A stretch of 64,000 nucleotides of DNA from the IMG/VR virus record IMGVR_UViG_3300032893_000004, positions 91,058 through 155,057 of that record. One strand, written 5' to 3'. Source of the DNA: a virus. Both the position numbers and the translations under genes were made by a program. Under the pieces are notes generated by a model, which did not search any database, was not told the origin of the DNA, and was given only the letters and a program-made list of their open reading frames with translations. Of this stretch, positions 1-64,000 are shown piece after piece; the stretch's first letter is position 1; each line of letters begins with the position of its first letter.

Positions 1-1094
1 CAAGCGTTCCGGTTTGGTCGCAGAGCGTGATCCAAAGAAGACGAATGCAAGTACGACATAGGTGTCTCTTTCGAGATGTCGTGGGTGTCAGACTGCTTCC
101 AGTGCAGATCTCCAAGCTTCCTGTGATACTGAAAATTACGCTCGTGATCGATCGCGAGGAGTGGATTGGTACCGCGCGGAGTAGTCCAGTTGCCTATCAT
201 CAGATTACCGTTATGACGATCCAGATTATTAGCAAGATAGTCCATCACTGCTATCTTGTGTACGTCCAGGGGATCAACGTGAGCTTCGATGTTGCGGCTG
301 CCGCGAGACGATATGAGCTGTCCTATGGATTTGTGGTCCGGCGCGAACTTGCGAACCGTCAGAGGAACGCCGTCGTGCTCGTGAGTCGATACATCTTCCG
401 AAAGATGCCCGATTCCGCCAGCATCGAATAAAGCTTTTGTCGCCATGGTAGCCCACCCCAAGATAGGATTCTTGACCCACCGCTTCGTGGCCGACTCGAT
501 CTTCTTGTGGTACGGCTTGGCCATGTAAATGTCATTCTCCCCAGACTGATGCACCATCTTGGCCGAAATGCCATTTTCATCCAGTTTATGCGGCTTATGA
601 ACCGTGTCAGACGACAGTATCTTCGTGTAATCAGGTGGCGCTGGGAATTTTTCGAGATGTTGTTTGTGATCGACCGTAAGATGGGCATCGGCATCATTCT
701 TGTTAGCGACCCGATTCCAGTCTTTCGTTCTAACTTTCTTTTCGAGATCGTGCATCGTCAGATCAGACAAGATATATCCAACCTGAACAGAGAATTCTCC
801 TACGGATTTTGCCAGGAGCGTGCGGTGGAAATTCGACGGCAGTTCAGCTAGCTTCTGCTGTCGGAATGAGCTAGATGCGTTATACTCCTCAGCGAATTGA
901 AGCGGAGTCTTCCCGTCCATGACTCGCCAGAATATGGCAGGCGTCATGCCGTTGATTCGGTTCTGGAACGACTTCGAGAGATCTGGACCTATCTCAGACT
1001 GTAGATCGCGCAGGAATTCATCAGCAGAAATCTTCGGCATCTCTGACTTCTTGATCGTCCTGCTTCGTTGTTCCGCCCATTTCTTTATCTTCAT
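1..1094 (-). CDS. Kinase-like (PI3K/PI4K-type motif) protein, 3' end cut by window edge
   Basis: An open frame of 364 codons runs leftward off the window with no stop. ATG at 1094 lies one base after the TAA of the upstream gene (1098-1096). Near the cut end the protein reads LANNLDRHNGNLMIG (about 198-240) and, further on, LLAIDHERNF (about 131-160). The pair DRHxGN plus IDHxxxF matches the catalytic loop and metal-binding segment of the PI3K/PI4K-like kinase fold. The same pair occurs in the fusion protein at 21889-23589. A possible ATP-site lysine lies in IYMAKPY upstream. Context: first of the structural-type genes at the left edge. Function is inferred from motifs only; the substrate is unknown. 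Confidence 0.6.
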   Translation of the reverse strand, partial: MKIKKWAEQRSRTIKKSEMPKISADEFLRDLQSEIGPDLSKSFQNRINGMTPAIFWRVMDGKTPLQFAEEYNASSSFRQQKLAELPSNFHRTLLAKSVGEFSVQVGYILSDLTMHDLEKKVRTKDWNRVANKNDADAHLTVDHKQHLEKFPAPPDYTKILSSDTVHKPHKLDENGISAKMVHQSGENDIYMAKPYHKKIESATKRWVKNPILGWATMATKALFDAGGIGHLSEDVSTHEHDGVPLTVRKFAPDHKSIGQLISSRGSRNIEAHVDPLDVHKIAVMDYLANNLDRHNGNLMIGNWTTPRGTNPLLAIDHERNFQYHRKLGDLHWKQSDTHDISKETPMSYLHSSSLDHALRPNRNA

Positions 1095-1095
1095 T

Positions 1096-2163
1096 TTACA
1101 CGTTAGTGCTGAAAAAATTATTCCCGAACATGACCTTCAGATGCTTGATAATTTCCTTGTACCGCGCTTCCAGAGTGTTCCTCTTATCCTGAAGCAATTC
1201 GATCATTCTGTCTTGGATGGACTGACTCAAACTATCGACGGACATCGACTGAGATACTGTCCGAAACAAGGGAAGGAGAAGGTCTATCGCATACATAGCT
1301 GCAGCCGAACCGATCGCTTCGTTCACGATCACTGGCAACTGGCCGTCTTCGGTCATCATACCTGTTTCAACTTCGACCGTCCAGTAGGCCGGTACCCAGC
1401 CTTGCTGACCAATGAACTGAAGAATAGTCGCACCAGCCGCGCCGGTCGCCTGGGCCGTTCCGAGGGCCGTGAAAGCCGGCGTGAGCGGGTTGACGTTCAG
1501 GTAGCCTCGAACGGCGTTGCCCATCTCGATCCACTGCTCCGGGATACGATAGATCTCACCGCCGGACGGGAATTCCTTTCGACCGTTTCTAGGTGTTCCC
1601 AAGAATTCGCCGGGATCGGCGTTACGTTCGCCGCCGACGATGTCGTACGGATCATCGCCGAAATCGAGGTAACTAGACGAACAGATAGCCATCCGTAGTA
1701 CGCGGCGGATCGGCTTAAACGGCACCTCAAGGAAGATGTGCTGGTTGTACAGGTTCGGATCGAACGGCAACCGGTGACGCCGCGCCGTCAAGTTCACCGA
1801 AGTCTTCGCATCGATCTCGAAGCGGGCTATGCCGCGCTTGATAAAATCCTCTAAGTCGCGCTCGGTAAGCTTTTCTTTGGTCAGAGGAGAAGCTAAAGGG
1901 ATTCCGAACAGGAATCGACGTTGCATCGTCTTGCCGTCCAGAACTGGCTCCAAGCTGTCGTATATACCCGAACCAGCATATGCTCTTTCCGGGAAAACAG
2001 CGCCGGTCGGCTTCTTCGAATACTTGAAGTCTAAAGGTCCCTGCGGGGTATTTCGCTTCTGATTCGGCGGAAAATCCGGACCAGGTTCGTTCCTGGCTAC
2101 TTCGCCCTGCGGATTGATGTGCGTACCGTCGTTCCGAGGCCTGTTATCGTCGTGATCGTGCAT
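1096..2163 (-). CDS. Probable virion structural protein (355 aa)
   Basis: I do not recognise a family. The N-terminal 60 residues are hydrophilic and rich in Asp, Asn and Pro (MHDHDDNRPRND). The middle is mixed alpha/beta with a Gly/Ala-rich stretch (LGTAQATGAAGATILQFIG, about residues 220-240). The end is a charged helix. It is followed after one base by the kinase-like gene and preceded by a 133-aa gene, so all three are probably co-transcribed. A structural role is inferred from its place beside the head genes and from the lack of any enzyme motif. Confidence 0.55.
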   Translation of the reverse strand: MHDHDDNRPRNDGTHINPQGEVARNEPGPDFPPNQKRNTPQGPLDFKYSKKPTGAVFPERAYAGSGIYDSLEPVLDGKTMQRRFLFGIPLASPLTKEKLTERDLEDFIKRGIARFEIDAKTSVNLTARRHRLPFDPNLYNQHIFLEVPFKPIRRVLRMAICSSSYLDFGDDPYDIVGGERNADPGEFLGTPRNGRKEFPSGGEIYRIPEQWIEMGNAVRGYLNVNPLTPAFTALGTAQATGAAGATILQFIGQQGWVPAYWTVEVETGMMTEDGQLPVIVNEAIGSAAAMYAIDLLLPLFRTVSQSMSVDSLSQSIQDRMIELLQDKRNTLEARYKEIIKHLKVMFGNNFFSTNV

Positions 2164-2175
2164 TTTGTCTCCGAT

Positions 2176-2577
2176 TTAACCGTAGAAGCGACTTGAACCG
2201 GCGCTGCGAGCTATCAAACGTCCGTCCAAGGTCAATGTTTGCATCGTACCGCCGTCGTAGAGGAGAGCTTTCATGGCACCCATGACTATATCGTTCTGGG
2301 TAAGCTGTACCATCCAGATCGACCGATCATCATTGGGGAAGGCCATGGTAGCCGGTCGGCGGATGAAGTTGGCGCAATCCAGGCTGTCGAATATGACAGT
2401 TACCTGCGCAGTAGTGCTCGGAATGTACCTCTGGAATTTATGACAGTTACCGGAAAGCTCCGAAGTCAGCCTGAAGTAGACAGTCTGAGCGTTGCCGTTT
2501 ACGTGTTCGAACTGCTCAACCTCGTAGAAGTTGTTGACATCGTTCACGTTTTCCAAGAGTCTGATTACATTCTTCAT
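2176..2577 (-). CDS. Conserved-looking hypothetical protein (133 aa), probably virion-associated
   Basis: Starts at MKNVIRLLENVNDV. The ATG at 2577 has CGGAGGA about ten bases upstream; an in-frame ATG ten codons earlier lacks a ribosome binding site and is rejected. The sequence is beta-rich (alternating hydrophobics such as VYFRLTSEL and VTVIFDSL) with no enzyme motif. It lies between the ClpP-like protease and a probable structural gene, and the conserved element AGCCTAATCT precedes it. Function unknown. Confidence 0.6.
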   Translation of the reverse strand: MKNVIRLLENVNDVNNFYEVEQFEHVNGNAQTVYFRLTSELSGNCHKFQRYIPSTTAQVTVIFDSLDCANFIRRPATMAFPNDDRSIWMVQLTQNDIVMGAMKALLYDGGTMQTLTLDGRLIARSAGSSRFYG

Positions 2578-2610
2578 TGCACGGAATCCTCCGACGGATT
2601 TGTACACTGA

Positions 2611-2620
2611 AGATTAGGCT
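2611..2620 (-). promoter_or_regulatory. Post-stop conserved element, copy 1 (AGCCTAATCT on the minus strand)
   Basis: Ten bases identical to copies at 14718, 24346 and 29096. This copy begins nine bases after the TAG of the ClpP-like gene and ends 33 bases before the ATG at 2577. All copies are in gene junctions of minus-strand virion genes. Role unknown. Confidence 0.5.
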
Positions 2621-2628
2621 CTTGAATC

Positions 2629-3312
2629 CTATCTCTTCTTACGTCTTTTCGCGGACTTAGCCATCTCGTGCATCGTTCGCTGCTGCTCGAACGACGGAGC
2701 GTTGCCGATGTACATGACTGGAGGGTGATGCTGCGGTCGCGGGATGCCGACGTGATCGATGAGACCCCAACGCTTTGCGGCACCAGCTTTGAGAGTCCAG
2801 TCGACGTTCTTTTTCTTGTGAATCTCTCTCTCGAATTCCTCGGACGATCGACCGCAGTCGGAAGCCAGGTTCTTGAACATCGTCTTGTTCAGGTCTGCTG
2901 TGACCTTGGCGTACTCCACTATGTCGGAAGCCTTGCCGGGGGCCACTCCAGATACCTGATGAAGCAAGATCTGCGTGTCAGGTGCCGCGAATCGGTATCC
3001 TTTGGTTCCGGCTGCCAGCAGAGACGCTCCGCACGACATCGCCATACCTACCGCGATGGTCGCAACCGGCTTCGGAGAAGACTTTATCAGATCTCGCAAG
3101 GCGAGAAGAGCATGAACGTCGCCTCCGTAGCTGTTGATAAAAACCGGAATTATCTGGACCTCTTCGTCTCGCTCCAGCTGGATAAACTTATCGTAGAAGC
3201 GAATGACCGCTTCCGAGTCAAAGTCTGTAACCCACACCGCCTTGGTGTCATTCATCCCAGCGAGCAGACCTAGCATCCCGAGGTCGGGGCCAGACGATTC
3301 CGTTTTATTCAT
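2629..3312 (-). CDS. ClpP-like serine protease (S14 family)
   Basis: 227 aa with the ClpP fold signature. INSYGGDV (about residues 60-67) corresponds to the oxyanion-loop INSPGG. The nucleophile is Ser93 in GMAMSCGASLL and the histidine is His118 in ILLHQVSG. Length is close to host ClpP (about 200 aa), with a basic tail ending KRRKKR. In phages such proteins often act as head-maturation or processing proteases. This window also has a second candidate prohead protease (21889-23589), so either could process the capsid. The gene overlaps its upstream neighbour by eight bases. Family assignment is firm; the substrate is inference. Confidence 0.85.
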   Translation of the reverse strand: MNKTESSGPDLGMLGLLAGMNDTKAVWVTDFDSEAVIRFYDKFIQLERDEEVQIIPVFINSYGGDVHALLALRDLIKSSPKPVATIAVGMAMSCGASLLAAGTKGYRFAAPDTQILLHQVSGVAPGKASDIVEYAKVTADLNKTMFKNLASDCGRSSEEFEREIHKKKNVDWTLKAGAAKRWGLIDHVGIPRPQHHPPVMYIGNAPSFEQQRTMHEMAKSAKRRKKR

Positions 3313-3649
3313 CGCGACCTTCTTCCACGTTGATGCGTTTGGATTCTTCGTTCAACGACTTGGTGGACACTATCAGTTTTTCTACTCCGTTCCGATCGAA
3401 GCGAGTCGGCCCCTCTACCATGAATGGAGTGATGTAAGGCGGAGTCTCAGATCCGAGGAAGAGAGATTCCACGTAACCCACGCCGGATAGGAAACACTTC
3501 CATGCCGGACCTTCGACCAAGACGAACGATCCTACCAGCTGACCGTCTTCCGTTTCGATCGGAAACACTTCGTTAGCCGGCGACCATCTCCCCTCGAAAG
3601 CGACGGTGAACCGATAGATACGTGCGTGTTCATTTTTGACCGTTTTCAT
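3305..3649 (-). CDS. Hypothetical protein (114 aa)
   Basis: The ATG at 3649 (MKTVKNEHARIYRF) is chosen because AGAGGAAAG lies just upstream; the open frame extends 29 codons further but without a ribosome binding site. It overlaps the upstream membrane-protein gene by about 20 bases and the ClpP-like gene by eight. The protein looks beta-rich (FTVAFEGRW, VGSFVLVEG) and ends in a charged helix. No family recognised. Confidence 0.6.
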   Translation of the reverse strand: MKTVKNEHARIYRFTVAFEGRWSPANEVFPIETEDGQLVGSFVLVEGPAWKCFLSGVGYVESLFLGSETPPYITPFMVEGPTRFDRNGVEKLIVSTKSLNEESKRINVEEGRDE

Positions 3650-3887
3650 TGTCTTTCCTCTTTGGATTTCCATTCTTGTCGATTCCGTACTTTTCGCATA
3701 CCTGCTCGATGCCTTCGGCGCAGGCGAACCACGCAAGGCTCATCAGTCCGGTAGCGGCCAGAATGCCTACCGGAATTTCGACTTGTGCATTCACCGATGC
3801 GATGATCAGAAGTAAGTTGATTCCAACGAATCCGCCGATAGCGTATTCGCCGATCTTAAAGACCTTCAACCACGTCTTTGGTGCCAA
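3630..3887 (-). CDS. Small membrane protein (85 aa)
   Basis: Two hydrophobic stretches, about residues 14-34 (YAIGGFVGINLLLIIASV) and 38-56 (VGILAATGLMSLAWFA), followed by a basic polar tail (NGNPKRKDNENGQK). This two-helix plan with a charged tail is compatible with a holin, but no lytic enzyme is adjacent and many phage membrane proteins look alike. It overlaps genes on both sides. Confidence 0.6.
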   Translation of the reverse strand: MAPKTWLKVFKIGEYAIGGFVGINLLLIIASVNAQVEIPVGILAATGLMSLAWFACAEGIEQVCEKYGIDKNGNPKRKDNENGQK

Positions 3888-4404
3888 ACTTTCTCCTATA
3901 CTTGGCTCGAAGCTCTCTCTGCTTTGCTCGAAGCGCGCCGACGCCGGGATAGTTTCCCTTCTTATAGTAATGCCTGTAGCACCAGATGTCCAGAGCTTTG
4001 TCGGCTGCCACCTTGTACTTCGGCAGCTTGATTCCCACCTCGTGCATGATCTTCGGTCTATACTTCGTATCGTTCTTCTCCGAGAGGTAGATCAGCTTGC
4101 GCTGAGCCTTAGGAGGCGGTTCTTCGGCTGAAGACTCGTTGTCCGCTATGATTGCCGCGTCGACCGCCTCATCTTTCTTTCTCTGGGCATAAATCCACGC
4201 CATGTGGTGGGCTAGTTCGTGAACAATGTTGAGGATTATCGTAGTCTTAGACTGTGACGGCCAGGTAAATACTTCGATCACCGATCCGTCCATGTCCCAC
4301 GTCGCTCCGGGATCACCGCGACGGTGCCGCTTCCACTCCACGCGGAGCCCGAGGCCTTCGGCATACTTCACGAGCCGTTCGATTTCTCTGTCTCGGATGT
4401 GCAT
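3856..4404 (-). CDS. SprT-like zinc metallopeptidase domain protein
   Basis: 182 aa. The HExxH zinc site is IVHELAHHMAW at about residues 61-71, preceded by a hydrophobic helix (TTIILNIVHEL). A CxRHYY segment and a basic C-terminus (AKQRELRAKYRRKFG) follow. The layout resembles SprT/DUF45-type phage proteins, but a third zinc ligand cannot be assigned with confidence. It overlaps the downstream membrane-protein gene by 32 bases. A proteolytic role is inferred. Confidence 0.5.
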   Translation of the reverse strand: MHIRDREIERLVKYAEGLGLRVEWKRHRRGDPGATWDMDGSVIEVFTWPSQSKTTIILNIVHELAHHMAWIYAQRKKDEAVDAAIIADNESSAEEPPPKAQRKLIYLSEKNDTKYRPKIMHEVGIKLPKYKVAADKALDIWCYRHYYKKGNYPGVGALRAKQRELRAKYRRKFGTKDVVEGL

Positions 4405-4459
4405 ATGGTCCCATCTTAGCGGAAAACGGGCCGGAAATCCAGCCCGCCGAACTATCTGA

Positions 4460-4759
4460 TTACACTAACTTTGCAGCCTTAGGCGCTTCGAGTTGCTGCT
4501 TCGTAGGAACGGTCCAGCCAGGAGCCGCCGAGTGAATCTTCTGCAGCCACACTTTCCCGGCGATGCATTCCGTCGCCAGATTCATCGCGCCTACCAATCC
4601 TTGGGCGTTACCGGGAAACGGGGCGTGTTCTACGACGCCGCCCTTCTCCATGACGATGAAGACTCGGTATGACAGGTTAGGGTCCTGGATCACCTGCACC
4701 AGCTCGTGGTTGACGATCAACTTTCCTTCGACGAACTGGGCGTAAGTTTGGCGCTTCAT
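4460..4759 (-). CDS. Hypothetical protein (99 aa)
   Basis: Compact protein with short beta strands (KLIVNHELVQVI, YRVFIVMEKGG) and a helix near FPGNAQGLVGAMNLA. Its ATG overlaps the stop of the DUF932 gene (4-base overlap), so the two are translationally coupled. No family recognised. Confidence 0.6.
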   Translation of the reverse strand: MKRQTYAQFVEGKLIVNHELVQVIQDPNLSYRVFIVMEKGGVVEHAPFPGNAQGLVGAMNLATECIAGKVWLQKIHSAAPGWTVPTKQQLEAPKAAKLV

Positions 4760-5721
4760 ACTGAACCGCCCGCTGCCATCTTCACGGCAACCGACATCGC
4801 TCGTGCGTTCGTCTGCTTGTTGGTACCGAACCAGAGACTATCCAGACGCGAGTCGGCGTTATCCTTCGCCTCGTGAGTCAGATACTGCGTGACCCCGTTA
4901 TAGAGAGCCCACATCGTTCCGTTGACTCCAGGCATGCTGTTGCCGTAGCCCGTTTCGAACAAGCGAGTGATGTCGCTCGTGATCGAATCCAGACGAGTCT
5001 GCTGGCGCTCTGTGATAGCGTCTTCAGACACTTGTGGGTAGAACACGAGATGAACGTACTTCTTGAGATCGCGCATGGATACGCCAGCGCGAGCCATCGC
5101 CTTGAAAGCTTCGCCTGTGGCTTCGAACTGCTGGTTGGCAGTGTTGACCATCTCCTGAACCTTTTCTAGAGCGATCTCAACCTTAGAGGTATGGCGAACC
5201 CGCAGAAGCGAAGAATCAGTCGCCGATATCGCAGCTGCCAGGGTATTGGCGCACACGACTCGGATCGGGCTGAAGCCGACCTGGACCGAAGCTGCTCCGT
5301 CGTGACGATTCGTCAGGAGGAGATACTTGCGAACTTCGTCGCCTTTGACGACTTCGATCGGGTTGCGGTTCATCTGCGCGAGGACCCAGATCTTACGACC
5401 GCCGTCGAGGGAACCGGCCGTTTCGAGGGTGATCTCGCCCGACTTGATGAACGGTTCGAAGAACTCGAACGCCTTGTCGTTCTGAAGAGCGTGGTACTTG
5501 GAACCTACTTCTCCGAGGATCGCGTTGTCCGATTCGCGGATCACGGCTCGGGCTCCGACTTTACGGCCGTCGGCCAAGAACAGTGGTTTCAGTCCGACTT
5601 TCCAGTCGAGACCGGCCAGCTTGATACCCTCTTCGATCGAAGGTGCATTCTGGATGATCTTGCCCAGCTGATGCCAAGGGATTTCTTTGACCGAGAACAT
5701 ATTTTCGACTTGGTGGCTCAA
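4756..5721 (-). CDS. DUF932 / phage-plasmid-like protein (TIGR03299 type)
   Basis: 321 aa. The N-terminus MSHQVENMFSVKEIPWHQLG is typical of the DUF932 family, which is common in phages and plasmids and has no settled function. The start codon is TTG at 5721, supported by AAAGGAG nine bases upstream. It is the first gene of a minus-strand run that follows a 112-base gap, so a promoter probably lies in 5722-5833, although I see no clear -35/-10 pair there. Confidence 0.75.
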   Translation of the reverse strand: MSHQVENMFSVKEIPWHQLGKIIQNAPSIEEGIKLAGLDWKVGLKPLFLADGRKVGARAVIRESDNAILGEVGSKYHALQNDKAFEFFEPFIKSGEITLETAGSLDGGRKIWVLAQMNRNPIEVVKGDEVRKYLLLTNRHDGAASVQVGFSPIRVVCANTLAAAISATDSSLLRVRHTSKVEIALEKVQEMVNTANQQFEATGEAFKAMARAGVSMRDLKKYVHLVFYPQVSEDAITERQQTRLDSITSDITRLFETGYGNSMPGVNGTMWALYNGVTQYLTHEAKDNADSRLDSLWFGTNKQTNARAMSVAVKMAAGGSV

Positions 5722-5801
5722 TTGATACTCCTTTGAAAGTATTTGTGCGAAGACAATACCAGGATATCAAGGTCCGGTGCGGAAGGCAATACGCTAAAAT
5801 G

Positions 5802-5825
5802 AGATTCTCACGAAATGTAGAATCT
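5802..5825 (-). terminator. Weak hairpin after the exonuclease gene
   Basis: AGATTCT and AGAATCT form a 7-bp stem with a 10-base loop just downstream of the exonuclease stop. On the minus strand it is followed by CATTTTAG. The short T-run makes it a weak terminator candidate between the ligase/exonuclease pair and the DUF932 group. Confidence 0.3.
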
Positions 5826-5833
5826 GCCTTATT

Positions 5834-6412
5834 TCATAAGGTTAGAAACCTCTCGTAGACTCGGAACATCGTGTTGACGTCTCCTTTTGCAGTATGCCAG
5901 TCTGAATCTGGGACAGAAATGTTCAGCGCCTTCGCCAGATTTTTCAAACTGATACTGGCGTTACGCGGCAGAAGCCCCTTATCTTTTAAGAACCCAGCCA
6001 CAACGGCCGTATCGCGAGTGTGGTAATCCGTGAACAGTCGCAGGATCTTCTCTTTCAGCAAGTGGTTGATCACGAAGTCTTTGTCGAACGGTTCGTTCTG
6101 GCCAATACGGATGAGTTTGTTGCGACCATCCTCGGACTCTTCCTTCAGAAAATAATACACCTTTTCCGCCGCTGCGTCGATCGTGATCGCTTCTTTGTCG
6201 TGCTTGACGAGATCTATCTTGTTAATCGCCAGCGCACCAGCGGTGACATTGTAGCATTCATCTTCGTTAGGCTTAATCTTAAGATCCAAGTCTCGAAGGA
6301 TTCGGAATTTGCCAAATTCAAGCACGGCCGTGGCCATGTAGAGCGTCAGCAGACTATGCTGGCGAGCGTACAGTCCACCGGTCTCCGCATCGTATCCGAG
6401 GTACTTGTCCAT
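5834..6412 (-). CDS. DEDDh-family 3'-5' exonuclease
   Basis: 192 aa. Exo I is GYDAETGG (Asp8, Glu10), Exo II region is GQNEPFDKDFV, and Exo III is DWHTAKGDVNTM near the C-terminus with the His and Asp of the DEDDh class. Length matches oligoribonuclease/DnaQ-type single-domain exonucleases (about 180-200 aa). It could degrade short RNA or DNA or proofread for the phage polymerase III at 48393-52067. Its ATG overlaps the ligase stop, so the two are probably made together. Confidence 0.75.
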   Translation of the reverse strand: MDKYLGYDAETGGLYARQHSLLTLYMATAVLEFGKFRILRDLDLKIKPNEDECYNVTAGALAINKIDLVKHDKEAITIDAAAEKVYYFLKEESEDGRNKLIRIGQNEPFDKDFVINHLLKEKILRLFTDYHTRDTAVVAGFLKDKGLLPRNASISLKNLAKALNISVPDSDWHTAKGDVNTMFRVYERFLTL

Positions 6413-7641
6413 TATTCTTCCGCTCTGATGCGAAGGCCTACCGGGAATCTCGGGACTCCAGCTGCCCCAGTGAATCCCTGATACTGCACAGTAAGTTTCT
6501 TTCCGGCCCAGAGAGTTGGGTTATCGAAATATTCTTTGAGTCCGCTAAGCGAGCCAGACATCTTTGCAAGGAACTCTTTCCCATCGCTCGTCCGGCACAC
6601 AAAAGCGCCGACGTGTCCTTGAAGGCGGCCGCGACCTTCCTCAACTCCGACGATGTCAAACTCCGCGTCTTCGAATTCTTTGACCTTTTGGAGCCCGTAG
6701 GATCGCTTGTTTTGCTCATATAGACCGTCTCCGTTGCGCAGCATGGCGCCCTCGAAACCCTGGTTGCGGACACCCACGAAGAACTCAGAAACTTGTTCCT
6801 CGTTTTCGACCATTCCGGTCTGCACGGGTTGCAGGTAAGAAGACATGCATGTCGCCAGAGCTGCGGTAAGATCGTCATTGCGATCCGCGAAGATTTTGTC
6901 AGATACCATATCGTAGATATGATATTCGACGTTCTCGTATCCTTCAGCCGGCTCTTCCTGGCGAACCAAGGAAACGATCTCTTCGAAATTCGTGCGAAAC
7001 TTATGGTTATACAATTCGCCGTCGAGAATGATGTCGGTGAACGATTCTTCCAGAGCAGCGACGATGTGCGGCAGCGATGTGATTGGCTTGCGAGTCCGAG
7101 ACCACAGCGTGGCCTTACCGTTGGAAACGATCGCGATGCAGCGGATACCGTCGAACTTAGGCTGGATGTACGCCGGCCATTTTATCTTCTTGCCGTGCTT
7201 AGCGAATGATTGGGCGAGCATCGGGAATAGCCCGCCCGTCACAAGCTCCGCGTCAACTTCTTGATCGCGAGCAGCCTGTTCGCTCTCGACGTATCCTTTT
7301 TTCTTCTGCTTCTTCCACTTCGCTTCGGCTTCTTTTTCAGCCTGCTGGTAAGCAGTCGTGGCATTCTTCTTGCCGGGATTCTTGCCTTCACGTATCACAT
7401 CGACCGTTCGCTGCGGAGACGCCGTGCCGAGTTGGCCGTACATCGTGACAACTTCGCCGGTGACCAGAAACGTTCCGACTTCGGTCTCGGACGGTACGTC
7501 TTTCTGCTGAGCAAAGACGTCCCAGTACTGGATCGCTCCGGTGTTGGTCTTCTTGTAAAGTCTCGGGAAGGTTTTGACGATCAGCTTCGTAGGGGTCGAT
7601 GCGTAGCTTAGCGGATCGAGGCCTGCGGTGGACAGATTCAT
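6412..7641 (-). CDS. ATP-dependent DNA ligase with N-terminal WGR domain
   Basis: 409 aa. The C-terminal two thirds is an ATP-dependent ligase: motif I is IQPKFDGIRCIA with the adenylated Lys162, motif III LDGELYNH, motif IV FEGAMLR and motif V LQKVKEF. Residues about 20-120 resemble a WGR domain (YWDVF, then VVTMYGQLGTASPQ, then KKQKKKGYVE), known from PARP enzymes and some phage ligases and thought to bind nucleic acid. It seals nicks during phage replication. Start ATG at 7641; overlaps the exonuclease by one base. Confidence 0.85.
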   Translation of the reverse strand: MNLSTAGLDPLSYASTPTKLIVKTFPRLYKKTNTGAIQYWDVFAQQKDVPSETEVGTFLVTGEVVTMYGQLGTASPQRTVDVIREGKNPGKKNATTAYQQAEKEAEAKWKKQKKKGYVESEQAARDQEVDAELVTGGLFPMLAQSFAKHGKKIKWPAYIQPKFDGIRCIAIVSNGKATLWSRTRKPITSLPHIVAALEESFTDIILDGELYNHKFRTNFEEIVSLVRQEEPAEGYENVEYHIYDMVSDKIFADRNDDLTAALATCMSSYLQPVQTGMVENEEQVSEFFVGVRNQGFEGAMLRNGDGLYEQNKRSYGLQKVKEFEDAEFDIVGVEEGRGRLQGHVGAFVCRTSDGKEFLAKMSGSLSGLKEYFDNPTLWAGKKLTVQYQGFTGAAGVPRFPVGLRIRAEE

Positions 7642-7664
7642 ACATTTCCTCTCGTGTTATGGAA

Positions 7665-8150
7665 CTACTGCTCTTGTTTACTCTTCAGCCAAAAATCGTA
7701 GTCGGCAGATATCTGATTTTGCAAAGACTTTGCATCTTCGTCGGTCTTTGGCATCGTTTTCGTGTAGATCAGAACTGGTACGTATCCTGACGCGAACATA
7801 CACTCGATGTCCTTAGCCTTGCACACGCTTAAGCCCAGGTAAGTCTTGATCACGAGCGTTTGCTCGCTCTGAACACAGAATGCTCCTCTAGAGTTCAACT
7901 GGATCGGGGCTAAACGATCGTCTCGGAGAGCGGCGGCGGAACAGCCAGCTATGATCGCTTCTGATTCCACGTGTCTGACACTAGCATCGAGCAGCACGTC
8001 TTCGAGCTTATACCGCGTCGCTGCGCCAGGCGCGGCGGGCGTCTGGCGAAAAGTCATGTCCATATAGATGCTCGCTATCACAGCTCCCAAGACGACTGCA
8101 ATGGAACCCAGGATCACCGTACCTTCAGTTATTTTAGATATTTTAGACAT
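7665..8150 (-). CDS. Membrane-anchored hypothetical protein (161 aa)
   Basis: One N-terminal hydrophobic helix, about residues 9-31 (GTVILGSIAVVLGAVIASIY), with a soluble C-terminal domain carrying several cysteines. The ribosome binding site CGGAGG precedes ATG 8150. It lies in a group of small minus-strand genes (8150-10129) upstream of the ligase. No family recognised. Confidence 0.6.
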   Translation of the reverse strand: MSKISKITEGTVILGSIAVVLGAVIASIYMDMTFRQTPAAPGAATRYKLEDVLLDASVRHVESEAIIAGCSAAALRDDRLAPIQLNSRGAFCVQSEQTLVIKTYLGLSVCKAKDIECMFASGYVPVLIYTKTMPKTDEDAKSLQNQISADYDFWLKSKQEQ

Positions 8151-8179
8151 TCTGCCTCCGTAGAGGAGAAGATACCAGC

Positions 8180-8494
8180 TTAGTTGTCTGAACGCAAGGG
8201 CAAAACGTTGGCCGGTGATGATGTCTTGATATCATCGGTCAAGACGCCTAGCTTGCGTAGTTCTTGCCGCTCGAACTGTACGTGCCGGCCGATGTAGTTG
8301 ATCTTTCGCACCATAGCTTCGCGTTCCGTCTGGGCAACGAATCGGTCCGAATCGAGTCCTAGAAGATGACGCAGACCGGTCCGGATTCTCGGGATCAGCG
8401 TTGCTCGATTGCGATAGATGTACACGGCAGTTGCCACTTCGATGACCATCCAGCAGGCGATAACGATAACGGCGATTTGAAAAAGGGTGTTCAT
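8180..8494 (-). CDS. Small membrane protein (104 aa)
   Basis: ATG 8494 (MNTLFQIAVIVIACW) is chosen over an in-frame ATG four codons earlier because TGGAGG lies just upstream of it. A single membrane helix spans about residues 4-26, followed by a basic stretch (YRNRATLIPRIRTGLRH) and a charged helix. Probably an inner-membrane protein with a cytoplasmic tail. Function unknown. Confidence 0.55.
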   Translation of the reverse strand: MNTLFQIAVIVIACWMVIEVATAVYIYRNRATLIPRIRTGLRHLLGLDSDRFVAQTEREAMVRKINYIGRHVQFERQELRKLGVLTDDIKTSSPANVLPLRSDN

Positions 8495-8538
8495 AGATTC
8501 CTCCATTTGAATCAGTATATCGAACTCTTAGACAGGTG

Positions 8539-9003
8539 TCAAATATTGTCGGAAAGCGACTTGAGATGAGACGTGATGACTCGGTTTCTGAACCGTTTCA
8601 AGGTCTCTTCGTCGTGCGAGAACGGAACGCAGCCTTCGAACCGACGATACGAGATCGCTAGATCGAACGTGTGTTCCAGCGCGAGACGACGGGCGTTGAT
8701 GTCAGCGTACATCCGACCGCTGAATGTGTCCCGAACGCCGTACTCCAACTTCGGAAGGCGAGTTGAGGCAGCTTCGATTCTCATGATCATTTCGAACGTG
8801 TTGGTGACCGTCGAGCACGAGTGCTGTTCGATCAAGTCTTCCAAGATATGGTTCATGTAGAACAGATAGGCGTTCGCCGTCCGGTCGTTCATGCGCTTGG
8901 ACGCGAAGATCGCGTATGGCGATAAGCGATCAAGGACGTGAGACGTCAATCCTCGATATCCGCTATCGATTCTCGGCTGCAGAACAACTTCTTGATCAAG
9001 CAC
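8539..9003 (-). CDS. Hypothetical helical protein (154 aa)
   Basis: GTG at 9003 is the preferred start (VLDQEVVLQPR): GGGGC lies about seven bases upstream and the start overlaps the previous gene's TGA (8998-8996) closely. An ATG at 9048 would add 15 residues but overlaps by over 50 bases. The protein is rich in Arg and predicted helix. No family recognised. Confidence 0.5.
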   Translation of the reverse strand: MLDQEVVLQPRIDSGYRGLTSHVLDRLSPYAIFASKRMNDRTANAYLFYMNHILEDLIEQHSCSTVTNTFEMIMRIEAASTRLPKLEYGVRDTFSGRMYADINARRLALEHTFDLAISYRRFEGCVPFSHDEETLKRFRNRVITSHLKSLSDNI

Positions 9004-9229
9004 TTTTGCCCCTGACGATAGAGTTTTCGGCCGCTTTTTGGAACACATCGAAGAATATCTCGTAGTCAGCGATCACGAATGCCAGTATAGCACCCAACTC
9101 TTCCTTCGTCAACTTGTCGGCCGCTGCCGCAAAAAGCTGCCCGAATTCGCTGTCTTCGCGTAGCTTGTTGTCGATCAGCTTGCACATCTCGTCGGTCAAT
9201 CGCTGAACTGCGTCTTCTTGGGAAATCAT
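8996..9229 (-). CDS. Small acidic helical protein (77 aa)
   Basis: Acidic alpha-helical protein (EDAVQRLTDEMCKLID, then LTKEELGAILAFVIADYE). Its ATG overlaps the stop of the CYTH-like gene by four bases. No family recognised; small acidic phage proteins can be host-enzyme inhibitors, but nothing here shows that. Confidence 0.5.
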   Translation of the reverse strand: MISQEDAVQRLTDEMCKLIDNKLREDSEFGQLFAAAADKLTKEELGAILAFVIADYEIFFDVFQKAAENSIVRGKSA

Positions 9230-9816
9230 GATTTACTGACCCTATAGCGTTTGCCGGAGTAGATCTCGTAGAGAGAATCGTTGATGATGTCGGAGTCGGT
9301 CAGCCCGAACGATTCGTTCAGAAATTTCTTCCACTTGTTGAGCATATCTATCGACACCTTGATGGGTGCCTCGTGGATCTCCACTTCGATCAGATCCATG
9401 CGCCGGTCGCCGTCGCACGAAGCTCTGTACCACACGATGTCGACCACGAAGTCCCCGTCCTGGACGAAGTAGATGTCGCAGTCCTTGTAGATCGGCAGGA
9501 TCTTGTTGAAACCTAACTCCGACATCATCTCCCGGATCAGCATAGGAGAAACCGACGGTGGAAGGGTTACGTTGACCTCTTTTCGGACCGTAGTGGAACG
9601 CTTCGAGGTGCGCGCCTTGACGGTCAGCTCGTTGGTCTTCGAACCGTGACGGTGGCGGAGAACGAACGGACCGTTGATGTGGTAGTAGTCGAAGCCGGCT
9701 ATCGTGACCAGCTTCCACTTCTTTCCGCGCAGGTGGCGACGCAGCGCGAGGTTGAAGTCAGATCGCTTCACCCTCTGCGCGTTCCACTTGATCTCGATTT
9801 CTTTCCACTTGGCCAT
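9226..9816 (-). CDS. CYTH-like domain protein (triphosphate tunnel fold)
   Basis: 196 aa. The N-terminus carries the CYTH signature ExExK as Glu6, Glu8, Lys10 (KWKEIEIKW). It is followed by alternating basic and acidic strands typical of the triphosphate tunnel (FVLRHRHG, ELTVKAR, VVDIVWYR, MDLIEVEIHEAP). CYTH proteins hydrolyse or bind inorganic triphosphate, thiamine triphosphate or nucleoside triphosphates. It lies in a minus-strand group starting at 10129. The fold call is moderately sure; substrate unknown. Confidence 0.55.
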   Translation of the reverse strand: MAKWKEIEIKWNAQRVKRSDFNLALRRHLRGKKWKLVTIAGFDYYHINGPFVLRHRHGSKTNELTVKARTSKRSTTVRKEVNVTLPPSVSPMLIREMMSELGFNKILPIYKDCDIYFVQDGDFVVDIVWYRASCDGDRRMDLIEVEIHEAPIKVSIDMLNKWKKFLNESFGLTDSDIINDSLYEIYSGKRYRVSKS

Positions 9817-9817
9817 T

Positions 9818-10129
9818 CTACTCCTGAGGATTCGTCTGCATTCCCAAGAACGCGTTGATGACGTCGACCGGTTGGTTCCGGAGTTCCCGGACCGTGCGGC
9901 GAAGTACGTTCATGGCGATCGGCATCTCCACGTCGAACAGCTTCGGGACCGCCTTGCCGGTCTTCGGATCCTTCTCGGTGATCAAGTTGCCCTTGTCGTC
10001 TTTCCGATAAAATTGGCGAGTCACGCCTGATCCGACCATGGTAATCTCGTCCTTGACGCCCATCGCCTTCAGCTTCTGGGTGATCAGTTTCGATACGCGT
10101 TTCTTTTCTTTCTTTGAAATATAGCTCAT
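9818..10129 (-). CDS. Hypothetical basic protein (103 aa), first gene of its operon
   Basis: Begins MSYISKKEKKRVSKLITQ. Strongly basic N-terminus, then a beta-rich middle and a helical end. The ribosome binding site AGGAGGC precedes ATG 10129, and a -10-like TATAAT (10152-10147) lies 18 bases upstream of the ATG. No family recognised. Confidence 0.6.
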   Translation of the reverse strand: MSYISKKEKKRVSKLITQKLKAMGVKDEITMVGSGVTRQFYRKDDKGNLITEKDPKTGKAVPKLFDVEMPIAMNVLRRTVRELRNQPVDVINAFLGMQTNPQE

Positions 10130-10146
10130 CTGGGCCTCCTGTTCTC

Positions 10147-10152
10147 ATTATA
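10147..10152 (-). promoter_or_regulatory. -10-like TATAAT upstream of the leftward operon
   Basis: TATAAT on the minus strand, immediately preceded by TTG, 18 bases before the ATG at 10129. No convincing -35 box at the expected spacing. It is the leftward half of a divergent promoter region with the plus-strand promoter at 10186-10214. Confidence 0.4.
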
Positions 10153-10185
10153 CAACAGAACGCCTGTTTGACTAGCCCTTTATAC

Positions 10186-10214
10186 TTGACTGCTTTGGTG
10201 GACTATCGGATAAT
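10186..10214 (+). promoter_or_regulatory. Sigma70-type promoter for the rightward pair of genes
   Basis: TTGACT (10186-10191), a 17-base spacer and GATAAT (10209-10214), 18 bases before the ATG at 10232. This is the best consensus -35/-10 pair in the window. It fits early transcription by unmodified host RNA polymerase. Confidence 0.6.
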
Positions 10215-10231
10215 GTGAGTGGAGGGTCTAC

Positions 10232-11014
10232 ATGGCCAACATCCACAAGTACGTCCAAGCCGCATGGGCTCGCTGTCAGTTCCCAGGTAAAGAACGGTAT
10301 CGCCTCGCTGTCGACCTGCATGCCTACGGACACGGCGAACATCGGCTCACTCTCGCGTGGGATGTGCCTAACGCGGATCCTGAGCGTACTCAGCATAAGT
10401 GGAAAGACAGATTCGGCAACATATACAGTCGATGGCAGGAACCTGGCGAACTTATATCAGTGTACCACCAGGCAGCGTTCCCGTACCAAGATTCGTACCC
10501 GTCAGGATACTTCGAAAGATTGATCTGCCAGATTCACACCGAACTAGCCGTACACGAAGCTCTAGAAACGTTTCTCGTCGACGGCGCACGGCAATGGTAC
10601 CCGCACCAGAAGGCAGACATCGTGTGCCCGCGCACAGGAAAATTTTTACGCAACGACTCATGGCGCAACGTACTCGCATGGGCCGGCGTCAAAGCTGCCA
10701 TGGATCCACACCCTCCAGGGCTTCCCTCTTGGGCCAAAACGATCGTGAAACGGCGTAAGATGATCCTAAAATTGCGCAGCATCCGCGCGACGTGGAAATT
10801 CTTTAGAAGTGGCATATTCGAAAAAGACTCCTTTTTGAAGAAATGCAGGTTTGTGATCATCTGCCTTAGTCATCTCCATAATAGCCTATTCGGCACATAT
10901 AACAACTGCTTATGGCACCTGGAAGACTGGCTTCGAGAGAAAGAAATGGAACGGTTAGTGCGCCGCCTGAAGAAGAGGCAGCTCGAACAAGAAACTAAAA
11001 AGGAGGCCGCGTGA
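10232..11014 (+). CDS. Hypothetical protein (260 aa), probably early
   Basis: ATG 10232 is preceded by GGAGGG. The protein is rich in Trp, His and Arg in the first two thirds (VQAAWARCQF, LDLHAYGHGEHRLTLAWD-type segments) and ends in a basic, Lys/Glu-rich helix (RRLKKRQLEQETKKEAA). No family recognised. It and the next gene are the only plus-strand genes left of 38 kb and lie behind a near-consensus host promoter, which suggests early expression. Confidence 0.6.
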   Translation: MANIHKYVQAAWARCQFPGKERYRLAVDLHAYGHGEHRLTLAWDVPNADPERTQHKWKDRFGNIYSRWQEPGELISVYHQAAFPYQDSYPSGYFERLICQIHTELAVHEALETFLVDGARQWYPHQKADIVCPRTGKFLRNDSWRNVLAWAGVKAAMDPHPPGLPSWAKTIVKRRKMILKLRSIRATWKFFRSGIFEKDSFLKKCRFVIICLSHLHNSLFGTYNNCLWHLEDWLREKEMERLVRRLKKRQLEQETKKEAA

Positions 11015-11304
11015 TCCTCAACGACGCTTTCGATACTGCCTACGAGATCATCGAAGAGATGATGCTTCACGGCATCACGTCCTACAGGTTGCAAGTTACC
11101 CGCGAGAACGAGAACCTCATCCGGCAGATTATCAAGGCGACTCGCGTGTTCCGGTCTTTCCGATATTCTTACATTGGGGTGATCGGCGGGAAGCGGTGGT
11201 TCGTGCTCCGAGATCACTCGGTGGACATCACTGGTCCAGCGCCGGCAGGCGAGCTGATCTTCGTCGATTTCAAAGCCAAGAAGCGGATGGCGAAGGCGGT
11301 CTAG
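11011..11304 (+). CDS. Hypothetical protein (97 aa)
   Basis: GTG start at 11011 overlapping the preceding stop by four bases, with AAAAAGGAGG upstream. A compact alpha/beta pattern (YEIIEEMMLHGITSYRLQV, then SYIGVIGGKRWFVL) and a basic end. No family recognised. The convergent hairpin at 11355 lies 50 bases downstream. Confidence 0.6.
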   Translation: MILNDAFDTAYEIIEEMMLHGITSYRLQVTRENENLIRQIIKATRVFRSFRYSYIGVIGGKRWFVLRDHSVDITGPAPAGELIFVDFKAKKRMAKAV

Positions 11305-11354
11305 AACTTATTCGCACATTTACGTTCTTCCATGACTATATTTTGACATAGAAA

Positions 11355-11374
11355 AAGCGGTCTTGCAACCGCTT
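11355..11374 (-). terminator. Rho-independent terminator after the capsid gene
   Basis: AAGCGGT-CTTGCA-ACCGCTT: a 7-bp stem with a 6-base loop, followed on the minus strand by TTTTTC. It lies between convergent genes, so it ends the leftward capsid transcript and may slow the rightward one, which has no T-run. Confidence 0.75.
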
Positions 11375-11403
11375 CTTCAAAATCCGTTAACTATACGGAA
11401 TTA

Positions 11404-12795
11404 TTAGAATAAATTGTCCACTATGACATTTTTTCTTGGCTGATAACCGGCAAGCGTCAGGAAGCGGAAGTGAGCTTCCGGGACGGACAAGTCCGCGATT
11501 GCGAGCTTCATGCGGCTGTACGGTGCCAGCTCGTGAAAGCCCCAAGTGTCCTTCTGGACAAGGTAACCGGTCACGAAGCCCGGCGATTTGTTGCCGAGGT
11601 CAGTGAAGGTCACGTTTGCGGATCCGTTTGCTGCGATACGACCGATGTAGTATGCAGTGGAGGCCGACGTCCCGCGATACACGTTGTAGAGCGAAGCTCC
11701 AGCAACGCCTGCGATAACTAGAGCAACTTGTTGGCCAGCTGCGACCGTAACGGGTGCCGAGAACATCTCGACGCCTTCACCGCGTTCATTCTCAGCCGTC
11801 ACGCCGTACACATAAGTGCCAGCGGGGATGAGCGCGCCAGAACCGGACGGCGTACCGACCGCAGTTGCGGGCGGGAGCGGCGAGCCGATCATTGCGCGAA
11901 GAGGCGAAGTTTTGCCGGACAAGAAGCGCGAGTCTTCGAGACCGACCGTTCCGTTGGAAACCCACTGTCTGCGGAGATCCGCGCCGGAAGCGTCTTGTGC
12001 GGAGCCAGCGAGCACGATCCGTTGGATCGAGTTCACGCCCGTACCGAGAGCGACCGAGGTGTTGTAACCGGACAAGATGACCGGGTCAACGAACATGGTT
12101 TCTGCTTTACCCATGTTCATGCGGCTGCGGAGAGCCGAACTTTCGATGATAGGCTGGTCGAGCGAACCGTTCTGCGAGAGAACGACCGACTTGTTCGATC
12201 CGTAAGATGCGAACATCAGATCCTGCGTCGAAACGAGGATGTCCGACATGCGAACTTGCGAATCGAGGCCGAGCATGCTCGGGAGTTCCGGCATCAGAGC
12301 CGGGTTACCGTCGAAGACGCCGTTGTTTGAGAAATCGGCCTTTCCTTTGAAAGAGTCGAATTCGATGTCCGCCGACAATTTGATTGCGGCGTTGTCCGCC
12401 TCACGGTCTTCGGCTTTCTTGCCGTCGATGGTCTCAACCATGTTAGCGGCGATTGTCACACGCTCAACACAGGAGTAGAAACACATCGGAACCGTAGCCC
12501 GGATATAGTCGCCGACGTTCAAGTCGCCGACCGCGCCTTCGCGCTGCGCCGTACCACCGAACCGTCCGTAAGACAGCTGACGGTTAAACTGCACAAGCAA
12601 TGACTTGGCTTTCTTCACCGAGAAGAGCTTCTGGAGCTTGATGTGACTGTCGTCAAACGTCACGTTGTGCATCACAGGCTCAAGGTTTTCGATCTGGAGA
12701 GCAGATCCTTGGACCAACTGCGACGGTGCTACGTTGTAGTTACCGGCCTCCAAGGTTTTCACGAGACTCTCAAGAGTCTTGACTAGATCGTCCAT
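11404..12795 (-). CDS. Major capsid protein (HK97 fold, SPO1-like with inserted Ig-like domain)
   Basis: 463 aa. The overall plan recalls SPO1-type capsid proteins: an N-terminal helix, a capsid core (FSVKKAKSLLVQFNRQLSYGRFG) and a C-terminal Ig/Fn3-like domain at about residues 315-410 (GSGALIPAGTYVYGVTAENERGEG, then LYNVYRG). The chain resumes with HFRFLTLAGYQPRKN. The first 33 residues (LVKTLESLVKTLEAG, NVAPSQL) are shared with the protease/kinase fusion and may be a removable delta-like segment. It lies 3 bases downstream of the scaffold-like gene and ends before a strong hairpin, as expected for an abundant product. Confidence 0.8.
   Translation of the reverse strand: MDDLVKTLESLVKTLEAGNYNVAPSQLVQGSALQIENLEPVMHNVTFDDSHIKLQKLFSVKKAKSLLVQFNRQLSYGRFGGTAQREGAVGDLNVGDYIRATVPMCFYSCVERVTIAANMVETIDGKKAEDREADNAAIKLSADIEFDSFKGKADFSNNGVFDGNPALMPELPSMLGLDSQVRMSDILVSTQDLMFASYGSNKSVVLSQNGSLDQPIIESSALRSRMNMGKAETMFVDPVILSGYNTSVALGTGVNSIQRIVLAGSAQDASGADLRRQWVSNGTVGLEDSRFLSGKTSPLRAMIGSPLPPATAVGTPSGSGALIPAGTYVYGVTAENERGEGVEMFSAPVTVAAGQQVALVIAGVAGASLYNVYRGTSASTAYYIGRIAANGSANVTFTDLGNKSPGFVTGYLVQKDTWGFHELAPYSRMKLAIADLSVPEAHFRFLTLAGYQPRKNVIVDNLF
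12718..12789 (-). repeat. 72-bp segment shared with the protease/kinase gene, capsid copy
   Basis: Codes for the N-terminal part of the capsid protein and aligns without gaps to 22921-22992; by hand count about 52 of 72 bases match. The shared protein pattern is ESLxKxxEAG followed by NVAPSQL. Confidence 0.65.
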
Positions 12796-12797
12796 TA

Positions 12798-13637
12798 TTA
12801 TTTCCCTCCCTTAGAGTGGATAATTTTTTCGACTTCTTCTGCCCCTTCACCGGAGATGTAGAGGCGGTTTACCATTTCACGTTCGCTCTTGGTCAGAGCG
12901 GCAGGCGAAAGCTTGCGAGCTTCTGCCTTAACTTGATCGATCGTCATCGGACGGCCGTTACCAGCTGCCGGATTGTCATTCTCGGTCTTGTTCATGACCT
13001 GAATTTCTGTGATCGACTTGCGAGCAGGCTTAGCGAGAGCTTCGAAGGCCTTCACGACCATCTGATTGGCTTCCTCAGCTTGCTGAACACGTTTTTCAAG
13101 AGCGGCGATCATCGCCTCCGACTTGCCCATATCTTGCGGCGGTGCTTGCGGCGCCGGAGCAGGAGGAGCGGCAGACTCGGGGGCGGCCGGTGCAGCCTGA
13201 CCTTGGTCTTGGCTGTAGGCAGCTTGGAGCTGTTGGCGGATGATCGAATAGTGTCGCTCAAGTTCGTCCGGCGGCATGGATCCGTAGATCTGGGCCAGCT
13301 CTTCATCGGACAACGGCTGGTCTTCGCCAGGTTGCCCTTCGGCCGCAAGTTGTTGCTCGTCGCCCGCCGGAGGCTGTTGGCCATCCATAGGGGGTTGGTC
13401 ACCTGCAGGCGGTTGATCGCCAGCCGGAGGAGCATCATCTGCGGGAGGAGCGTCGTCGGTAGGCGGCGCGTCAGAAGAAGCCGGTGCAGCGGATTTGTCC
13501 GGAGGAGCGTTTTTGTCGTCCTTCGGATCTGAATCTGCCGGATCTGCCTTAGCTAACAGCTCAGCCTTCGCCAGCGTTTCGTCAACGCTATCTAGGATGC
13601 TCTGTACGTCTTGGTCAGTCCATTTTGGCTTAGTCAT
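12798..13637 (-). CDS. Acidic Pro/Ala-rich protein, scaffold candidate (279 aa)
   Basis: Residues about 30-175 are low-complexity Pro, Ala, Asp and Gln with repeats of the type PPADDAPPAGDQPP. A coiled-coil segment (MIAALEKRVQQAEEANQMVV) and a structured C-terminal domain (about 225-279) follow. It lies immediately upstream of the capsid gene, the usual place for a scaffolding or decoration protein, and the acidic flexible plan fits scaffolding. No sequence family recognised. Confidence 0.55.
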   Translation of the reverse strand: MTKPKWTDQDVQSILDSVDETLAKAELLAKADPADSDPKDDKNAPPDKSAAPASSDAPPTDDAPPADDAPPAGDQPPAGDQPPMDGQQPPAGDEQQLAAEGQPGEDQPLSDEELAQIYGSMPPDELERHYSIIRQQLQAAYSQDQGQAAPAAPESAAPPAPAPQAPPQDMGKSEAMIAALEKRVQQAEEANQMVVKAFEALAKPARKSITEIQVMNKTENDNPAAGNGRPMTIDQVKAEARKLSPAALTKSEREMVNRLYISGEGAEEVEKIIHSKGGK

Positions 13638-13668
13638 TTTCCAATTCCCTTTCTTAGTTAGAGTCCTA

Positions 13669-14160
13669 TTATGAACTCTGGATAAGAGGATTGATCTCGT
13701 CAGACGGGATCGTGATCAGGGGCGTTGCAGCTGCGAAAGTCGTGTCGAACGCGGTGATCGATGCAGCCAAGATCGTAGCCTGCGTGGCTTGGCTGATGAA
13801 CATCTTGAGTCCCATCTTGCCGAGAGCTTGATGAATGCGAGCTTGCAAAGCGCGCGAATCCGTAGTCGTCTGATCGCTGTCTTGCAGCAATTCGATGACA
13901 TGCGGGCTATAAGCAGTTTGAGCGAGACCAAGGCCGTTTACGCGATATGCCGGACCGGGAACACCACCGATTAAAGGATCGGTTGCCGACTGAGCAGGAT
14001 CCTGCAGAACTTTCGTCTGAACTGCGGCTGTGTTGTAAGACACGTTGATCGCCGGATAGCCGTTGGCATCGAGTGCCTGCGTGATCGTAGCAGTAGGCAT
14101 CAGCAACTGTAGTCGCTGCGTCAGTTCTCTGACTTTTGCCTGGGCGGTGAAAGCTGACAT
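13669..14160 (-). CDS. Hypothetical virion-module protein (163 aa)
   Basis: Begins MSAFTAQAKVRELTQRL with a strong AGGAGGAT ribosome binding site. It is beta/alpha mixed, with a Gly/Pro loop (LIGGVPGPAYRVNGLG) and a C-terminal Ala/Thr-rich stretch. It is the first gene of the capsid operon (163-aa protein, scaffold candidate, capsid). No family recognised; the position suggests a head protein. Confidence 0.6.
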   Translation of the reverse strand: MSAFTAQAKVRELTQRLQLLMPTATITQALDANGYPAINVSYNTAAVQTKVLQDPAQSATDPLIGGVPGPAYRVNGLGLAQTAYSPHVIELLQDSDQTTTDSRALQARIHQALGKMGLKMFISQATQATILAASITAFDTTFAAATPLITIPSDEINPLIQSS

Positions 14161-14268
14161 ATTTTATCCTCCTATTAAGGATTGAACGTTCGTTCTACAG
14201 ACCATACGATTAGGTACGAATAGTCGACCAAAATGGTTAACTTACTGAAATGGTTAACTAAAAAAATT
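14161..14268 (-). promoter_or_regulatory. Regulatory region upstream of the capsid operon, with 12-bp direct repeats
   Basis: AAATGGTTAACT occurs twice (14231-14242 and 14248-14259), a 17-base period placing both on nearly the same helix side less half a turn. The same gap holds CCTAATC (minus strand, 14214-14208), which matches the core of the post-stop element, and a GAACGTTC palindrome near 14184. It lies 50-100 bases before the first gene of the capsid operon, so an operator or late-promoter function is plausible. Confidence 0.45.
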
Positions 14269-14709
14269 TTAGACGTGGTATTTTACGTACTTGACGCAGA
14301 CGCCGGAAGGCGGCTCAGATAGTCCGCAGATGACGTACGACGGCGCGCCGTCGTTCTTTTCGAGGGATGCCTCGATGGTTTTGAGGCCTTTCTTCTTAGC
14401 CCACTGCATCGCAGCCTTCTTGATCTTCGGATCGATCTCTTCGCCAAAATCCATCCGGATGGCGCCGTTTTGGAAGGCGGAAACCATACACTCGTTCTTC
14501 TTCAGTTCCTTGATGGCCTTCATGTGTTCGAAGGCAGCATTGATCGTTTTGTTGACCATATTGTTCTGCTTTGGAGCCGGAAGGTGACGATACTGCTTCA
14601 GCCACTTGTAAAAACGATATCTTAGCTTCGGCGGAAGAGCTTTTTCCAACGGAGACATAGCCAATTCTTGCGTGATCTCAGCCGAGAGGGAGTCGATGTC
14701 TATATTCAT
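14269..14709 (-). CDS. Hypothetical protein (146 aa)
   Basis: Start set at ATG 14709 (MNIDIDSLSAEITQ), just after the stop of the giant gene at 14721; an upstream in-frame ATG lies inside that gene. Helical, basic protein with a terminal beta segment (PSYVICGL, VCVKYVKYHV). No ribosome binding site is visible; the conserved post-stop element ends only eight bases before the ATG. Function unknown. Confidence 0.55.
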   Translation of the reverse strand: MNIDIDSLSAEITQELAMSPLEKALPPKLRYRFYKWLKQYRHLPAPKQNNMVNKTINAAFEHMKAIKELKKNECMVSAFQNGAIRMDFGEEIDPKIKKAAMQWAKKKGLKTIEASLEKNDGAPSYVICGLSEPPSGVCVKYVKYHV

Positions 14710-14717
14710 AGTGCCGA

Positions 14718-14727
14718 AGATTAGGCT
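14718..14727 (-). promoter_or_regulatory. Post-stop conserved element, copy 2
   Basis: AGCCTAATCT on the minus strand; it contains the TAA stop of the giant gene and ends eight bases before ATG 14709. That is too close for a normal leadered promoter, and no Shine-Dalgarno sequence is present. Confidence 0.5.
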
Positions 14728-17700
14728 CTGCGCTTCTTCGGCGCCTTCGGCTGCAGTTCCAGTACCCAGCACTTCGTGGAAAGCTTGTTCTTCTTGAGAT
14801 TGTTCAGCATCTCTTTGTTATGCTTGGGATAATCTGTATAATCGCACTGCTGGAATCCAAATTTTCTAGGATTCTCGTCGTAGATCTTCCTGAACCCAAC
14901 CGTAAAAGGCTTGGTATTCGGATTGTCCCAGTACTCGCGGTCATATTTCCCACCGTTCGACATGTATCCGCGCAGTTCGGCGCCGTGCATGTAGAGGTGG
15001 GTGATGCCTTGAGCACGTGCGTTTTCGATAACCGCAGACATGGATGCTTCCGTCCAGTCCGACAGGTGAGTGTCGATCTTCTTGGCGTATTGCTTCATGT
15101 CCTCGGCGGTGATGTTCTGCCCATTGATCTTAGTCCCGGCCGGGAATTGGCTCATAAGAGCCTTCAGGTTTCGCCGGAACTTCTGGGCGAAATCCGATTG
15201 ATATTCCTCGATCGCCCACGCGTTCTTGCCTTTGACAGATTGATCGGTGTCAACCCGCGACCAGGAAACCATATGGGGCGTAGTGGGATGCATACCGATG
15301 GACCCGTTCGAGATGCCGTTTGTCTTCTGAAGTAGATGCTGGTATAGAGACCAAAGTTTCGGATCCTGGGACAGCTCCTTCTCGGAAGCCTCTGAATTGT
15401 TGACCTGGACAACCAAGTTAGCTCTGCCAGGTGGATTGTGTCGCTGCAGCTTAGAAGACCATTCCGAATATGTCAGGTGATACTTCTTGGAATTATCGTC
15501 TAGAGCGCGCATAGCTTGCGCGAATTGTTCCGGCATCACCGGCTTATTCTGAGCTGAAGTGAACACGGCCTTCACTGATGGCGGGAGAGACTTCTCTTCG
15601 GCCGGAAACTTCCTCTTGAATTCGGCCCACGCCATACCTTCAGCAGGTATGAGAGCCATGGTCGCTTTCATGCGCTCGTAGTCCTTGTGCTGGAGGCTGA
15701 TATCGCGTAGAACCTTCGACTCGTCCACACTTCCGCTGGCGCCGGCCTTCTGAGATTCCGGCAGCGCCACAGGGATGGCTCGAAACAGCTTGCCGCCGTA
15801 CGTCGGATTGGTCAAAGCCGGGTTGAACTTTCCGCCTGGGGCAAAGAACTTCGGAAACTGCTCGTTGGAAAGAGCAAACAACTCGCCGAGATCTTGTTCC
15901 GACACGTTCGGATGTTGCATGAGTTGAGTAGCCATTTCCGACGCCGTCCTCTTATCGATGTCCTTGTAATTTTGAGCATCGTTCCGGAGAATCGCGTCGG
16001 TGTACATCTTGACAGCTTTTGGCGGAGTAGACTTGTTCGAAAGTATATCGATCGAAGCCTGAGCCATCGCTTCTTTGTTGCGATCGAACATATCGTAGAC
16101 TTGAGCTGCAAGATCTTCGTCGATGTGAGGAGATGACGTCACAGGCTTAAGCTTCATAGCCAAATTATGACCTTCCGAGGGGTGGATGTCGGTGTGCCCG
16201 GAGAACATGTAATCGTGATTTTCCTTGGCATACGCTCGTAAGCTCTCGACGCCGCCGACGCCGTTTTCGACGGCCGTCTGGAACAAAGAGTTCCTAAGAT
16301 CGTGGGCACCGGATTGCGCCAGAAGATCGGTTAGGTCCTTGTGAGACATGTCTGGACCCATATACTTGAGACCTTCTTCCATCGCGTACGTATAGTCGTT
16401 GTGGAATATCTCGTTGTTGTTCTTGAGCTTGACGTACATGTGCAGAAGATTCTTACCGTGGTGAGCGATATCCTCCTTGGACATCTTCGCAAACCAATCT
16501 TTAGACGATTTAACGAACGCGGTCTTCGCTCGGTTCTCATCTTTATTCGTCGATTTCTCGCCGAACTGCTGGTAGTTCGAACCGTTGAGCGCTTCCGTCG
16601 GAATATTCGTCCGATCACGTAGAGCAAAGATCGCATGCGGAGCGGACTTAAACATCTCGCGCCAATCCTGCTCTTCGAAATTTTCTGCGGCTCCTACGAT
16701 ACCTTTGATGGCTTCATGGGTCTTTTCGGGAGCCAATTCTTTTCCGGAAGCCTCCTCGATGGAGTGGTACTCTTTCACCATGTCCATGACCTTGAGAGCA
16801 TCCTCGCGGTCCAGTTGTATGCCAGTCTTGGCGATCTTAGTCAGAATCGACAGCATCGTGGCATGGTCGCGGGACGCTTCTAACTTACCAGTATTGTTCA
16901 GGTCCGGTGCTTGGAGTCGCATATGAGACGCAACCGTTTTTATGTGACCGTGGATCTGTCCGATCATTTCGGAAATTTTGCCTAGCTTGTCTTTCAGATT
17001 CGGCGTTTCTTCCTTGACGCTGGCATTGTGTATGGCTGTGGCGTACTGATCTAGATTGCTCAGGATCTTGTTACGGTGTTCCGCGCCCATAAATGGGGCA
17101 TTCGGCGCAGCCAGATTCGGATCTTTGACCAACGCGTCCATATCACGCATCTTAGCGTGAACCGCGTAGATCAAGTTCCCGTCCATAGCCTGTCCTATCT
17201 GACGGATCAGCGGATTGAATTTTTCGTCCGGCATCGAACGAGCGAGCTTGACGGAATCGTCCGGCTGCACGTACTGGTTATGCTCCATCTTGCTGAACAT
17301 TCTAGACTGATCGATCGAGTACGGGTTCTCTGCGTTCACAGCCAGAGACCGATTCACCAGAATCGAAGAGTTCGCGCCGGTCAAGCGATCTGCGTTCTCT
17401 GCGAGAGCTTGAAGCTTCCACTCCGACGCAGATGCTTCGACGAATCTAGGATCATTGAGCAAGTTATCCGGTATTCGGTCTTCAGATAGTTCCGCGCCGG
17501 CGGCTAATTGATTGGGATCGTTTGGCAACTGTTCCCAAAGACTGACCGCCTGATCGACGTTGCCGGCTTCGGCAGACTGCATAGCCATGTTCCTGAGTTG
17601 AGCATGCGCGAACGGAGCGATCTTAGGATCCAGAGTCTGCTTCTTGATGTAGTTCAAGACGAATTCGTTCTTTTGCTGTTCTTCCGGTCCAGATTCTGAA

Positions 17701-20700
17701 GGCGTAAACGTCGATGCGAGATTGTTCATGAACTTTTCTCGCACCAATCCGCGAGGATCGTTTATCCCTTCCTGGGAGATCTTGTTTTCGAACGTCTTCG
17801 CAATTTCCAGCACCGCAGCCGGTTCGGTATTGGAATTCAGCTGGGACGACACGCCGGCTATCTGACGAGCGTTGAGAGTATTCGGCTGAGCCGCAGCTCT
17901 GGCCAAAGCACTGATGCCTTCGCTCGACAAGATCCCGTGATCAGAAAGCTGGATCATAGTATCGTAGTCTTTTTGATCAATGGCGTTGCGTTCGATCTGC
18001 TTGCCCATGTTAGCCGGCGCCATATTGCGCGATTTTAGAGCTACGTACGCCGACAACATCGTTCCGTTCTTATCTTCCGGGATGGCGTAGGATGCGGATG
18101 CCAAATGTTCAAGGACACTTTTTGCGATGCGCTTTCTGTCGTCCTGCGTCAGATCATCGCCTTGCGCTGGAGCCGAGAGCGCTTGCGCCAACATAGTCGA
18201 CAACTCGCCCGGACTCTTCGTACGATACAAGTCGATCAGGTTGTTCAATCGAGAATTATAGATACCCAGCGTTTCGTCTCTCATCGATGAGCGACGTCCG
18301 TGCTCGTGCGCCTCCGGGTTCAGCATAGACGAGTTGATCTTTGCGGCCAGATGCTCCAGATCTTCCGGTGTGTGATTTCCGCCGGAGACCCACGAATCGA
18401 GAGTTCTTTGACGCAGCTTAGGATTGCCTATCGCCAAGATGTCTCTGACGGAGTTAGCTTGAGTCATCTGCTGCAGTTTTTCTGGCGAGAGCAGATTATC
18501 GGCCAGAGCTTGGTGCTTTACAAGTTCGCCGTCTTTACCTGGCATATCAGCTAGAAAATCTAGGTTTGCACCAGCCGCCTTCAAAGATGATAGGAACCGA
18601 TCGTCGTGATACCCCTGCTTCTGACGAGTCATCAACGAATACCACTTCTCAGCGATCGGATTGTCTGTCTCTGAATCGCTGAAAGACGGCATCGACGCGA
18701 CCCGTCCGTGTAAATAATTGACGAGGTCTTCCGCCTTCTGGCGGCCGATGGCCTTTTTGTCCTCCGACTCGTAGCTGGAGACATGCACCCCACGACTCAG
18801 TTGATTCATCTTCCGCGCGAGCAGATTGTAGGCAAGCGGTGCCTTGCCTGAAGCGGCCGCGTGATCGATCAGCGCATCGTCTCCTGGCTTGGTGTACATC
18901 TCATCGGGGATATTATTTAGCAACCCTTCGTCGGACATGTGCCCAGGTTGGCCTTCCGGTACTGAAATAAGCTGATCCAATACAGATCTGTCATTCGGCG
19001 ATTCAGGATCCAAGTGGCTTACAGCCTTCGCCTGATAATTCTGGAAACTGCCGCCGATCCTATCGTTATCTCCCGGATCGTTGTACATGCCAAGCACGGC
19101 GTTGTGGAATATGTCCGGTCTGTGGTTCTTAACATGTTCGACTTCATCTTTGATTAGTCGCTGCTTGTTATCAGTCGACAACATGTTGAAAGCGCGGTCC
19201 CACGACGCCTGAGGAGCGTTAGCGCGAACAACTGATATGGCCGCCTTCTGCGAACCGCTGTTCAAGATCGGTTCGTATTTTTTGTTCTGCTCATCCTCCG
19301 GAAGGGAATCGTAGCGCTTAAAATAATCTCCCGCTCCGATCTTATCCATAAGTTCGCCGTTCCGGGCAATCTCATGGAACAGATATTCCGGCATATTGTT
19401 AGATTCAAACAGCTTTCGTGCCATGTGAGCGGAATCATCGAACAGCTCTGGGCGACCGCCATGGTCGTATACTTGCGTGTTGTTTGCGATATATTCCTGA
19501 CGTTTTCGGAACATGTCGGCCAAGAAATCTGGATCGGCATCGTTCAGATTTATGTTGGACTGAACCTCGGAAAGATATCCTGGATTTTTGAGAATAGCAG
19601 CTTGGGCGTTTTTGTCGCCGTTCACCGCCAGATGCGAGATGGCCGTTACGATCCTGGAGTTGTTGTCCCGCTGGTTCCTGCCCATCACGTCGTTAGAATG
19701 CGATACGACCATCTGGTTCTTCGGAACTTTGTCGTCGAAGATGTTAGCGAGATCTTTAGAATTAGCCTCGCGGATGGCAGACGGTACGCGCTGATCGAGC
19801 GCCAAGTTGAACTTACTGCTTATGACGTTCTCCGGACGCTCCTTGGTCTTCTTGGAGATCTCATCTATGTTATCGCCCTGATACTTCTCGTGAGCCTTCG
19901 CGAAGATGGCTTCCTGATCCATCTTGGGCAACTTATCGAACTGCTGCTGAAACTTCGGATCATGGTACACGTTCGAGAGACTGGTCGCACCGGACTTTAG
20001 TCCTTCCTTCACCTGCTGTTCAGCCACCAACGGATGCAGCCGTGCGGCGTCTTGAACAGTCTTTGCCCGACGTTTCAAACCTTCGTCAACCACATCCATG
20101 TCTGCGTTCGGATGATTCAGAGCCTTGACGGCGACTTCCTGGTTCTTGTGGTTTACGATCTCTTTCAGCACGTCGGGCGGTACGGACTGGGCTTGAAGAA
20201 TATCGCGTGCAGAATCTAGGTCCTTCGAGCCTTTTTGCCAGTAATCGCGGACGTCCGCTTCGTCTGCCATAGGATGCTTGATCGCTTTGTTGAAACCTTT
20301 TTGGATCAGAGCCTTAACCTGCGGCTTCGTCAGCGATGGGTTCTGAAGAAGACTGTCGACCTTGTTACGGGTCTCCCAGTCGCCTGAATCTTTGAACCGC
20401 TTTATCATACCGTTGATGGACTCTTGCGGCAGACGCGGATTCTCGATGGCACTATCGCGGGAATTCTTGCCTACCGCGTACTTTGCCAGCAGCGCCGGGT
20501 CGACGTTCTTGTGGCTTAGCAGGGCATCTAAACGCTGGTTGGCGTAATAGTCATGTCTATCGCCGGACTTGTTAGCTTCGTACCACTGGTGAATCTTGTT
20601 TAACTGATCCTTCGATAGATCTTCGCGTCCTTCCACCAGATCGTTGAGAGCTTCGTGCGGATCATGCTTCGAAGCCGCAAACGCGTCGATAGTCCGATCG

Positions 20701-21296
20701 AGAGTTTCCGGAGTGTGCCGCGAACTGTTGATCAGACCTTTCTTGGCAAAATCTAACTCTCGGGAATGCTGCTTCTGGCCATTCTCATCCAGTTCGTTCG
20801 GATCTTGCTGAGACCGACCTTTGAAGAATTTCATATAGTAGTTCGGGCCAAGATGCTTGTAGGCATGAGGTACATCGCCGGAAGCTAGAACTTTCTCCGC
20901 CATTCCTTTCAGCTGATTCTCGTCCAAGATACCAGAATCGGCCATTTCTGCGTGCAAATCCGACGAAGGATTCTCCGGATTGAAAGTCTTCAAGACAAAG
21001 TCTTGCTTCAACTCTTTAGGAGTATTCGGATGCTTGAGGATATTCTCCATCAAGTCGTTGCGCGGTTCGGCGTCGCCGGTAGCAGCCGAGGTCGAGTCAG
21101 GAGTTACCGGCGCCATCGTGTGATGATAAAGCTTATCGATCGAATGAGCTGACAGATTGGGATGAGAAGTCACTTCCTTCATCAGGTCGATGTTGTCAGC
21201 CTGCTCGTGTTCGGGCAGCTGGATATGATGTTCCACGTGGGCGTGCAAGGTATCTGCCGGCGTGTCGGGCGCTAAGTGTTTGATCTCGTCGCTCAT
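14721..21296 (-). CDS. Giant repeat-rich virion/polyvalent protein (2191 aa)
   Basis: The largest gene of the window. Residues about 1-1900 are alpha-helical with many short units of the type HPNxSxxxLxxL and HKNxDPALLAKYA, resembling HEAT/leucine-rich variants. The last 300 residues form a separate domain with AWAIEEYQSDFAQKF, close to the VEEIQSDW motif seen in large polyvalent phage proteins, then THLYMHGAELRGYMS. It has no signal peptide or membrane helix. It lies in the head module, overlapping its upstream neighbour by four bases, so it is probably packaged and perhaps injected. Function is inference. Confidence 0.6.
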   Translation of the reverse strand: MSDEIKHLAPDTPADTLHAHVEHHIQLPEHEQADNIDLMKEVTSHPNLSAHSIDKLYHHTMAPVTPDSTSAATGDAEPRNDLMENILKHPNTPKELKQDFVLKTFNPENPSSDLHAEMADSGILDENQLKGMAEKVLASGDVPHAYKHLGPNYYMKFFKGRSQQDPNELDENGQKQHSRELDFAKKGLINSSRHTPETLDRTIDAFAASKHDPHEALNDLVEGREDLSKDQLNKIHQWYEANKSGDRHDYYANQRLDALLSHKNVDPALLAKYAVGKNSRDSAIENPRLPQESINGMIKRFKDSGDWETRNKVDSLLQNPSLTKPQVKALIQKGFNKAIKHPMADEADVRDYWQKGSKDLDSARDILQAQSVPPDVLKEIVNHKNQEVAVKALNHPNADMDVVDEGLKRRAKTVQDAARLHPLVAEQQVKEGLKSGATSLSNVYHDPKFQQQFDKLPKMDQEAIFAKAHEKYQGDNIDEISKKTKERPENVISSKFNLALDQRVPSAIREANSKDLANIFDDKVPKNQMVVSHSNDVMGRNQRDNNSRIVTAISHLAVNGDKNAQAAILKNPGYLSEVQSNINLNDADPDFLADMFRKRQEYIANNTQVYDHGGRPELFDDSAHMARKLFESNNMPEYLFHEIARNGELMDKIGAGDYFKRYDSLPEDEQNKKYEPILNSGSQKAAISVVRANAPQASWDRAFNMLSTDNKQRLIKDEVEHVKNHRPDIFHNAVLGMYNDPGDNDRIGGSFQNYQAKAVSHLDPESPNDRSVLDQLISVPEGQPGHMSDEGLLNNIPDEMYTKPGDDALIDHAAASGKAPLAYNLLARKMNQLSRGVHVSSYESEDKKAIGRQKAEDLVNYLHGRVASMPSFSDSETDNPIAEKWYSLMTRQKQGYHDDRFLSSLKAAGANLDFLADMPGKDGELVKHQALADNLLSPEKLQQMTQANSVRDILAIGNPKLRQRTLDSWVSGGNHTPEDLEHLAAKINSSMLNPEAHEHGRRSSMRDETLGIYNSRLNNLIDLYRTKSPGELSTMLAQALSAPAQGDDLTQDDRKRIAKSVLEHLASASYAIPEDKNGTMLSAYVALKSRNMAPANMGKQIERNAIDQKDYDTMIQLSDHGILSSEGISALARAAAQPNTLNARQIAGVSSQLNSNTEPAAVLEIAKTFENKISQEGINDPRGLVREKFMNNLASTFTPSESGPEEQQKNEFVLNYIKKQTLDPKIAPFAHAQLRNMAMQSAEAGNVDQAVSLWEQLPNDPNQLAAGAELSEDRIPDNLLNDPRFVEASASEWKLQALAENADRLTGANSSILVNRSLAVNAENPYSIDQSRMFSKMEHNQYVQPDDSVKLARSMPDEKFNPLIRQIGQAMDGNLIYAVHAKMRDMDALVKDPNLAAPNAPFMGAEHRNKILSNLDQYATAIHNASVKEETPNLKDKLGKISEMIGQIHGHIKTVASHMRLQAPDLNNTGKLEASRDHATMLSILTKIAKTGIQLDREDALKVMDMVKEYHSIEEASGKELAPEKTHEAIKGIVGAAENFEEQDWREMFKSAPHAIFALRDRTNIPTEALNGSNYQQFGEKSTNKDENRAKTAFVKSSKDWFAKMSKEDIAHHGKNLLHMYVKLKNNNEIFHNDYTYAMEEGLKYMGPDMSHKDLTDLLAQSGAHDLRNSLFQTAVENGVGGVESLRAYAKENHDYMFSGHTDIHPSEGHNLAMKLKPVTSSPHIDEDLAAQVYDMFDRNKEAMAQASIDILSNKSTPPKAVKMYTDAILRNDAQNYKDIDKRTASEMATQLMQHPNVSEQDLGELFALSNEQFPKFFAPGGKFNPALTNPTYGGKLFRAIPVALPESQKAGASGSVDESKVLRDISLQHKDYERMKATMALIPAEGMAWAEFKRKFPAEEKSLPPSVKAVFTSAQNKPVMPEQFAQAMRALDDNSKKYHLTYSEWSSKLQRHNPPGRANLVVQVNNSEASEKELSQDPKLWSLYQHLLQKTNGISNGSIGMHPTTPHMVSWSRVDTDQSVKGKNAWAIEEYQSDFAQKFRRNLKALMSQFPAGTKINGQNITAEDMKQYAKKIDTHLSDWTEASMSAVIENARAQGITHLYMHGAELRGYMSNGGKYDREYWDNPNTKPFTVGFRKIYDENPRKFGFQQCDYTDYPKHNKEMLNNLKKNKLSTKCWVLELQPKAPKKRRA

Positions 21297-21892
21297 TTTT
21301 CACCGTACTTTAGCCAACGCATCAGCTCTTTTGTCCAGTCTTGATCTTCCGCACCGGAGAGGTTAGCTTCGTCGATGGCCGGATCATATTCTCTGGAAGC
21401 CATTTCCCGATCGTCGTCGTGCTTCTGCTGATCTTTTTCAACCATACCGAGAACTGTATCGTTGATCTTAGCCTTGGGCGAATGGAAGTCCGGCGGCGGA
21501 TTGGCCGGCACAACCGGTAGGGCCTGCTGAACGTCTGTTTTGCGAGCTACTTTGATCTCGCCGCGAGTGAAAGCATTGAACAGCGCGTCCTTCTCTTCCT
21601 GCGGCAACAGGTGACCGTTGAGGATGACCGTGTGGCCGTCCGAGGTGATCTCTACCACGTCGCCGTTGTCCATGACGTACCGTAAAAGATTGACGGTGGC
21701 CTTGGTCGGCTCCGACATAGTCAGGTGCGACGAATTTCCGACAACCTGCTGCATCTTCGGATAACTGTTCTGGAACAACTTAGGCAATTGGCCGTTTGTA
21801 TTGTCTACGACAAAGTCGAGCGCATCTCCGTCCGTGCGGATCTCCGCGAGCGGTATTTCGGAATAATCTGATTTGATGACTACGACTTTCAT
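21293..21892 (-). CDS. Hypothetical protein (199 aa) between the giant protein and the protease/kinase
   Basis: Beta-rich N-terminal half (MKVVVIKSDYSEIPLAEI, then DGHTVILNGHLLP) and an acidic, flexible C-terminal half (KDQQKHDDDREMASREYDP). It overlaps both neighbours by four bases, a sign of coupled expression with them. No family recognised. Confidence 0.6.
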   Translation of the reverse strand: MKVVVIKSDYSEIPLAEIRTDGDALDFVVDNTNGQLPKLFQNSYPKMQQVVGNSSHLTMSEPTKATVNLLRYVMDNGDVVEITSDGHTVILNGHLLPQEEKDALFNAFTRGEIKVARKTDVQQALPVVPANPPPDFHSPKAKINDTVLGMVEKDQQKHDDDREMASREYDPAIDEANLSGAEDQDWTKELMRWLKYGEK

Positions 21893-23589
21893 GCTACTCT
21901 CTTCGCTCTTTCTTCGGCGTTAACCTTGGTCATATGATTCGCTGCGTGATCAAACATCTGTCCTATGCTCATGTCAGAACGATCGGCGAGTTTTTGATAA
22001 TATTTCAATCCAGAAACCGCCGTTTTTATTGTAGCAGGATCGTGACCTTGATCCAACATCTTTCCGGCAAGAGTTTTAGCGTCTATGCCCTTGAGCCACT
22101 TCGCAGCTTCCGGATGAAGCTTATCGTTCCCTTTTTCGGCAGAAATAAGGTCAGGTTCCGTAAAACCACCGTTCCAACCGAGAAAAGCATCGTCGTGATC
22201 TATGCTCATCAGATGACCTTTAGGATGAACCAACAAATTGCCGTTATGCCGGTCACCTACACCAAGAATATGATTCGCGATAATCAACTTGTGAATGTGG
22301 CCATCCTTCTCGTGTTTCCGAAAAGCGTTGGCTAGAACATCTCCGCTTTGCAAAGGAGTCTTTGCTTCTTTTATGTATTCCATGGCTGATATGGCATTGC
22401 CGCCGTGGACGTTCGGATGTGCTACTTTTGTGACAATCGGCACATACTTTCCGAGTCCAAAAACGTCTTTCATGATCTGAAAGTGATTGTGCGCATTCGT
22501 GTATTCTTTGTCCGCCATACGATTTCCGACTGGACCTTCCGGCCTATGCTTAACCAAGACGTCCCGTCCTTGATCGTTACGAAGATGCAGGATTTTCTTT
22601 TTCCGACTGGAATGCACAGACTCGGAAGCTGGATCGTAGTAAAGTCCCTCTACCAGCGACTTCTGGTCATCGTCGGACGACGGATGGGCGTGCTTAGCTC
22701 CGATGCGCACCAGCTTTGGAGACGGCATGTTCTTCTTGAGCGCCAGCTCTTCCGCCAGCTTCTCGAAGTGGCCGATGTAGTCGTCTGACACCTCTGGTAG
22801 AGCGCCTTTCAGCACTTCCTTGAGAGGACGCTTGCGGTCCCAGTCGCGAACAGCGGCCTTCACGCGATTTCTCTGGAATCCGCTGATATGCTCGCGGGTA
22901 AGTGCGGCTTGACCGGTCAGCTGGGACGGAGCTACGTTGCCCATACCAGCCTCTATGCTCTTCGTGAGACTCTCGACGGCCTTGTGCAGATCCAGTATCG
23001 GATCCTTGGGGATGAACATATCATCGAGGATAATTGAATCGATTTCGATTAAATGATCGACTCGATCCGACACATCTGAAATATATTTAGCTATTGAGAT
23101 CGATTTTGGATCTTCAAGTAATCCGGCTATGGCTGCCTTATTGCACGCGCGTAAGGTGCATGCCACGCGCCTTCCGACAGTTTCTTTTAAGATGTAGTCA
23201 TCCCGCTCAAGCGTCGCACCCTCAATACTGAAGTTTGTAAGTAGCCGTTCGCCCTGTTTTGCATAATAACGTATCATTGCGGCGACTGCGACTGCGCCAG
23301 GATGATTTACATCATCGTCATCGAACAATTCTGAAATAATATAAACAAACGGCTTTTTTACTATGTTCCAATAATATCTTTGACGATCATTTTCACAATC
23401 TTCTTTTTTAAGAATTTTTCTTGCATAGATAATTGCCCCGATGATATCGTCGGATTTATTCGAATGCTCCCAATTTAATACCCCTCGGCCTTCGACGAGA
23501 TCTGATATGTCGTGGTTGGCAACAACGAGTAACTCACCTGAGCTGTCGATTGTTTCAACTGTTGCACATCCGTCCAGTTTGAGGCCCAT
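21889..23589 (-). CDS. Prohead-protease-like domain fused to a PI3K/PI4K-like kinase domain
   Basis: 566 aa. ATG 23589 is chosen because TTTGGAGGT lies seven bases upstream. Residues about 1-185 resemble phage prohead core proteases: histidine in VLNWEHSN, serine in LLTNFSIEGATL. About 205-240 is the segment shared with the capsid protein. About 320-566 is kinase-like: VLVKHRPEG (ATP lysine), a glutamate in KEYTNAH, AMEYI (hinge), GVGDRHNGNLLV (catalytic loop) and LMSIDHDDAF (metal site). The first 190 codons are AT-richer than the rest. It lies between head morphogenesis and structural genes. Domain calls are by motif; whether both are active is unknown. Confidence 0.65.
   Translation of the reverse strand: MGLKLDGCATVETIDSSGELLVVANHDISDLVEGRGVLNWEHSNKSDDIIGAIIYARKILKKEDCENDRQRYYWNIVKKPFVYIISELFDDDDVNHPGAVAVAAMIRYYAKQGERLLTNFSIEGATLERDDYILKETVGRRVACTLRACNKAAIAGLLEDPKSISIAKYISDVSDRVDHLIEIDSIILDDMFIPKDPILDLHKAVESLTKSIEAGMGNVAPSQLTGQAALTREHISGFQRNRVKAAVRDWDRKRPLKEVLKGALPEVSDDYIGHFEKLAEELALKKNMPSPKLVRIGAKHAHPSSDDDQKSLVEGLYYDPASESVHSSRKKKILHLRNDQGRDVLVKHRPEGPVGNRMADKEYTNAHNHFQIMKDVFGLGKYVPIVTKVAHPNVHGGNAISAMEYIKEAKTPLQSGDVLANAFRKHEKDGHIHKLIIANHILGVGDRHNGNLLVHPKGHLMSIDHDDAFLGWNGGFTEPDLISAEKGNDKLHPEAAKWLKGIDAKTLAGKMLDQGHDPATIKTAVSGLKYYQKLADRSDMSIGQMFDHAANHMTKVNAEERAKRVA
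22921..22992 (-). repeat. 72-bp segment shared with the capsid gene, protease/kinase copy
   Basis: Encodes ESLTKSIEAGMGNVAPSQL between the protease-like and kinase-like domains. It aligns without gaps to 12718-12789 in the capsid gene. Similarity at both DNA and protein level suggests a duplicated capsid-targeting or cleavage segment. Confidence 0.65.
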
Positions 23590-24338
23590 TATGCGTACCT
23601 CCAAATGTATCCTCTATGCGTTTTTGTGACTCCGCAACAAACACCGCGTACCTTCGATGCGCAACATCCAATAGATTCAGTATCTTTAGGGCAGTCCCAT
23701 ACCTTTACTGTCAATCCCGTCAGCGGATCGATCTGCAAAACTTTTTTGGCTCTTTTTAATTGAAGTTCTCGCTTGAAAATTGGGTCCAGACGCAATTTAT
23801 TTAGTCTCGCTTCATTCGCTGCGCTAAGAGCTTCGCTGCGATCATGGGTCGACCAGTATTTTTCGGCTCCGGCCATGCGATTTTGTTTGCCGGAATCAGA
23901 CATTTTCCGCAATTGTTCTTTTCCAGCATCTGTGGCTGCCCACAGTTTACGTTCTTCTGACTTTTTCGTACGTCGGTCTTTGTCCCAGCTCGCGATTGCG
24001 CTGGCAGAAAGTGTCTTTTTCAATTCTGATGTGTATATGCATCCTTCTTTCCCGCCATGTTTAATGTTGTATCCCGAGGGACGAAGTGAGCCAAAACATA
24101 CTATAAAATGTCTCTCCATGCGATCCAAGGAAGTCTGATCTATATATGTAATCAACTCTTCCTTTTCAAAAGATTCGCGCCCATATTTTTTTATGGCATT
24201 CTTGATTGGCCTAGAAGTATTTTTGGTCGCACAACAATGGTCTGCCCAACGCTCGGCCATTGAGCGAGTAGTCTGGCCGATATAGATCTTACCGTTCACA
24301 TTGTTCGTGATTTTGTAAATGATTCCGTATCGTTGCAT
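23589..24338 (-). CDS. GIY-YIG homing endonuclease (free-standing)
   Basis: 249 aa. N-terminal GIY-YIG nuclease: YGIIYKITNNVNGKIYIGQT, with the downstream arginine (RSMAERW) and a glutamate in RMERHFIV. The C-terminal part has NUMOD-like DNA-binding repeats (RAKKVLQIDPLTGL, then CCASKVRGVCCG). ATG 24338 is preferred over one 22 codons earlier, which lies within the upstream gene. AT-richer than most neighbours, as is the adjoining 5' part of the protease/kinase gene, which suggests recent transfer. It sits between head morphogenesis and protease genes, a typical free-standing site. Confidence 0.85.
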   Translation of the reverse strand: MQRYGIIYKITNNVNGKIYIGQTTRSMAERWADHCCATKNTSRPIKNAIKKYGRESFEKEELITYIDQTSLDRMERHFIVCFGSLRPSGYNIKHGGKEGCIYTSELKKTLSASAIASWDKDRRTKKSEERKLWAATDAGKEQLRKMSDSGKQNRMAGAEKYWSTHDRSEALSAANEARLNKLRLDPIFKRELQLKRAKKVLQIDPLTGLTVKVWDCPKDTESIGCCASKVRGVCCGVTKTHRGYIWRYA

Positions 24339-24345
24339 TCTCGTA

Positions 24346-24355
24346 AGATTAGGCT
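24346..24355 (-). promoter_or_regulatory. Post-stop conserved element, copy 3
   Basis: AGCCTAATCT; its first base is the last base of the TGA of the head-morphogenesis gene, and it ends seven bases before the GIY-YIG ATG. No Shine-Dalgarno sequence lies between. Confidence 0.5.
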
Positions 24356-25239
24356 CATCCGTGATTACATCCTGGTCCGTGTTCATGCTCTCTCTCGTGT
24401 TCAATATTCATAGCTAAATACTCATCGTAACTCACGAATTCGCTCTTAACAAGAGGAACTGCATCTGGCACTTCTTCGGCTTTCTTCAGCTTCCAGTAGT
24501 CCTTGTGGTAGTCATACCCAAATTCGACGAACTCGATCACGCCAGCATCGTTGAAGCCGAAGTTCGGCGGGACAAAGCTCATCACGTGTCGGCAGCGCGG
24601 GTGAAGCGGCGACTGATGCGGAGTCTTTCCGTCCCATTCTTTGGGCTTGAAGTATCCCTCCTGGATCTGTGACAACTTGTACGGCTTCGGCTTCCGTATC
24701 GCAGCGGAGTCGTGGTACATCGCCTTGCAGTATTTACAAATCTTGTGGTCGCAGACTCCTAGAAAAACGACGGTCGGATCTTTGACACCGATGTCAGACG
24801 CAAGCTTGCCGATACCCTCGCGCGAGGCATATGTCTGCACGATGCGCGCTTCGTTCGAGACGAGCAGATCGACGTACTGACCTGCCTTCTCGAAGTGCCC
24901 GCGAATAGATCGAATCGCTTCAGATGGGGTCTTCGCTTTAGCCACGTCTGCCAGAATGTGGTTCTTGATCTTGAGCTGCTGTGAATCCATGTAATTACTC
25001 GTAATATCAGCCAAATTTTCGATATTCTTCTGATCAGGCTTAGAATGGGCTCCGTACATGGTCTTCAGAGTGAAGTTGTACAGGCCTTCGATCGTATGGA
25101 GCGGATCAGCTCGGCGAACGACTTCGAAGTACAGCTTCGGCCCTTTGAACATCTTGCCTAGCAGCTTAGCCTTCGTTCCTTCGAACAGAGACTCGATCCG
25201 CTGGATTATGATGTTCCTCTGGGCGTCGGTGAGCTTCAT
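24355..25239 (-). CDS. Head morphogenesis protein (SPP1 gp7 / Mu gpF family)
   Basis: 294 aa. The C-terminal half has the family's cysteine/histidine pattern: CDHKICKYCKAMYHD (about residues 162-176) and HPRCRHVMSFVPP (about 213-225), preceded by the SNEARIVQTYASREG helix. These minor head proteins join the portal and help head assembly or DNA ejection. It is directly downstream of the portal gene with a one-base overlap, the standard order. The tail is His/Glu-rich (HEREHEHGPGCNHG) and may bind metal. Confidence 0.8.
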   Translation of the reverse strand: MKLTDAQRNIIIQRIESLFEGTKAKLLGKMFKGPKLYFEVVRRADPLHTIEGLYNFTLKTMYGAHSKPDQKNIENLADITSNYMDSQQLKIKNHILADVAKAKTPSEAIRSIRGHFEKAGQYVDLLVSNEARIVQTYASREGIGKLASDIGVKDPTVVFLGVCDHKICKYCKAMYHDSAAIRKPKPYKLSQIQEGYFKPKEWDGKTPHQSPLHPRCRHVMSFVPPNFGFNDAGVIEFVEFGYDYHKDYWKLKKAEEVPDAVPLVKSEFVSYDEYLAMNIEHEREHEHGPGCNHG

Positions 25240-27440
25240 CAGCTCCCCTTCTTTTTACCGTCTTTGAGGATCCTCGCCATGGCGGCGACCTCTTTCGCAG
25301 ATTCGCGCTTGAAGTGGGCCATCGTGGAGTCTACCAGCTGCTTGTGCTGGCGCATCAGGCGACGCGAGATTCTATCGTGGTTATTCTGGATGGTCTTTTC
25401 GAGCAGCATGTAGCTATTCGTCGACCACGCCATATTCTTGGCCGAGATATCCTTCACGATGTCGATCGCTTTTTCGGCTTTAGAAGTCTGCTCAGGCGGC
25501 ATGCTGCCGCCTCCGGAGTCGCTGCTGTCATCGTCCGACCCGGAATCCTTGTTGTCCGAGCCAGAATCTTTGTTATCACCTTCGTCGTCCTGGATAGGGT
25601 TTCCCTGCGCGTCAGCCGTGATACCTTGCTCGGCCAGTGCCTGCTGCTGCATCATCTGCTGAGCTTGCATCTGCTGCTGCATCGCTATCTGAGCTTGCTG
25701 GAGGATCATCTGCTTGTTCTGGAACCAGAACGGATCGCGGATGTACTGGTAGCGAGGATCAGACGCAGCGCCTTTCACTTTGAAGAAGTTTTCGAGGATC
25801 TGACCAACAGTCAGGTACTTGTCCATGACTGCCTGGAACTGCGGGTTAAGCGGAAAGTCGCCGCCCATCTCGACCGGAACCGGGTTCTTCTCGACCTGTT
25901 CCATGATCTCGTTGTAGTTCATGTGAACGGCCATGTCCTGCTGCAGACGGGTGTTCTCTTTTTCCGGAGAATCCTTATCCAAACCAGTCAGAACGATCTG
26001 ATGCGTCTTAGCCAGTTCCGGATCCACGAATGGGAGGATATGGGTATTCAAAAAGTCTTGGATATCGGATAAGAGCGGACGGAGGCCCACATCGCGGGCA
26101 GCCGTAAGCTTCCACTCGTTGTCCGATTCTGAAAGTGCCTGAGTATTCGTGCCCCGAGCAAGGTGAGCGTAGCCAGGCAATTCTTCCGGCGACATCTGGA
26201 AGGCCGAGAGGATCACCCGAGCGTTGTTGTCCATCAGGTACTGGAATTCTGCGTCGCGGCCGGAGTTATCGATCGCTTCCCAGTTCAGCTTATCCTCGGA
26301 TCCGATCGCGAAGACGGGCATGCGCCACGAGTTTTGAACGGAGTTGATCGACTGATGGAATTGGAGGCGAATACGCTGTGCTGCTGCTTCGTCCATGGAG
26401 TCGGACTGGAACACGAGCATGCCCTTCGAAGCGCGGCCGTGCTGGAAGTACAGCTTGTTATGGACAGTGATGTTGATGTGGGTCGTGATCGCGTTGAGCG
26501 CCTGATCGATCGGAGTAAGAGGGTAGCCGTTATACTCGATGCCTGTCGTCGGATAAAGATTGTAGACGACCATCTCTTCTTCGGTGAATGTCTGAACCGG
26601 CTTTCCTTCGATGACCTGAACGTAGCGGTACTCGTCCTTCTTGTACTTCTCGATGTCGATCTTCTTGTTCTTGATCTGCTGCAACTGACGAATAGCTTCT
26701 TGGCGAAGCGACTGGTCGTGTTCTTTCTGCGGCAAGATTTTCAACATCGTGCCGGCGTCGGAAGCGCGCCATGCGTATAGTTCTCGTTTGCCTGTTTCCG
26801 GATTCGTCCACCAGCTACGTTCGCAGGCGAGACGACCGAAGGCAAGTCCATCGCGGGTCACCAGCTTCAGGAATTGAGACAAGTTGACTTGATCAAGCTC
26901 GCCGTCAAGAGTGCCGCGACCGCACTGCCAGAACTTCTTCTTGGCTGCGTCGATTCTCTCTTGAATCTTGCGCTGATCTTCTTCAGAACGCTTGGCGTTC
27001 TTGTCCATGTCTTGAAATTCGAAGCCTACACTGAAGCGGTCCGTCCTAGGACGACCGAAGGATGATATATGGTTCGAACGAGCTTGAAGAATCTCGTTGA
27101 CCAACTCGTCGCCGCCCGGCCCGCAGATACGCTTGATGATATGATCAGGCGTTAGATTCTGTTTTAGCCGGTAAAATCCGAGAGCACCGGAATAGTTAGC
27201 ATGCGGGTCAACCTGGAACGACATTCGTTCGAGTTGAGCTGCCTGCATAGCGTTCTGAGCTTTGATAGACTTAACAATCTCACCGAGAACACCGGTATCA
27301 GCTGTAGTCACTTCCTCTTTTTCGTTGGAAAGTTCCCGCGCCGCCGCGTCAGCTTTAAGAAGCTTCAGAGCGTTCGGATCCAGAGCGACTATCTCTTGCC
27401 GTGGGCGATAACGCTTCTTTTTTTCTTCTTCGTTTGCCAT
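25239..27440 (-). CDS. Portal protein (733 aa)
   Basis: Large portal-type protein. The N-terminal arm is charged and Lys/Arg-rich. The core contains NEILQARSNHISSFGRPR and YAWRASDAGTMLKILPQ, with a long central helix region, and the C-terminal region is Gln/Met-rich (MQQQMQAQQMMQQQ, about residues 585-610). An Asp/Ser-rich linker (DDEGDNKDSGSDNKDSGSDD) and a helical tail follow. Portals form the 12-mer at the packaging vertex. It follows the terminase and is followed by the head-morphogenesis gene, as expected; it is larger than typical portals because of the tail. Confidence 0.8.
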   Translation of the reverse strand: MANEEEKKKRYRPRQEIVALDPNALKLLKADAAARELSNEKEEVTTADTGVLGEIVKSIKAQNAMQAAQLERMSFQVDPHANYSGALGFYRLKQNLTPDHIIKRICGPGGDELVNEILQARSNHISSFGRPRTDRFSVGFEFQDMDKNAKRSEEDQRKIQERIDAAKKKFWQCGRGTLDGELDQVNLSQFLKLVTRDGLAFGRLACERSWWTNPETGKRELYAWRASDAGTMLKILPQKEHDQSLRQEAIRQLQQIKNKKIDIEKYKKDEYRYVQVIEGKPVQTFTEEEMVVYNLYPTTGIEYNGYPLTPIDQALNAITTHINITVHNKLYFQHGRASKGMLVFQSDSMDEAAAQRIRLQFHQSINSVQNSWRMPVFAIGSEDKLNWEAIDNSGRDAEFQYLMDNNARVILSAFQMSPEELPGYAHLARGTNTQALSESDNEWKLTAARDVGLRPLLSDIQDFLNTHILPFVDPELAKTHQIVLTGLDKDSPEKENTRLQQDMAVHMNYNEIMEQVEKNPVPVEMGGDFPLNPQFQAVMDKYLTVGQILENFFKVKGAASDPRYQYIRDPFWFQNKQMILQQAQIAMQQQMQAQQMMQQQALAEQGITADAQGNPIQDDEGDNKDSGSDNKDSGSDDDSSDSGGGSMPPEQTSKAEKAIDIVKDISAKNMAWSTNSYMLLEKTIQNNHDRISRRLMRQHKQLVDSTMAHFKRESAKEVAAMARILKDGKKKGS

Positions 27441-27443
27441 TCA

Positions 27444-29072
27444 TCACTCAACCGTGAAAAATTTTACGTGTGCCTGATTTACCGAATCGTTGACGACCGT
27501 GCAACTGTACGTTTCCCCAATCTTATTGAGAAATCCTCTAAGATTGCGGGACCCCGGCTTGATCGGGGTGATCATGTTCAACATATCGACCTGGCCGTTG
27601 AACTGGACCGCACAAGGCTGATCGACTTCGACGTAGACCATTCGCTTGACGCCGGTGTAGAACGTGATAGTTCCTGGCGTGAACGTCTTGCCGTCTTCTT
27701 GCGGAATCGGTTGCGTCGAGCAGAACGAGATGAAGTTCGGCGTCGACTCCACCACTGTATACGTCCTCTGGGTCACTTCGCTGAACGTTCCGGTCACCTG
27801 GAACTGCATGCCTGGCATCACCATATCGTTCGCGAAGAACATCACGTCGTTGGCGGTTGGACCCGGCGGATTCTCTTGCGTGGCCGTGAACGGTGTGCCA
27901 GCTGGTCGGATGCATTGAACTGTATTTCCGGAAATCCCGATAACGATCCAAGTACCTGAATTTATTGCATTAAACGCATACGGAGGCGTGTCATAACCAT
28001 TTTGACCGTTGATCCGCATGATATCGCCTATCTGAACGGCGGTGATATTCGGCAGTGAAACGTTGGCTGGCGAAACTGTAAAGGTGTACGTAGAGCCGGA
28101 AGCAGACACCGCCGAGAAGATGATCAGCGGATCGCCGACTCCGGACACTTGCGTTAGCACTCCAGCTGGAGTGTAATTCGTGAACGTGATAGTTGCATCG
28201 CCGGTACCGGACACTAAGGTGAGTTGACCGGTGAACGTGAATGCTGAATATGTGATCGTTGCGTCGCCGCTGCCGGACACGAGAGTGAGCATCCCGGAGG
28301 CAGTAGGCTGAGTCGTACCGGTGGCGGTCAACGTTGTGCCGCCTGCGATAGTGGTAGTTGCCACGAACTGAGCCAATCCTTGAGCGTATACTGCTCCGGC
28401 AGTAGCGTTGGCCGGACTGCAAGTGATACTGTAGGTGACTTCAGGCGCTGTGCCGGGCTGCGTCGTGATCAGAATTGTTCCGGCGACGATCGTTTCAACA
28501 ACAGGATAGTCGACCGAATTGTTCGAGTAGACCGCTCCAGCGGTTGCGTTGGCGGAAGAAACTGCCCAAGAATACGCATTCAAAGCGGGCGCGCCGGTAC
28601 CGACGGCAACCAAAATTGTACCGCCAGTGAGGGGAGCCGTTGCCTCAAAATTTTCGTTATTATTCGAATAGTTAGCTCCGCCAAATGCGAACGAAGCAAC
28701 CGCGTTGTTGTTGATCGTGACGGTGCATCCCGCAAGATCGGATACAGTCCGACCGGTTCGAAAATTGTTTGTCGTGCCGGATTCAACATTCAGATGATAG
28801 TTCGAGTTCGGCGGGCTCTGCGGGTCCATCCCGATAATAGAGCTTCCGGTAAGACCAGACGCTACGACCGTCGAAAAGAGAGAGAACGATTGACCAGGTC
28901 CGATCATGATCTCGTTGCCGTACGGATTCTTACACCCGATCGCTTCCAATCGCAGTCGATAATCGAAGTTTCTTTGGTGAGGGTTGTCGGTCTGTACGCC
29001 GTCTGAATAGCACAGTAACGATGTGATAATACTCAGAATATTTTCAGAACAATCATCCGAATTCTGGTGCAT
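27444..29072 (-). CDS. Beta-repeat virion protein (542 aa)
   Basis: Residues about 135-330 hold tandem beta repeats of two kinds: NATAGAVYSNNSVDY / TIVAGTILITT units, and LTLVSGSGDATITYS / LTLVSGTGDATITFT units. These repeats are common in fibre or surface proteins of large phages. The N-terminus has cysteines and no signal peptide; the C-terminal 200 residues form a separate domain. It lies between terminase and portal, so it is probably a head or neck surface protein. Confidence 0.6.
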   Translation of the reverse strand: MHQNSDDCSENILSIITSLLCYSDGVQTDNPHQRNFDYRLRLEAIGCKNPYGNEIMIGPGQSFSLFSTVVASGLTGSSIIGMDPQSPPNSNYHLNVESGTTNNFRTGRTVSDLAGCTVTINNNAVASFAFGGANYSNNNENFEATAPLTGGTILVAVGTGAPALNAYSWAVSSANATAGAVYSNNSVDYPVVETIVAGTILITTQPGTAPEVTYSITCSPANATAGAVYAQGLAQFVATTTIAGGTTLTATGTTQPTASGMLTLVSGSGDATITYSAFTFTGQLTLVSGTGDATITFTNYTPAGVLTQVSGVGDPLIIFSAVSASGSTYTFTVSPANVSLPNITAVQIGDIMRINGQNGYDTPPYAFNAINSGTWIVIGISGNTVQCIRPAGTPFTATQENPPGPTANDVMFFANDMVMPGMQFQVTGTFSEVTQRTYTVVESTPNFISFCSTQPIPQEDGKTFTPGTITFYTGVKRMVYVEVDQPCAVQFNGQVDMLNMITPIKPGSRNLRGFLNKIGETYSCTVVNDSVNQAHVKFFTVE

Positions 29073-29095
29073 ATTTACTCCATCTCGTGGCTTGA

Positions 29096-29105
29096 AGATT
29101 AGGCT
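29096..29105 (-). promoter_or_regulatory. Post-stop conserved element, copy 4
   Basis: AGCCTAATCT beginning within the TAA of the large terminase gene and ending 23 bases before ATG 29072. Here a separate Shine-Dalgarno-like GATGGAG lies between. Confidence 0.5.
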
Positions 29106-31012
29106 TAGTCATCGCTACCCTCTTCGGTTCCAAAATCCCATATAACGTTCCCGTCAGCCGACCTACCTTTCAGACCAGCGCTGGTGTCGCCGCCTTCTAG
29201 TGCCTGCCTCTTCTGGGTCTGCCAGTCCTGAAAATGTTTCTCTGGAGTCGGAGTCTGAACGAAGAACTGCTCGAACGGGTTAGGCGGCCCCTTCGGAGGA
29301 GGAGTGTTGACTTTCGACACTTTGTACAGGTTCTGAGCTTGGTATCTGACCGAATCCGCTATATCAGCGAATTCACCGTCGTCCGGATCCTTCGTCAAGT
29401 TACCGAGTGTATCGAGTTTGAAGCAGTGCTCCGCGAACATCTTAATGAACAGTTCGGTCCTGTCGTGCTTGATGACCTTCAAGAATCGGCGGTTACGGGC
29501 ATTGATGATTCGCCCGCGAACGGCCGAGATGCCGCCGAATACGTCCTTAGTGAACTTCTTGCACGGCATCCGCGAGTTCTTGAATTCTTTGATGAACATC
29601 GGCTCCGACGTGTCCGCGAACCACTGCACGATTCGGTACATATCGCGGACTTCTATCGCGAGCGCCATCATCTGAGCAAATTCCAGCCCAGGCACGGAAT
29701 AAGCGTCGACGAGCCACCATTCACCGTTTGGCATCTTGGCAGAAACAGAGATCGCGAAAGCGTGCGTAGTTCCCCAATCCACGCCCGCGTAGAACCGAAT
29801 ACCTTTACTTAGCATGAACTGGATCAGATCCGGGAAAGTAAGACCTTTCGGGGCCGCGTCGCCGGTGTACACTTCCCACGCTTGTTTCACGCTGTACGTA
29901 TTACCGGAGCCGTCAGCGGCGTCCACGAAGCGCGGGTACACCATGCCGGCCGAAGACGGCTTCCAGCACATCAGCTGGGCTTCGGCTAGATCTGGGTCCT
30001 TATCGAACTGCGAGATCGTAAAGTCTATAGGCTTCCATAGGCCGCCCTTGTCTTTTTCGGAGCGGTGCGCCAGGCGAGTGCGGCAGACTGGAAGAAGCGG
30101 ACACTTGAGGCATCCTTCGTACGCCTCTGTACGATCGTACCCTTCCTTCTCCTTCTCGATCAGGTTGGCATATTCCACTTCCGTGATCGTACGAAGCGGC
30201 AAGTTCTTGGCAACGTACACGAAGGTTTTTGGTTTTTCAGGCATGTGTCGCTTCGGCTCGCACTTCTCGGTGATGTCGATGATATTCCATCGAAAGACTC
30301 GGTACCCGTTCTTCTGCGCCTTCTCCATCTCGCGCGTAAACAAGCCGCCGGGGAACTTGAGGGTCGACGTCTTGATCGTAACGGGATGCTGACCGTTGAA
30401 TACTCCTGGGATGTATTCCGCTTCTTTGTACGCTCGAAGCTGCTCCTTAGAGCGTATCGTATCGATCTCGTCGATTGTGAAGATGTTGGTGTGAGCTGAG
30501 TTCGCGCCGGTGACGGTGCAAACGATGATCTTCATATAAGCATCTTTTTCTTCAGGCGTGCCAGGGTTGATCTTGAGACTGATCTCTTTGGAGTTCGAAG
30601 AGTCCAGTTCGATCTTGTGATACTCAAGATATGGTCTGATCTTGTCGATGAACATGGAAATATAATTCTGGGCCGCCGTAGCTTGCGGAACGATCGCTGC
30701 CATGTGGGCTATGGAAGCCCCGAATTGAACCATCATGATGATCGCGAATGCCGCCTCCGAAAGTGTCTTGTACGACTCCCGAGACGAGATCACGATCGTG
30801 CTGGGCGACTTGTGACCTTCGTTTGCCTCGTACATCTTGTACGTGTCGTAGAGCCAGTGAACTGGGCTGGAGTTTGAATCGGGATCGACCCAAGAATCCG
30901 GGAAATCCAGATCGAGGAAATTATGAATCCACGTCTTGGCATGTTTTGGGCTCGTGAACCGCTTTAAGAAAGTCTGAGCTAAGTGTGGATCTACCTGAGA
31001 CTTAGAGTTCAT
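29105..31012 (-). CDS. terL: Terminase large subunit
   Basis: 635 aa. The ATPase domain has a deviant Walker A (VISSRESYKT, about residues 74-83) and Walker B IFTIDEID (about 178). The nuclease domain begins FYAGVDWGTTHA (about 401) with the first catalytic aspartate, and continues to EFADIADSVRYQ with the last acidic site. A four-cysteine-like insert (CLKCPLLPVC) lies between the domains. The enzyme pumps DNA through the portal and cuts it. It overlaps the 152-aa gene upstream by 11 bases. Confidence 0.85.
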   Translation of the reverse strand: MNSKSQVDPHLAQTFLKRFTSPKHAKTWIHNFLDLDFPDSWVDPDSNSSPVHWLYDTYKMYEANEGHKSPSTIVISSRESYKTLSEAAFAIIMMVQFGASIAHMAAIVPQATAAQNYISMFIDKIRPYLEYHKIELDSSNSKEISLKINPGTPEEKDAYMKIIVCTVTGANSAHTNIFTIDEIDTIRSKEQLRAYKEAEYIPGVFNGQHPVTIKTSTLKFPGGLFTREMEKAQKNGYRVFRWNIIDITEKCEPKRHMPEKPKTFVYVAKNLPLRTITEVEYANLIEKEKEGYDRTEAYEGCLKCPLLPVCRTRLAHRSEKDKGGLWKPIDFTISQFDKDPDLAEAQLMCWKPSSAGMVYPRFVDAADGSGNTYSVKQAWEVYTGDAAPKGLTFPDLIQFMLSKGIRFYAGVDWGTTHAFAISVSAKMPNGEWWLVDAYSVPGLEFAQMMALAIEVRDMYRIVQWFADTSEPMFIKEFKNSRMPCKKFTKDVFGGISAVRGRIINARNRRFLKVIKHDRTELFIKMFAEHCFKLDTLGNLTKDPDDGEFADIADSVRYQAQNLYKVSKVNTPPPKGPPNPFEQFFVQTPTPEKHFQDWQTQKRQALEGGDTSAGLKGRSADGNVIWDFGTEEGSDD

Positions 31013-31460
31013 CTGACGGCAGACTGACGCCCGCTGCGGCGCGTTCTTTGCGCGTCATTCTTCGCAGCCGAGCGTTCAGAAGGTCTTCCTCTGTGAGAGT
31101 CTTGAGAGTGACGTTCGGGCCGGTCAGTAGTATGATCGACTGCCCTTTGCCGTGGCTGGCATAATAATCGCGGATCTGCGTAAAAACAGCCTGCCGGAGC
31201 ATTCGCTCGTCAGCCACAGTTATCCAGATTATCTCGCCGAGCGAGTCGAGATCGATAGCCGACAGCTGAGACCGAACATCGAGCGCCGTACCGCGATCGT
31301 GCTTTGATACCTGGGCCTCCAGTTTGGCCTTGTCGGTTCTTAGAAACGTGATCTCGCGCTGAGCGCGCGTCATCGCATCCACGAACTCGCTGCGCATTCC
31401 GAACAGCCAGACGAGAAGATTGTACAAGCGATAGAACAGCTTATTTTTTAGCTTCCGCAT
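31002..31460 (-). CDS. Hypothetical membrane-anchored protein (152 aa)
   Basis: ATG 31460 (MRKLKNKLFYRLYNLLVWLFG) is chosen; the frame extends further but inside the upstream gene. A basic amphipathic or hydrophobic N-terminal helix is followed by a coiled coil (FLRTDKAKLEAQVSKHD) and an alpha/beta domain (IIWITVADERMLRQAVF, IILLTGPNVTLKTL). It overlaps terL by 11 bases. No family recognised. Confidence 0.5.
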   Translation of the reverse strand: MRKLKNKLFYRLYNLLVWLFGMRSEFVDAMTRAQREITFLRTDKAKLEAQVSKHDRGTALDVRSQLSAIDLDSLGEIIWITVADERMLRQAVFTQIRDYYASHGKGQSIILLTGPNVTLKTLTEEDLLNARLRRMTRKERAAAGVSLPSDEL

Positions 31461-32094
31461 TCTTCTTCCTTTTGGCATCGGACAGGATTTCCAAGATCTT
31501 GCCAGCGTCTTCGTCTGAGAGATCGTTCGAAGGTCCGACTCCGGTGAGACTGACATTGAGATTTTGCGTGTTTTCAGTTTTCACTTTCGAAACACGATCC
31601 TGGCCGGTGATCTTCAGAAGACCTTCGGCCACCTTCATGAGACTCTGAAGAGACTCGATGTTCAATGCGCCGTCCAAATCTTTTTCGTTGCCCGTCTGAA
31701 TGAATTTCTTCAGTTTATCTGAATGCTGTTTATTGGCAGCTACGAGCATGTCAGACATCAGCTCCGTCGTCGCTACCTGGGCTCGCATGACCGTATCTCG
31801 CAGCTTGCTCTGCCTCTCCAACGCGTCCGCATCGCGAGCTGCCGTCCACTTATATCGAATTTGGGCATCTAGGATGCCGCCTAGAGGAAACGCACTGTTT
31901 AAACGATGGATCTCGTGGGCGTCGGACCCGTTCAGAAACAGCTCGAACATGTTCGTGGAAGTTACCGGCGACAGCGGGCGACCGCCGCCAGCGATGTAAG
32001 CTCTGAGGATCTCTTGATCGTCTAGCGATAGATCCGCCTTCGCAAGCTGGACATAATCGTCCGGGCGATATAGTTGTAGGCCTTTTTCTTCCAC
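31441..32094 (-). CDS. Small-terminase-like protein (217 aa), start uncertain
   Basis: Helical protein with a C-terminal coiled coil (AALERQSKLRDTVM-type heptads) and a conserved-looking tail (VKTENTQNLNVSLTGVGP, then SDEDAGKILEIL). This is the type of plan seen in DNA-recognition small terminase subunits, and it lies two genes upstream of terL. I prefer GTG 32094; a GTG at 32166 is also open but overlaps the previous gene by 50 bases. A TATAAT at 32106-32101 lies right before it. Small terminases are poorly conserved, so this is a position-based guess. Confidence 0.4.
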   Translation of the reverse strand: MEEKGLQLYRPDDYVQLAKADLSLDDQEILRAYIAGGGRPLSPVTSTNMFELFLNGSDAHEIHRLNSAFPLGGILDAQIRYKWTAARDADALERQSKLRDTVMRAQVATTELMSDMLVAANKQHSDKLKKFIQTGNEKDLDGALNIESLQSLMKVAEGLLKITGQDRVSKVKTENTQNLNVSLTGVGPSNDLSDEDAGKILEILSDAKRKKNAEAKK

Positions 32095-32100
32095 ACCTAC

Positions 32101-32106
32101 ATTATA
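32101..32106 (-). promoter_or_regulatory. -10-like GGTATAAT ahead of the terminase genes
   Basis: Minus-strand CCGGTATAATG between the 113-aa gene and the small-terminase candidate. It resembles the TGGTATAAT family on the plus strand but lacks the TG. If it is a promoter, the start of the downstream gene must lie further in than 32094. Confidence 0.3.
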
Positions 32107-32116
32107 CCGGAATTCG

Positions 32117-32458
32117 TCAATTGGCCGTGTCAAAGACCTTTTTGCCGTTGATTTCGACGATAACACGAGTATCGTTCCAGAGAATGTTTCGAACCCATTC
32201 GGCTATATTCCGGTACAGAAGCTTAGTGCGCTTCGCGTTGCTGACTTTCCGAGCTTCGCAGACGAACGTTACCATCTGCAGATCCGTGTCGACCCTAGCC
32301 TCCGCTTTGGTAACATTTGGTATCAGCATCGGCCATGATTTAAGCTGGAGAGCCTGCGCCTCGTGGATCACGCCGGTGCGGATCGTCATACCTTTCAGCA
32401 GTTGCAACTGTTCCGATATCGTAGCTGTCACTGTGTCCCACTCCTTAGCGACGGACAT
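32117..32458 (-). CDS. Hypothetical protein (113 aa)
   Basis: Helical start, then a two-strand motif (LQMVTFVCEARKVSN and RVIVEINGKKVFD). Size and position near terminase would fit a neck or head-completion protein, but no family is recognised. It overlaps the SbcD-like gene by 31 bases. Confidence 0.5.
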   Translation of the reverse strand: MSVAKEWDTVTATISEQLQLLKGMTIRTGVIHEAQALQLKSWPMLIPNVTKAEARVDTDLQMVTFVCEARKVSNAKRTKLLYRNIAEWVRNILWNDTRVIVEINGKKVFDTAN

Positions 32459-33483
32459 CTCGCTAGAACACGGTCCAGTATCGCTTTTCTAACGTGATCT
32501 GGTGTACCGGCCTTCTCGAAGTAATTGGCCGAGAACTTCGCAAAAGTCTTCGGAATTCCTTCAGATTCCTTAACGGTTACAGTCCGATCGATGTCAGTGT
32601 ACGTCGAGTGGCGGCGGCAAAGCGACGGTAGCAGACGATCTATCCTCTTGGCAAAATTGCGGCTACCCTTGATCTCAACATAAACCTTCGTGGAATCCGG
32701 TATAGTCTCGATGATCTTCTCGTCGAACGACGCGGACTCTTCGAGAAGTATCGACTGGAACGGTTCGAATACGTCAACAGGTGTCGGAGTAAATTTGGTC
32801 TCACCAGAAACGAGGTTGATCGAATAAACACCTTTCGTTTCGCCGATGTCTGACTTTGTTAGATGTCGAGGAGTGCCGATGCACCATACGTTTCCGAACT
32901 GCTGCTCCTTGTGAATGTGACCGGTTATGAACGACAAGTCTTTCGGATACCTATCCAACTTGAAGCCGTTCGGGGCATAGGTCCCGGATTCGTACTGCGA
33001 CCCCTCAAACTCAGCGTGGCAAAATATCGTCCGCGCCCCCTCGCCGTACGCCTTCATCGCGGCTGCACGGAACGCTTCCTCATCACGTATGAAACCGATC
33101 GCGGCGGCGTTCTCGGACAAGAACACCGGATCCCGTCCAGCTAAGACGGTTCTCTCGTCGTAAACCGACATGGTGGAAGCCGATTCTTCCTGATTCAGAT
33201 CATGGTTTCCTATCAGAGAAAGCGTGAGGATATTACTGCGATGTTTGCGAAGTTCGTCGTAGGCCCATTTCCAAAATTCCAGAACCTCTGCGCGAGCGAT
33301 GCCGAAATCGTTGAGCTGATCTCCCATGAACACGATCAAGACCGGTCCGATCTCGATAAAGCGATATGCAGTCTGAATAAGAAATTCTATAAATTTTCGC
33401 GCTTCGGGGATATCCTGCTTGCGGATATGCATGTCTCCGACAGGTATAACAACAGCTGCCGCTTGTTCAATCTTAGCCGGCAT
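32428..33483 (-). CDS. SbcD/Mre11-like nuclease subunit (T4 gp47 type)
   Basis: 351 aa. It has the metallophosphoesterase motifs in order: PVGDMHI (residues about 14-20), FMGDQLNDF (about 50-58), IGNHDLN (about 88-94), FCHAEFEG (about 152-159) and GHIHKEQ (about 184-190). Length and motif order fit the nuclease partner of a recombination complex. The ATPase partner is on the other strand at 40436-42217, so the pair is split between two transcripts. Processes DNA ends for recombination-dependent replication. Confidence 0.75.
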   Translation of the reverse strand: MPAKIEQAAAVVIPVGDMHIRKQDIPEARKFIEFLIQTAYRFIEIGPVLIVFMGDQLNDFGIARAEVLEFWKWAYDELRKHRSNILTLSLIGNHDLNQEESASTMSVYDERTVLAGRDPVFLSENAAAIGFIRDEEAFRAAAMKAYGEGARTIFCHAEFEGSQYESGTYAPNGFKLDRYPKDLSFITGHIHKEQQFGNVWCIGTPRHLTKSDIGETKGVYSINLVSGETKFTPTPVDVFEPFQSILLEESASFDEKIIETIPDSTKVYVEIKGSRNFAKRIDRLLPSLCRRHSTYTDIDRTVTVKESEGIPKTFAKFSANYFEKAGTPDHVRKAILDRVLARCPSLRSGTQ

Positions 33484-33784
33484 TTCCGCTCTCCAAGGTA
33501 CGGTACCCTATAACAGCATCCTCCGGGCAGAGCACGAAGGCAGTCCCGTCTGATAGCCGCAATTCGTTTGCAGCCCATTTGGCAAGGCCGGCGTCGCCGC
33601 GTAACAGAACTGAGTCGCCGGCTCGCAGCTCGACTCCTTGCAAGTTGTAGTTCATGACCAGAACGGACTCCGTCACCGCAATCCGCTGAGTAATGCGAGC
33701 CATGCCGCCGATAACTTCGGCTTCGATCTTCTTGAACTCCGGCTTAACGATAGCCAGTTCACCCTTCTTTGTTCCGAGTGCCAT
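33473..33784 (-). CDS. GroES-like co-chaperonin candidate (103 aa)
   Basis: Size is close to GroES (97 aa) and T4 gp31 (111 aa). The layout matches: ELAIVKPEFKKIEAEVIGGM aligns with the VIVKR...GGIVL start and mobile loop, and VELRAGDSVLLRG followed by FVLCPEDAVIGYR aligns with the DVKVGDIVIF / VLIMSESDILAIVE end. Overall identity is low. The phage encodes a GroEL at 38401-40191, which makes a partner plausible. It lies between sigma factor and SbcD-like genes, overlapping the latter by 11 bases. Confidence 0.4.
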   Translation of the reverse strand: MALGTKKGELAIVKPEFKKIEAEVIGGMARITQRIAVTESVLVMNYNLQGVELRAGDSVLLRGDAGLAKWAANELRLSDGTAFVLCPEDAVIGYRTLESGNAG

Positions 33785-33792
33785 ACAGCCTC

Positions 33793-34884
33793 CTACTCGA
33801 ATATACCGTATATCTCGCCGGTCTTCATCAACAAAACTTTCTTTTCGATAACCCTCAGCTTGTTCAGCTGAATCAGCAGCTGACTTCCAACTTCTTTGCG
33901 CTCTACGTGATCTTCCATAGAAGCTGGATCAGCGATCGTCTCCGACATAGGCCGGGAATACTCATCCTTGGCGTCGATAGAAACGACCTGATTAGCAGCA
34001 GCCTCGATCATCTCGATCTCCGAAGAAGTCGTACCCCCGAAGCTTTCAGCAACGAACGACTGCAAGTCCTCGTTCGAGATGTCGACGTTCTTCTGCTTAG
34101 CCTTCCGGGCGCGGTACAGGATGCGCTTATCCTTGGGCGGCAGCTTAACCAAAGTCGACGAAGCATCGTCATACATGTTCAAGCCGATCCTGCCGATCGC
34201 GACCGATCTGAAGACGGTCTTATACGGCGGCACGAAGTTATCGATCGCTTCCAGCAATCCTTTACTGGCATCTTGAACCAGATCCATGTACTGAGCGTGC
34301 GATGGCGGTATCTTGGAGAAGAAGAGGGCCGTCCGATTCAAGGCGAGCGGTAGGTTGTTCTCGCACAGAAGGTGGCGTATCTCGACCATCTTGTCGTGCA
34401 AGAGGGACAGCTTACGCTTGTTCGGACCGCGATATCGCGAGACTTCCTCGTGATCCTTCGACAGCACCCATTGGACGAACAGATAGTTGATGCGAAATCG
34501 ATGGAGACGTTTGGATTCTTTCTCGCCGGTCTTCTTTTTCTCCTGGGCCTCCGCGAAATCATCCAAGATAGGAAATACTTTGTTGGAAAACGTGTCCTGC
34601 CGCTCACGAAAATACGGACGTATCGAAAGCTTGTTTCCTTTGCCACCTTCAGATTTGTCCCCCAGGATGAATTCTATGAACCGCCTGTACGTCTGGAATC
34701 CGTGCTCATTCAGAAGCAAGAGAGTTTTGAACTGCCGTTCTAGTTTGAACAGTTCGTTGAGAAGTGATCTCTGCGACTGTCCGTTCGATTCGTCGTTTTC
34801 TCGCAGAACCAAGTTCATCTCGTGGCGGAACTGATTGTACAGATCTCTTTTAACGGTTGGCTCGGGCGGCTTGGCATCGCTCAT
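33793..34884 (-). CDS. Phage sigma-70-family factor ending inside region 4
   Basis: 363 aa. Region 2 is clear at about residues 165-240: EIRHLLCENNLPLALNRTA, then YMDLVQDASKGLLEAIDNF and FRSVAIGRIGLNM, matching the core-binding and -10-recognition helices. Region 3-like sequence follows (about 245-310). The C-terminus, LLIQLNKLRVIEKKVLLMKT-GEIYGIFE, matches region 4.1 and stops where the -35-binding helix-turn-helix should begin. The stop is genuine (TAG before the next gene's AGGAGG). A separate region-4-like protein lies at 47542-47763. It probably directs RNA polymerase to extended -10 promoters. Confidence 0.65.
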   Translation of the reverse strand: MSDAKPPEPTVKRDLYNQFRHEMNLVLRENDESNGQSQRSLLNELFKLERQFKTLLLLNEHGFQTYRRFIEFILGDKSEGGKGNKLSIRPYFRERQDTFSNKVFPILDDFAEAQEKKKTGEKESKRLHRFRINYLFVQWVLSKDHEEVSRYRGPNKRKLSLLHDKMVEIRHLLCENNLPLALNRTALFFSKIPPSHAQYMDLVQDASKGLLEAIDNFVPPYKTVFRSVAIGRIGLNMYDDASSTLVKLPPKDKRILYRARKAKQKNVDISNEDLQSFVAESFGGTTSSEIEMIEAAANQVVSIDAKDEYSRPMSETIADPASMEDHVERKEVGSQLLIQLNKLRVIEKKVLLMKTGEIYGIFE

Positions 34885-36377
34885 GCGTTGATCTCCTGAA
34901 CATCGCCCATAGTTCGGTATATTTCGCAGCGAGTATCTGCGTGGCGCTCCATAGCCGACGAGCCGACGACTCTGAAGTCAACTACGATCAGATCTTTCTT
35001 CTTGTCGGTTACGCGAGTCCCACGGCCGATTGCTTGCTTAGTGGCAACTTCCGACAAACCGCCTTGCAAATTCACGAGACAACCGGTCGGCTTGGTATCC
35101 ACACCGGTCGAGATGGCCTTCGTTCCGACTAGCAGCTGCGTGTCACCGCGATTGAAGCGATCGACGGCTCCTTCGACATCAGATTCCCAGAACTCTTTCG
35201 GAAGGATATCTCGAACTTTCGTGCCCTTCTTATCCTCGCCGTTCGCGCCGCCGTGACAAAATTCGAACGGAATCGAACCGAGATACGGCCTTATCGCTGC
35301 GAATTGAACGAACTCGTCCAGGAGAATTATCGTTGGCCGCGAGGCTAGGCGGATTGCTTTTTCTGCGAACTCGGCCGCCAATCGGTTGACGTTTGGATTC
35401 AGGTACAACTGCTCTCGCTGCTCGCGGGCGATGTCGCGGTTGTTAGCGAGACCGTGCGACGGGACGTTGAACACCTTGAAGTACGGTCTAGCCAAGAAAC
35501 CTTCCTCGACCAGCTCTTTGAACTCTTTGCGGTAGACGATCGGCCCGATAATTCCTCGCAGCTTCATGTCCTGGCCGTCGTGGCGCATCTGGGTAGCCGA
35601 AACGTGGAATCGGTACGGAACATTCCTCAACAGACCAAGTTCCACCGCGTCGAATGTGTTAGCCGGAGTAGTGTGCGATTCGTCCCACACGAACTGCTGG
35701 CAAGCCGAAAAGAATTCCCACTCCTCCGAACCTTCCTCTACGCGCATCAGCGCCTGGGCGGTACACACCGTAAACAGTTTGCCGATGTCGTGCCGGCCGT
35801 CGCCGTACTTGCCAACGAGCTTGGTGCCAAAAAGCCACGCCATCTCGCGGTACAGCTGATTGGTCACATTCTTCGAAGGGGTGATCACGGTTGTCTGGAC
35901 CGGATTACGCTTGCACACCTCCTCGATGATGCGGGATTTACCGGAACCGGTAGGAAGCTCGATGGCCACCGGTCCTTGATGAGCATTGTTCAAGAGAGCT
36001 TCGGTAGCATCGTTCTGATAGTACCGTATCTCGTGTTCCGGCGGGTGCGCCCAAGGAATCATGTGGCGCGGCGGTTCGCAGTGGAACTCTTTCGGTTGTA
36101 GCTGCCACCCAAATTCTTCTCTAAGCTCAGACCATAGCCCAGAATACGTGTACGGACCAGAAGCATCGTACTTCAAGAGGGTCTTGTGGACGGAAGCCTT
36201 CAATTCGTCCATCCTGGCTTGGAACGCTTCCGGATCATTTCTCTTCCAGTGATATTTTTTAGACAACTCCTTGATCTGATATTGAATCGCAGAATCTGTG
36301 TAAGTAAGGAATTTCCTGACCTTATCCGAGTCTTCGGGGAGCCGAACTGTCGATGGTGTGGTCAAAATCATATCCAT
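34881..36377 (-). CDS. SF2 DNA helicase (UvsW/DEAD-like)
   Basis: 498 aa. Motif I VAIELPTGSGKSRII (about residues 135-149), motif Ia TVITPSKNVTNQLY, motif II WDESH (DExH), motif III FHVSATQM, and C-terminal motifs LLVGTKAISTGVDT and KQAIGRGTRV (motif VI). Length and plan fit phage recombination helicases of the UvsW kind, which remodel forks and R-loops. Its stop overlaps the sigma-factor start by four bases. Confidence 0.8.
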   Translation of the reverse strand: MDMILTTPSTVRLPEDSDKVRKFLTYTDSAIQYQIKELSKKYHWKRNDPEAFQARMDELKASVHKTLLKYDASGPYTYSGLWSELREEFGWQLQPKEFHCEPPRHMIPWAHPPEHEIRYYQNDATEALLNNAHQGPVAIELPTGSGKSRIIEEVCKRNPVQTTVITPSKNVTNQLYREMAWLFGTKLVGKYGDGRHDIGKLFTVCTAQALMRVEEGSEEWEFFSACQQFVWDESHTTPANTFDAVELGLLRNVPYRFHVSATQMRHDGQDMKLRGIIGPIVYRKEFKELVEEGFLARPYFKVFNVPSHGLANNRDIAREQREQLYLNPNVNRLAAEFAEKAIRLASRPTIILLDEFVQFAAIRPYLGSIPFEFCHGGANGEDKKGTKVRDILPKEFWESDVEGAVDRFNRGDTQLLVGTKAISTGVDTKPTGCLVNLQGGLSEVATKQAIGRGTRVTDKKKDLIVVDFRVVGSSAMERHADTRCEIYRTMGDVQEINA

Positions 36378-36382
36378 AACGC

Positions 36383-36388
36383 ATTATA
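36383..36388 (-). promoter_or_regulatory. -10-like GGGTATAAT ahead of the helicase
   Basis: Minus-strand TTGGGTATAATGCG in the 16-base gap between the DnaB-like and SF2 helicase genes, six bases before the ATG. Part of the GGTATAAT-type series; too close to the ATG for a long leader. Confidence 0.3.
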
Positions 36389-36393
36389 CCCAA

Positions 36394-37710
36394 TTACCAG
36401 TTCGTTAGACGAAGCTGGCCGTGAACAAACTCGAAGGTAGCTATCTTCCCAACATTATCTCCGTGTCTAGAAAGGTGACAGTGAACTTCTGTAATCGGAG
36501 CAGCGTCTGTCGGACCGCCGTGACCGCGCCTTATCTCCAGTCCAACATGAACGTGATTTGCGAGCCACATATCGCCTTGTATCCGCTGAGAAAACGGCAT
36601 ATCGCTGTCCGGCGGCTGAGGCTTCAGCTGAGCGAACACTATCAGCGGTATCGATAGATCGATGGCGTAGCTCTTTAACCACAGTCCGAACTCTTTGGCG
36701 ACGCCGACCGGCGCGAGCGCCTTGTTGCGCCGAGAATTTGACACGATCTGGTAGTAGTCGAGCATGATCGCCGAGTACAACCCGCTTTCCTTCGCTTCGA
36801 GAAGAAGATCCTGGACGGTTTCCATGTTGGTCACGTCGTAGTCAGGCACGGACGCGACCGTTACCCGAGTAGCGACCCAGGCCATGGTCTGCTCTACCTC
36901 GGCCAGCTTAACCGGATCGATCTTCTGCGGGAACATGAGGTAGTCGCGGATGGACACCCCGCACGCGGCGCACGCGATCCTGGCAGATACCTTGTGATCG
37001 TCATCCTCGTTCGAGATGATCAAGATCTTCTTGTCAGGCACGTGACGAATAATGGCAGGCGCTAAGTTGGCGACGATAGTAGATTTTCCGGCCTTAGTTA
37101 CCCCGCCTATCAGCGTGATGCCCGGCGTGAGCATGAACGTGCCTTCGATAGCCGGAGTGATGAACGGAACCCGATTCTTGAGCACTTCCCGCCAGCGGGC
37201 GGTCTTCGCTGCGATCGAGTCGACGGCTTCTTGATCCGACTTGACGCCGGTCGTGCGCATGTTTTTAAGATCGGCGATCTCGGCGGACGTTTCCACGATC
37301 TTGTCTATGTCGCCTTTATCGTAGTGCTTGGCAAGCTCAAATGCCTTACCCTTGATCAGCATGAACTTGTGCTGCTCGGCTACGAGTCGCGTGATGTCGC
37401 CCTTAGAAAACATGGCCGACATAGCCTCGGCGTTGTTGGCGTATCCCTTGTAGACCGAGATCGTTTGAGGGTCAGATTGATTCTGCTCGATGATACTCGT
37501 GAGCGCGACGGTTGAAACTGCGCCGTTTCGGCGCTCGTATTCCTTCGACACGTACTCGAAGAGAACTCGGATGATCGGGTGGCGAAAATATTCAGGCTTG
37601 AGGGCAGGTATAGATCTCGCATAAAAAGCTGGATCTCTCATGCAAAGACCGAGGGCAGCTAACTGTTGATCGTCCGTGAGGACAGGATCAGTTTTCTGAA
37701 GTTCTGGCAT
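36394..37710 (-). CDS. Replicative DnaB-like helicase
   Basis: 438 aa. An N-terminal DnaB-type helical domain (TDDQQLAALGLCMRDPAFY, about residues 12-30) precedes a RecA-like ATPase: Walker A GGVTKAGKST (202-211), SNEDDDHK, Walker B SAIMLDYYQIV, and the sensor IPLIVFAQLKP. It is the replicative fork helicase and its start overlaps the initiator gene by 23 bases, so initiator and helicase are made together as in lambda- and P22-like origin modules. Confidence 0.85.
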   Translation of the reverse strand: MPELQKTDPVLTDDQQLAALGLCMRDPAFYARSIPALKPEYFRHPIIRVLFEYVSKEYERRNGAVSTVALTSIIEQNQSDPQTISVYKGYANNAEAMSAMFSKGDITRLVAEQHKFMLIKGKAFELAKHYDKGDIDKIVETSAEIADLKNMRTTGVKSDQEAVDSIAAKTARWREVLKNRVPFITPAIEGTFMLTPGITLIGGVTKAGKSTIVANLAPAIIRHVPDKKILIISNEDDDHKVSARIACAACGVSIRDYLMFPQKIDPVKLAEVEQTMAWVATRVTVASVPDYDVTNMETVQDLLLEAKESGLYSAIMLDYYQIVSNSRRNKALAPVGVAKEFGLWLKSYAIDLSIPLIVFAQLKPQPPDSDMPFSQRIQGDMWLANHVHVGLEIRRGHGGPTDAAPITEVHCHLSRHGDNVGKIATFEFVHGQLRLTNW

Positions 37711-38347
37711 CGCTTTTTTTCTCTAAAAAATTTTTATTTAGTTTTAAGTCTTTAGTATTATATAGAGGCGGTGCATCCGGCGCACCGATGTCGGTGCATG
37801 GCGCGCACCGATCATGGTGCATATATGCACCGGTGCATAATGGAACCGGTGCATCCGGCGCACCGAGAATGGCGTCTATCGGTGCATGATGCGCACCGTC
37901 TTGGACGTCTAACGGTGCGCCACGCGCACCACTTTTTCGAGAATTTGCTTCCAAAATCGACGAATCCCACTGATTCCTCGGATTGATTTCAAACACCCAC
38001 TGATGCTTGTATTCGTATTTTTTTATGATGTTGAAAGCTTCTAGAATAGCAAGTCTGTCGGTCACAGTTCGTTTATTGAGACGAAGAGTCCGAACGATTT
38101 CGTTGCGCGAACCTTTCCAGCCTTCACCGTTCATCGCGATGAACATAAAAATGCACTTGGCGTAGCAGTCGAGATGTTTGAATACGATCAACTCGTTTGC
38201 GATCCGGGTGTAATTACCGGTTTTGTTCAACTCGTTCTCGTATTCTTTTTTCGTTAAACCGGCCGTATAAACTCCTCCCGAGACGACGGAGTGCGGCTCA
38301 CCCTTGCGGAAGCAAGGGCACCGAACATAGATATCATACCATAACAT
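37688..38347 (-). CDS. Winged-helix replication initiator-like protein carrying the origin in its gene
   Basis: 219 aa at most. Residues about 55-110 form a winged helix (WKGSRNEIVRTLRLNKRTVT, then LEAFNIIKKYEYKHQWVF). The C-terminal third is Ala/Pro/Asp-rich (GAPDAP, GARGAP, GAHHAP) because the DNA carries the iterons. The start is unclear: ATG 38347 has no ribosome binding site, while GGGAGGAG at about 38273-38280 points to the in-frame ACG at 38266; TTG 38230 is another choice. The position before a DnaB-like helicase and the gene-internal repeats match lambda O-type initiators. Function is inferred. Confidence 0.6.
   Translation of the reverse strand: MLWYDIYVRCPCFRKGEPHSVVSGGVYTAGLTKKEYENELNKTGNYTRIANELIVFKHLDCYAKCIFMFIAMNGEGWKGSRNEIVRTLRLNKRTVTDRLAILEAFNIIKKYEYKHQWVFEINPRNQWDSSILEANSRKSGARGAPLDVQDGAHHAPIDAILGAPDAPVPLCTGAYMHHDRCAPCTDIGAPDAPPLYNTKDLKLNKNFLEKKSDARTSEN
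37712..37766. other. AT-rich stretch, candidate DNA-unwinding element
   Basis: Runs of T and A (CTCTAAAAAATTTTTATTTA and TTTAGTATTATATAG) at the end of the initiator gene, directly beside the iteron array. Much richer in A and T than any nearby region, as expected for the melting site of an origin. Confidence 0.55.
37770..37930. repeat. Iteron array, candidate replication origin
   Basis: Six dyad units GGTGC-N6/7-GCACC at 37770-37786, 37793-37809, 37816-37831, 37848-37864, 37881-37897 and 37914-37930, plus a half unit at 37832. The first and fourth are identical (GGTGCATCCGGCGCACC). Start spacings are 23, 23, 32, 33 and 33 bases. The array lies inside the coding sequence of the winged-helix protein. 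Confidence 0.75.
38301..38318. other. Hairpin in the initiator leader
   Basis: CCCTTGC-GGAA-GCAAGGG, a perfect 7-bp stem with a 4-base loop, between the minus-strand -10 at 38333 and the likely translation start near 38266. It may regulate initiator translation or mRNA stability. Confidence 0.45.
38333..38341 (-). promoter_or_regulatory. Extended -10 (TGGTATGAT) for the initiator/helicase operon
   Basis: Minus-strand TGGTATGAT, one base off the TGGTATAAT family and 35 bases from the divergent plus-strand copy at 38376. It would start a transcript at about 38325, so the ATG at 38347 would not be transcribed. Confidence 0.5.
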
Positions 38348-38375
38348 CGCTCACGGAGGACTATAGCAGGACATG

Positions 38376-38384
38376 TGGTATAAT
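38376..38384 (+). promoter_or_regulatory. Extended -10 promoter TGGTATAAT for groEL
   Basis: TGGTATAAT 16 bases before the groEL ATG, followed by TTGGAGG. No -35 hexamer is recognisable 16-18 bases upstream. Confidence 0.55.
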
Positions 38385-38400
38385 GCAATTGGAGGTTCAT

Positions 38401-40191
38401 ATGTCACTTTTCCAGGTCTCGAAGCCGAAATCAGCAGCCAAGGTTATGATACCGTCTGGCGACACTCTTACGCAGTATACGATCAATACGCTGGCCCACA
38501 TGTCCAACATGGCTGGCGTCACTCTCGGGCCGGGCGGAAAAGCAGTTCTGCTCGAACGTTCAGAAATCAACATGAAGCCGATTATCACCAAAGACGGCGT
38601 TACGGTCATCAAGTCGCTCGGATACGACAACTCGATCCAGCAGCTCATCCTCGAAGCTGCTCGCGATGCGGCCATCCGAACCGCTTCCGAAGCGGGCGAC
38701 GGTACCACGACGGCTACGATCCTGTCCGCCGCGATATGCCGGGCGACGATCGACGTAGTCAAGGCGAACCCAAAATTGTCACCCCAGAAGATCGTGCGCG
38801 AGATGCAGCGTCTCGTTCCTGGAATAACGTCTCAGATCGAGACGTGTCGTTTTCAGATCGATGCAGATAACTACGAGGAAACACTTGAGAAAGTGGCAAC
38901 TTTATCGGCAAACGGCGATACCGAGCTGGCGAAGAAGATTATCGAAGGACTCGACCTGGTCGGCGAAGAAGGCGACATGACAATCGTCGAGATCAACGCT
39001 GGCGGCGACTCCCGGTACGCTATCGAGAAGATCAACGGCTATACTTCCGAGCGCGGATACGAGGAATCCTGCCGCACGCTCGCGAACGGATTCATCAACG
39101 ACAAGACCGGAACTATGGTCGTCCTCGAATCGCCGATCTTCATCCTATTCGACGGGGTCATCAACGATTTCAGCCAAGTATTTGATTCTCTTAATAAAGT
39201 CTACGACGCCTGCGTTGCCGCAAAGCGGCAGGATCCGTCCGTTGTCCTAGTAGCTCACGGCTTCTCTGATACGGCGCTGGGCGACATGCACGTGATCTGG
39301 AACCACCCCAAGTCGGCCATGAAGATCTTTCCGCTCATGACGCCGGAGCGGGCGATCATGAACTGGCGGACCAATCTCCTCTACGATCTTCAAGCCTACA
39401 CCGGCACACCGGTATTCAACCCGATCGACCGTCCGATCTCCGACATCAACGGCGAGAGTCTCTTGAACTCATGCCGCGTGAAGCGCTTCGAGTGCAGCCG
39501 GTTCAAAGCGATGATCTTCGCCGACGAAGACGCCGACGCCATCAAGATCCGAGTCGACGAGTTGAAAGAGCAGCGCAAAGCGCCGGAATCCGATTACGAA
39601 TTGAATGATCTGAACATCCGTATAGGAAAACTCACCTCCGGGATCGTTCGCTTGAATATCTACGGGCCGTCGGCCGGCGAAACTCGCGAGAAGCGCGACC
39701 GGGCTGAAGATGCCTGGATGGCGATCAAGGGCGCGATCAAGCACGGGGCAGTCCCCGGCGGAGGTTACGTACTGGTCAGACTCGCCGCAGATCTTCATAC
39801 TTCTGCGTTCAGTCTCCCGATTTCGGCCCGCCGCCACGCGATCGAGATCCTGGCCGAGGCGCTTCTCGAACCTGTCCGTCTCCTGTACCACAACTACGGA
39901 TACAACGAGGAAGAAATCACGCGACAGATCGGCGAACTTCTTCTGAATGAGAAGCAAACGTACGATATATCCGAAGAAAAATGGGTCAACAAGATCGATC
40001 TGCTCGACAGCCTGCCTGCTGTCTCCGAAGCGATCCGCAACAGTATCTCGATCGCATCCCTGATAGGCACGCTCGGCGGCATCGTAGCTTTCAAGCGCGA
40101 CTACAATACCGACAAGTCCGAGGAGGATATGGTCCGCCAGTTCGAAAAAGCGATCGGCGAAAGAGGGTCGCTACAGCGCGGAGATCGCTGA
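38401..40191 (+). CDS. groEL: Phage-encoded GroEL-type chaperonin (596 aa)
   Basis: ATG 38401 with TTGGAGG seven bases upstream; the longer open frame is rejected. ATP-site motifs match group I chaperonins: TLGPGGK (41-47), DGVTVIK (65-71), GDGTTTAT (99-106) and, near the end, RAEDAWMAIKGAIKHGAVPG with the catalytic aspartate in EDA. Length is slightly above E. coli GroEL (548 aa), and the sequence is divergent in the apical domain. The first gene of the rightward operon, it presumably folds phage capsid or replication proteins. A possible co-chaperonin is at 33473-33784. Confidence 0.9.
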   Translation: MSLFQVSKPKSAAKVMIPSGDTLTQYTINTLAHMSNMAGVTLGPGGKAVLLERSEINMKPIITKDGVTVIKSLGYDNSIQQLILEAARDAAIRTASEAGDGTTTATILSAAICRATIDVVKANPKLSPQKIVREMQRLVPGITSQIETCRFQIDADNYEETLEKVATLSANGDTELAKKIIEGLDLVGEEGDMTIVEINAGGDSRYAIEKINGYTSERGYEESCRTLANGFINDKTGTMVVLESPIFILFDGVINDFSQVFDSLNKVYDACVAAKRQDPSVVLVAHGFSDTALGDMHVIWNHPKSAMKIFPLMTPERAIMNWRTNLLYDLQAYTGTPVFNPIDRPISDINGESLLNSCRVKRFECSRFKAMIFADEDADAIKIRVDELKEQRKAPESDYELNDLNIRIGKLTSGIVRLNIYGPSAGETREKRDRAEDAWMAIKGAIKHGAVPGGGYVLVRLAADLHTSAFSLPISARRHAIEILAEALLEPVRLLYHNYGYNEEEITRQIGELLLNEKQTYDISEEKWVNKIDLLDSLPAVSEAIRNSISIASLIGTLGGIVAFKRDYNTDKSEEDMVRQFEKAIGERGSLQRGDR

Positions 40192-40436
40192 TGGCATGGT
40201 TTACCTTCGAATGCCCGAATCACGGCGAATTCCGACGGTCTTTACCTAGACGTGCCAAGACCGTCGCATGCCCGACTTGCCAAACCGAGTCGAAGGCTGT
40301 AATACGTAGTGGGAGCATCTCGGTGGTCGAGAGGCTAGACAACGGAGCTATGGGCAGGCGTGTCGAACGACTTCACAACATCGAAGAAATTATGAACGAT
40401 AGAGCGGACAAGTATTCCGGCGAAAGCGAAAACTGA
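40191..40436 (+). CDS. Small zinc-ribbon protein (81 aa)
   Basis: Begins MAWFTFECPNHGEFRR. Two CxxH/CxxC pairs (CPNHGEF and CPTCQTES) form a zinc ribbon like the FmdB-type putative regulators. The ATG overlaps the groEL stop (TGATG) and its own stop overlaps the next ATG, so it is coupled to both neighbours. Role unknown. Confidence 0.6.
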   Translation: MAWFTFECPNHGEFRRSLPRRAKTVACPTCQTESKAVIRSGSISVVERLDNGAMGRRVERLHNIEEIMNDRADKYSGESEN

Positions 40437-42217
40437 TGGATATACAACTGGTTAGCCTGGAGATGGAAGGATTCGGCTCTTTCAAGAAGAGGGTTAAGAT
40501 CTCGTTCCCGCGCGGAAACGCCATCATGCTGCTGTCCGGCCAGTGGAAAGGCTCCGGCGTATCGTCTGGGTCAGGCAAGACCACCATCCTCAAAGCTATC
40601 GCAGTTTGTCTCGGCATAGGCGGCGGCACGCTGTCATCGCTCAAGAACTGGGACTCGAAGAAGATGTTCGTCAAGCTCACCATTCAGGTAGGGCCTGACA
40701 CGGTTGAGATCGTCATGGACCCAAAGTTATCTCTGATCATCAACGGTGAGCAATATCCAGGTCTTACCAAAGGTCCGCGCGAGAAGCTGATGGAAATACT
40801 AGGGACGAACGAGGATATGCTCGAAATCCTGACATACCGTAAGCAGCGGGCCAAGGGAACGATCGTCCGCGCTACAGATTCGGATCTCAAGGAATATCTC
40901 ACCGGTCCGCTGAAACTCGGCGAAGTCGAGCAGGCCGTCGAGGAGTTCACCCAATCAGCCAACAAGACTGCCGAGGCGATCAAGCTGACTCAGAGGGATA
41001 TTCAACACTACGAACTCAACATGCCCGGCAACTATGTCACTCAAGAAGAGATCGATAGAGCCTACGAGACACACAACAAAGCCAAGATAGAATTCCTATC
41101 GCTTGGAAGCCCAGCGGCTTCGGACAGCATAAACGCAGAGATCAACGCCGTTAAAACGGAACAGTATGGCTTGCGACAGGAAATGAATCTCGTTCACCAA
41201 GAAGCGAAGAAGATCGAAGATTTGAAGTATTCCGTGAACTCCAAGAAGACAGAAAATACTGGATTGAAGAGCCAGATAATCTCGCTCCAAGCTCAGGTCC
41301 AGAAATTAGAGAAGAATGCCTGCCCAACTTGCGAAAGAGAGTGGGATGCGGCCAGAGCATACTTGGACCAAAAGAACGCTGAGATCGACCATCTCATCGA
41401 GAGGATGAAGGCCAACATCGAGTACGTCAAGAACGCTGAGCCGATTCTGCAAAGCGTGCAGCAGGTATCCGCCCGTCTCGTCGAATTGACGAACGAGGAC
41501 GCTGCTTTGAACGAACGTCTCCGAGACCTCAACGGGAAGCTAGGATCGCTGTCTGCGCCGTTTCGGCTGGCAGAATCGGCTATGAACTCTGCCGCCGCGA
41601 ATCTCCAGACAGTCATCAGCAAAGCCAATTTTTATCAGAAACAACTGGGAGAATACGAGCAGTTAAAGAGGAAATTGGCTTCGGAAGAATCCACCTTGGC
41701 AATCGAGCAGGGGGCAGTAAGCCTGCTCGGTCGATCCGGATTCCTCGGGTCGATCTTCGACGAGATCTTGGCCGATATCGAGGTTCGCACCAACGACATG
41801 CTCAGCTATTTCCCGAACGCGCGGCACTTCACGGTGACCATCTCATCGAATAAGTTCGTGAAAACTAAGGGAACGACCAAGAAGGAAATCTCTGTAACGA
41901 TTTCCAACAACGGGATCGACGTCGATTTGGACAACAATTGCTCGGGTGGTCAGCAAGGTGCCATCGAACTGTGCTCTGATCTTGCCGCCGCAGAGGCCAT
42001 CCGTGCTCGATCGGGGTGCGCCGTACAGTGGACGGGACTGGACGAAGTCATGGAAGGACTTGGCCCCGATGAAAAGAAGGCCGTCATCGAGATGATCAAA
42101 GGCCGGGTCAAAGGCCTCGTGCTGATGATCGACCACGCTACAGAAATCAAAGAATCGTTCGACAAAGTAGTGTCCATCGAATACGACGGCAGAGAATCAT
42201 ATGTCGCAACAATTTAG
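40436..42217 (+). CDS. SbcC/Rad50-like ATPase (T4 gp46 type)
   Basis: 593 aa. Walker A GSGVSSGSGKTT (39-50), a central coiled coil with the zinc hook CPTCERE (about 296-302), ABC signature NNCSGGQQGAIEL (about 500) and the Walker B aspartate in WTGLDEVMEGLG. It is the ATPase partner of the SbcD-like nuclease at 32428-33483, for DNA end processing and recombination-dependent replication. Start overlaps the zinc-ribbon stop (TGATG). Confidence 0.8.
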   Translation: MDIQLVSLEMEGFGSFKKRVKISFPRGNAIMLLSGQWKGSGVSSGSGKTTILKAIAVCLGIGGGTLSSLKNWDSKKMFVKLTIQVGPDTVEIVMDPKLSLIINGEQYPGLTKGPREKLMEILGTNEDMLEILTYRKQRAKGTIVRATDSDLKEYLTGPLKLGEVEQAVEEFTQSANKTAEAIKLTQRDIQHYELNMPGNYVTQEEIDRAYETHNKAKIEFLSLGSPAASDSINAEINAVKTEQYGLRQEMNLVHQEAKKIEDLKYSVNSKKTENTGLKSQIISLQAQVQKLEKNACPTCEREWDAARAYLDQKNAEIDHLIERMKANIEYVKNAEPILQSVQQVSARLVELTNEDAALNERLRDLNGKLGSLSAPFRLAESAMNSAAANLQTVISKANFYQKQLGEYEQLKRKLASEESTLAIEQGAVSLLGRSGFLGSIFDEILADIEVRTNDMLSYFPNARHFTVTISSNKFVKTKGTTKKEISVTISNNGIDVDLDNNCSGGQQGAIELCSDLAAAEAIRARSGCAVQWTGLDEVMEGLGPDEKKAVIEMIKGRVKGLVLMIDHATEIKESFDKVVSIEYDGRESYVATI

Positions 42218-42647
42218 CTTCGAATTCAAAACATTCATCCCGTCGCTTCTATACACTAGATACTTTGAAACATGCGTGGCCGATGCTCCGGTGTATATAT
42301 GCGTGGTCAACAACGATAGTCAAATCGGACAAGTATACTTGGAAAAGCCGCCGGAAGCAAACTACGTCGGCGCTCAGCCACTAGAAGGCCAGATCAGAGT
42401 CTTCTTCACGGCAGAAGACCATCGTCGGTATGCCAAGTCAGTATCTCTAGCCGAAGGGATCCCGTTCGAATTCATTCGAAGGTGGGAAATGAAATTTTCA
42501 GTTTTCGTCGATTACATCTCTCAGATGGACGCCGCGTACAAAGAACTCGGCAAGCCAGGCGTGCGAGCCGTCGCGTCAGCTATTCACGACGAAAAATTCG
42601 TAGATTTAGATATTCTTTGGACGGCCGAACGCGATTGTATGGTATAA
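42201..42647 (+). CDS. Hypothetical protein (148 aa)
   Basis: Mixed alpha/beta protein (FSFEFKTFIPSLLYTRYF, then VYICVVNNDSQIGQVYLEK) with a helical C-terminus. It overlaps the end of the SbcC-like gene by 17 bases. Its last codons, ATG GTA TAA, form the extended -10 sequence of the next promoter. No family recognised. Confidence 0.6.
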   Translation: MSQQFSFEFKTFIPSLLYTRYFETCVADAPVYICVVNNDSQIGQVYLEKPPEANYVGAQPLEGQIRVFFTAEDHRRYAKSVSLAEGIPFEFIRRWEMKFSVFVDYISQMDAAYKELGKPGVRAVASAIHDEKFVDLDILWTAERDCMV

Positions 42648-42648
42648 T
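42640..42648 (+). promoter_or_regulatory. Extended -10 promoter TGGTATAAT
   Basis: Overlaps the stop of the 148-aa gene; 17 bases before ATG 42666, with AGGAGGT between. No clear -35. Confidence 0.5.
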
Positions 42649-42665
42649 CAAACTAGGAGGTATCC

Positions 42666-42998
42666 ATGAAACAAGTAGACTCTCTAACGAAAAACTTTGC
42701 TGATCAGCTGAATCAGACAAATCAGCAGATCGCACAACTCCAGCAACAGCTGGAAATGTTGCAAAGCCGCCGGGAACAACTGAAAGGCGCAGTTTTTGCG
42801 CTGCAGACTGTGACCGAACAGGTCAATGCTGAAAAGGCTGAAGCTGACAAAGCAGCGTCGGCAGCGTCGGCAGCGACTGCGCCGACGGAAGGAACCAGCG
42901 CACCAGCGGCTGATTCGACGCCGTCTACGCCCACGCCGAGCGGAACCGATAGCCAGTCGGCAGCACCGTCCAGCGACACACCAGCGACAGTTCAGTAG
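42666..42998 (+). CDS. Coiled-coil protein with Ala/Pro/Ser tail (110 aa)
   Basis: Residues 1-60 form a Gln-rich coiled coil (NQQIAQLQQQLEMLQSRR). The rest is low-complexity Ala, Ser, Thr and Pro (AASAASAATAPTEG). AGGAGGT precedes the ATG. Function unknown; the tail resembles the linkers in the neighbouring 285-aa and SSB-like proteins. Confidence 0.55.
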   Translation: MKQVDSLTKNFADQLNQTNQQIAQLQQQLEMLQSRREQLKGAVFALQTVTEQVNAEKAEADKAASAASAATAPTEGTSAPAADSTPSTPTPSGTDSQSAAPSSDTPATVQ

Positions 42999-43007
42999 GA
43001 TCTGCCG

Positions 43008-43304
43008 ATGGCACGCCGAGCACGCAAAGGTCCAAAAACTCTGTGGGACAAGGTTAAGGACATCGACGAAACTTTCGCGCAGGAAGTTTATTCTGCGACT
43101 GACGAAAATCTCCGGAACCGTTTGTCGACCATCGCCATTCAGATGACTCTGAATGAAAACGAGATGGAGAAGGATCAGGACCTGAAAAGTCTGCGCGAGC
43201 AAGCGAAGCAAGCGGCCAAGACCTACACGGAGCCGCTCGCCGCCCTGAAGCTGAAACGCAAGCTCTGCTACAAGATTCTGGAAGAGCGGGGCAAGGCCCC
43301 TTGA
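43008..43304 (+). CDS. Hypothetical basic protein (98 aa)
   Basis: Basic N-terminus (MARRARKGPKTLWDKV) and a long charged helix with Lys/Glu/Gln. Its stop overlaps the TTG start of the resolvase gene. No family recognised; possibly DNA-associated given its basic start and context. Confidence 0.55.
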   Translation: MARRARKGPKTLWDKVKDIDETFAQEVYSATDENLRNRLSTIAIQMTLNENEMEKDQDLKSLREQAKQAAKTYTEPLAALKLKRKLCYKILEERGKAP

Positions 43305-43918
43305 GAGTCCTCGGACTCGACATTAGCACGAAAACGGGTTACGCTGTCTTAGTTGACGGCGTTCTTACTTCGTACGGTCTGCTGACATCTCCGATGGTCA
43401 ACGACCCTAGCCTAGCCTCGGACTTCGCACTCCTGCAACGCGCAAGACATATGCGAAACTTGATCTCGAATCTGATCTTATCCGAAGTTCCGGATATGAT
43501 CGTCATCGAGCAGACTAATCAAGGAAGTTTCCGAACGGATCAAAAACAGCTGGAATTCATACACTGCCTCACCCTCGAATACATCAGAAGCACGCCGTGG
43601 GCAGCCAAGACGCAGTACGTTGACACTTCTCGATGGCGCTCGCGACTGGAAATCAAGCTGTCGAAGGATCAGCGCAAGCATAACAAGGCCGTTAAGTCTA
43701 AGCTGGCTCGCGGTAAAGTCACGCCGAAACACCTCGCTGTGGCTTGGGCCAACGAGAAATACAACCTGGACCTTCTGAAGAAGGATCACGATATCGCCGA
43801 CGGGATCTGTCTGGCCACGTACGGATGGAACGAAGAGAATCGTAAGGCAGCGCTTCCGCCAGGATGCAACATCACTGTGGAAGAGGCGCTGGCCTCGCTC
43901 CCGAAAAGTATGGTATAA
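43301..43918 (+). CDS. RuvC-like Holliday-junction resolvase
   Basis: 205 aa with TTG start 43301 (overlaps TGA of the previous gene). RNase H-fold motifs: LGLDISTKTGYAV with the first aspartate, MIVIEQTNQG with a glutamate, and the DHDIADGICLATYG end with the last acidic pair. The plan matches RuvC-type resolvases that cut four-way junctions before packaging. Together with SbcCD-like, UvsX-like and SSB-like proteins it completes a recombination set. Confidence 0.75.
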   Translation: MRVLGLDISTKTGYAVLVDGVLTSYGLLTSPMVNDPSLASDFALLQRARHMRNLISNLILSEVPDMIVIEQTNQGSFRTDQKQLEFIHCLTLEYIRSTPWAAKTQYVDTSRWRSRLEIKLSKDQRKHNKAVKSKLARGKVTPKHLAVAWANEKYNLDLLKKDHDIADGICLATYGWNEENRKAALPPGCNITVEEALASLPKSMV

Positions 43919-43919
43919 T
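43911..43919 (+). promoter_or_regulatory. Extended -10 promoter TGGTATAAT
   Basis: Overlaps the last codons of the resolvase gene (ATG GTA TAA). Only five bases separate it from ATG 43925, so a transcript from here would be leaderless or start inside the next gene. Confidence 0.4.
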
Positions 43920-43924
43920 CCGAT

Positions 43925-44782
43925 ATGAACAATCCGAACAATAACTTTCTGGATTCCGACGTCGAAGAGATCGTCGAGGAGATCGAGGAAGAAGTAGTCG
44001 AAGAAACGGAAGAGGCTGAATCGACCGCGTCCGTTATTAACGAAGCAATGAAGCGGATCGAGCAGGCTAAGCTCTACGAGGCGTTGCTAAACCACCAACT
44101 CTTCGCGCCTGGCTCAGCTCGGCCAGAGATCATCAAGTCTGTCCGGAAAGAATTCAAGGAATTCATCCAGTTCAGACTGGAAGTGTTACTGGGGATCAAG
44201 CCTGATGGCAAGCCAGGGCAAGCTTCGCAGCGGGCGGCTATCCAGTCGCCGTTCAGCGATGAAGAGACCGCCGCATTGAAGGATATCGCTCGCAAGCTGG
44301 TAGACAAGAACCGCCTGGTGTCCTCCGTTCCGTCGATATCGGCCGTGTCGGCGCCACAGCCCATGGTCCAGGAAATGCCTGCACCGCCGGAAGTGCGGAT
44401 TCAGTTGCCAGAGGCTCAACCGGCGCCAACTACCACGACCCGCAAGACAGTTACACGCCGCGTCGTGAAACGTAACGGACAAGTCGTATCCTCCGAAGAT
44501 GTCCCGTCGCCTACGCCAGCTCAAGCGCCTGCTAAGCCAAACGCACCGCGCAAGAAATCAAACAACGTTAATCAGTTCACAGGCGCTGATCTCTCCCAGG
44601 CGGTATCCACGATTCGGCCGCCGCAGCCGATGCCGTCGCAAGCTCAGATGGACATGCTCAACGCTCGCCAGGTCGCTCGCATCCGGAACTCTCCTGGAGT
44701 CGGCGACGGCACCGGTTCCGACGCTGGTGCCGGGACGGGAAGCTTGTCCGCCGCTCTTGACATGATGCTTAAATCGAGGTAA
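43925..44782 (+). CDS. Hypothetical protein with acidic N-terminus and Pro/Ala/Thr linker (285 aa)
   Basis: Residues 10-35 are highly acidic (VEEIVEEIEEEVVEETEE). A helical domain (about 40-130) contains YEALLNHQLFAPGSARPE. About 145-230 is a Pro/Ala/Thr-rich linker with a basic patch (TTRKTVTRRVVKRNG). The end is Gly-rich. The ATG follows the promoter sequence by five bases with no visible ribosome binding site. No family recognised. Confidence 0.55.
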   Translation: MNNPNNNFLDSDVEEIVEEIEEEVVEETEEAESTASVINEAMKRIEQAKLYEALLNHQLFAPGSARPEIIKSVRKEFKEFIQFRLEVLLGIKPDGKPGQASQRAAIQSPFSDEETAALKDIARKLVDKNRLVSSVPSISAVSAPQPMVQEMPAPPEVRIQLPEAQPAPTTTTRKTVTRRVVKRNGQVVSSEDVPSPTPAQAPAKPNAPRKKSNNVNQFTGADLSQAVSTIRPPQPMPSQAQMDMLNARQVARIRNSPGVGDGTGSDAGAGTGSLSAALDMMLKSR

Positions 44783-44791
44783 TAGGGACGT

Positions 44792-45517
44792 ATGAATACA
44801 CTCAATAAGATCGCTGATCTGGAACAAGAACTCGGCCGACTCAAATCCAAGTTTGTAGTATTCGAAAATCTGGCCATGAGCATGCCGACAGTAAATCAGG
44901 ACGTAGGCAACCTCAGAAAAGACATCGTGACCCTGACTCAGGCGATCAAGAATATCACCGAAGGCGTCAACGTACGCCACTCCAAGCTGAACGAGCAGAA
45001 CAACGCGATCATAACCCGTTGCATGGGGCTGGAATCGTCGTTTGCATCGCTCAGCAAGATGTTCGCTGCGGTGGTAACTGAACTGTCCGATTCAAAAGTT
45101 CTGGACCAGAAAAAAGTCATGGTGAATCTACGAAAATCGCAGGAAGACAACGATCGACAGCAAGTCGAAGGAATGATCAAGCTCAAAGTTATCGAGGAAT
45201 CTCAATCGATCGACAACGAATCGATGGTCATCGTATCCCAGATCTTCACTCCGGCCGATACGACCAAAGAGCCTGATATTATTTCGGAATATCGAGTTCT
45301 GAATTTTGCGAACCCCGAACTTGAAAAAGACAACAAGCAAAATTATCTCGGCAAAGCTGCAAACGACGTCGTAGATCTTAATCTTCCAGATGGCGTCCTT
45401 TCAACGACCATCGTGAAGGTGTACTCGTATGTTAAGATTTATTCGAAAGGCGAGGGCGAGCCAGCAGCCCCGCAGGATGTCGTCGATTCGCCCGCAGACG
45501 CTCCAGCTTCAACATAA
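44792..45517 (+). CDS. Hypothetical coiled-coil protein (241 aa)
   Basis: N-terminal 130 residues form a long coiled coil (LNKIADLEQELGRLKSKF and the following heptads). The C-terminal half is a separate beta-rich domain (SMVIVSQIFTPADTTKEPD, then FANPELEKDNKQNYLG) and ends in a Pro/Ala tail. Follows the 285-aa gene by nine bases. Function unknown; structural or replication-accessory are both possible. Confidence 0.55.
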   Translation: MNTLNKIADLEQELGRLKSKFVVFENLAMSMPTVNQDVGNLRKDIVTLTQAIKNITEGVNVRHSKLNEQNNAIITRCMGLESSFASLSKMFAAVVTELSDSKVLDQKKVMVNLRKSQEDNDRQQVEGMIKLKVIEESQSIDNESMVIVSQIFTPADTTKEPDIISEYRVLNFANPELEKDNKQNYLGKAANDVVDLNLPDGVLSTTIVKVYSYVKIYSKGEGEPAAPQDVVDSPADAPAST

Positions 45518-45539
45518 AACTGAAACACAGGCGGTATAG

Positions 45540-46835
45540 GTGTCCAAGAAGGAAAAGGCTGTAAGGTCAGAAACAGGTGTCTCTAAACTTACCGGCCAGA
45601 AGCTGCTCAACGCGATAGCGAGCGATATTCGCACCGTCGCCGAAGGTGCGGACGTTGAACCCGGTCTTCTATCTCTCCCAGATTATTATGCCCACGGCGG
45701 ATACTTCAAGGAATGGCAGTTGCGTAAAGTCGGTGGGTACAACGCCGTAAAGAAGCTTTTCTTCGAAAAAGACCTCCCGAAAGATCGCGCCACGATAGGA
45801 GAGGTGAAAGAATTACGCAAGAAGTACCTCAAGACCGAGCGCGAGCTTGAACTGCGCGATCTGTTCATCGAGCGTATGGAAGCAGCCATCAGTCAGATCA
45901 AGCCGATAAACATCAAGCCGTTCAAGCCGAAAGACGCGTACAAACCGATCAAGAGGGTCGTCAACCTTCTCCTGTCCGACCTTCACTTCGGATCAGATAT
46001 CTCGTCGGAGGAGACCGGCATCTCGTGGGGCAAGGTCGAAGAAGCTCGCTCGTTCGCGAAAGTCATCAAGAACGTATGCGCTTACAAGACCCACTACCGT
46101 TCGGAAACTCGCTTGGTGGCCAATATCATCGGCGATGTGATCGAGAACGAATTGCACGACAAGTCTACCGCCGCACCGATCCACGAACAGTGCTGCCGCG
46201 CCATCCATCTCTTGTCTCAAGGGATCGGTCGGTTGGCCGAGAATTATCCGGAAGTGGTGGTCAACTTCGCGGTCGGCAATCACGGCCGAGACATGGCCGT
46301 TCACCACGGGCGCGCCACTTCTATGAAGTGGAACGCCGTCGAAACTACGATCTACTATGCCGTCAAGAAGGCGTGCGCTAATCTCAAGAACGTGACGTTC
46401 CACCAACCGCTGACTCCGTGGGTGATCTACGAGGCTCTCGGGCACAAAGTGTACGTAACGCACGGCGACACGAACTTAGCCGTTGGCAACCCTGGGAACA
46501 CCATCTCGATTCGGTCGATCGAGGATCGCATCAACAGACTGAATTCATCGCTCAAAGATGACGAAAAGCTCGCAGTCGTAGCGATGGGACACGTTCACAT
46601 CTCTCTTTGCATTCACCTTCCAAACGGGACGTATCTGTTCCTCAACGGACCGCTCGTCCCTCCGAACTCCTTCGCTCAGACCTTGAGTATCATGCGTTCG
46701 CCGCAAGACCAGGTCATATGGGAGACGACGGAAAAATTCGCCGTAGGCGATCAGAGGTTCATCAATGCCCAAGGAGCCGAGTCAGACGCATCGCTCGATG
46801 CGGTCATCCAGCCGTTTAGAGGAATTGACGTATAA
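45540..46835 (+). CDS. Calcineurin-like metallophosphoesterase (431 aa)
   Basis: GTG start at 45540 (no ATG upstream in frame). Residues 1-130 form a basic helical extension. From about 140 the metallophosphoesterase motifs appear: LLSDLHFG, NIIGDVIENEL, FAVGNHGRDMA, YVTHGDTN and MGHVHISL. This is a second MPE besides the SbcD-like one and lacks an SbcC-like neighbour. Substrate (nucleic acid or nucleotide) is unknown. Confidence 0.7.
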   Translation: MSKKEKAVRSETGVSKLTGQKLLNAIASDIRTVAEGADVEPGLLSLPDYYAHGGYFKEWQLRKVGGYNAVKKLFFEKDLPKDRATIGEVKELRKKYLKTERELELRDLFIERMEAAISQIKPINIKPFKPKDAYKPIKRVVNLLLSDLHFGSDISSEETGISWGKVEEARSFAKVIKNVCAYKTHYRSETRLVANIIGDVIENELHDKSTAAPIHEQCCRAIHLLSQGIGRLAENYPEVVVNFAVGNHGRDMAVHHGRATSMKWNAVETTIYYAVKKACANLKNVTFHQPLTPWVIYEALGHKVYVTHGDTNLAVGNPGNTISIRSIEDRINRLNSSLKDDEKLAVVAMGHVHISLCIHLPNGTYLFLNGPLVPPNSFAQTLSIMRSPQDQVIWETTEKFAVGDQRFINAQGAESDASLDAVIQPFRGIDV

Positions 46836-46853
46836 TGTCCTTGTGAGGTCTGT

Positions 46854-47174
46854 GTGAGCCGTACGTACGGTGATCGCGGAGACAAGGATAACAAGATCAG
46901 GCTGTTGAAGAGACAGCTAGAATCCTTGAAACGCGAAAATGCTAGGCTACAGCGAGAGCTGCAAAAAGCTCAGAGCATGATCGACGAACTGCTCAGCGAA
47001 TCCGTACAGGAGGATACAGACGTCCGAAAACCGGCGCGTAAGCGAGGAGACGGTCTTGTCTGCAGCGATTGCGGTAAGGGCACTTTGGTACCGATGACGG
47101 TCAAGTTTAGAGACGGCGTCGAGAAAACGTATTTGAACTGCAACTTGTGCAAAGCGAGCAAGACCCAGCGATGA
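46854..47174 (+). CDS. Coiled-coil plus zinc-ribbon protein (106 aa)
   Basis: GTG 46854, preceded by GAGGTC. A charged coiled coil (KIRLLKRQLESLKRENARL, about 15-45) is joined to a four-cysteine ribbon: CSDCGKG and CNLCKAS. TATAAT at 46831-46836 precedes it but without an extended TG. The zinc ribbon suggests nucleic-acid or polymerase binding. Confidence 0.55.
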   Translation: MSRTYGDRGDKDNKIRLLKRQLESLKRENARLQRELQKAQSMIDELLSESVQEDTDVRKPARKRGDGLVCSDCGKGTLVPMTVKFRDGVEKTYLNCNLCKASKTQR

Positions 47175-47549
47175 ATGGTCCTCTGGTTCACCAAAGACAA
47201 TCCGATGTATTTAGCGGCCGAATACCGCCTCAGTACCGCCAAGTCGGACCTCGAACGCCTGAAATTTGAACTTAAGAAAAACGAAGAAGATCTGGCCCGC
47301 GCCGAATCAACGGTCGAAAGTATCGACACTACTCTAAGTTATCTGCGCAAATACGCCGAATCGGTCTCGATTCGTGAATATCGAATTATCAGGGACCAGC
47401 GAGTCTACGAATGGGCCACTGTCGTCCATCTTCGCAAGGGAATCCCGATGATCGAAAGAAATATCCGGCTTGTTCAAGCCGAAATACAAGAACTGGAGAT
47501 CAAGATCCCCGACCTACGGTGCAAAGTGCTGGAGTTCAAACGTGATTAA
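47175..47549 (+). CDS. Hypothetical coiled-coil protein (124 aa)
   Basis: ATG directly follows the previous TGA. Two long charged helices (LSTAKSDLERLKFELKKN and VQAEIQELEIKIPDL) flank a short folded segment. Its end overlaps the region-4-like gene by eight bases. Function unknown. Confidence 0.55.
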   Translation: MVLWFTKDNPMYLAAEYRLSTAKSDLERLKFELKKNEEDLARAESTVESIDTTLSYLRKYAESVSIREYRIIRDQRVYEWATVVHLRKGIPMIERNIRLVQAEIQELEIKIPDLRCKVLEFKRD

Positions 47550-47763
47550 GAAAGAAGAATCTATCAAAATATCCAGAGATTTCGATTATATACACGCACC
47601 GAAGCATTCCAACTCTCTCCGAGAATTCCTCGCCTACTACCCTGACGGAGCGCCAGATAGCGTCATCTGCAAGGCTCTATGCATCACACAGCAGGAACTT
47701 GAAGATCTGTACAATTCTGCTATAACAAAGCTCAAGCAGGGTATGGTACCGAATGGCCGATAA
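47542..47763 (+). CDS. Sigma region 4.2-like helix-turn-helix protein (73 aa)
   Basis: GTG 47542 (VIKKEESIKISRDF) overlaps the previous gene by eight bases. The end, PDSVICKALCITQQELEDLY followed by NSAITKLKQ, aligns closely with sigma-70 region 4.2 (IT-x-x-x-L-x-x-L-x-x-x-A-x-x-KLK against VT-x-x-x-I-x-x-I-x-x-x-A-x-x-KLR). The protein is too small to be a full sigma factor. The phage sigma at 33793-34884 lacks just this part, so the two may work together, as SPO1 gp33/gp34 or T4 gp55/gp33 do. Inference from motif. Confidence 0.45.
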   Translation: MIKKEESIKISRDFDYIHAPKHSNSLREFLAYYPDGAPDSVICKALCITQQELEDLYNSAITKLKQGMVPNGR

Positions 47764-48400
47764 ACATTGTAACCGTTGCGGAGCGATCCAGATTACTTGG
47801 TGGAAACGGAACGGTAGAGCGTTTATTTGTAATAAATGCTATAAACGTGATTGGTATCTTAAGAATCGTGGACCGCTCAAACGAATTCCAATGACCGCAG
47901 AAGAACGGCGAACAGTTAGAAAAGCAGCAAAACAAAAGTATGCCGATGCGCATAAAACAGAAAGGAAAGCGTACCGAGATGCTCGCAAGGCCGAAAAAAG
48001 CGAATACGACAAACGATACAGAAAAAAGAATAAAATCAAATTGAAACTTCAGTCAAAAAAACGATTTACTGCAAGTTTGCAGGTGAGATTGGCAGTTAAA
48101 CTCAGAGGCAGAGTGAAAGATGCCATGAGAGATATGTTTAACGGTAAGCGAAAGGCCGGCTCTGCCGTCAGAGATCTTGGATGTACATTATCAGAACTGA
48201 TAAATTGGCTCGAATCTAAATTTCAGCCAGGAATGTCTTGGGACAATTGGGGATTGCATGGTTGGCATATCGATCACAAAATTCCATTAGCTAAATTTGA
48301 TCTGACTGACCGAAAGCAATTCGCCAAAGCATGTCATTACACCAATCTGCAACCTCTGTGGGCGAAAGAAAACATGAGTAAGGGGGCTAAAATTGTATAA
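47753..48400 (+). CDS. HNH homing endonuclease (215 aa)
   Basis: N-terminal zinc finger (CNRCGA and CNKCYKRDWY), a long Lys/Arg-rich linker (about 50-115), then the HNH core: GWHIDHKIPLAKFDL with the catalytic His-Asp-His and TNLQPLWAKENMSKG with the Asn. AT-richer than its neighbours, and it overlaps the genes on both sides (start 11 bases into the previous gene, stop 8 bases into the polymerase gene). This suggests insertion between two adjacent genes. Confidence 0.85.
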   Translation: MADKHCNRCGAIQITWWKRNGRAFICNKCYKRDWYLKNRGPLKRIPMTAEERRTVRKAAKQKYADAHKTERKAYRDARKAEKSEYDKRYRKKNKIKLKLQSKKRFTASLQVRLAVKLRGRVKDAMRDMFNGKRKAGSAVRDLGCTLSELINWLESKFQPGMSWDNWGLHGWHIDHKIPLAKFDLTDRKQFAKACHYTNLQPLWAKENMSKGAKIV

Positions 48401-51400
48401 TAAATTCAGGCAGTTAATCAACTGCCACAGCCATTCAGACCATAGCCTCGATGGCGCGTCCACCGTGAAACAGATCGTCAAGCGAAACGCCGAACTCGGC
48501 GCGACGCATGTGACGCTAACAGAACACGGAAATCTCAACTCCGCCATGGACCTTTACGTGGAAGCACCTAAAGCCGGTTTAAAGCCTATCCTAGGCATCG
48601 AAGCGTACATGGTCAACCCTTTTCACGAGGAGTATGTCAAGGTCTACCGCGACGCCTATAAAAGCGGCATGTGGAAGCCGCGCATCAAGGAAGGGAATAC
48701 CGAGGCCATCGAGCGGGCCATACAATCGAAAGCGATGAACCAGTACCTTCACGTTACGGTTCATTTCAAAGATGAATGGGCCTATCGCTACTTCTGCGGG
48801 CTGTCGAAGGCGATGTACTCTCGCGCAGTCAAGAAGTACGATGAGCTTAAGCCGATGATCACCCTCGAAGAGCTGCAAGGCGCCGCAGGCCATATCACGA
48901 TCGGGTCGTCCTGCATGAAAGGGCCGGTCCAGAACTTTTTGCTGCCGTCCCGCGACGGGCTTATCCAACCGGATCTTCAAAAGGCAAACTGGATGTACGG
49001 CATGCTCAAGTCCATCGCCGGTCCAGACGGATTCTTCATCGAAGTGTTCCCGCACACGGTCACGCACGACTGGCAGAAGCCTGAAAAAGGCGACGACGGG
49101 CGCATAGTGAAGGAAGGGTACTACAAGCCGCACGAATGCACGTGCCACGCGCCCGAAGGCGATCTGCAGAAGCCGCTGAATCAGTACGTGATCGGCCTGG
49201 CCGAATCGAACAGAGACAAGGTCATCATCTCGCTCGATTCTCACTTCGCAACTGAACAGCAAAAAGTCATCCAGGACGCCAAGTTAGGTAACGGCGAAGA
49301 GAACTGGCGCTTCCACAACTCGTATCACATCATGCCTACCGACGAGGCCGCCGCCATTCTGAAGAAGACTCTCGGTGTCGACGATCGCAAGATCGAGGAA
49401 TGGGTCGACAACTCGTACGCTTTCGCTTCCAACTTCGATAACTTCAAGCTGGAGACATCCAAGGAACGGTGGATTCTGGCCGGCGACGCGGAAGGGTTCC
49501 TGGGCCGATTGAAGACCACGATCGACAAGTGGGGTCGCATGGATTGGAACGACGCCAGGATGGTCGAACAGCTCAAGAAGGAAGTCCAGATTCTGGCTTT
49601 CAACGGGAAGCTGAATCTGCTATCGTACGTCGAAACGATCGAAGATATTGCTAATTTTTGTCGTGAAAACGACGTCCTCATGAACGTGCGGGGCTCGGCC
49701 GCCGGTTCGCTGCTTCTGTACTTGATCGGCGTGTCGGGCGTGAATCCCCTCAAGCACAATCTGTCGTTCGGTCGTTTCCTGACGGCCGGTCGAATCAAAG
49801 CGAACAACCTGCCAGACGTTGACATGGACGTGTCCGACCAAGAGACGGTCATCGAGTATCTTAAGCAGAAGTACGGCGACAAAGCGTGTCGACTATCGAT
49901 CGATATGCTCCTTCGGCTCAAGTCATCGATCAAAGACGCCGAGCGGTCGGTTTTCGGCGCCGTCCGACCTGCGACGGAGCGCTTGTGTACGAAGCTTCCC
50001 TCCACTCCTCAAGGAACAGACGACGAAGCCTTCGTGTTCGGATCCGACAAGGATGGCGTCCATACGCCCGGACTGTACGACACCAACATGTTCTTGAAGC
50101 AGTACGCCGACGAGAACCCAGAACTCTGGAACATCATCTCAGAGATGCTAGGTATCGTCCGAAACAAGTCCTCGCATCCGTGCGGCTTCGTGATCGCAGA
50201 CAAGCCGATCACCGAATATGTCCCGATCATCAAGGTGAACGACGAGTTTACAACCGCGTTCTCTCCCAAGCCAGCTGAAGCTGCCGGATTGGTCAAATTC
50301 GATCTTCTTGGTCTGAACACCTTGCGGGACATCAGGTTGGCGGTGAAATCGATCAAGGAGAGGACCGGCGTCCAGCTCGATCCTTTCCATCTACCGTTCG
50401 ATCCTAAGTGCGCGGAGCAGTTCGCTCTCGGTAACACGATAGGAGTTTTTCAGTTCGATACTCCGACTGTCAGGCCTTATCAGACGAAGATCGTCAAGCC
50501 GGATAAGATCAAGAATCTCGTTGATTTGATCGAAATTAACGCCGCGATCACCTCACTCTGCCGACCTGGTACCCTCGACGCTCCGTCGGGTGACGGCCGC
50601 ACGCTCGCCGACGTCTTCCTCGCCTGCGCGAACGGGGAACCTGTCCGCTACCTGCACCCGGATCTCGAACCGATTCTGAAAGACACGTACGGGATTCAAC
50701 TTTACCAAGAGCAGACAATGCGCATCTTCACCGAGATCGGCGGAATGGACGATGCCGAAGCGGATGAGGTCAGACGGGGTATCGGCAAGAAGAACAAGAA
50801 GGTGTTGGAAGATGCGACGAACAAGCTGAAAGGCCGAGCACTGCAGCGAGGATGGAGCGAGGAGCAGGTCAAGTTGCTCATGGACCAGATCAACGCGTCG
50901 TCCAACTATTCTTTCAACAAGTCTCACGGCGTGAGCTATTCGTACGTCGCGTACGCCTGCATGTACCTCAAAACGAATTACAAGCTCGACTGGTGGAAAG
51001 CGATCCTGTCGAATTCTACAAAAGACGAGTTAGCAACTAAGTTCTGGAAACATGTTCAGGAATTTACCGCTCTGCCGGACATCAACATGTCTAAGGAATC
51101 GTACGAGATCGTCGGCGACCGGATCGTAGCACCGTTTTCTATTCTATCTGGCGTCGGCGAAAAAGCATACGCCGATCTGATGCGGTGCAAACCGTACTCG
51201 TCCCTCGAACACTTCGTACGCAGCCACTTTCCGACCAAAGAGGAAGAGCAGGCAAAGAAGGTCGCAGCCAAGAACAAGAAGGCGGCTAAGGATGCTGGAG
51301 AAGTTGTCGAAAAGACCGCCGGATCACGTAAGTCGGCCGTCAACGCCGGTATCGCTCGCAAGCTGATCGCAGCTGGTGTCCTCGACTCGCTGTTCGAACC

Positions 51401-52067
51401 GGATATGATAATCGAGCAGAAACTCATGCAATTCGAAGCTGTTCGCGGTGCCGTTCGCGGCAAGAAGCCAGAGGCCGTTCCGGAAGAATTCGCATCCATC
51501 TCCGCGCTGGGCAAGTATCTCCTTCGAAAAGAGCTGGTACAGATTCATTCCGAGGACCTCCGTCCGGTCATGCTCAAGAATCGCGGCGGCCGTCAAGCTC
51601 CAATCGTAGCCGATCACGAGGTGAACGGATGGTTCACGCAGGACGGATTCCCCGTGCTAGACGGTAACATGCTAGAATTGTTCAAGACAAAGTTCGCTGC
51701 AGGTATGCCTGCCGAGCGATTAGGGCAATACTTCGATCGGTTGTTGCCGTACGGCAACGACAACACGTATCACCCGGCCAGGATCTCACCGAACGAGCGC
51801 AGGTTCTACGTGCTCGCGTACGTGATCTCTGAGAAGTCGTTCCCGTACAAGAACAAGACCAAGTACGCCAACAAGATGGTCCTCGACGTGAACGGTTTCT
51901 TCACCGAAGAGATGCTGTGGCCGCCCAAGGACGCCGACTCGGCCGAAATCGGATACAAACGTCTGCCGGTACTCGCGTCGTTCTACATTTCTCCTCGCGG
52001 GGTGAGTCTCGGATCAATCAATCCTCTGCTTGCAGAATCGGACCTTGAGAAATATAACATGGCATAG
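48393..52067 (+). CDS. dnaE: DNA polymerase III alpha subunit (C-family)
   Basis: 1224 aa. TTG 48393 with AAGGGGG upstream. N-terminal PHP domain with metal ligands: NCHSHSDHSL (about 10-19), TEHGNL, and ISLDSHF. Polymerase core with catalytic aspartates in LPDVDMDVSD (about 473-482), then SSHPCGFVI, KFDLLGLNTL and YQEQTMRIFT. Ends shorter than host DnaE, and the beta-binding tail is not obvious. It is the phage replicase; proofreading may come from the DEDDh exonuclease at 5834-6412. Confidence 0.85.
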   Translation: MYNKFRQLINCHSHSDHSLDGASTVKQIVKRNAELGATHVTLTEHGNLNSAMDLYVEAPKAGLKPILGIEAYMVNPFHEEYVKVYRDAYKSGMWKPRIKEGNTEAIERAIQSKAMNQYLHVTVHFKDEWAYRYFCGLSKAMYSRAVKKYDELKPMITLEELQGAAGHITIGSSCMKGPVQNFLLPSRDGLIQPDLQKANWMYGMLKSIAGPDGFFIEVFPHTVTHDWQKPEKGDDGRIVKEGYYKPHECTCHAPEGDLQKPLNQYVIGLAESNRDKVIISLDSHFATEQQKVIQDAKLGNGEENWRFHNSYHIMPTDEAAAILKKTLGVDDRKIEEWVDNSYAFASNFDNFKLETSKERWILAGDAEGFLGRLKTTIDKWGRMDWNDARMVEQLKKEVQILAFNGKLNLLSYVETIEDIANFCRENDVLMNVRGSAAGSLLLYLIGVSGVNPLKHNLSFGRFLTAGRIKANNLPDVDMDVSDQETVIEYLKQKYGDKACRLSIDMLLRLKSSIKDAERSVFGAVRPATERLCTKLPSTPQGTDDEAFVFGSDKDGVHTPGLYDTNMFLKQYADENPELWNIISEMLGIVRNKSSHPCGFVIADKPITEYVPIIKVNDEFTTAFSPKPAEAAGLVKFDLLGLNTLRDIRLAVKSIKERTGVQLDPFHLPFDPKCAEQFALGNTIGVFQFDTPTVRPYQTKIVKPDKIKNLVDLIEINAAITSLCRPGTLDAPSGDGRTLADVFLACANGEPVRYLHPDLEPILKDTYGIQLYQEQTMRIFTEIGGMDDAEADEVRRGIGKKNKKVLEDATNKLKGRALQRGWSEEQVKLLMDQINASSNYSFNKSHGVSYSYVAYACMYLKTNYKLDWWKAILSNSTKDELATKFWKHVQEFTALPDINMSKESYEIVGDRIVAPFSILSGVGEKAYADLMRCKPYSSLEHFVRSHFPTKEEEQAKKVAAKNKKAAKDAGEVVEKTAGSRKSAVNAGIARKLIAAGVLDSLFEPDMIIEQKLMQFEAVRGAVRGKKPEAVPEEFASISALGKYLLRKELVQIHSEDLRPVMLKNRGGRQAPIVADHEVNGWFTQDGFPVLDGNMLELFKTKFAAGMPAERLGQYFDRLLPYGNDNTYHPARISPNERRFYVLAYVISEKSFPYKNKTKYANKMVLDVNGFFTEEMLWPPKDADSAEIGYKRLPVLASFYISPRGVSLGSINPLLAESDLEKYNMA

Positions 52068-52070
52068 TTA

Positions 52071-52079
52071 TGGTATAAT
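52071..52079 (+). promoter_or_regulatory. Extended -10 promoter TGGTATAAT
   Basis: Three bases after the polymerase stop and 15 bases before ATG 52095, followed by CGGAGGT. No clear -35. Confidence 0.55.
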
Positions 52080-52094
52080 GATAACGGAGGTACC

Positions 52095-52841
52095 ATGAAC
52101 GAATTAAAAGACGCTCTGAACGCAATCGCCGATAAGGAAGCTGAATCCAAAGTGAACCCAGGTGACGCCGATCCCCGCACCCGCAACGGTGTTGAGGCTA
52201 TGGTTCGCAACGCCAAGAAAGATCTCGACAAACTCTACAGGAATTACAAGGCGTTGGTTATGAACCACGTCGTCATCATCGGTGTGAAAGGCGAAACTGC
52301 CGAGGAATTTGCTCTGGCAGCTGAAAAACTAGGATCGATCTCGGTGGACTTCAACTTGGTAAAGAATCGATTAGTCGGCTTTCTCAAGAAAGCTGGAGTT
52401 GGGCAGACTTACAGTTCCACCGCTAACTTTCGTCTGATGGCGGAACTTCACAAGATCAAGACTGAGTACGAGATGAAAGAACTTCCGACTCCGAAGATTA
52501 ACGGATACTCGGACGGCATCTACGATTCTCCGTTCGACGTGGCAGTTTCCAAGCTGATCGATAACAACTACGGGTCTAGCCTACAATCGGCCATCACCCG
52601 CCGAGAGATCGAGAGGAAAGCCCTTGAATCCCGGTTCGGCGGCAGCAAATTGCCAGTCGTAGTTTACAACCTTGACAAAGAGATCGATTCGCAATATCTT
52701 AGCCAAGCGACGACGGTTATCGAGTCAAATAGCAAGATCACCGGCGATACGGTAAAGAAGAAACTTTCGGCTATCCGAGCATCGCTGACGTCGAAAGTTA
52801 AACCAGAGGCCGAGCTGCCTCAGACACAGGAGAATCAATGA
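52095..52841 (+). CDS. Hypothetical protein (248 aa)
   Basis: Mostly helical with one alpha/beta segment (NHVVIIGVKGETAEEFALAA, about residues 57-75). CGGAGG precedes the ATG and the gene overlaps the SSB-like gene by four bases. Because it is coupled to SSB-like and UvsX-like genes, a replication or recombination accessory role is likely. No family recognised. Confidence 0.55.
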   Translation: MNELKDALNAIADKEAESKVNPGDADPRTRNGVEAMVRNAKKDLDKLYRNYKALVMNHVVIIGVKGETAEEFALAAEKLGSISVDFNLVKNRLVGFLKKAGVGQTYSSTANFRLMAELHKIKTEYEMKELPTPKINGYSDGIYDSPFDVAVSKLIDNNYGSSLQSAITRREIERKALESRFGGSKLPVVVYNLDKEIDSQYLSQATTVIESNSKITGDTVKKKLSAIRASLTSKVKPEAELPQTQENQ

Positions 52842-54169
52842 GCACGGAACAAGTAGCGATCGGGCGATCAGCTTTCGGACGACAAGGTCGGGCAGGCTTC
52901 TTCGACATCGAGGCTAACAAGGAGAATATCTATCGCGTGCTGCCGCCGATCAAGAGTCTTGCTCAGAAGAGTAAGTACGCCCAGTTCTACGCAACGCATC
53001 GCGGTTTCCGAGGGACCGACGGTAAACAGCGTCCATTCCGCTGCATCGAAGAGATGAACTTCAAGACCAAGGTTATCACTACTCACTGCCCTGTATGCGA
53101 CAAGGTAGCTGAGATGGAAGCACAGCTCAAAGCGTGGGCAGACTCGGGCGCTCCTAAGGATCAGGTCAAGAAGTTCCGCGACGAAAACATCTTCCCGTTC
53201 CAGGCGGAGCGCAAGTATTACCTGAACGTTGTGAATCCGGAAAACCGCATCGGTATCTTGCCGATCGGCTCGAAGATGTTCAAAGCTCTGGATGATCTCT
53301 GCAAGAAGCAAGAAGCGCTTGGCCGTGATATCACCGGACTCGAAGGTGTGTATCTCACTTTCCAGAAGAAATCGGCGTACAAAGGTGATGCTCAAGCTAT
53401 CTTCAACGTGGAAATATACATGCACCGCCAGCAGGACGGTTCGTATCGCGAGGTTGTTCACCACATCGACGCCGCGTTCGCTCAGCGCCTCGGACCGGAA
53501 GCGGCAGATCTCGGAATGCTGTTCAATCGCATCTTGAATGCCGAACAGATCGCCCAGATCGTAGCTCTGGACGGTGCTGCACGTGCGTCTTACATCGATC
53601 AGTTATTCGCGAGCGACGATAAGCCGCAAGCGCAGACGTACACTCCGCCTCAAGGCTACGTTCCGCCGATGGGCGCTGCTAGCGCACCAGCTCCAACGCA
53701 GGTACCTCCGCCAGTGGCTTTTGCGGCTCCTCCGACGACCTTTGCAGCACCGCCAATTGCGACGCCGGCTGTCCCGCCAGCCTTTCAACCTCCAGCAGGA
53801 TTTGGGGCTCCGGCAGCTCCTCCGGTTCAAGCAGCGTCTCCGACACCTCCTACGCTGCCTCCGGCGGGCTTCACGCCGCCAGTTGGTTTTGGGACTGAAC
53901 CAAGCGCTCAGGCTCCCGCATCGCAGGCTCCCGCATCGCAGGCTCCCGCATCGCAGGCTCCCGCATCGCAGGCTCCCGCATCGCAGGCTCCCGCATCGCA
54001 GGCGTCTGCGCCTCCTCCGCCACCGGCATTTGGCGGCAACGTGACCATGTCCTCTCCAGCACCGCTTGCGCCCCCAGCCGGGTTCGGCGCGCCGCCTTCG
54101 GCCTCAGCCAGTCCAATCGCGGATGATCAAGACTTCATCAATATGGTGCGTCCTAAGAAAGAAGGATAA
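52838..54169 (+). CDS. Single-stranded DNA-binding protein (T4 gp32-like) with repeat linker
   Basis: 443 aa. The N-terminal 250 residues resemble gp32-type SSB: NIYRVLPPI, a CxxC pair in HCPVCDK (about 88-94), ERKYYLNVVNPENRIGI and FNVEIYMHRQ. About 265-415 is Pro/Ala-rich with six APASQ repeats from a 15-bp tandem array. The end is acidic then basic (ADDQDFINMVRPKKEG), the usual partner-binding tip. Followed closely by a 188-aa gene and the recombinase. Confidence 0.65.
   Translation: MSTEQVAIGRSAFGRQGRAGFFDIEANKENIYRVLPPIKSLAQKSKYAQFYATHRGFRGTDGKQRPFRCIEEMNFKTKVITTHCPVCDKVAEMEAQLKAWADSGAPKDQVKKFRDENIFPFQAERKYYLNVVNPENRIGILPIGSKMFKALDDLCKKQEALGRDITGLEGVYLTFQKKSAYKGDAQAIFNVEIYMHRQQDGSYREVVHHIDAAFAQRLGPEAADLGMLFNRILNAEQIAQIVALDGAARASYIDQLFASDDKPQAQTYTPPQGYVPPMGAASAPAPTQVPPPVAFAAPPTTFAAPPIATPAVPPAFQPPAGFGAPAAPPVQAASPTPPTLPPAGFTPPVGFGTEPSAQAPASQAPASQAPASQAPASQAPASQAPASQASAPPPPPAFGGNVTMSSPAPLAPPAGFGAPPSASASPIADDQDFINMVRPKKEG
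53909..53998 (+). repeat. 15-bp tandem repeat, six perfect copies
   Basis: CAGGCTCCCGCATCG repeated six times (53909-53998) with a degenerate seventh copy to 54013. In frame, it encodes QAPAS repeats in the SSB linker. Copy number could change by slippage without breaking the frame. Confidence 0.9.
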
Positions 54170-54172
54170 GTA

Positions 54173-54739
54173 ATGAGCGTGCCAACTTCGCCGCGCATGC
54201 TCAGGGTACCCAGAGGGTACTTTGATCAGCCGGAAATTGAACTGGACATGACTCGAATCGACGAGGCGAATAGACGAATGCAAGAGGCTCGCTTCGTCAA
54301 TCCGTCTACTCAAAAGGAGTTAGAAGGCCTGTTCAACGAAGCGGCGAACGACGCTGGCAAATATATGGCCTGGGTCGACTACGAGATACTGAAGATTAAG
54401 AAGATCTACGATAAAGCTCGCGCTCGCGTGACGCTCGGCAAGGCTGTGGAAGAAGCTAAGCGATTCAAGGCCGACGGCATAAAGATGAACGAAGATATCC
54501 GGAATGCCCTGTATGCCATGGATCCGGACTGCGAAAGGGCGTTAGACATACAGAACGACCTCACAGCCGCTAAATCCGTGTTAGAAACAGCGTTTTGGTC
54601 GTTCGTGCGAGCGCACAAGTCGGTCGCCGAATCTGCTCAGAATCGCGGATCAGCGCCCACGCCAAATTTGATAGGTACGATCGGTCGAACCTACGAAACG
54701 CCGCAGGCTAATTTCATGGGGAAAGATGAGAGGAAATAA
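54173..54739 (+). CDS. Hypothetical helical protein (188 aa)
   Basis: Helical protein with a conserved-looking tail (IGTIGRTYETPQANFMG). Three bases after the SSB-like stop; its stop overlaps the recombinase ATG by one base. Being between SSB-like and UvsX-like genes it is a candidate recombination mediator (UvsY-like role), but no sequence match supports this. Confidence 0.5.
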   Translation: MSVPTSPRMLRVPRGYFDQPEIELDMTRIDEANRRMQEARFVNPSTQKELEGLFNEAANDAGKYMAWVDYEILKIKKIYDKARARVTLGKAVEEAKRFKADGIKMNEDIRNALYAMDPDCERALDIQNDLTAAKSVLETAFWSFVRAHKSVAESAQNRGSAPTPNLIGTIGRTYETPQANFMGKDERK

Positions 54740-55833
54740 TGAGCAAATTGTTGAACAAGCTTAAAAATTTAGAGGGAGCAGTTGACACCGAGGCTGGCGA
54801 TGAATCGCTGATGAATTGTCTCGCAACACCTAGTCCTTCTGTAAACTGGGCGTTTGCTCAGCCTGGGTTCGGTCTTCCTTACGGTTGCGGATTGGTTCTG
54901 TATGGTCCTCCAAAAGGCGGAAAGTCCGTGTTTCTCAACGGGATTATCGGCCAAATGCACAAAGACAATCCTGACTACGTGGCCATAAAGTTTGACACCG
55001 AATTGCGGAGTCGGTTCACGGCCACGCCGACGACTCTCAGGAAGTTTGGCATCAATCCAGACAAGTTCATCCCGTACGACGTGAACGAGCCGAAGCTAAT
55101 CTTCGACCGCATCGAGCATGACATCGCGGCAGTCTGCCAAGAGGGCGAGCAGATCAAGTTAATCATCATCGATTCGATGTCCGGCGTCGCAGGCCGTCGC
55201 GCTCTGAATGCTGATTCGATCGAAACTCAGCAGATCGGCGACCAAGCGGCTACCATCAAGGACGGTCTGATGCGCATCATGCCGACTATCCGCAAGTACA
55301 ACATCGCGTTTATCTGCACCGCCCACATTCGGGCCGAGATGGACCAAGCCGAACAGATGCGCGGCAAGAAAGTGAAGATGCAGGCGGCGTGGGCCGCTAA
55401 ACACACGTTCGAATACTTCTGCTACATCGAACCGAATCGGTCGAAAACCGGCAAGGTTACTCTGGCGGGCCAGGAATTTACCGATCCCGCCATCGTCGAC
55501 TTCATGGACAAAGGACAGAAGACTGGCCACAAAGTTCGCTTGAAAGTAGAAGACAGTTCTTTCCCATACGGTGGCCGAACCGCCGAGTTCACGCTTGATT
55601 TCGATCGCGGTATCATCAATCAGTACGAGGAAATCTTCACTCTGGCGTCCAACTACGGTCTCATACAGCGCCCCAACAACACCATGTACAAGATCGGCGA
55701 AGAAAGCTATCGTGGTGTGGTAGCTTGCCTGGAAGCTATCCGCGACAATCAAGAACTGGCGGACAAGCTCCTTCGGGACGTAAAGATGATAGATTTCAAG
55801 CGCATCAAGGGTATCAAAGACACAGCGGAGTGA
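54739..55833 (+). CDS. UvsX/RecA-like recombinase
   Basis: 364 aa. Walker A YGPPKGGKS (55-63), Walker B KLIIIDSMSG (about 137-146), loop region RRALNADSIETQQIGDQA and the sensor FICTAHIRAEM. Shorter N-terminal than RecA, as in T4 UvsX. Forms filaments with the SSB-like protein and drives recombination-dependent replication. Confidence 0.8.
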   Translation: MSKLLNKLKNLEGAVDTEAGDESLMNCLATPSPSVNWAFAQPGFGLPYGCGLVLYGPPKGGKSVFLNGIIGQMHKDNPDYVAIKFDTELRSRFTATPTTLRKFGINPDKFIPYDVNEPKLIFDRIEHDIAAVCQEGEQIKLIIIDSMSGVAGRRALNADSIETQQIGDQAATIKDGLMRIMPTIRKYNIAFICTAHIRAEMDQAEQMRGKKVKMQAAWAAKHTFEYFCYIEPNRSKTGKVTLAGQEFTDPAIVDFMDKGQKTGHKVRLKVEDSSFPYGGRTAEFTLDFDRGIINQYEEIFTLASNYGLIQRPNNTMYKIGEESYRGVVACLEAIRDNQELADKLLRDVKMIDFKRIKGIKDTAE

Positions 55834-55834
55834 C

Positions 55835-56833
55835 ATGAGCCTTCGGGACAGGATGGTCGAAATTTTGTCCGAATCTGGCGTTGGATTCGTCGAGAAGCGC
55901 AACACGCTCCGTACAGCGTGCCCCATCTGCAAGCGTGAGGACAAATTCTCGATCCTGAAAGAAAACGGCGCGTCCAGATGCTACCGAGCTTCGTGCGACT
56001 TCGGCAAGCGTTGGTTCGCAGACTGGATGGTACTCACCCTCGGTATTACGATAAAAGAAGCCCGAGCGATGCTGCGGGCCGAAGGTGATGACCGCTACCA
56101 TGCCACCGCCGAAGAGAAGCTTACCAAGTTCAGCTCTGGCTTCGAAGAGCGCGAAGATCTCACAAACGATATCGAAGCAATATCGTGGCCCGAGTTTCAC
56201 ATGACGGACATTTCCTCTCCAGATTCAGCCGAAGGGATGGTCTATCTCGCTCGGCGCGGCGTGACACCTGAGATGGCGTCCAAGTACGAAGTTTACTACT
56301 CTAAGTTCTACCGGCGGGTCTACTTCCCGATAACGATGGGAGGCTATTGCTACGGCTACCAAGGTCGAGCGATCGATCCTGTGGAAGAGGGGCTTCGGAT
56401 GCGTAACAACGACGGCTTCAGACGAGACGTATTGGTCATGTTCGCGGACAACCTCGAAGGCTCCGACTTTGCGATCATGGCCGAAGGTCCGTTCGACGCT
56501 CTCAAGTTCGACGCAGTCGGATCGAACGTTTGCACGATGGGGAAAGCTGTCACTGACAAACAACTTGACATAATCAAGAGCTATGGTATACGGAGACTGT
56601 ACCTGGCGCTGGACGATGACGCTGCAGTCGAGATGAACGAGATCGCAGCGATGCAGACGTTCGAATCTTATTACAAGATCGACGTCCCGGCATCATGCGT
56701 CGCCAGATGCGCCGCCATGAGTAAGAAGGCTGATTTCGGCGAATGCACTCTGGAAGAAGCCAAACTGGCGTTCGAAAATGCAAAACCGTTAGGGTCAACG
56801 ATCTTGTTCCGCCCCAACAATAGGTTCAGATGA
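55835..56833 (+). CDS. DNA primase (zinc-finger plus TOPRIM)
   Basis: 332 aa. Zinc-binding cysteines 29, 32, 49 and 54 (CPICKRED, CYRASC). TOPRIM motifs FAIMAEGPFDALKFD (about 211-225) and LYLALDDDAAVEM (about 252-264). Shorter than DnaG and without a helicase domain. Makes primers together with the DnaB-like helicase. Starts one base after the recombinase stop. Confidence 0.75.
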   Translation: MSLRDRMVEILSESGVGFVEKRNTLRTACPICKREDKFSILKENGASRCYRASCDFGKRWFADWMVLTLGITIKEARAMLRAEGDDRYHATAEEKLTKFSSGFEEREDLTNDIEAISWPEFHMTDISSPDSAEGMVYLARRGVTPEMASKYEVYYSKFYRRVYFPITMGGYCYGYQGRAIDPVEEGLRMRNNDGFRRDVLVMFADNLEGSDFAIMAEGPFDALKFDAVGSNVCTMGKAVTDKQLDIIKSYGIRRLYLALDDDAAVEMNEIAAMQTFESYYKIDVPASCVARCAAMSKKADFGECTLEEAKLAFENAKPLGSTILFRPNNRFR

Positions 56834-57522
56834 CGCGAAACAACATATCGGACAATTTCGAAGCCTGCTATCTGCGAGAGAATTCTGCCAGGAAAGCCTT
56901 CGCGAACGCCGCCTCCAAGGATCTGATGGCCGACAAAGAATTCGACAAGTGTGTGAATTACATCACCAAGATGACTTTTTCGACCAACCGAGACATGCTC
57001 ATGCGTCACGGATTCGACTTCGAGGACATGCTGAGCGTGGTTCGAGTTCTTGGCCTGCAGTTCGTCAACAGCGAATTCGATGCTCGTTCCAAAAAAGACT
57101 ATTATTACGTGATGATGCACGGCATCAATCAAAAATTGACCAACTTTTACGGTTTTCTGGATCGTAAATTCCGGATATCTGAGAGCCATCTAGATCTATC
57201 GCTCGATGACGTTTTCAGCTCTTTCATCGCAGACGGGAAGGACTACCCGATCGAAGCGCCGCTGGCCGTGGAGGAAGAGTCCGCCCCAGAGCCGCTCTGG
57301 GTGCGCAAGGCACGCCGCCAGAATCTACGCAGTATTCTAGAGGAAAACATCGGTGACTATGCCGACAAGCTGTCAGAACTAGCCACCCTCAAGCTGACCG
57401 AATTCGAAATACGAAAAAAGGCTAGGTCAATCTGCAAGAAACATGGTATAGACTATATTGCCTGGGCTAGAAATCAGATCGAAACCAGGAATCTGAGTAC
57501 ACACGACTTCGTGCTGGACTAG
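56830..57522 (+). CDS. Sigma-like protein candidate (230 aa)
   Basis: Overlaps the primase stop by four bases. FEDMLSVVRVLGLQFVNSEF followed by YYYVMMHGINQKLTNFY resembles sigma region 2 (core-binding helix, then the -10 helix). The C-terminal FEIRKKARSICKKHGIDYI could be a helix-turn-helix. Similarity is weak; it may be a diverged sigma or another transcription protein. Confidence 0.35.
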   Translation: MTRNNISDNFEACYLRENSARKAFANAASKDLMADKEFDKCVNYITKMTFSTNRDMLMRHGFDFEDMLSVVRVLGLQFVNSEFDARSKKDYYYVMMHGINQKLTNFYGFLDRKFRISESHLDLSLDDVFSSFIADGKDYPIEAPLAVEEESAPEPLWVRKARRQNLRSILEENIGDYADKLSELATLKLTEFEIRKKARSICKKHGIDYIAWARNQIETRNLSTHDFVLD

Positions 57523-57543
57523 CCGAATCAAAAAGGAGAATGT

Positions 57544-58023
57544 ATGGAAATCAGTATCAAGACAAGCGCGATAGTACTCGCGGTCGCCGTCGCAGCTTCA
57601 TTCTGCGTTGGTCGATACTCTACCCCGAGCAAAGTCGTCACAAAGACTCAGACGGTCGCGGCCCAGACGGATGACAGCGTCACGAACGTGGCGGACGACA
57701 AAGATGAAACGATCGACAAGACGATCGAAAAAGACGGTACGATCAAGGAAGAAATCCACATCACGGACAAGACCGATTCTACAACCACTGACCAGAAAAC
57801 ATCTACGACCACTTCGAACACCGAAACGACCAAGACGAATTTGAACGCGGAGTGGAACGTATCAGCGCTGGCCACGCCGAGCAGGCTGGACGATGTTCTG
57901 ATCAATACCGGCTCCATGGCATACGGCATTCACGTGCAGCGTCGGATAATTGGTCCGTTCAGCATCGGCGTATTCGGTTTGTCCAACAAAGTGTACGGTC
58001 TTTCAGTCGGAGCCAGTTTCTGA
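57544..58023 (+). CDS. Membrane-anchored Thr/Asp-rich protein (159 aa)
   Basis: One N-terminal hydrophobic helix (SAIVLAVAVAASFCVGRY, about 8-25), a long Thr/Asp/Lys-rich spacer (about 35-100) and a compact beta-rich end (IHVQRRIIGPFSIGVFGL). AAAGGAG precedes the ATG. The plan of anchor, spacer and surface domain suggests an envelope protein. Its stop overlaps the protease's CTG start. Confidence 0.6.
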   Translation: MEISIKTSAIVLAVAVAASFCVGRYSTPSKVVTKTQTVAAQTDDSVTNVADDKDETIDKTIEKDGTIKEEIHITDKTDSTTTDQKTSTTTSNTETTKTNLNAEWNVSALATPSRLDDVLINTGSMAYGIHVQRRIIGPFSIGVFGLSNKVYGLSVGASF

Positions 58024-58832
58024 AACGAATATCCGACACACTCTTCGTAGCTTTCTTCCTGCTAGCGACCATGGTTCTCACTTCGCTCGAAGCGCCAGAC
58101 GCGCACCGCATGCTTCTGCGGCAGTACATGTCTAGAAAAGTAGTCATGCTGGCTGACAAGAACGAACCTTCCTTTCCGAACGGCGAAGGTGGGACAGGCT
58201 TTTACGTGACCGCTCCTTCCGGAAAGACATATATCATGACCAACAGGCACGTTTGCCAAACCACCAGCGCTGGGTCGCTGTGGGCTTCCGCCGGAGATCA
58301 GGGCGAAAAGCAGATACAGATTCTTGTCGTTTCTGACGAATCCGATCTGTGTCTGCTGGAAACACCAACTGACGAGTCTGGTCTATCGTTCGCGCCCGGT
58401 GTATCAGCAGGACAACAGATCTACTATGCAGGCCACCCTGATCTCAATCCGTTTACGTTCACGATGGGCGAGGCAGTCGGCATAACGCAAGAAACCGTCG
58501 GCATCGGCGTCATAGGCAAAGATATTCAACTAGCAGATTGCCAAACGATGAAGGATAGCTTCATCTCGCGCGTGTCGCAGTACGAAGAAATTTTTGAAAA
58601 TTATCCATTCCTCCGAGAAAGTCCCATTTTTCCGAAGACAAAAACGGTTGACTTATGCTTCGAAAAGGACGATGCTTTGATAACGACTCTGCAGATATAT
58701 TCAGGGGCATCCGGAGGGCCCGTTACGGATTTCCTCGGAAGACTCGTAGGAGTCGCATATGCTACTGGTCCAACGAATTGGGCATACGCGGTACCACTTT
58801 CAGCTGTTCGCAAAATTTTAAAAGGGAGATAA
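58020..58832 (+). CDS. Secreted trypsin-like serine protease (270 aa)
   Basis: I place the start at CTG 58020, overlapping the previous TGA, because it gives a good signal peptide (MKRISDTLFVAFFLLATMVL) and has GGAG about nine bases upstream. The next ATG (58069) would remove the charged start. S1-type triad: TNRHVC (His77), DESDLCLLE (Asp109) and GASGGPV (Ser231). Signal peptide implies export to periplasm or envelope. Target unknown. Confidence 0.75.
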   Translation: MKRISDTLFVAFFLLATMVLTSLEAPDAHRMLLRQYMSRKVVMLADKNEPSFPNGEGGTGFYVTAPSGKTYIMTNRHVCQTTSAGSLWASAGDQGEKQIQILVVSDESDLCLLETPTDESGLSFAPGVSAGQQIYYAGHPDLNPFTFTMGEAVGITQETVGIGVIGKDIQLADCQTMKDSFISRVSQYEEIFENYPFLRESPIFPKTKTVDLCFEKDDALITTLQIYSGASGGPVTDFLGRLVGVAYATGPTNWAYAVPLSAVRKILKGR

Positions 58833-58833
58833 C

Positions 58834-59268
58834 ATGAACTCGCACAAGCCACTCGGTACGAACCCTAAAGATCTGCTCGGCGCTAAGAAGATCAACCTTC
58901 ATCTCGTCCCGCCAGCTTCGATCATCTACCAGGCGTTGGCCATGGAAGACGGAGCGGTCAAGTACGGCCCGTACAACTGGCGCGGAAACAAGGTCGTCTG
59001 CACGATCTACCTCGACGCGGCCATGCGGCACATCCTATCGTTTTTGGACGGCGAGGAGTTCGCCGCCGACTCAAAGAAGCCGCACCTCGCGCATGCTCTC
59101 GCTTGCCTCGGTATCATCGTAGATGCGCTTGAAACCGGCAACTTGGTCGACGATAGGCCGGCAGCCGGAGCTGCAGCCGCTATTATCGCCAGATTGGAAC
59201 ATTTAAAGAAATCCGGAGGCCCGGTGGCAGGGGCGAAGACGGGGCCAGAACCTGGAGTTACCGGATGA
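58834..59268 (+). CDS. dATP/dGTP diphosphohydrolase-like protein (DUF5664 type)
   Basis: 144 aa. LGTNPKDLLGAKKINLHLVP and ALAMEDGAVKYGPYNW are typical of the family named dATP/dGTP diphosphohydrolase N-terminal (DUF5664), with histidines in HILSFLDGEE and HLAHALACLG. The tail is Gly/Pro-rich. Probably nucleotide-pool control; activity is inferred from the family name only. Starts one base after the protease stop. Confidence 0.6.
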   Translation: MNSHKPLGTNPKDLLGAKKINLHLVPPASIIYQALAMEDGAVKYGPYNWRGNKVVCTIYLDAAMRHILSFLDGEEFAADSKKPHLAHALACLGIIVDALETGNLVDDRPAAGAAAAIIARLEHLKKSGGPVAGAKTGPEPGVTG

Positions 59269-59468
59269 ACTTCAAGGTATTGGCAAAAATCTTGCCTCAT
59301 CCGTCCATCAAGACAGCCGTCGAAGTCGAGATGACGAAGGGTGGCGAGCCAGCCGGCCACGGTTCGGTCAATTTAGCCACTCTAGCTGAGAGCGTCGAAA
59401 GCGCTAAGAAGCTGATAAAAAACCATTATCCGAGCATCTCGGAGGATGATATCCGTGTTCTCGTATAG
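59265..59468 (+). CDS. Small hypothetical protein (67 aa)
   Basis: Overlaps the previous stop (ATGA). Beta-alpha pattern (FKVLAKILPHPSIKTAVEV) without known motifs. Confidence 0.5.
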   Translation: MNFKVLAKILPHPSIKTAVEVEMTKGGEPAGHGSVNLATLAESVESAKKLIKNHYPSISEDDIRVLV

Positions 59469-59673
59469 TATGGTTGCCAAAGAAATCGAGATGTTGTTCG
59501 AGCAGGCCGGCTTCACTAAGACCGCCGCGTTCGAAGCGATGATGCATGCCAATAACATGAACGAGGATATGTGCGCCCACAAGATAAAAGACTTGGAAGC
59601 TTTCACGAAACAGTTGCAGCAGAAGATTACCGATCTGAAGAACAAGATCGAATATATTAAGCAGCACCCGTAA
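59455..59673 (+). CDS. Small coiled-coil protein (72 aa)
   Basis: GTG 59455 is preferred: CGGAGG lies nine bases upstream, whereas ATG 59446 directly abuts that sequence. Helical with a C-terminal coiled coil (FTKQLQQKITDLKNKIEY). Overlaps the previous gene by 14 bases. Function unknown. Confidence 0.5.
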   Translation: MFSYSMVAKEIEMLFEQAGFTKTAAFEAMMHANNMNEDMCAHKIKDLEAFTKQLQQKITDLKNKIEYIKQHP

Positions 59674-59682
59674 AGAGAAACT

Positions 59683-60111
59683 ATGGACTGGACGAACCCG
59701 ACAGATCATGTGACCGACCATTTCACGGTCAACGACTGCTTGATGCTCCACAATTGGAACCGGCTCGCTACCGAAGCCGACGGTGCCGACTTCGACAAGC
59801 TAACCATTCTTTGCCAGAAGCTAGAAGAAGTGCGAGCTGCGCTCGGCGCTCCTATGTCAGTTCACTGTATGTTTCGTTCGACTCAGTACAACATTGCCCA
59901 AGGCATTCTTCTCCCGACCGGAAAGGACGTTCATACTCAAAATCTCGCTTGCGATTTTGATTGCAACAGTACCATGTCGATTCAAGATGTGAAAGATAAA
60001 CTTGAACCTCTACTCGACCAGCTTGATATCAGAATGGAACGAGGGACTGCAACTTGGGTTCACGTTGATCTGAGAGCGCCTGGACCTTCCGGACGCTACT
60101 TCACGCCTTAA
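59683..60111 (+). CDS. Peptidase M15-family endolysin candidate (142 aa)
   Basis: Zinc ligands of the M15/YcbK type: HTQNLACDFD (His84, Asp91) and WVHVDLR (His127), after SVHCMFRSTQYN (Arg65). Length fits L-Ala-D-Glu or DD-peptidases of phages. No signal peptide. It precedes two membrane/secreted genes that could be spanins, so this may be the lysis group. Confidence 0.7.
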   Translation: MDWTNPTDHVTDHFTVNDCLMLHNWNRLATEADGADFDKLTILCQKLEEVRAALGAPMSVHCMFRSTQYNIAQGILLPTGKDVHTQNLACDFDCNSTMSIQDVKDKLEPLLDQLDIRMERGTATWVHVDLRAPGPSGRYFTP

Positions 60112-60123
60112 AATGAGAATATC

Positions 60124-60151
60124 TTGATCTGGATGTCAGACCTGATATAAT
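60124..60151 (+). promoter_or_regulatory. Sigma70-type promoter with extended -10
   Basis: TTGATC (60124-60129), 16-base spacer, TATAAT (60146-60151) preceded by TG (TGATATAAT). Six bases before ATG 60157. Best -35/-10 pair of the right half. Confidence 0.55.
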
Positions 60152-60156
60152 GGGTC

Positions 60157-60375
60157 ATGGCAAAGATGATGAAGATGGGCGATGTGATGCACGAGATCGA
60201 ACGCATCATCGGCGGTCAGATGATCGAGAAGCACGACCTCCAAAAGGGCGAAGTGCTCGCTCTCATCTCCAAGTACATTGACATCCACTATCCAGGTGCG
60301 ATAGAAGAGTACGAGGATGGGTCTAGGCCTGTCGAATATTATGGGCCGAAAGAAGGACTGAAGAATGCTGGATAG
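60157..60375 (+). CDS. Small hypothetical protein (72 aa)
   Basis: Met/Lys-rich start (MAKMMKMGDVMHEIERI) and a helix-strand-helix pattern ending PVEYYGPKEGL. Overlaps the next gene by 11 bases. Function unknown. Confidence 0.5.
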   Translation: MAKMMKMGDVMHEIERIIGGQMIEKHDLQKGEVLALISKYIDIHYPGAIEEYEDGSRPVEYYGPKEGLKNAG

Positions 60376-60664
60376 AGAAATCGAAAAATGGTTCTACGGC
60401 ATCGGCGGACTGGCCGCCGGCATCGGCGTGATGCTGTTCTACATCGCGTTCCTGCAGTATCGTCCTCCTACGCCGCCGGAAGCCGACGAACTTGCTTCGA
60501 TGATGCAGACTATTAAAAACCAGCAACATACCGACGAGCAAGAGATGGAAAGTTTTCGCCGGCACGTCGAAGACATGAACGATAAGATGATAGTCATAAC
60601 CGGATCGATGGAAGACGATATTGCCCAGATCCGGACCAGGATGGATTCCAAGGAGTCTAAATGA
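60365..60664 (+). CDS. Membrane-anchored coiled-coil protein, inner-spanin candidate (99 aa)
   Basis: Hydrophobic helix at about 10-32 (GIGGLAAGIGVMLFYIAFL), then a periplasm-type coiled coil with many Met, Gln and Asp residues (MMQTIKNQQHTDEQEMES). This resembles an Rz-type i-spanin. The following gene overlaps and encodes a secreted Cys-rich protein, the arrangement of spanin pairs. Confidence 0.45.
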   Translation: MLDREIEKWFYGIGGLAAGIGVMLFYIAFLQYRPPTPPEADELASMMQTIKNQQHTDEQEMESFRRHVEDMNDKMIVITGSMEDDIAQIRTRMDSKESK

Positions 60665-60903
60665 GATATCTGGCGTTCGCTCTATTCTTCTTTACATCGG
60701 CCAGAGCGGTTACATGTCGTGTGCTGGAAGGCTCCGGTGGTGCAGGGTCGGCTACTACCAAAATAGAGGCTTCTAAGATCGCGTGGAAAGAATGCATCGC
60801 GAATAAGATTTCTGAACGCGAGCGACTTCGAGGTCCGTCGGCCGAAGAAGATGCGCTGGCCGACGCAGAAGCTTGCGTGAACGCCAAGCTGGAGTGTAGA
60901 TGA
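60661..60903 (+). CDS. Secreted small cysteine protein, outer-spanin-like candidate (80 aa)
   Basis: Signal peptide MRYLAFALFFFTSARA followed by VTC; the cysteine could be lipidated but the lipobox is weak. Cysteines at about 19, 39, 73 and 79 may form disulfides. Overlaps the previous gene by four bases. A role in lysis is inferred from position only. Confidence 0.4.
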   Translation: MRYLAFALFFFTSARAVTCRVLEGSGGAGSATTKIEASKIAWKECIANKISERERLRGPSAEEDALADAEACVNAKLECR

Positions 60904-61376
60904 AAACGTACGAGATTCTCAAAGACGGTCACGAGCTTCTAGGCAAGAAGTGTTCTCAGGTTGAAAAGTTTAAGGACGTAGACCTGCGCGATCAGGTCAA
61001 CAGAATGTTCGAGACGATGGATAAGTTCAACGGTATAGGTCTGGCCGCCAACCAAGTCGGCCTGCTGAATCGAGTGCTGGTTGTGAATACCCGGAAGATG
61101 TTGGACGAGAACAAAAAGCCGGTCGCTGGCGGCTGGCGCGGGGTCATGATCAATCCGACGGTCGAATTTTTGAACGACGAGTTGATCGCCGACGAAGAAG
61201 GATGCCTTTCGTTCCCAGGCGTTAGACTGTCCGTGCGTCGCACTCTGGCGATCAATGTATCTTGGCAGAATCTAGACGGCTATATTCAAGAAAAAGAATT
61301 CTTCGGCATCACCGCCCGCTGCATCCTGCATGAATTCGATCATCTCAACGGTATCACTTTCCGTCAGAGGGTCTAA
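60900..61376 (+). CDS. def: Peptide deformylase
   Basis: 158 aa. All three motifs: GIGLAANQVG (45-54), EGCLSFPG (100-107, Cys102 metal ligand) and HEFDH (144-148). Length matches bacterial PDF (about 165 aa). Removes the formyl group from nascent proteins, the step before methionine aminopeptidase, which is the next gene with a one-base overlap. Also known in cyanophages. Confidence 0.9.
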   Translation: MKTYEILKDGHELLGKKCSQVEKFKDVDLRDQVNRMFETMDKFNGIGLAANQVGLLNRVLVVNTRKMLDENKKPVAGGWRGVMINPTVEFLNDELIADEEGCLSFPGVRLSVRRTLAINVSWQNLDGYIQEKEFFGITARCILHEFDHLNGITFRQRV

Positions 61377-62140
61377 TGGACAAAGAGTTCGTCAGCGGCA
61401 TGAGGAAAGCCGGGAAGCTCGCAGCGCGTACGCTGGCCCATACCATCAAGCACGCCGTGGCCGGTGTGACTACGAACGACCTCGACAAGATCGCGTCAGA
61501 CTTCACGCTGTCCAACGGGGGTACGAACGCGTGTGTCGGTTACGGAGGCTATCCCAAAGCCATATGCACTTCCGTAAACGAGGTAATGTGTCACGGAGTG
61601 CCGGACGACCGTTTTCTCGTACAGGACGATACGCTCAACATCGACGTGACCGTTAAAGTCGGTCCGTATCACGGCGACTGCTCGGCCACCATCGGTATAG
61701 GGGCTCTTCCGGCACGCGCAGCAGCGGTCATCCAGGCCGCTCTAGAGGCCCGCGACGCAGGCATCCGAGCCATCAGGCCGTTCGGAAAGACCGGCGATAT
61801 CGGATTCGCTACCGAATCGCTGATCTATCGCAAGTTTCCGCAGTTTTATCTGGTAAAGGATATCGGCGGCCACGGGATCGGCAAGATATTCCACGATCAT
61901 CCGTTCGTGCCGGCACACGGCAAGTTCGGCACAGGCGACGTCCTGAAACCTTGGACCTGCATCACCGTAGAGCCGATCGTTTGGGAGAACCAAGGCTACA
62001 AGGCCGTGGACATAGCACCTCTCCCTGGGCACGAGAAGTGCAAGGTGAAGATGTACGTCTGCCCGAAAGGATTGTCCGCGCAGTTCGAGCATACCGTGCT
62101 GGTGACCGACAAAGGATACGAGGTCTTGACGGTCGAATGA
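61376..62140 (+). CDS. map: Methionine aminopeptidase (type I)
   Basis: 254 aa. Metal ligands Asp90 and Asp101 (NIDVTVKVGPYHGD), His166 (GGHGIG), Glu199 (TVEPIV) and Glu238 (FEHTVLVT). Length as in E. coli MetAP (264 aa). Cleaves the N-terminal methionine after deformylation. Translationally coupled to the deformylase gene. Confidence 0.9.
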   Translation: MDKEFVSGMRKAGKLAARTLAHTIKHAVAGVTTNDLDKIASDFTLSNGGTNACVGYGGYPKAICTSVNEVMCHGVPDDRFLVQDDTLNIDVTVKVGPYHGDCSATIGIGALPARAAAVIQAALEARDAGIRAIRPFGKTGDIGFATESLIYRKFPQFYLVKDIGGHGIGKIFHDHPFVPAHGKFGTGDVLKPWTCITVEPIVWENQGYKAVDIAPLPGHEKCKVKMYVCPKGLSAQFEHTVLVTDKGYEVLTVE

Positions 62141-62694
62141 TCTACAAACTGCTGGCGTGCTTACGCAATCTCTTGACTAACCAGAATTTTAACGGCCATG
62201 ACATCTATAACTATCGGGATGATTCGAAGCATGACTTTTACTATATCATTCTGGCCAAACCTTCGGTCGATAAGAATATCGTCAAATACCTGAACGCCAG
62301 CATGGAACTTTCCGCTCAGTGGCTGCTGGATCCGGTAATCGCGAAGTCCAACGATCTGGAATGTCTGTGGACCGTTAACGATTCGACCGGCGATATCCAG
62401 TCGCACTGGATCGGATACGGTAGGTTGAAGTTACCCGGCATCGTCAACGCGATCCAATACAGTCTGTCGGATCTAGAAACAGCCGTGAATCAGTACATGC
62501 AGAATACCGTGGCAGGTTGGCACGGTTATCTTCCGATCGGCGACGGCAACGACTTAGAGATGGAAGACGAAGTCACCAAGCCGATCATGATCTGCGACTG
62601 CGGTGCGCACAAGTGCGGGTACGCAGATACGGATCTTCACGGCCACGGCTCGTGGTGCAAGGTTCACGAGGTGTATAGTGATAAAAAGAATTAA
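62137..62694 (+). CDS. Hypothetical protein with C-terminal Cys/His cluster (185 aa)
   Basis: ATG 62137 overlaps the MetAP stop (ATGA). The C-terminus has CDCGAHKCGY and GHGSWCKVH, a zinc-binding pattern. The main part is mixed alpha/beta. No family recognised. Confidence 0.55.
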   Translation: MIYKLLACLRNLLTNQNFNGHDIYNYRDDSKHDFYYIILAKPSVDKNIVKYLNASMELSAQWLLDPVIAKSNDLECLWTVNDSTGDIQSHWIGYGRLKLPGIVNAIQYSLSDLETAVNQYMQNTVAGWHGYLPIGDGNDLEMEDEVTKPIMICDCGAHKCGYADTDLHGHGSWCKVHEVYSDKKN

Positions 62695-63103
62695 GTGCGG
62701 TCAGAAGGTATTCGGAGTCGATATCGATGAAACGCTCGTACTGATGGAGATATTCGAGAACGGTATTCCGGACTGGGTAGATCCGAAATCGATTCTATGG
62801 CTGACTTCCAAAACAGGCGTAAAGGTCCCGACACTCCCGCACGCCAGGCACATCGCTATCGTCAAGCAGTTCGCCGCGAGAGACTTCACGCTGGTGGCGT
62901 GGTCTGCAGGCGGCGAAGAATGGGCGTACAAAGTGGTGATGGCTCTCGGGCTAGAACACGAGTTCACGTACTCGATGTCCAAGTTTGACTGGATCATGGA
63001 CGACAAGCCTGCATCAGCATTCTTGCCGGAGACGAATCGCATTTACCGCCATCTTTTCGATAAGTTGAAGGATTCTGGTCCAAAACTTGACGAGATCGAA
63101 TGA
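62678..63103 (+). CDS. HAD-like phosphatase (141 aa)
   Basis: GTG 62678 overlaps the previous gene by 17 bases. HAD motif I FGVDIDETLV, motif II LVAWSAGG and motif IV WIMDDKPA. The small cap-less form resembles phage nucleotidase or polynucleotide phosphatase domains. Substrate unknown. Confidence 0.65.
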   Translation: MIKRIKCGQKVFGVDIDETLVLMEIFENGIPDWVDPKSILWLTSKTGVKVPTLPHARHIAIVKQFAARDFTLVAWSAGGEEWAYKVVMALGLEHEFTYSMSKFDWIMDDKPASAFLPETNRIYRHLFDKLKDSGPKLDEIE

Positions 63104-63122
63104 CTGTGAGACACTGCTGATT

Positions 63123-64000
63123 ATGAAATACATACTGTTCGCGTTGTTCTTCGTGCACAGCGTTGCGTCTGCGACTCCGATTGAAGCCACAAAAGCCGCT
63201 AACGGATGGCCGGTGGTCAATCGGACAGAACCGGTTACGTCCAAAACGATAAAGGTGGCAGTCATCGACACCGGCGCCCAGATAACTCACCGTGGGATCA
63301 AGGAGCACTTGTGTGAAAATCCAGGTGAGACGGGCAAGGATGCACGAGGTCGCGACAAGGCGAACAATCACATCGACGACGACGGCAACGGCTTCATCGA
63401 CGACGTGTACGGCTGGAACTTCGTCGACAACGACAACGACCTCACCGATAAGCACGGCCACGGTACGCACGTCGCCGGCATCATAGCCGAGTATGCTGGT
63501 TCAGCGGACTACTGTCTCATGATCCTGAGGTACTATGATCCTAAGTCTAACGAATCCCACAATCTTACCAACACTGTGAAGTCTATACAGTATGCCAAGA
63601 AGATGGGCGCGTCGATTATCAACTACTCTGGCGGCGGGCTGGCTCCGGCGAACGACGAGCGAACCGCTGTCACGGAGTTCATGGACAACGGCGGCATCTT
63701 CGTAGCTGCAGCCGGCAACGAACGGTCAGACATCAACGTCAAGAAATACTACCCCGCCTCCTACGAATCTAGGATCGTAGCAGTATCGGCGAACGATAAG
63801 GGAGGCGCAGTCATCCCATCGTCGAATTATTCCGGGGAATTGGCGGAAGACAGGAAAGTCGATACCATCAAGCCTGGCGACAAGAAGGTGGAGTACGAAC
63901 TGGGCAACAATGTCTATTCTACTTTACCGGACGACAAGTGGGGTCTCATGACCGGCACTTCTCAAGCCACCGCCATCATGACCGGTAACTTGACGAGTCG
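63123..64000 (+). CDS. Secreted subtilisin-like serine protease, 3' end cut by window edge
   Basis: ATG 63123, open to the window end (292 codons). Signal peptide MKYILFALFFVHSVASA. Catalytic triad: VIDTG (Asp49), HGHGTHVAG (His113) and GTSQATA (Ser280), with oxyanion AAAGN (Asn199). A Ca-binding-type Asp/Asn loop (HIDDDGNGFIDDVYG) follows the first motif. Second exported protease in this window. Rest of the gene lies outside. Confidence 0.85.
   Translation, partial: MKYILFALFFVHSVASATPIEATKAANGWPVVNRTEPVTSKTIKVAVIDTGAQITHRGIKEHLCENPGETGKDARGRDKANNHIDDDGNGFIDDVYGWNFVDNDNDLTDKHGHGTHVAGIIAEYAGSADYCLMILRYYDPKSNESHNLTNTVKSIQYAKKMGASIINYSGGGLAPANDERTAVTEFMDNGGIFVAAAGNERSDINVKKYYPASYESRIVAVSANDKGGAVIPSSNYSGELAEDRKVDTIKPGDKKVEYELGNNVYSTLPDDKWGLMTGTSQATAIMTGNLTS

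Follow-up and report, generated by a model that had tools for sequence, protein, structure and literature searches.

The window, a stretch of 64,000 nucleotides, covers positions 91058–155057 of an IMG/VR phage record of 155,057 bp. Genes running leftward from ~38.35 kb encode a winged-helix protein, a DnaB-like helicase, a ResIII-type helicase, a sigma-like factor, and SbcD, and genes running rightward from 38.4 kb encode GroEL, SbcC, a RuvC-like protein, a DnaE-type polymerase, a UvsX-like protein, and a primase. The winged-helix ORF (37688–38347, minus strand; 219 aa, start codon tentative) encodes a winged-helix domain and, after it, a low-complexity tail specified by iterons, and overlaps the ORF of the DnaB-like replicative helicase (36394–37710, minus strand; PF03796, 2.8e-9; phrog_19, 1e-26), which starts within the AT-rich end of the winged-helix ORF. 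The two genes are flanked on the left by a ResIII/DEAD-type helicase gene (34881–36377, minus strand) and on the right by a phage groEL (38401–40191, plus strand). Iterons inside the initiator coding sequence and a DnaB-type helicase gene directly downstream are both features of a P22-type module, and the earlier note's placement of the repeats in a winged-helix coding sequence just before a DnaB-like helicase gene is borne out by the profile matches and the overlapping ORFs. No second DnaB-like helicase was detected in the part of the window's protein set that was scanned, and an Rfam search of the region returned no match.

The iteron array (37770–37930) lies in the 3' part of the winged-helix ORF and consists of six exact GGTGC-N6/7-GCACC dyads and one degenerate unit. 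The exact dyads are located at 37770–37786 (GGTGCATCCGGCGCACC), 37793–37809 (GGTGCATGGCGCGCACC, in another reading-frame phase), 37816–37831 (GGTGCATATATGCACC, a perfect palindrome with an N6 spacer), 37848–37864 (GGTGCATCCGGCGCACC again), 37881–37897 (GGTGCATGATGCGCACC), and 37914–37930 (GGTGCGCCACGCGCACC), reproducing the start spacings of 23, 23, 32, 33, and 33 bases reported in the earlier note, while the degenerate seventh unit (GGTGCATAATGGAACC, 37832–37847) divides the 32-base spacing into 16 + 16. The six dyads compare with 0.0003 expected when the 300-bp region was dinucleotide-shuffled 3000 times, and when any 5-nt arm was allowed these shuffles gave at most two dyads. Outside of the array there are no dyads in the whole 155,057-bp phage, and a control with the arms read backward gave zero. 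The units, with the degenerate one counted, occupy three codon phases of the ORF. A dyad in frame 0 translates as GAxxAP, the source of the 'GAPDAP' tail, such that the repeats do force this type of protein sequence as previously proposed, with units present in the other frames as well. Judging from the spacings, no helical phasing of the units is apparent.

Adjoining the array is an AT-rich stretch (37705–37768, 80% AT), a putative DNA unwinding element, which has the highest AT content of any 60 bp in the window and shares first place across the 155-kb genome, confirming that an AT-rich stretch lies beside the iterons. Along the direction of transcription the order is iteron array, AT-rich stretch, and helicase start codon, which places the AT-rich stretch on the 3' side of the iterons, as in O-like phage initiators.

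The winged-helix DNA-binding domain of the protein spans residues ~46–121 (37985–38212, minus strand) based on an AlphaFold2 model and PDB matches, with helices at residues 61–72, 81–88, and 92–104 and a wing at residues 108–121. The AlphaFold2 model, built on an alignment of 29 sequences from which the row for the protein of Myxococcus phage Mx1 was left out, is a confident winged helix (pLDDT mostly >85 over residues 51–120); a structure prediction without an alignment was of no use (pLDDT 35). Fold comparison against the PDB recovered winged-helix proteins, mostly transcription regulators with MarR/ArsR-type proteins at the top, a result that identifies a winged helix but does not tell initiator from regulator. 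Similarity to known families is modest, and profile searches group the ORF weakly but consistently with replication initiators (phrog_1456, 2.3e-6; phrog_270, 8.3e-5; phrog_428, 8.7e-4). A profile constructed from the N-terminal domains of 52 GGTGC-array initiators of other phages was searched against 6468 ORFs from ten large phages, and the window protein was the top match of its genome (E = 0.007); significant matches were mostly proteins encoded in the same slot before groEL, with the slot proteins of the relatives on top. The protein possesses the N-terminal winged helix of O-like initiators (PHROG 270, 391, 1032, 428). It had been described as not an obvious O homologue, a description that applies at the level of the Pfam family Phage_rep_O, for which there is no match at E ≤ 0.1 and to which the protein is consequently not assigned, but not at the level of the profiles, which mark it as an O-like initiator (phrog_270, phrog_428). 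The C-terminal domain with which lambda O recruits the helicase-loader complex is absent, the ORF ending 27 residues past the array. Scanned singly against IMG/VR, neither the helicase nor the winged-helix protein recovered relatives, and a tblastn search of the helicase against named phages recovered none either.

The same dyad recurs in other phages. At least 119 further IMG/VR stretches contain tandem GGTGC-N7-GCACC, nearly all within O-like initiator genes, compared to three for the pattern with reversed arms, in a scan that picks exact dyads, includes some near-identical loci, and may have the wrong frame for a few covering ORFs. Among the matches listed, arrays have two to six dyads with a spacing of mainly 22–24, 32–33, or 42 bp and fall mostly within one ORF, and the covering ORFs match the O-like replication initiation families phrog_270 (57 of 80) and phrog_391 (53 of 80), while 35 of 38 covering ORFs that did not enter the profile of GGTGC-array initiators also match that profile. 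Within this same group of listed matches, 91 of 219 dyads are outside the GAxxAP frame, at least one out-of-frame dyad occurs in 49 of 68 genes, and GAxxAP is encoded by the dyad 127 times and by non-dyad synonymous codons six times. The off-frame dyads and the 127:6 bias in codon usage point to selection acting on the dyad DNA, and not on the peptide, across these phages. Of 45 genes among the matches listed, 37 have the AT-rich 40-mer on the 3' side of the array and five on the 5' side (p = 2.6e-6), matching the polarity of the window and of lambda. Exact GGTGC dyads were absent from several named O-protein relatives (MD8, LESphi3, KS9, phiNP), while Flavobacterium phage FCV-1 has one, and a literature search on the GGTGCA iteron motif and phage replication found no paper describing the motif. 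By itself, the pattern does not identify initiators in bacterial genomes, where it mostly matches dispersed repeats and only one of 77 covering ORFs is an initiator. Several species of Amycolatopsis (loci such as L313, L315, L317, and L336) carry tandem GGTGC-N7-GCACC pairs as dispersed chromosomal elements outside of initiator genes.

GroEL-based searches for the same neighborhood yielded seven close loci and 80 in total. In the nearest relative (L010), GroEL is 90% and the ResIII helicase 86% identical, and the DNA is 73–79% identical on both sides of a 1.95-kb unit (36384–38332) that has no DNA alignment to L010 apart from 103 bp in the helicase that match weakly. In place of this cassette L010 has another winged-helix gene, other in-gene iterons, and another DnaB-like helicase, which is only about 31–32% identical to that of the window. 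The L010 array (L010:7564–7698) is also in-gene, made of seven CATGATTGTTTTGATCATG dyads of 19 nt that occupy two reading-frame phases, and its host is an unrelated winged-helix gene with an additional C-terminal domain. Exchange of the whole region between relatives with different iterons is a further property of P22-type modules. The unit is inverted in two other loci (L011 and L012), where it consists of a winged-helix gene, an array, an AT-rich run, and a helicase, with the arrays at 23-bp spacing and located at or just past the 3' end of the winged-helix gene. More distant phages, including Mx1, have a small winged-helix gene and/or other repeat arrays immediately before groEL, and the strongest repeat cluster is within 2 kb upstream of groEL in 19 of the 36 loci with a clear cluster, a set with some near-duplicates and one CRISPR-like case (L035). 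Two or more GGTGC dyads were found in no other groEL-linked locus.

The contents of the slot are diverse. L035 (IMGVR_UViG_3300037424_001778, 164,882 bp) has a CRISPR-like array at L035:7329–7892 with eight exact copies of a 36-bp repeat (GCAATATAAGCCTTCACTCCGCAAGGAGTTAGACAC) and unique spacers of 37–44 bp. L032 has large perfect repeats about −530 to −220 before groEL, organized as repeated blocks with GTAAAGTAAACAT pairs, and L051 has long AT-rich repeats, both direct and inverted, at about −700 to −400; the repeats of these two loci differ in kind from iteron arrays. L019 and L020 encode a 508-aa protein without a recognized winged helix and have a cluster of TATTGATAATG repeats in an AT-rich gap. 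The winged-helix gene before groEL in Mx1 (OR576727.2, 168903–169275) is annotated only as 168903–169187, and its frame stays open to an ATG at ~169275, which then includes the full winged-helix domain.

Nucleotide skew was examined as circular detrended cumulative GC skew in ten large phages, six of which (G003, G004, G005, G012, G008, and Mx1) have a minimum 0.4–1.6 kb before groEL. A cumulative GC-skew extremum at the array, anticipated for the window phage, did not materialize, with the minimum ~20.7 kb to the right of groEL and the maximum a fraction of 0.49 of the genome away from it. The AT-skew minimum of this phage is at 38,255, and gene orientation accounts for it equally well. An orientation-corrected fit at 4-fold sites singled out the slot in none of the genomes. 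Skew is weak evidence here, because gene orientation switches at the slot and the corrected fit does not choose it.

Collectively, the locus is very probably a theta-type replication origin situated inside an initiator gene and carried together with a helicase, i.e., a P22-type (gene 18–gene 12) cassette in an Mx1-like large phage. The proposal of an origin within the initiator gene on the lambda/P22 plan is upheld by the winged-helix profiles, the AT-rich neighbor, the DnaB-like helicase, the replacement of the cassette, and the dyads in O-like genes. A dimer or pair of the winged-helix protein probably binds to the GGTGC-N7-GCACC dyads within the gene encoding it, and an O-some-like complex may then open the adjoining 60-bp AT-rich stretch. 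The DnaB-like helicase, from the overlapping downstream gene, would be delivered to the opened DNA, and replication would fire at the array.

It is possible to read the same elements as a regulatory circuit, in which the winged-helix protein regulates transcription of the helicase operon or the divergent groEL operon, with the dyads as operators and the origin elsewhere. The ranking of MarR/ArsR-type regulators first in the fold search would fit, as would the divergence of transcription at the slot in these phages, but the array is ~420 bp from the divergent start region, in the 3' end of the gene and abutting the AT maximum. Moreover, the dyads of other phages occupy O-like initiator genes and not the operators of regulators, and the helicase travels together with the array, leaving this reading unlikely. 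Autoregulation may be a role of the array besides an origin function.

That the repeats are a feature of the protein alone, an Ala/Pro/Gly-rich linker grown by slippage in DNA without a function, is scarcely credible when units occur here in each of the three codon phases, out-of-frame units are present in most of the genes listed from other phages, and synonymous encodings of GAxxAP are almost absent. The segment is of low complexity in the protein (GAPDAP), and the same phage does have an unrelated in-frame linker repeat, a perfect 15-bp tandem of 6.3 copies (53909–54003, in ORF 52838–54169) that gives the linker of an SSB-like protein its SQAPA repeats; this true linker repeat, however, contrasts with the array in being a uniform in-frame tandem without dyads. 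A different cis-acting site, such as a centromere-like partition, packaging, or recombination site, is highly improbable. Dyad arrays are known at such sites and the cassette is exchangeable, but it contains no partition gene, the terminase genes are 6–8 kb away, and the dyad array marks initiator genes across the other phage stretches. An origin within the initiator gene remains the preferred reading.

This reading provides a testable origin for a group of 150–170-kb phages for which no described origin was found, and it indicates that the phages of this group exchange their origin module as small lambdoid phages do. Of greater interest are two broader claims, both based on sequence evidence: that phages share a GGTGC iteron and that the origin slot is swappable. 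With slightly less than an even chance in our estimation, GGTGC-N7-GCACC may be the shared origin code of many initiators in unrelated phages, and the Mx1-like slot before groEL may repeatedly receive initiator-origin(-helicase) cassettes from a wider phage pool, possibly as an escape from origin-directed defenses or satellites. One dyad marking initiator genes in many unrelated phages would offer a simple signature for phage origins in metagenomes, initiator–iteron pairs are now available for working out a recognition code, and the cassette slot is a place to seek selection by origin-targeting defense.

Among known systems, the closest named phage is Mx1 (OR576727), with 39% identity in GroEL and 32% in DnaE. 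Gene order around the slot is alike, and the slot of Mx1 holds a winged-helix gene and AT-rich, repeat-bearing DNA; unlike the window, it has neither a DnaB-like helicase nor GGTGC dyads. The paper on the Mx1 genome describes no origin (PMC10720576).

In SPP1, a lytic phage, the replisome organizer G38P binds the origin (oriL) and recruits the phage hexameric helicase, in a system of G38P, G39P, and G40P (PMC5615212). SPP1 has a separate loader (G39P), whereas no loader gene was found between the initiator and the helicase in the window. In PLE satellites, RepA/ori modules, as with the ICP1 nuclease Odn, show that an origin and its binding domain can be swapped together among close relatives, and the PLE iterons hold inverted sub-repeats (PMC8263062; PMC7145576). 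These satellites are documented to swap origin and initiator in the face of an origin-directed nuclease (PMC8263062), an analogy that suggests origin-directed attack as a possible reason for the cassette swaps here. The PLE case differs in having an initiator of the RepA_N family, an intergenic origin, and a satellite in place of a phage, whereas the array of the window is in-gene and in a phage.

Lambda shares with the window in-gene inverted-repeat iterons and an AT-rich neighbor, as the ~19-bp iterons of ori-lambda are located in the coding sequence of O with an AT-rich region adjoining (PMC7466680). The earlier note had considered dyad iterons a difference from lambda, a distinction that has to be dropped given that the 19-bp lambda iterons are themselves inverted repeats (PMC7466680). 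The differences lie instead in the iteron sequence, in the use of a loader (P) for the host DnaB by lambda as opposed to a phage helicase here, and in the membership of lambda O in the Pfam Phage_rep_O family, which the window protein does not match.

The exact precedent is P22 and phage L, in which the gene 18 initiator with in-gene iterons is followed by gene 12, a DnaB-type helicase, and between which the iterons differ, gp12 is 29% identical, and the region has been exchanged as a whole (PMC8022706). The window and L010 are alike in this respect, with different in-gene iterons, divergent helicases, and conserved flanks. Compared to P22 and L, the iteron sequence is different and the initiator is shorter, ending just past the array, and the cassette resides not in a 40-kb lambdoid phage but in one of 155 kb that encodes a DnaE-type polymerase, a UvsX-like recombinase, a primase, SbcCD, and GroEL of its own. 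The plan itself is known from P22, L, and lambda; what is new is the lineage that hosts it, an origin slot whose contents can be swapped, and an iteron of wide distribution among phages.
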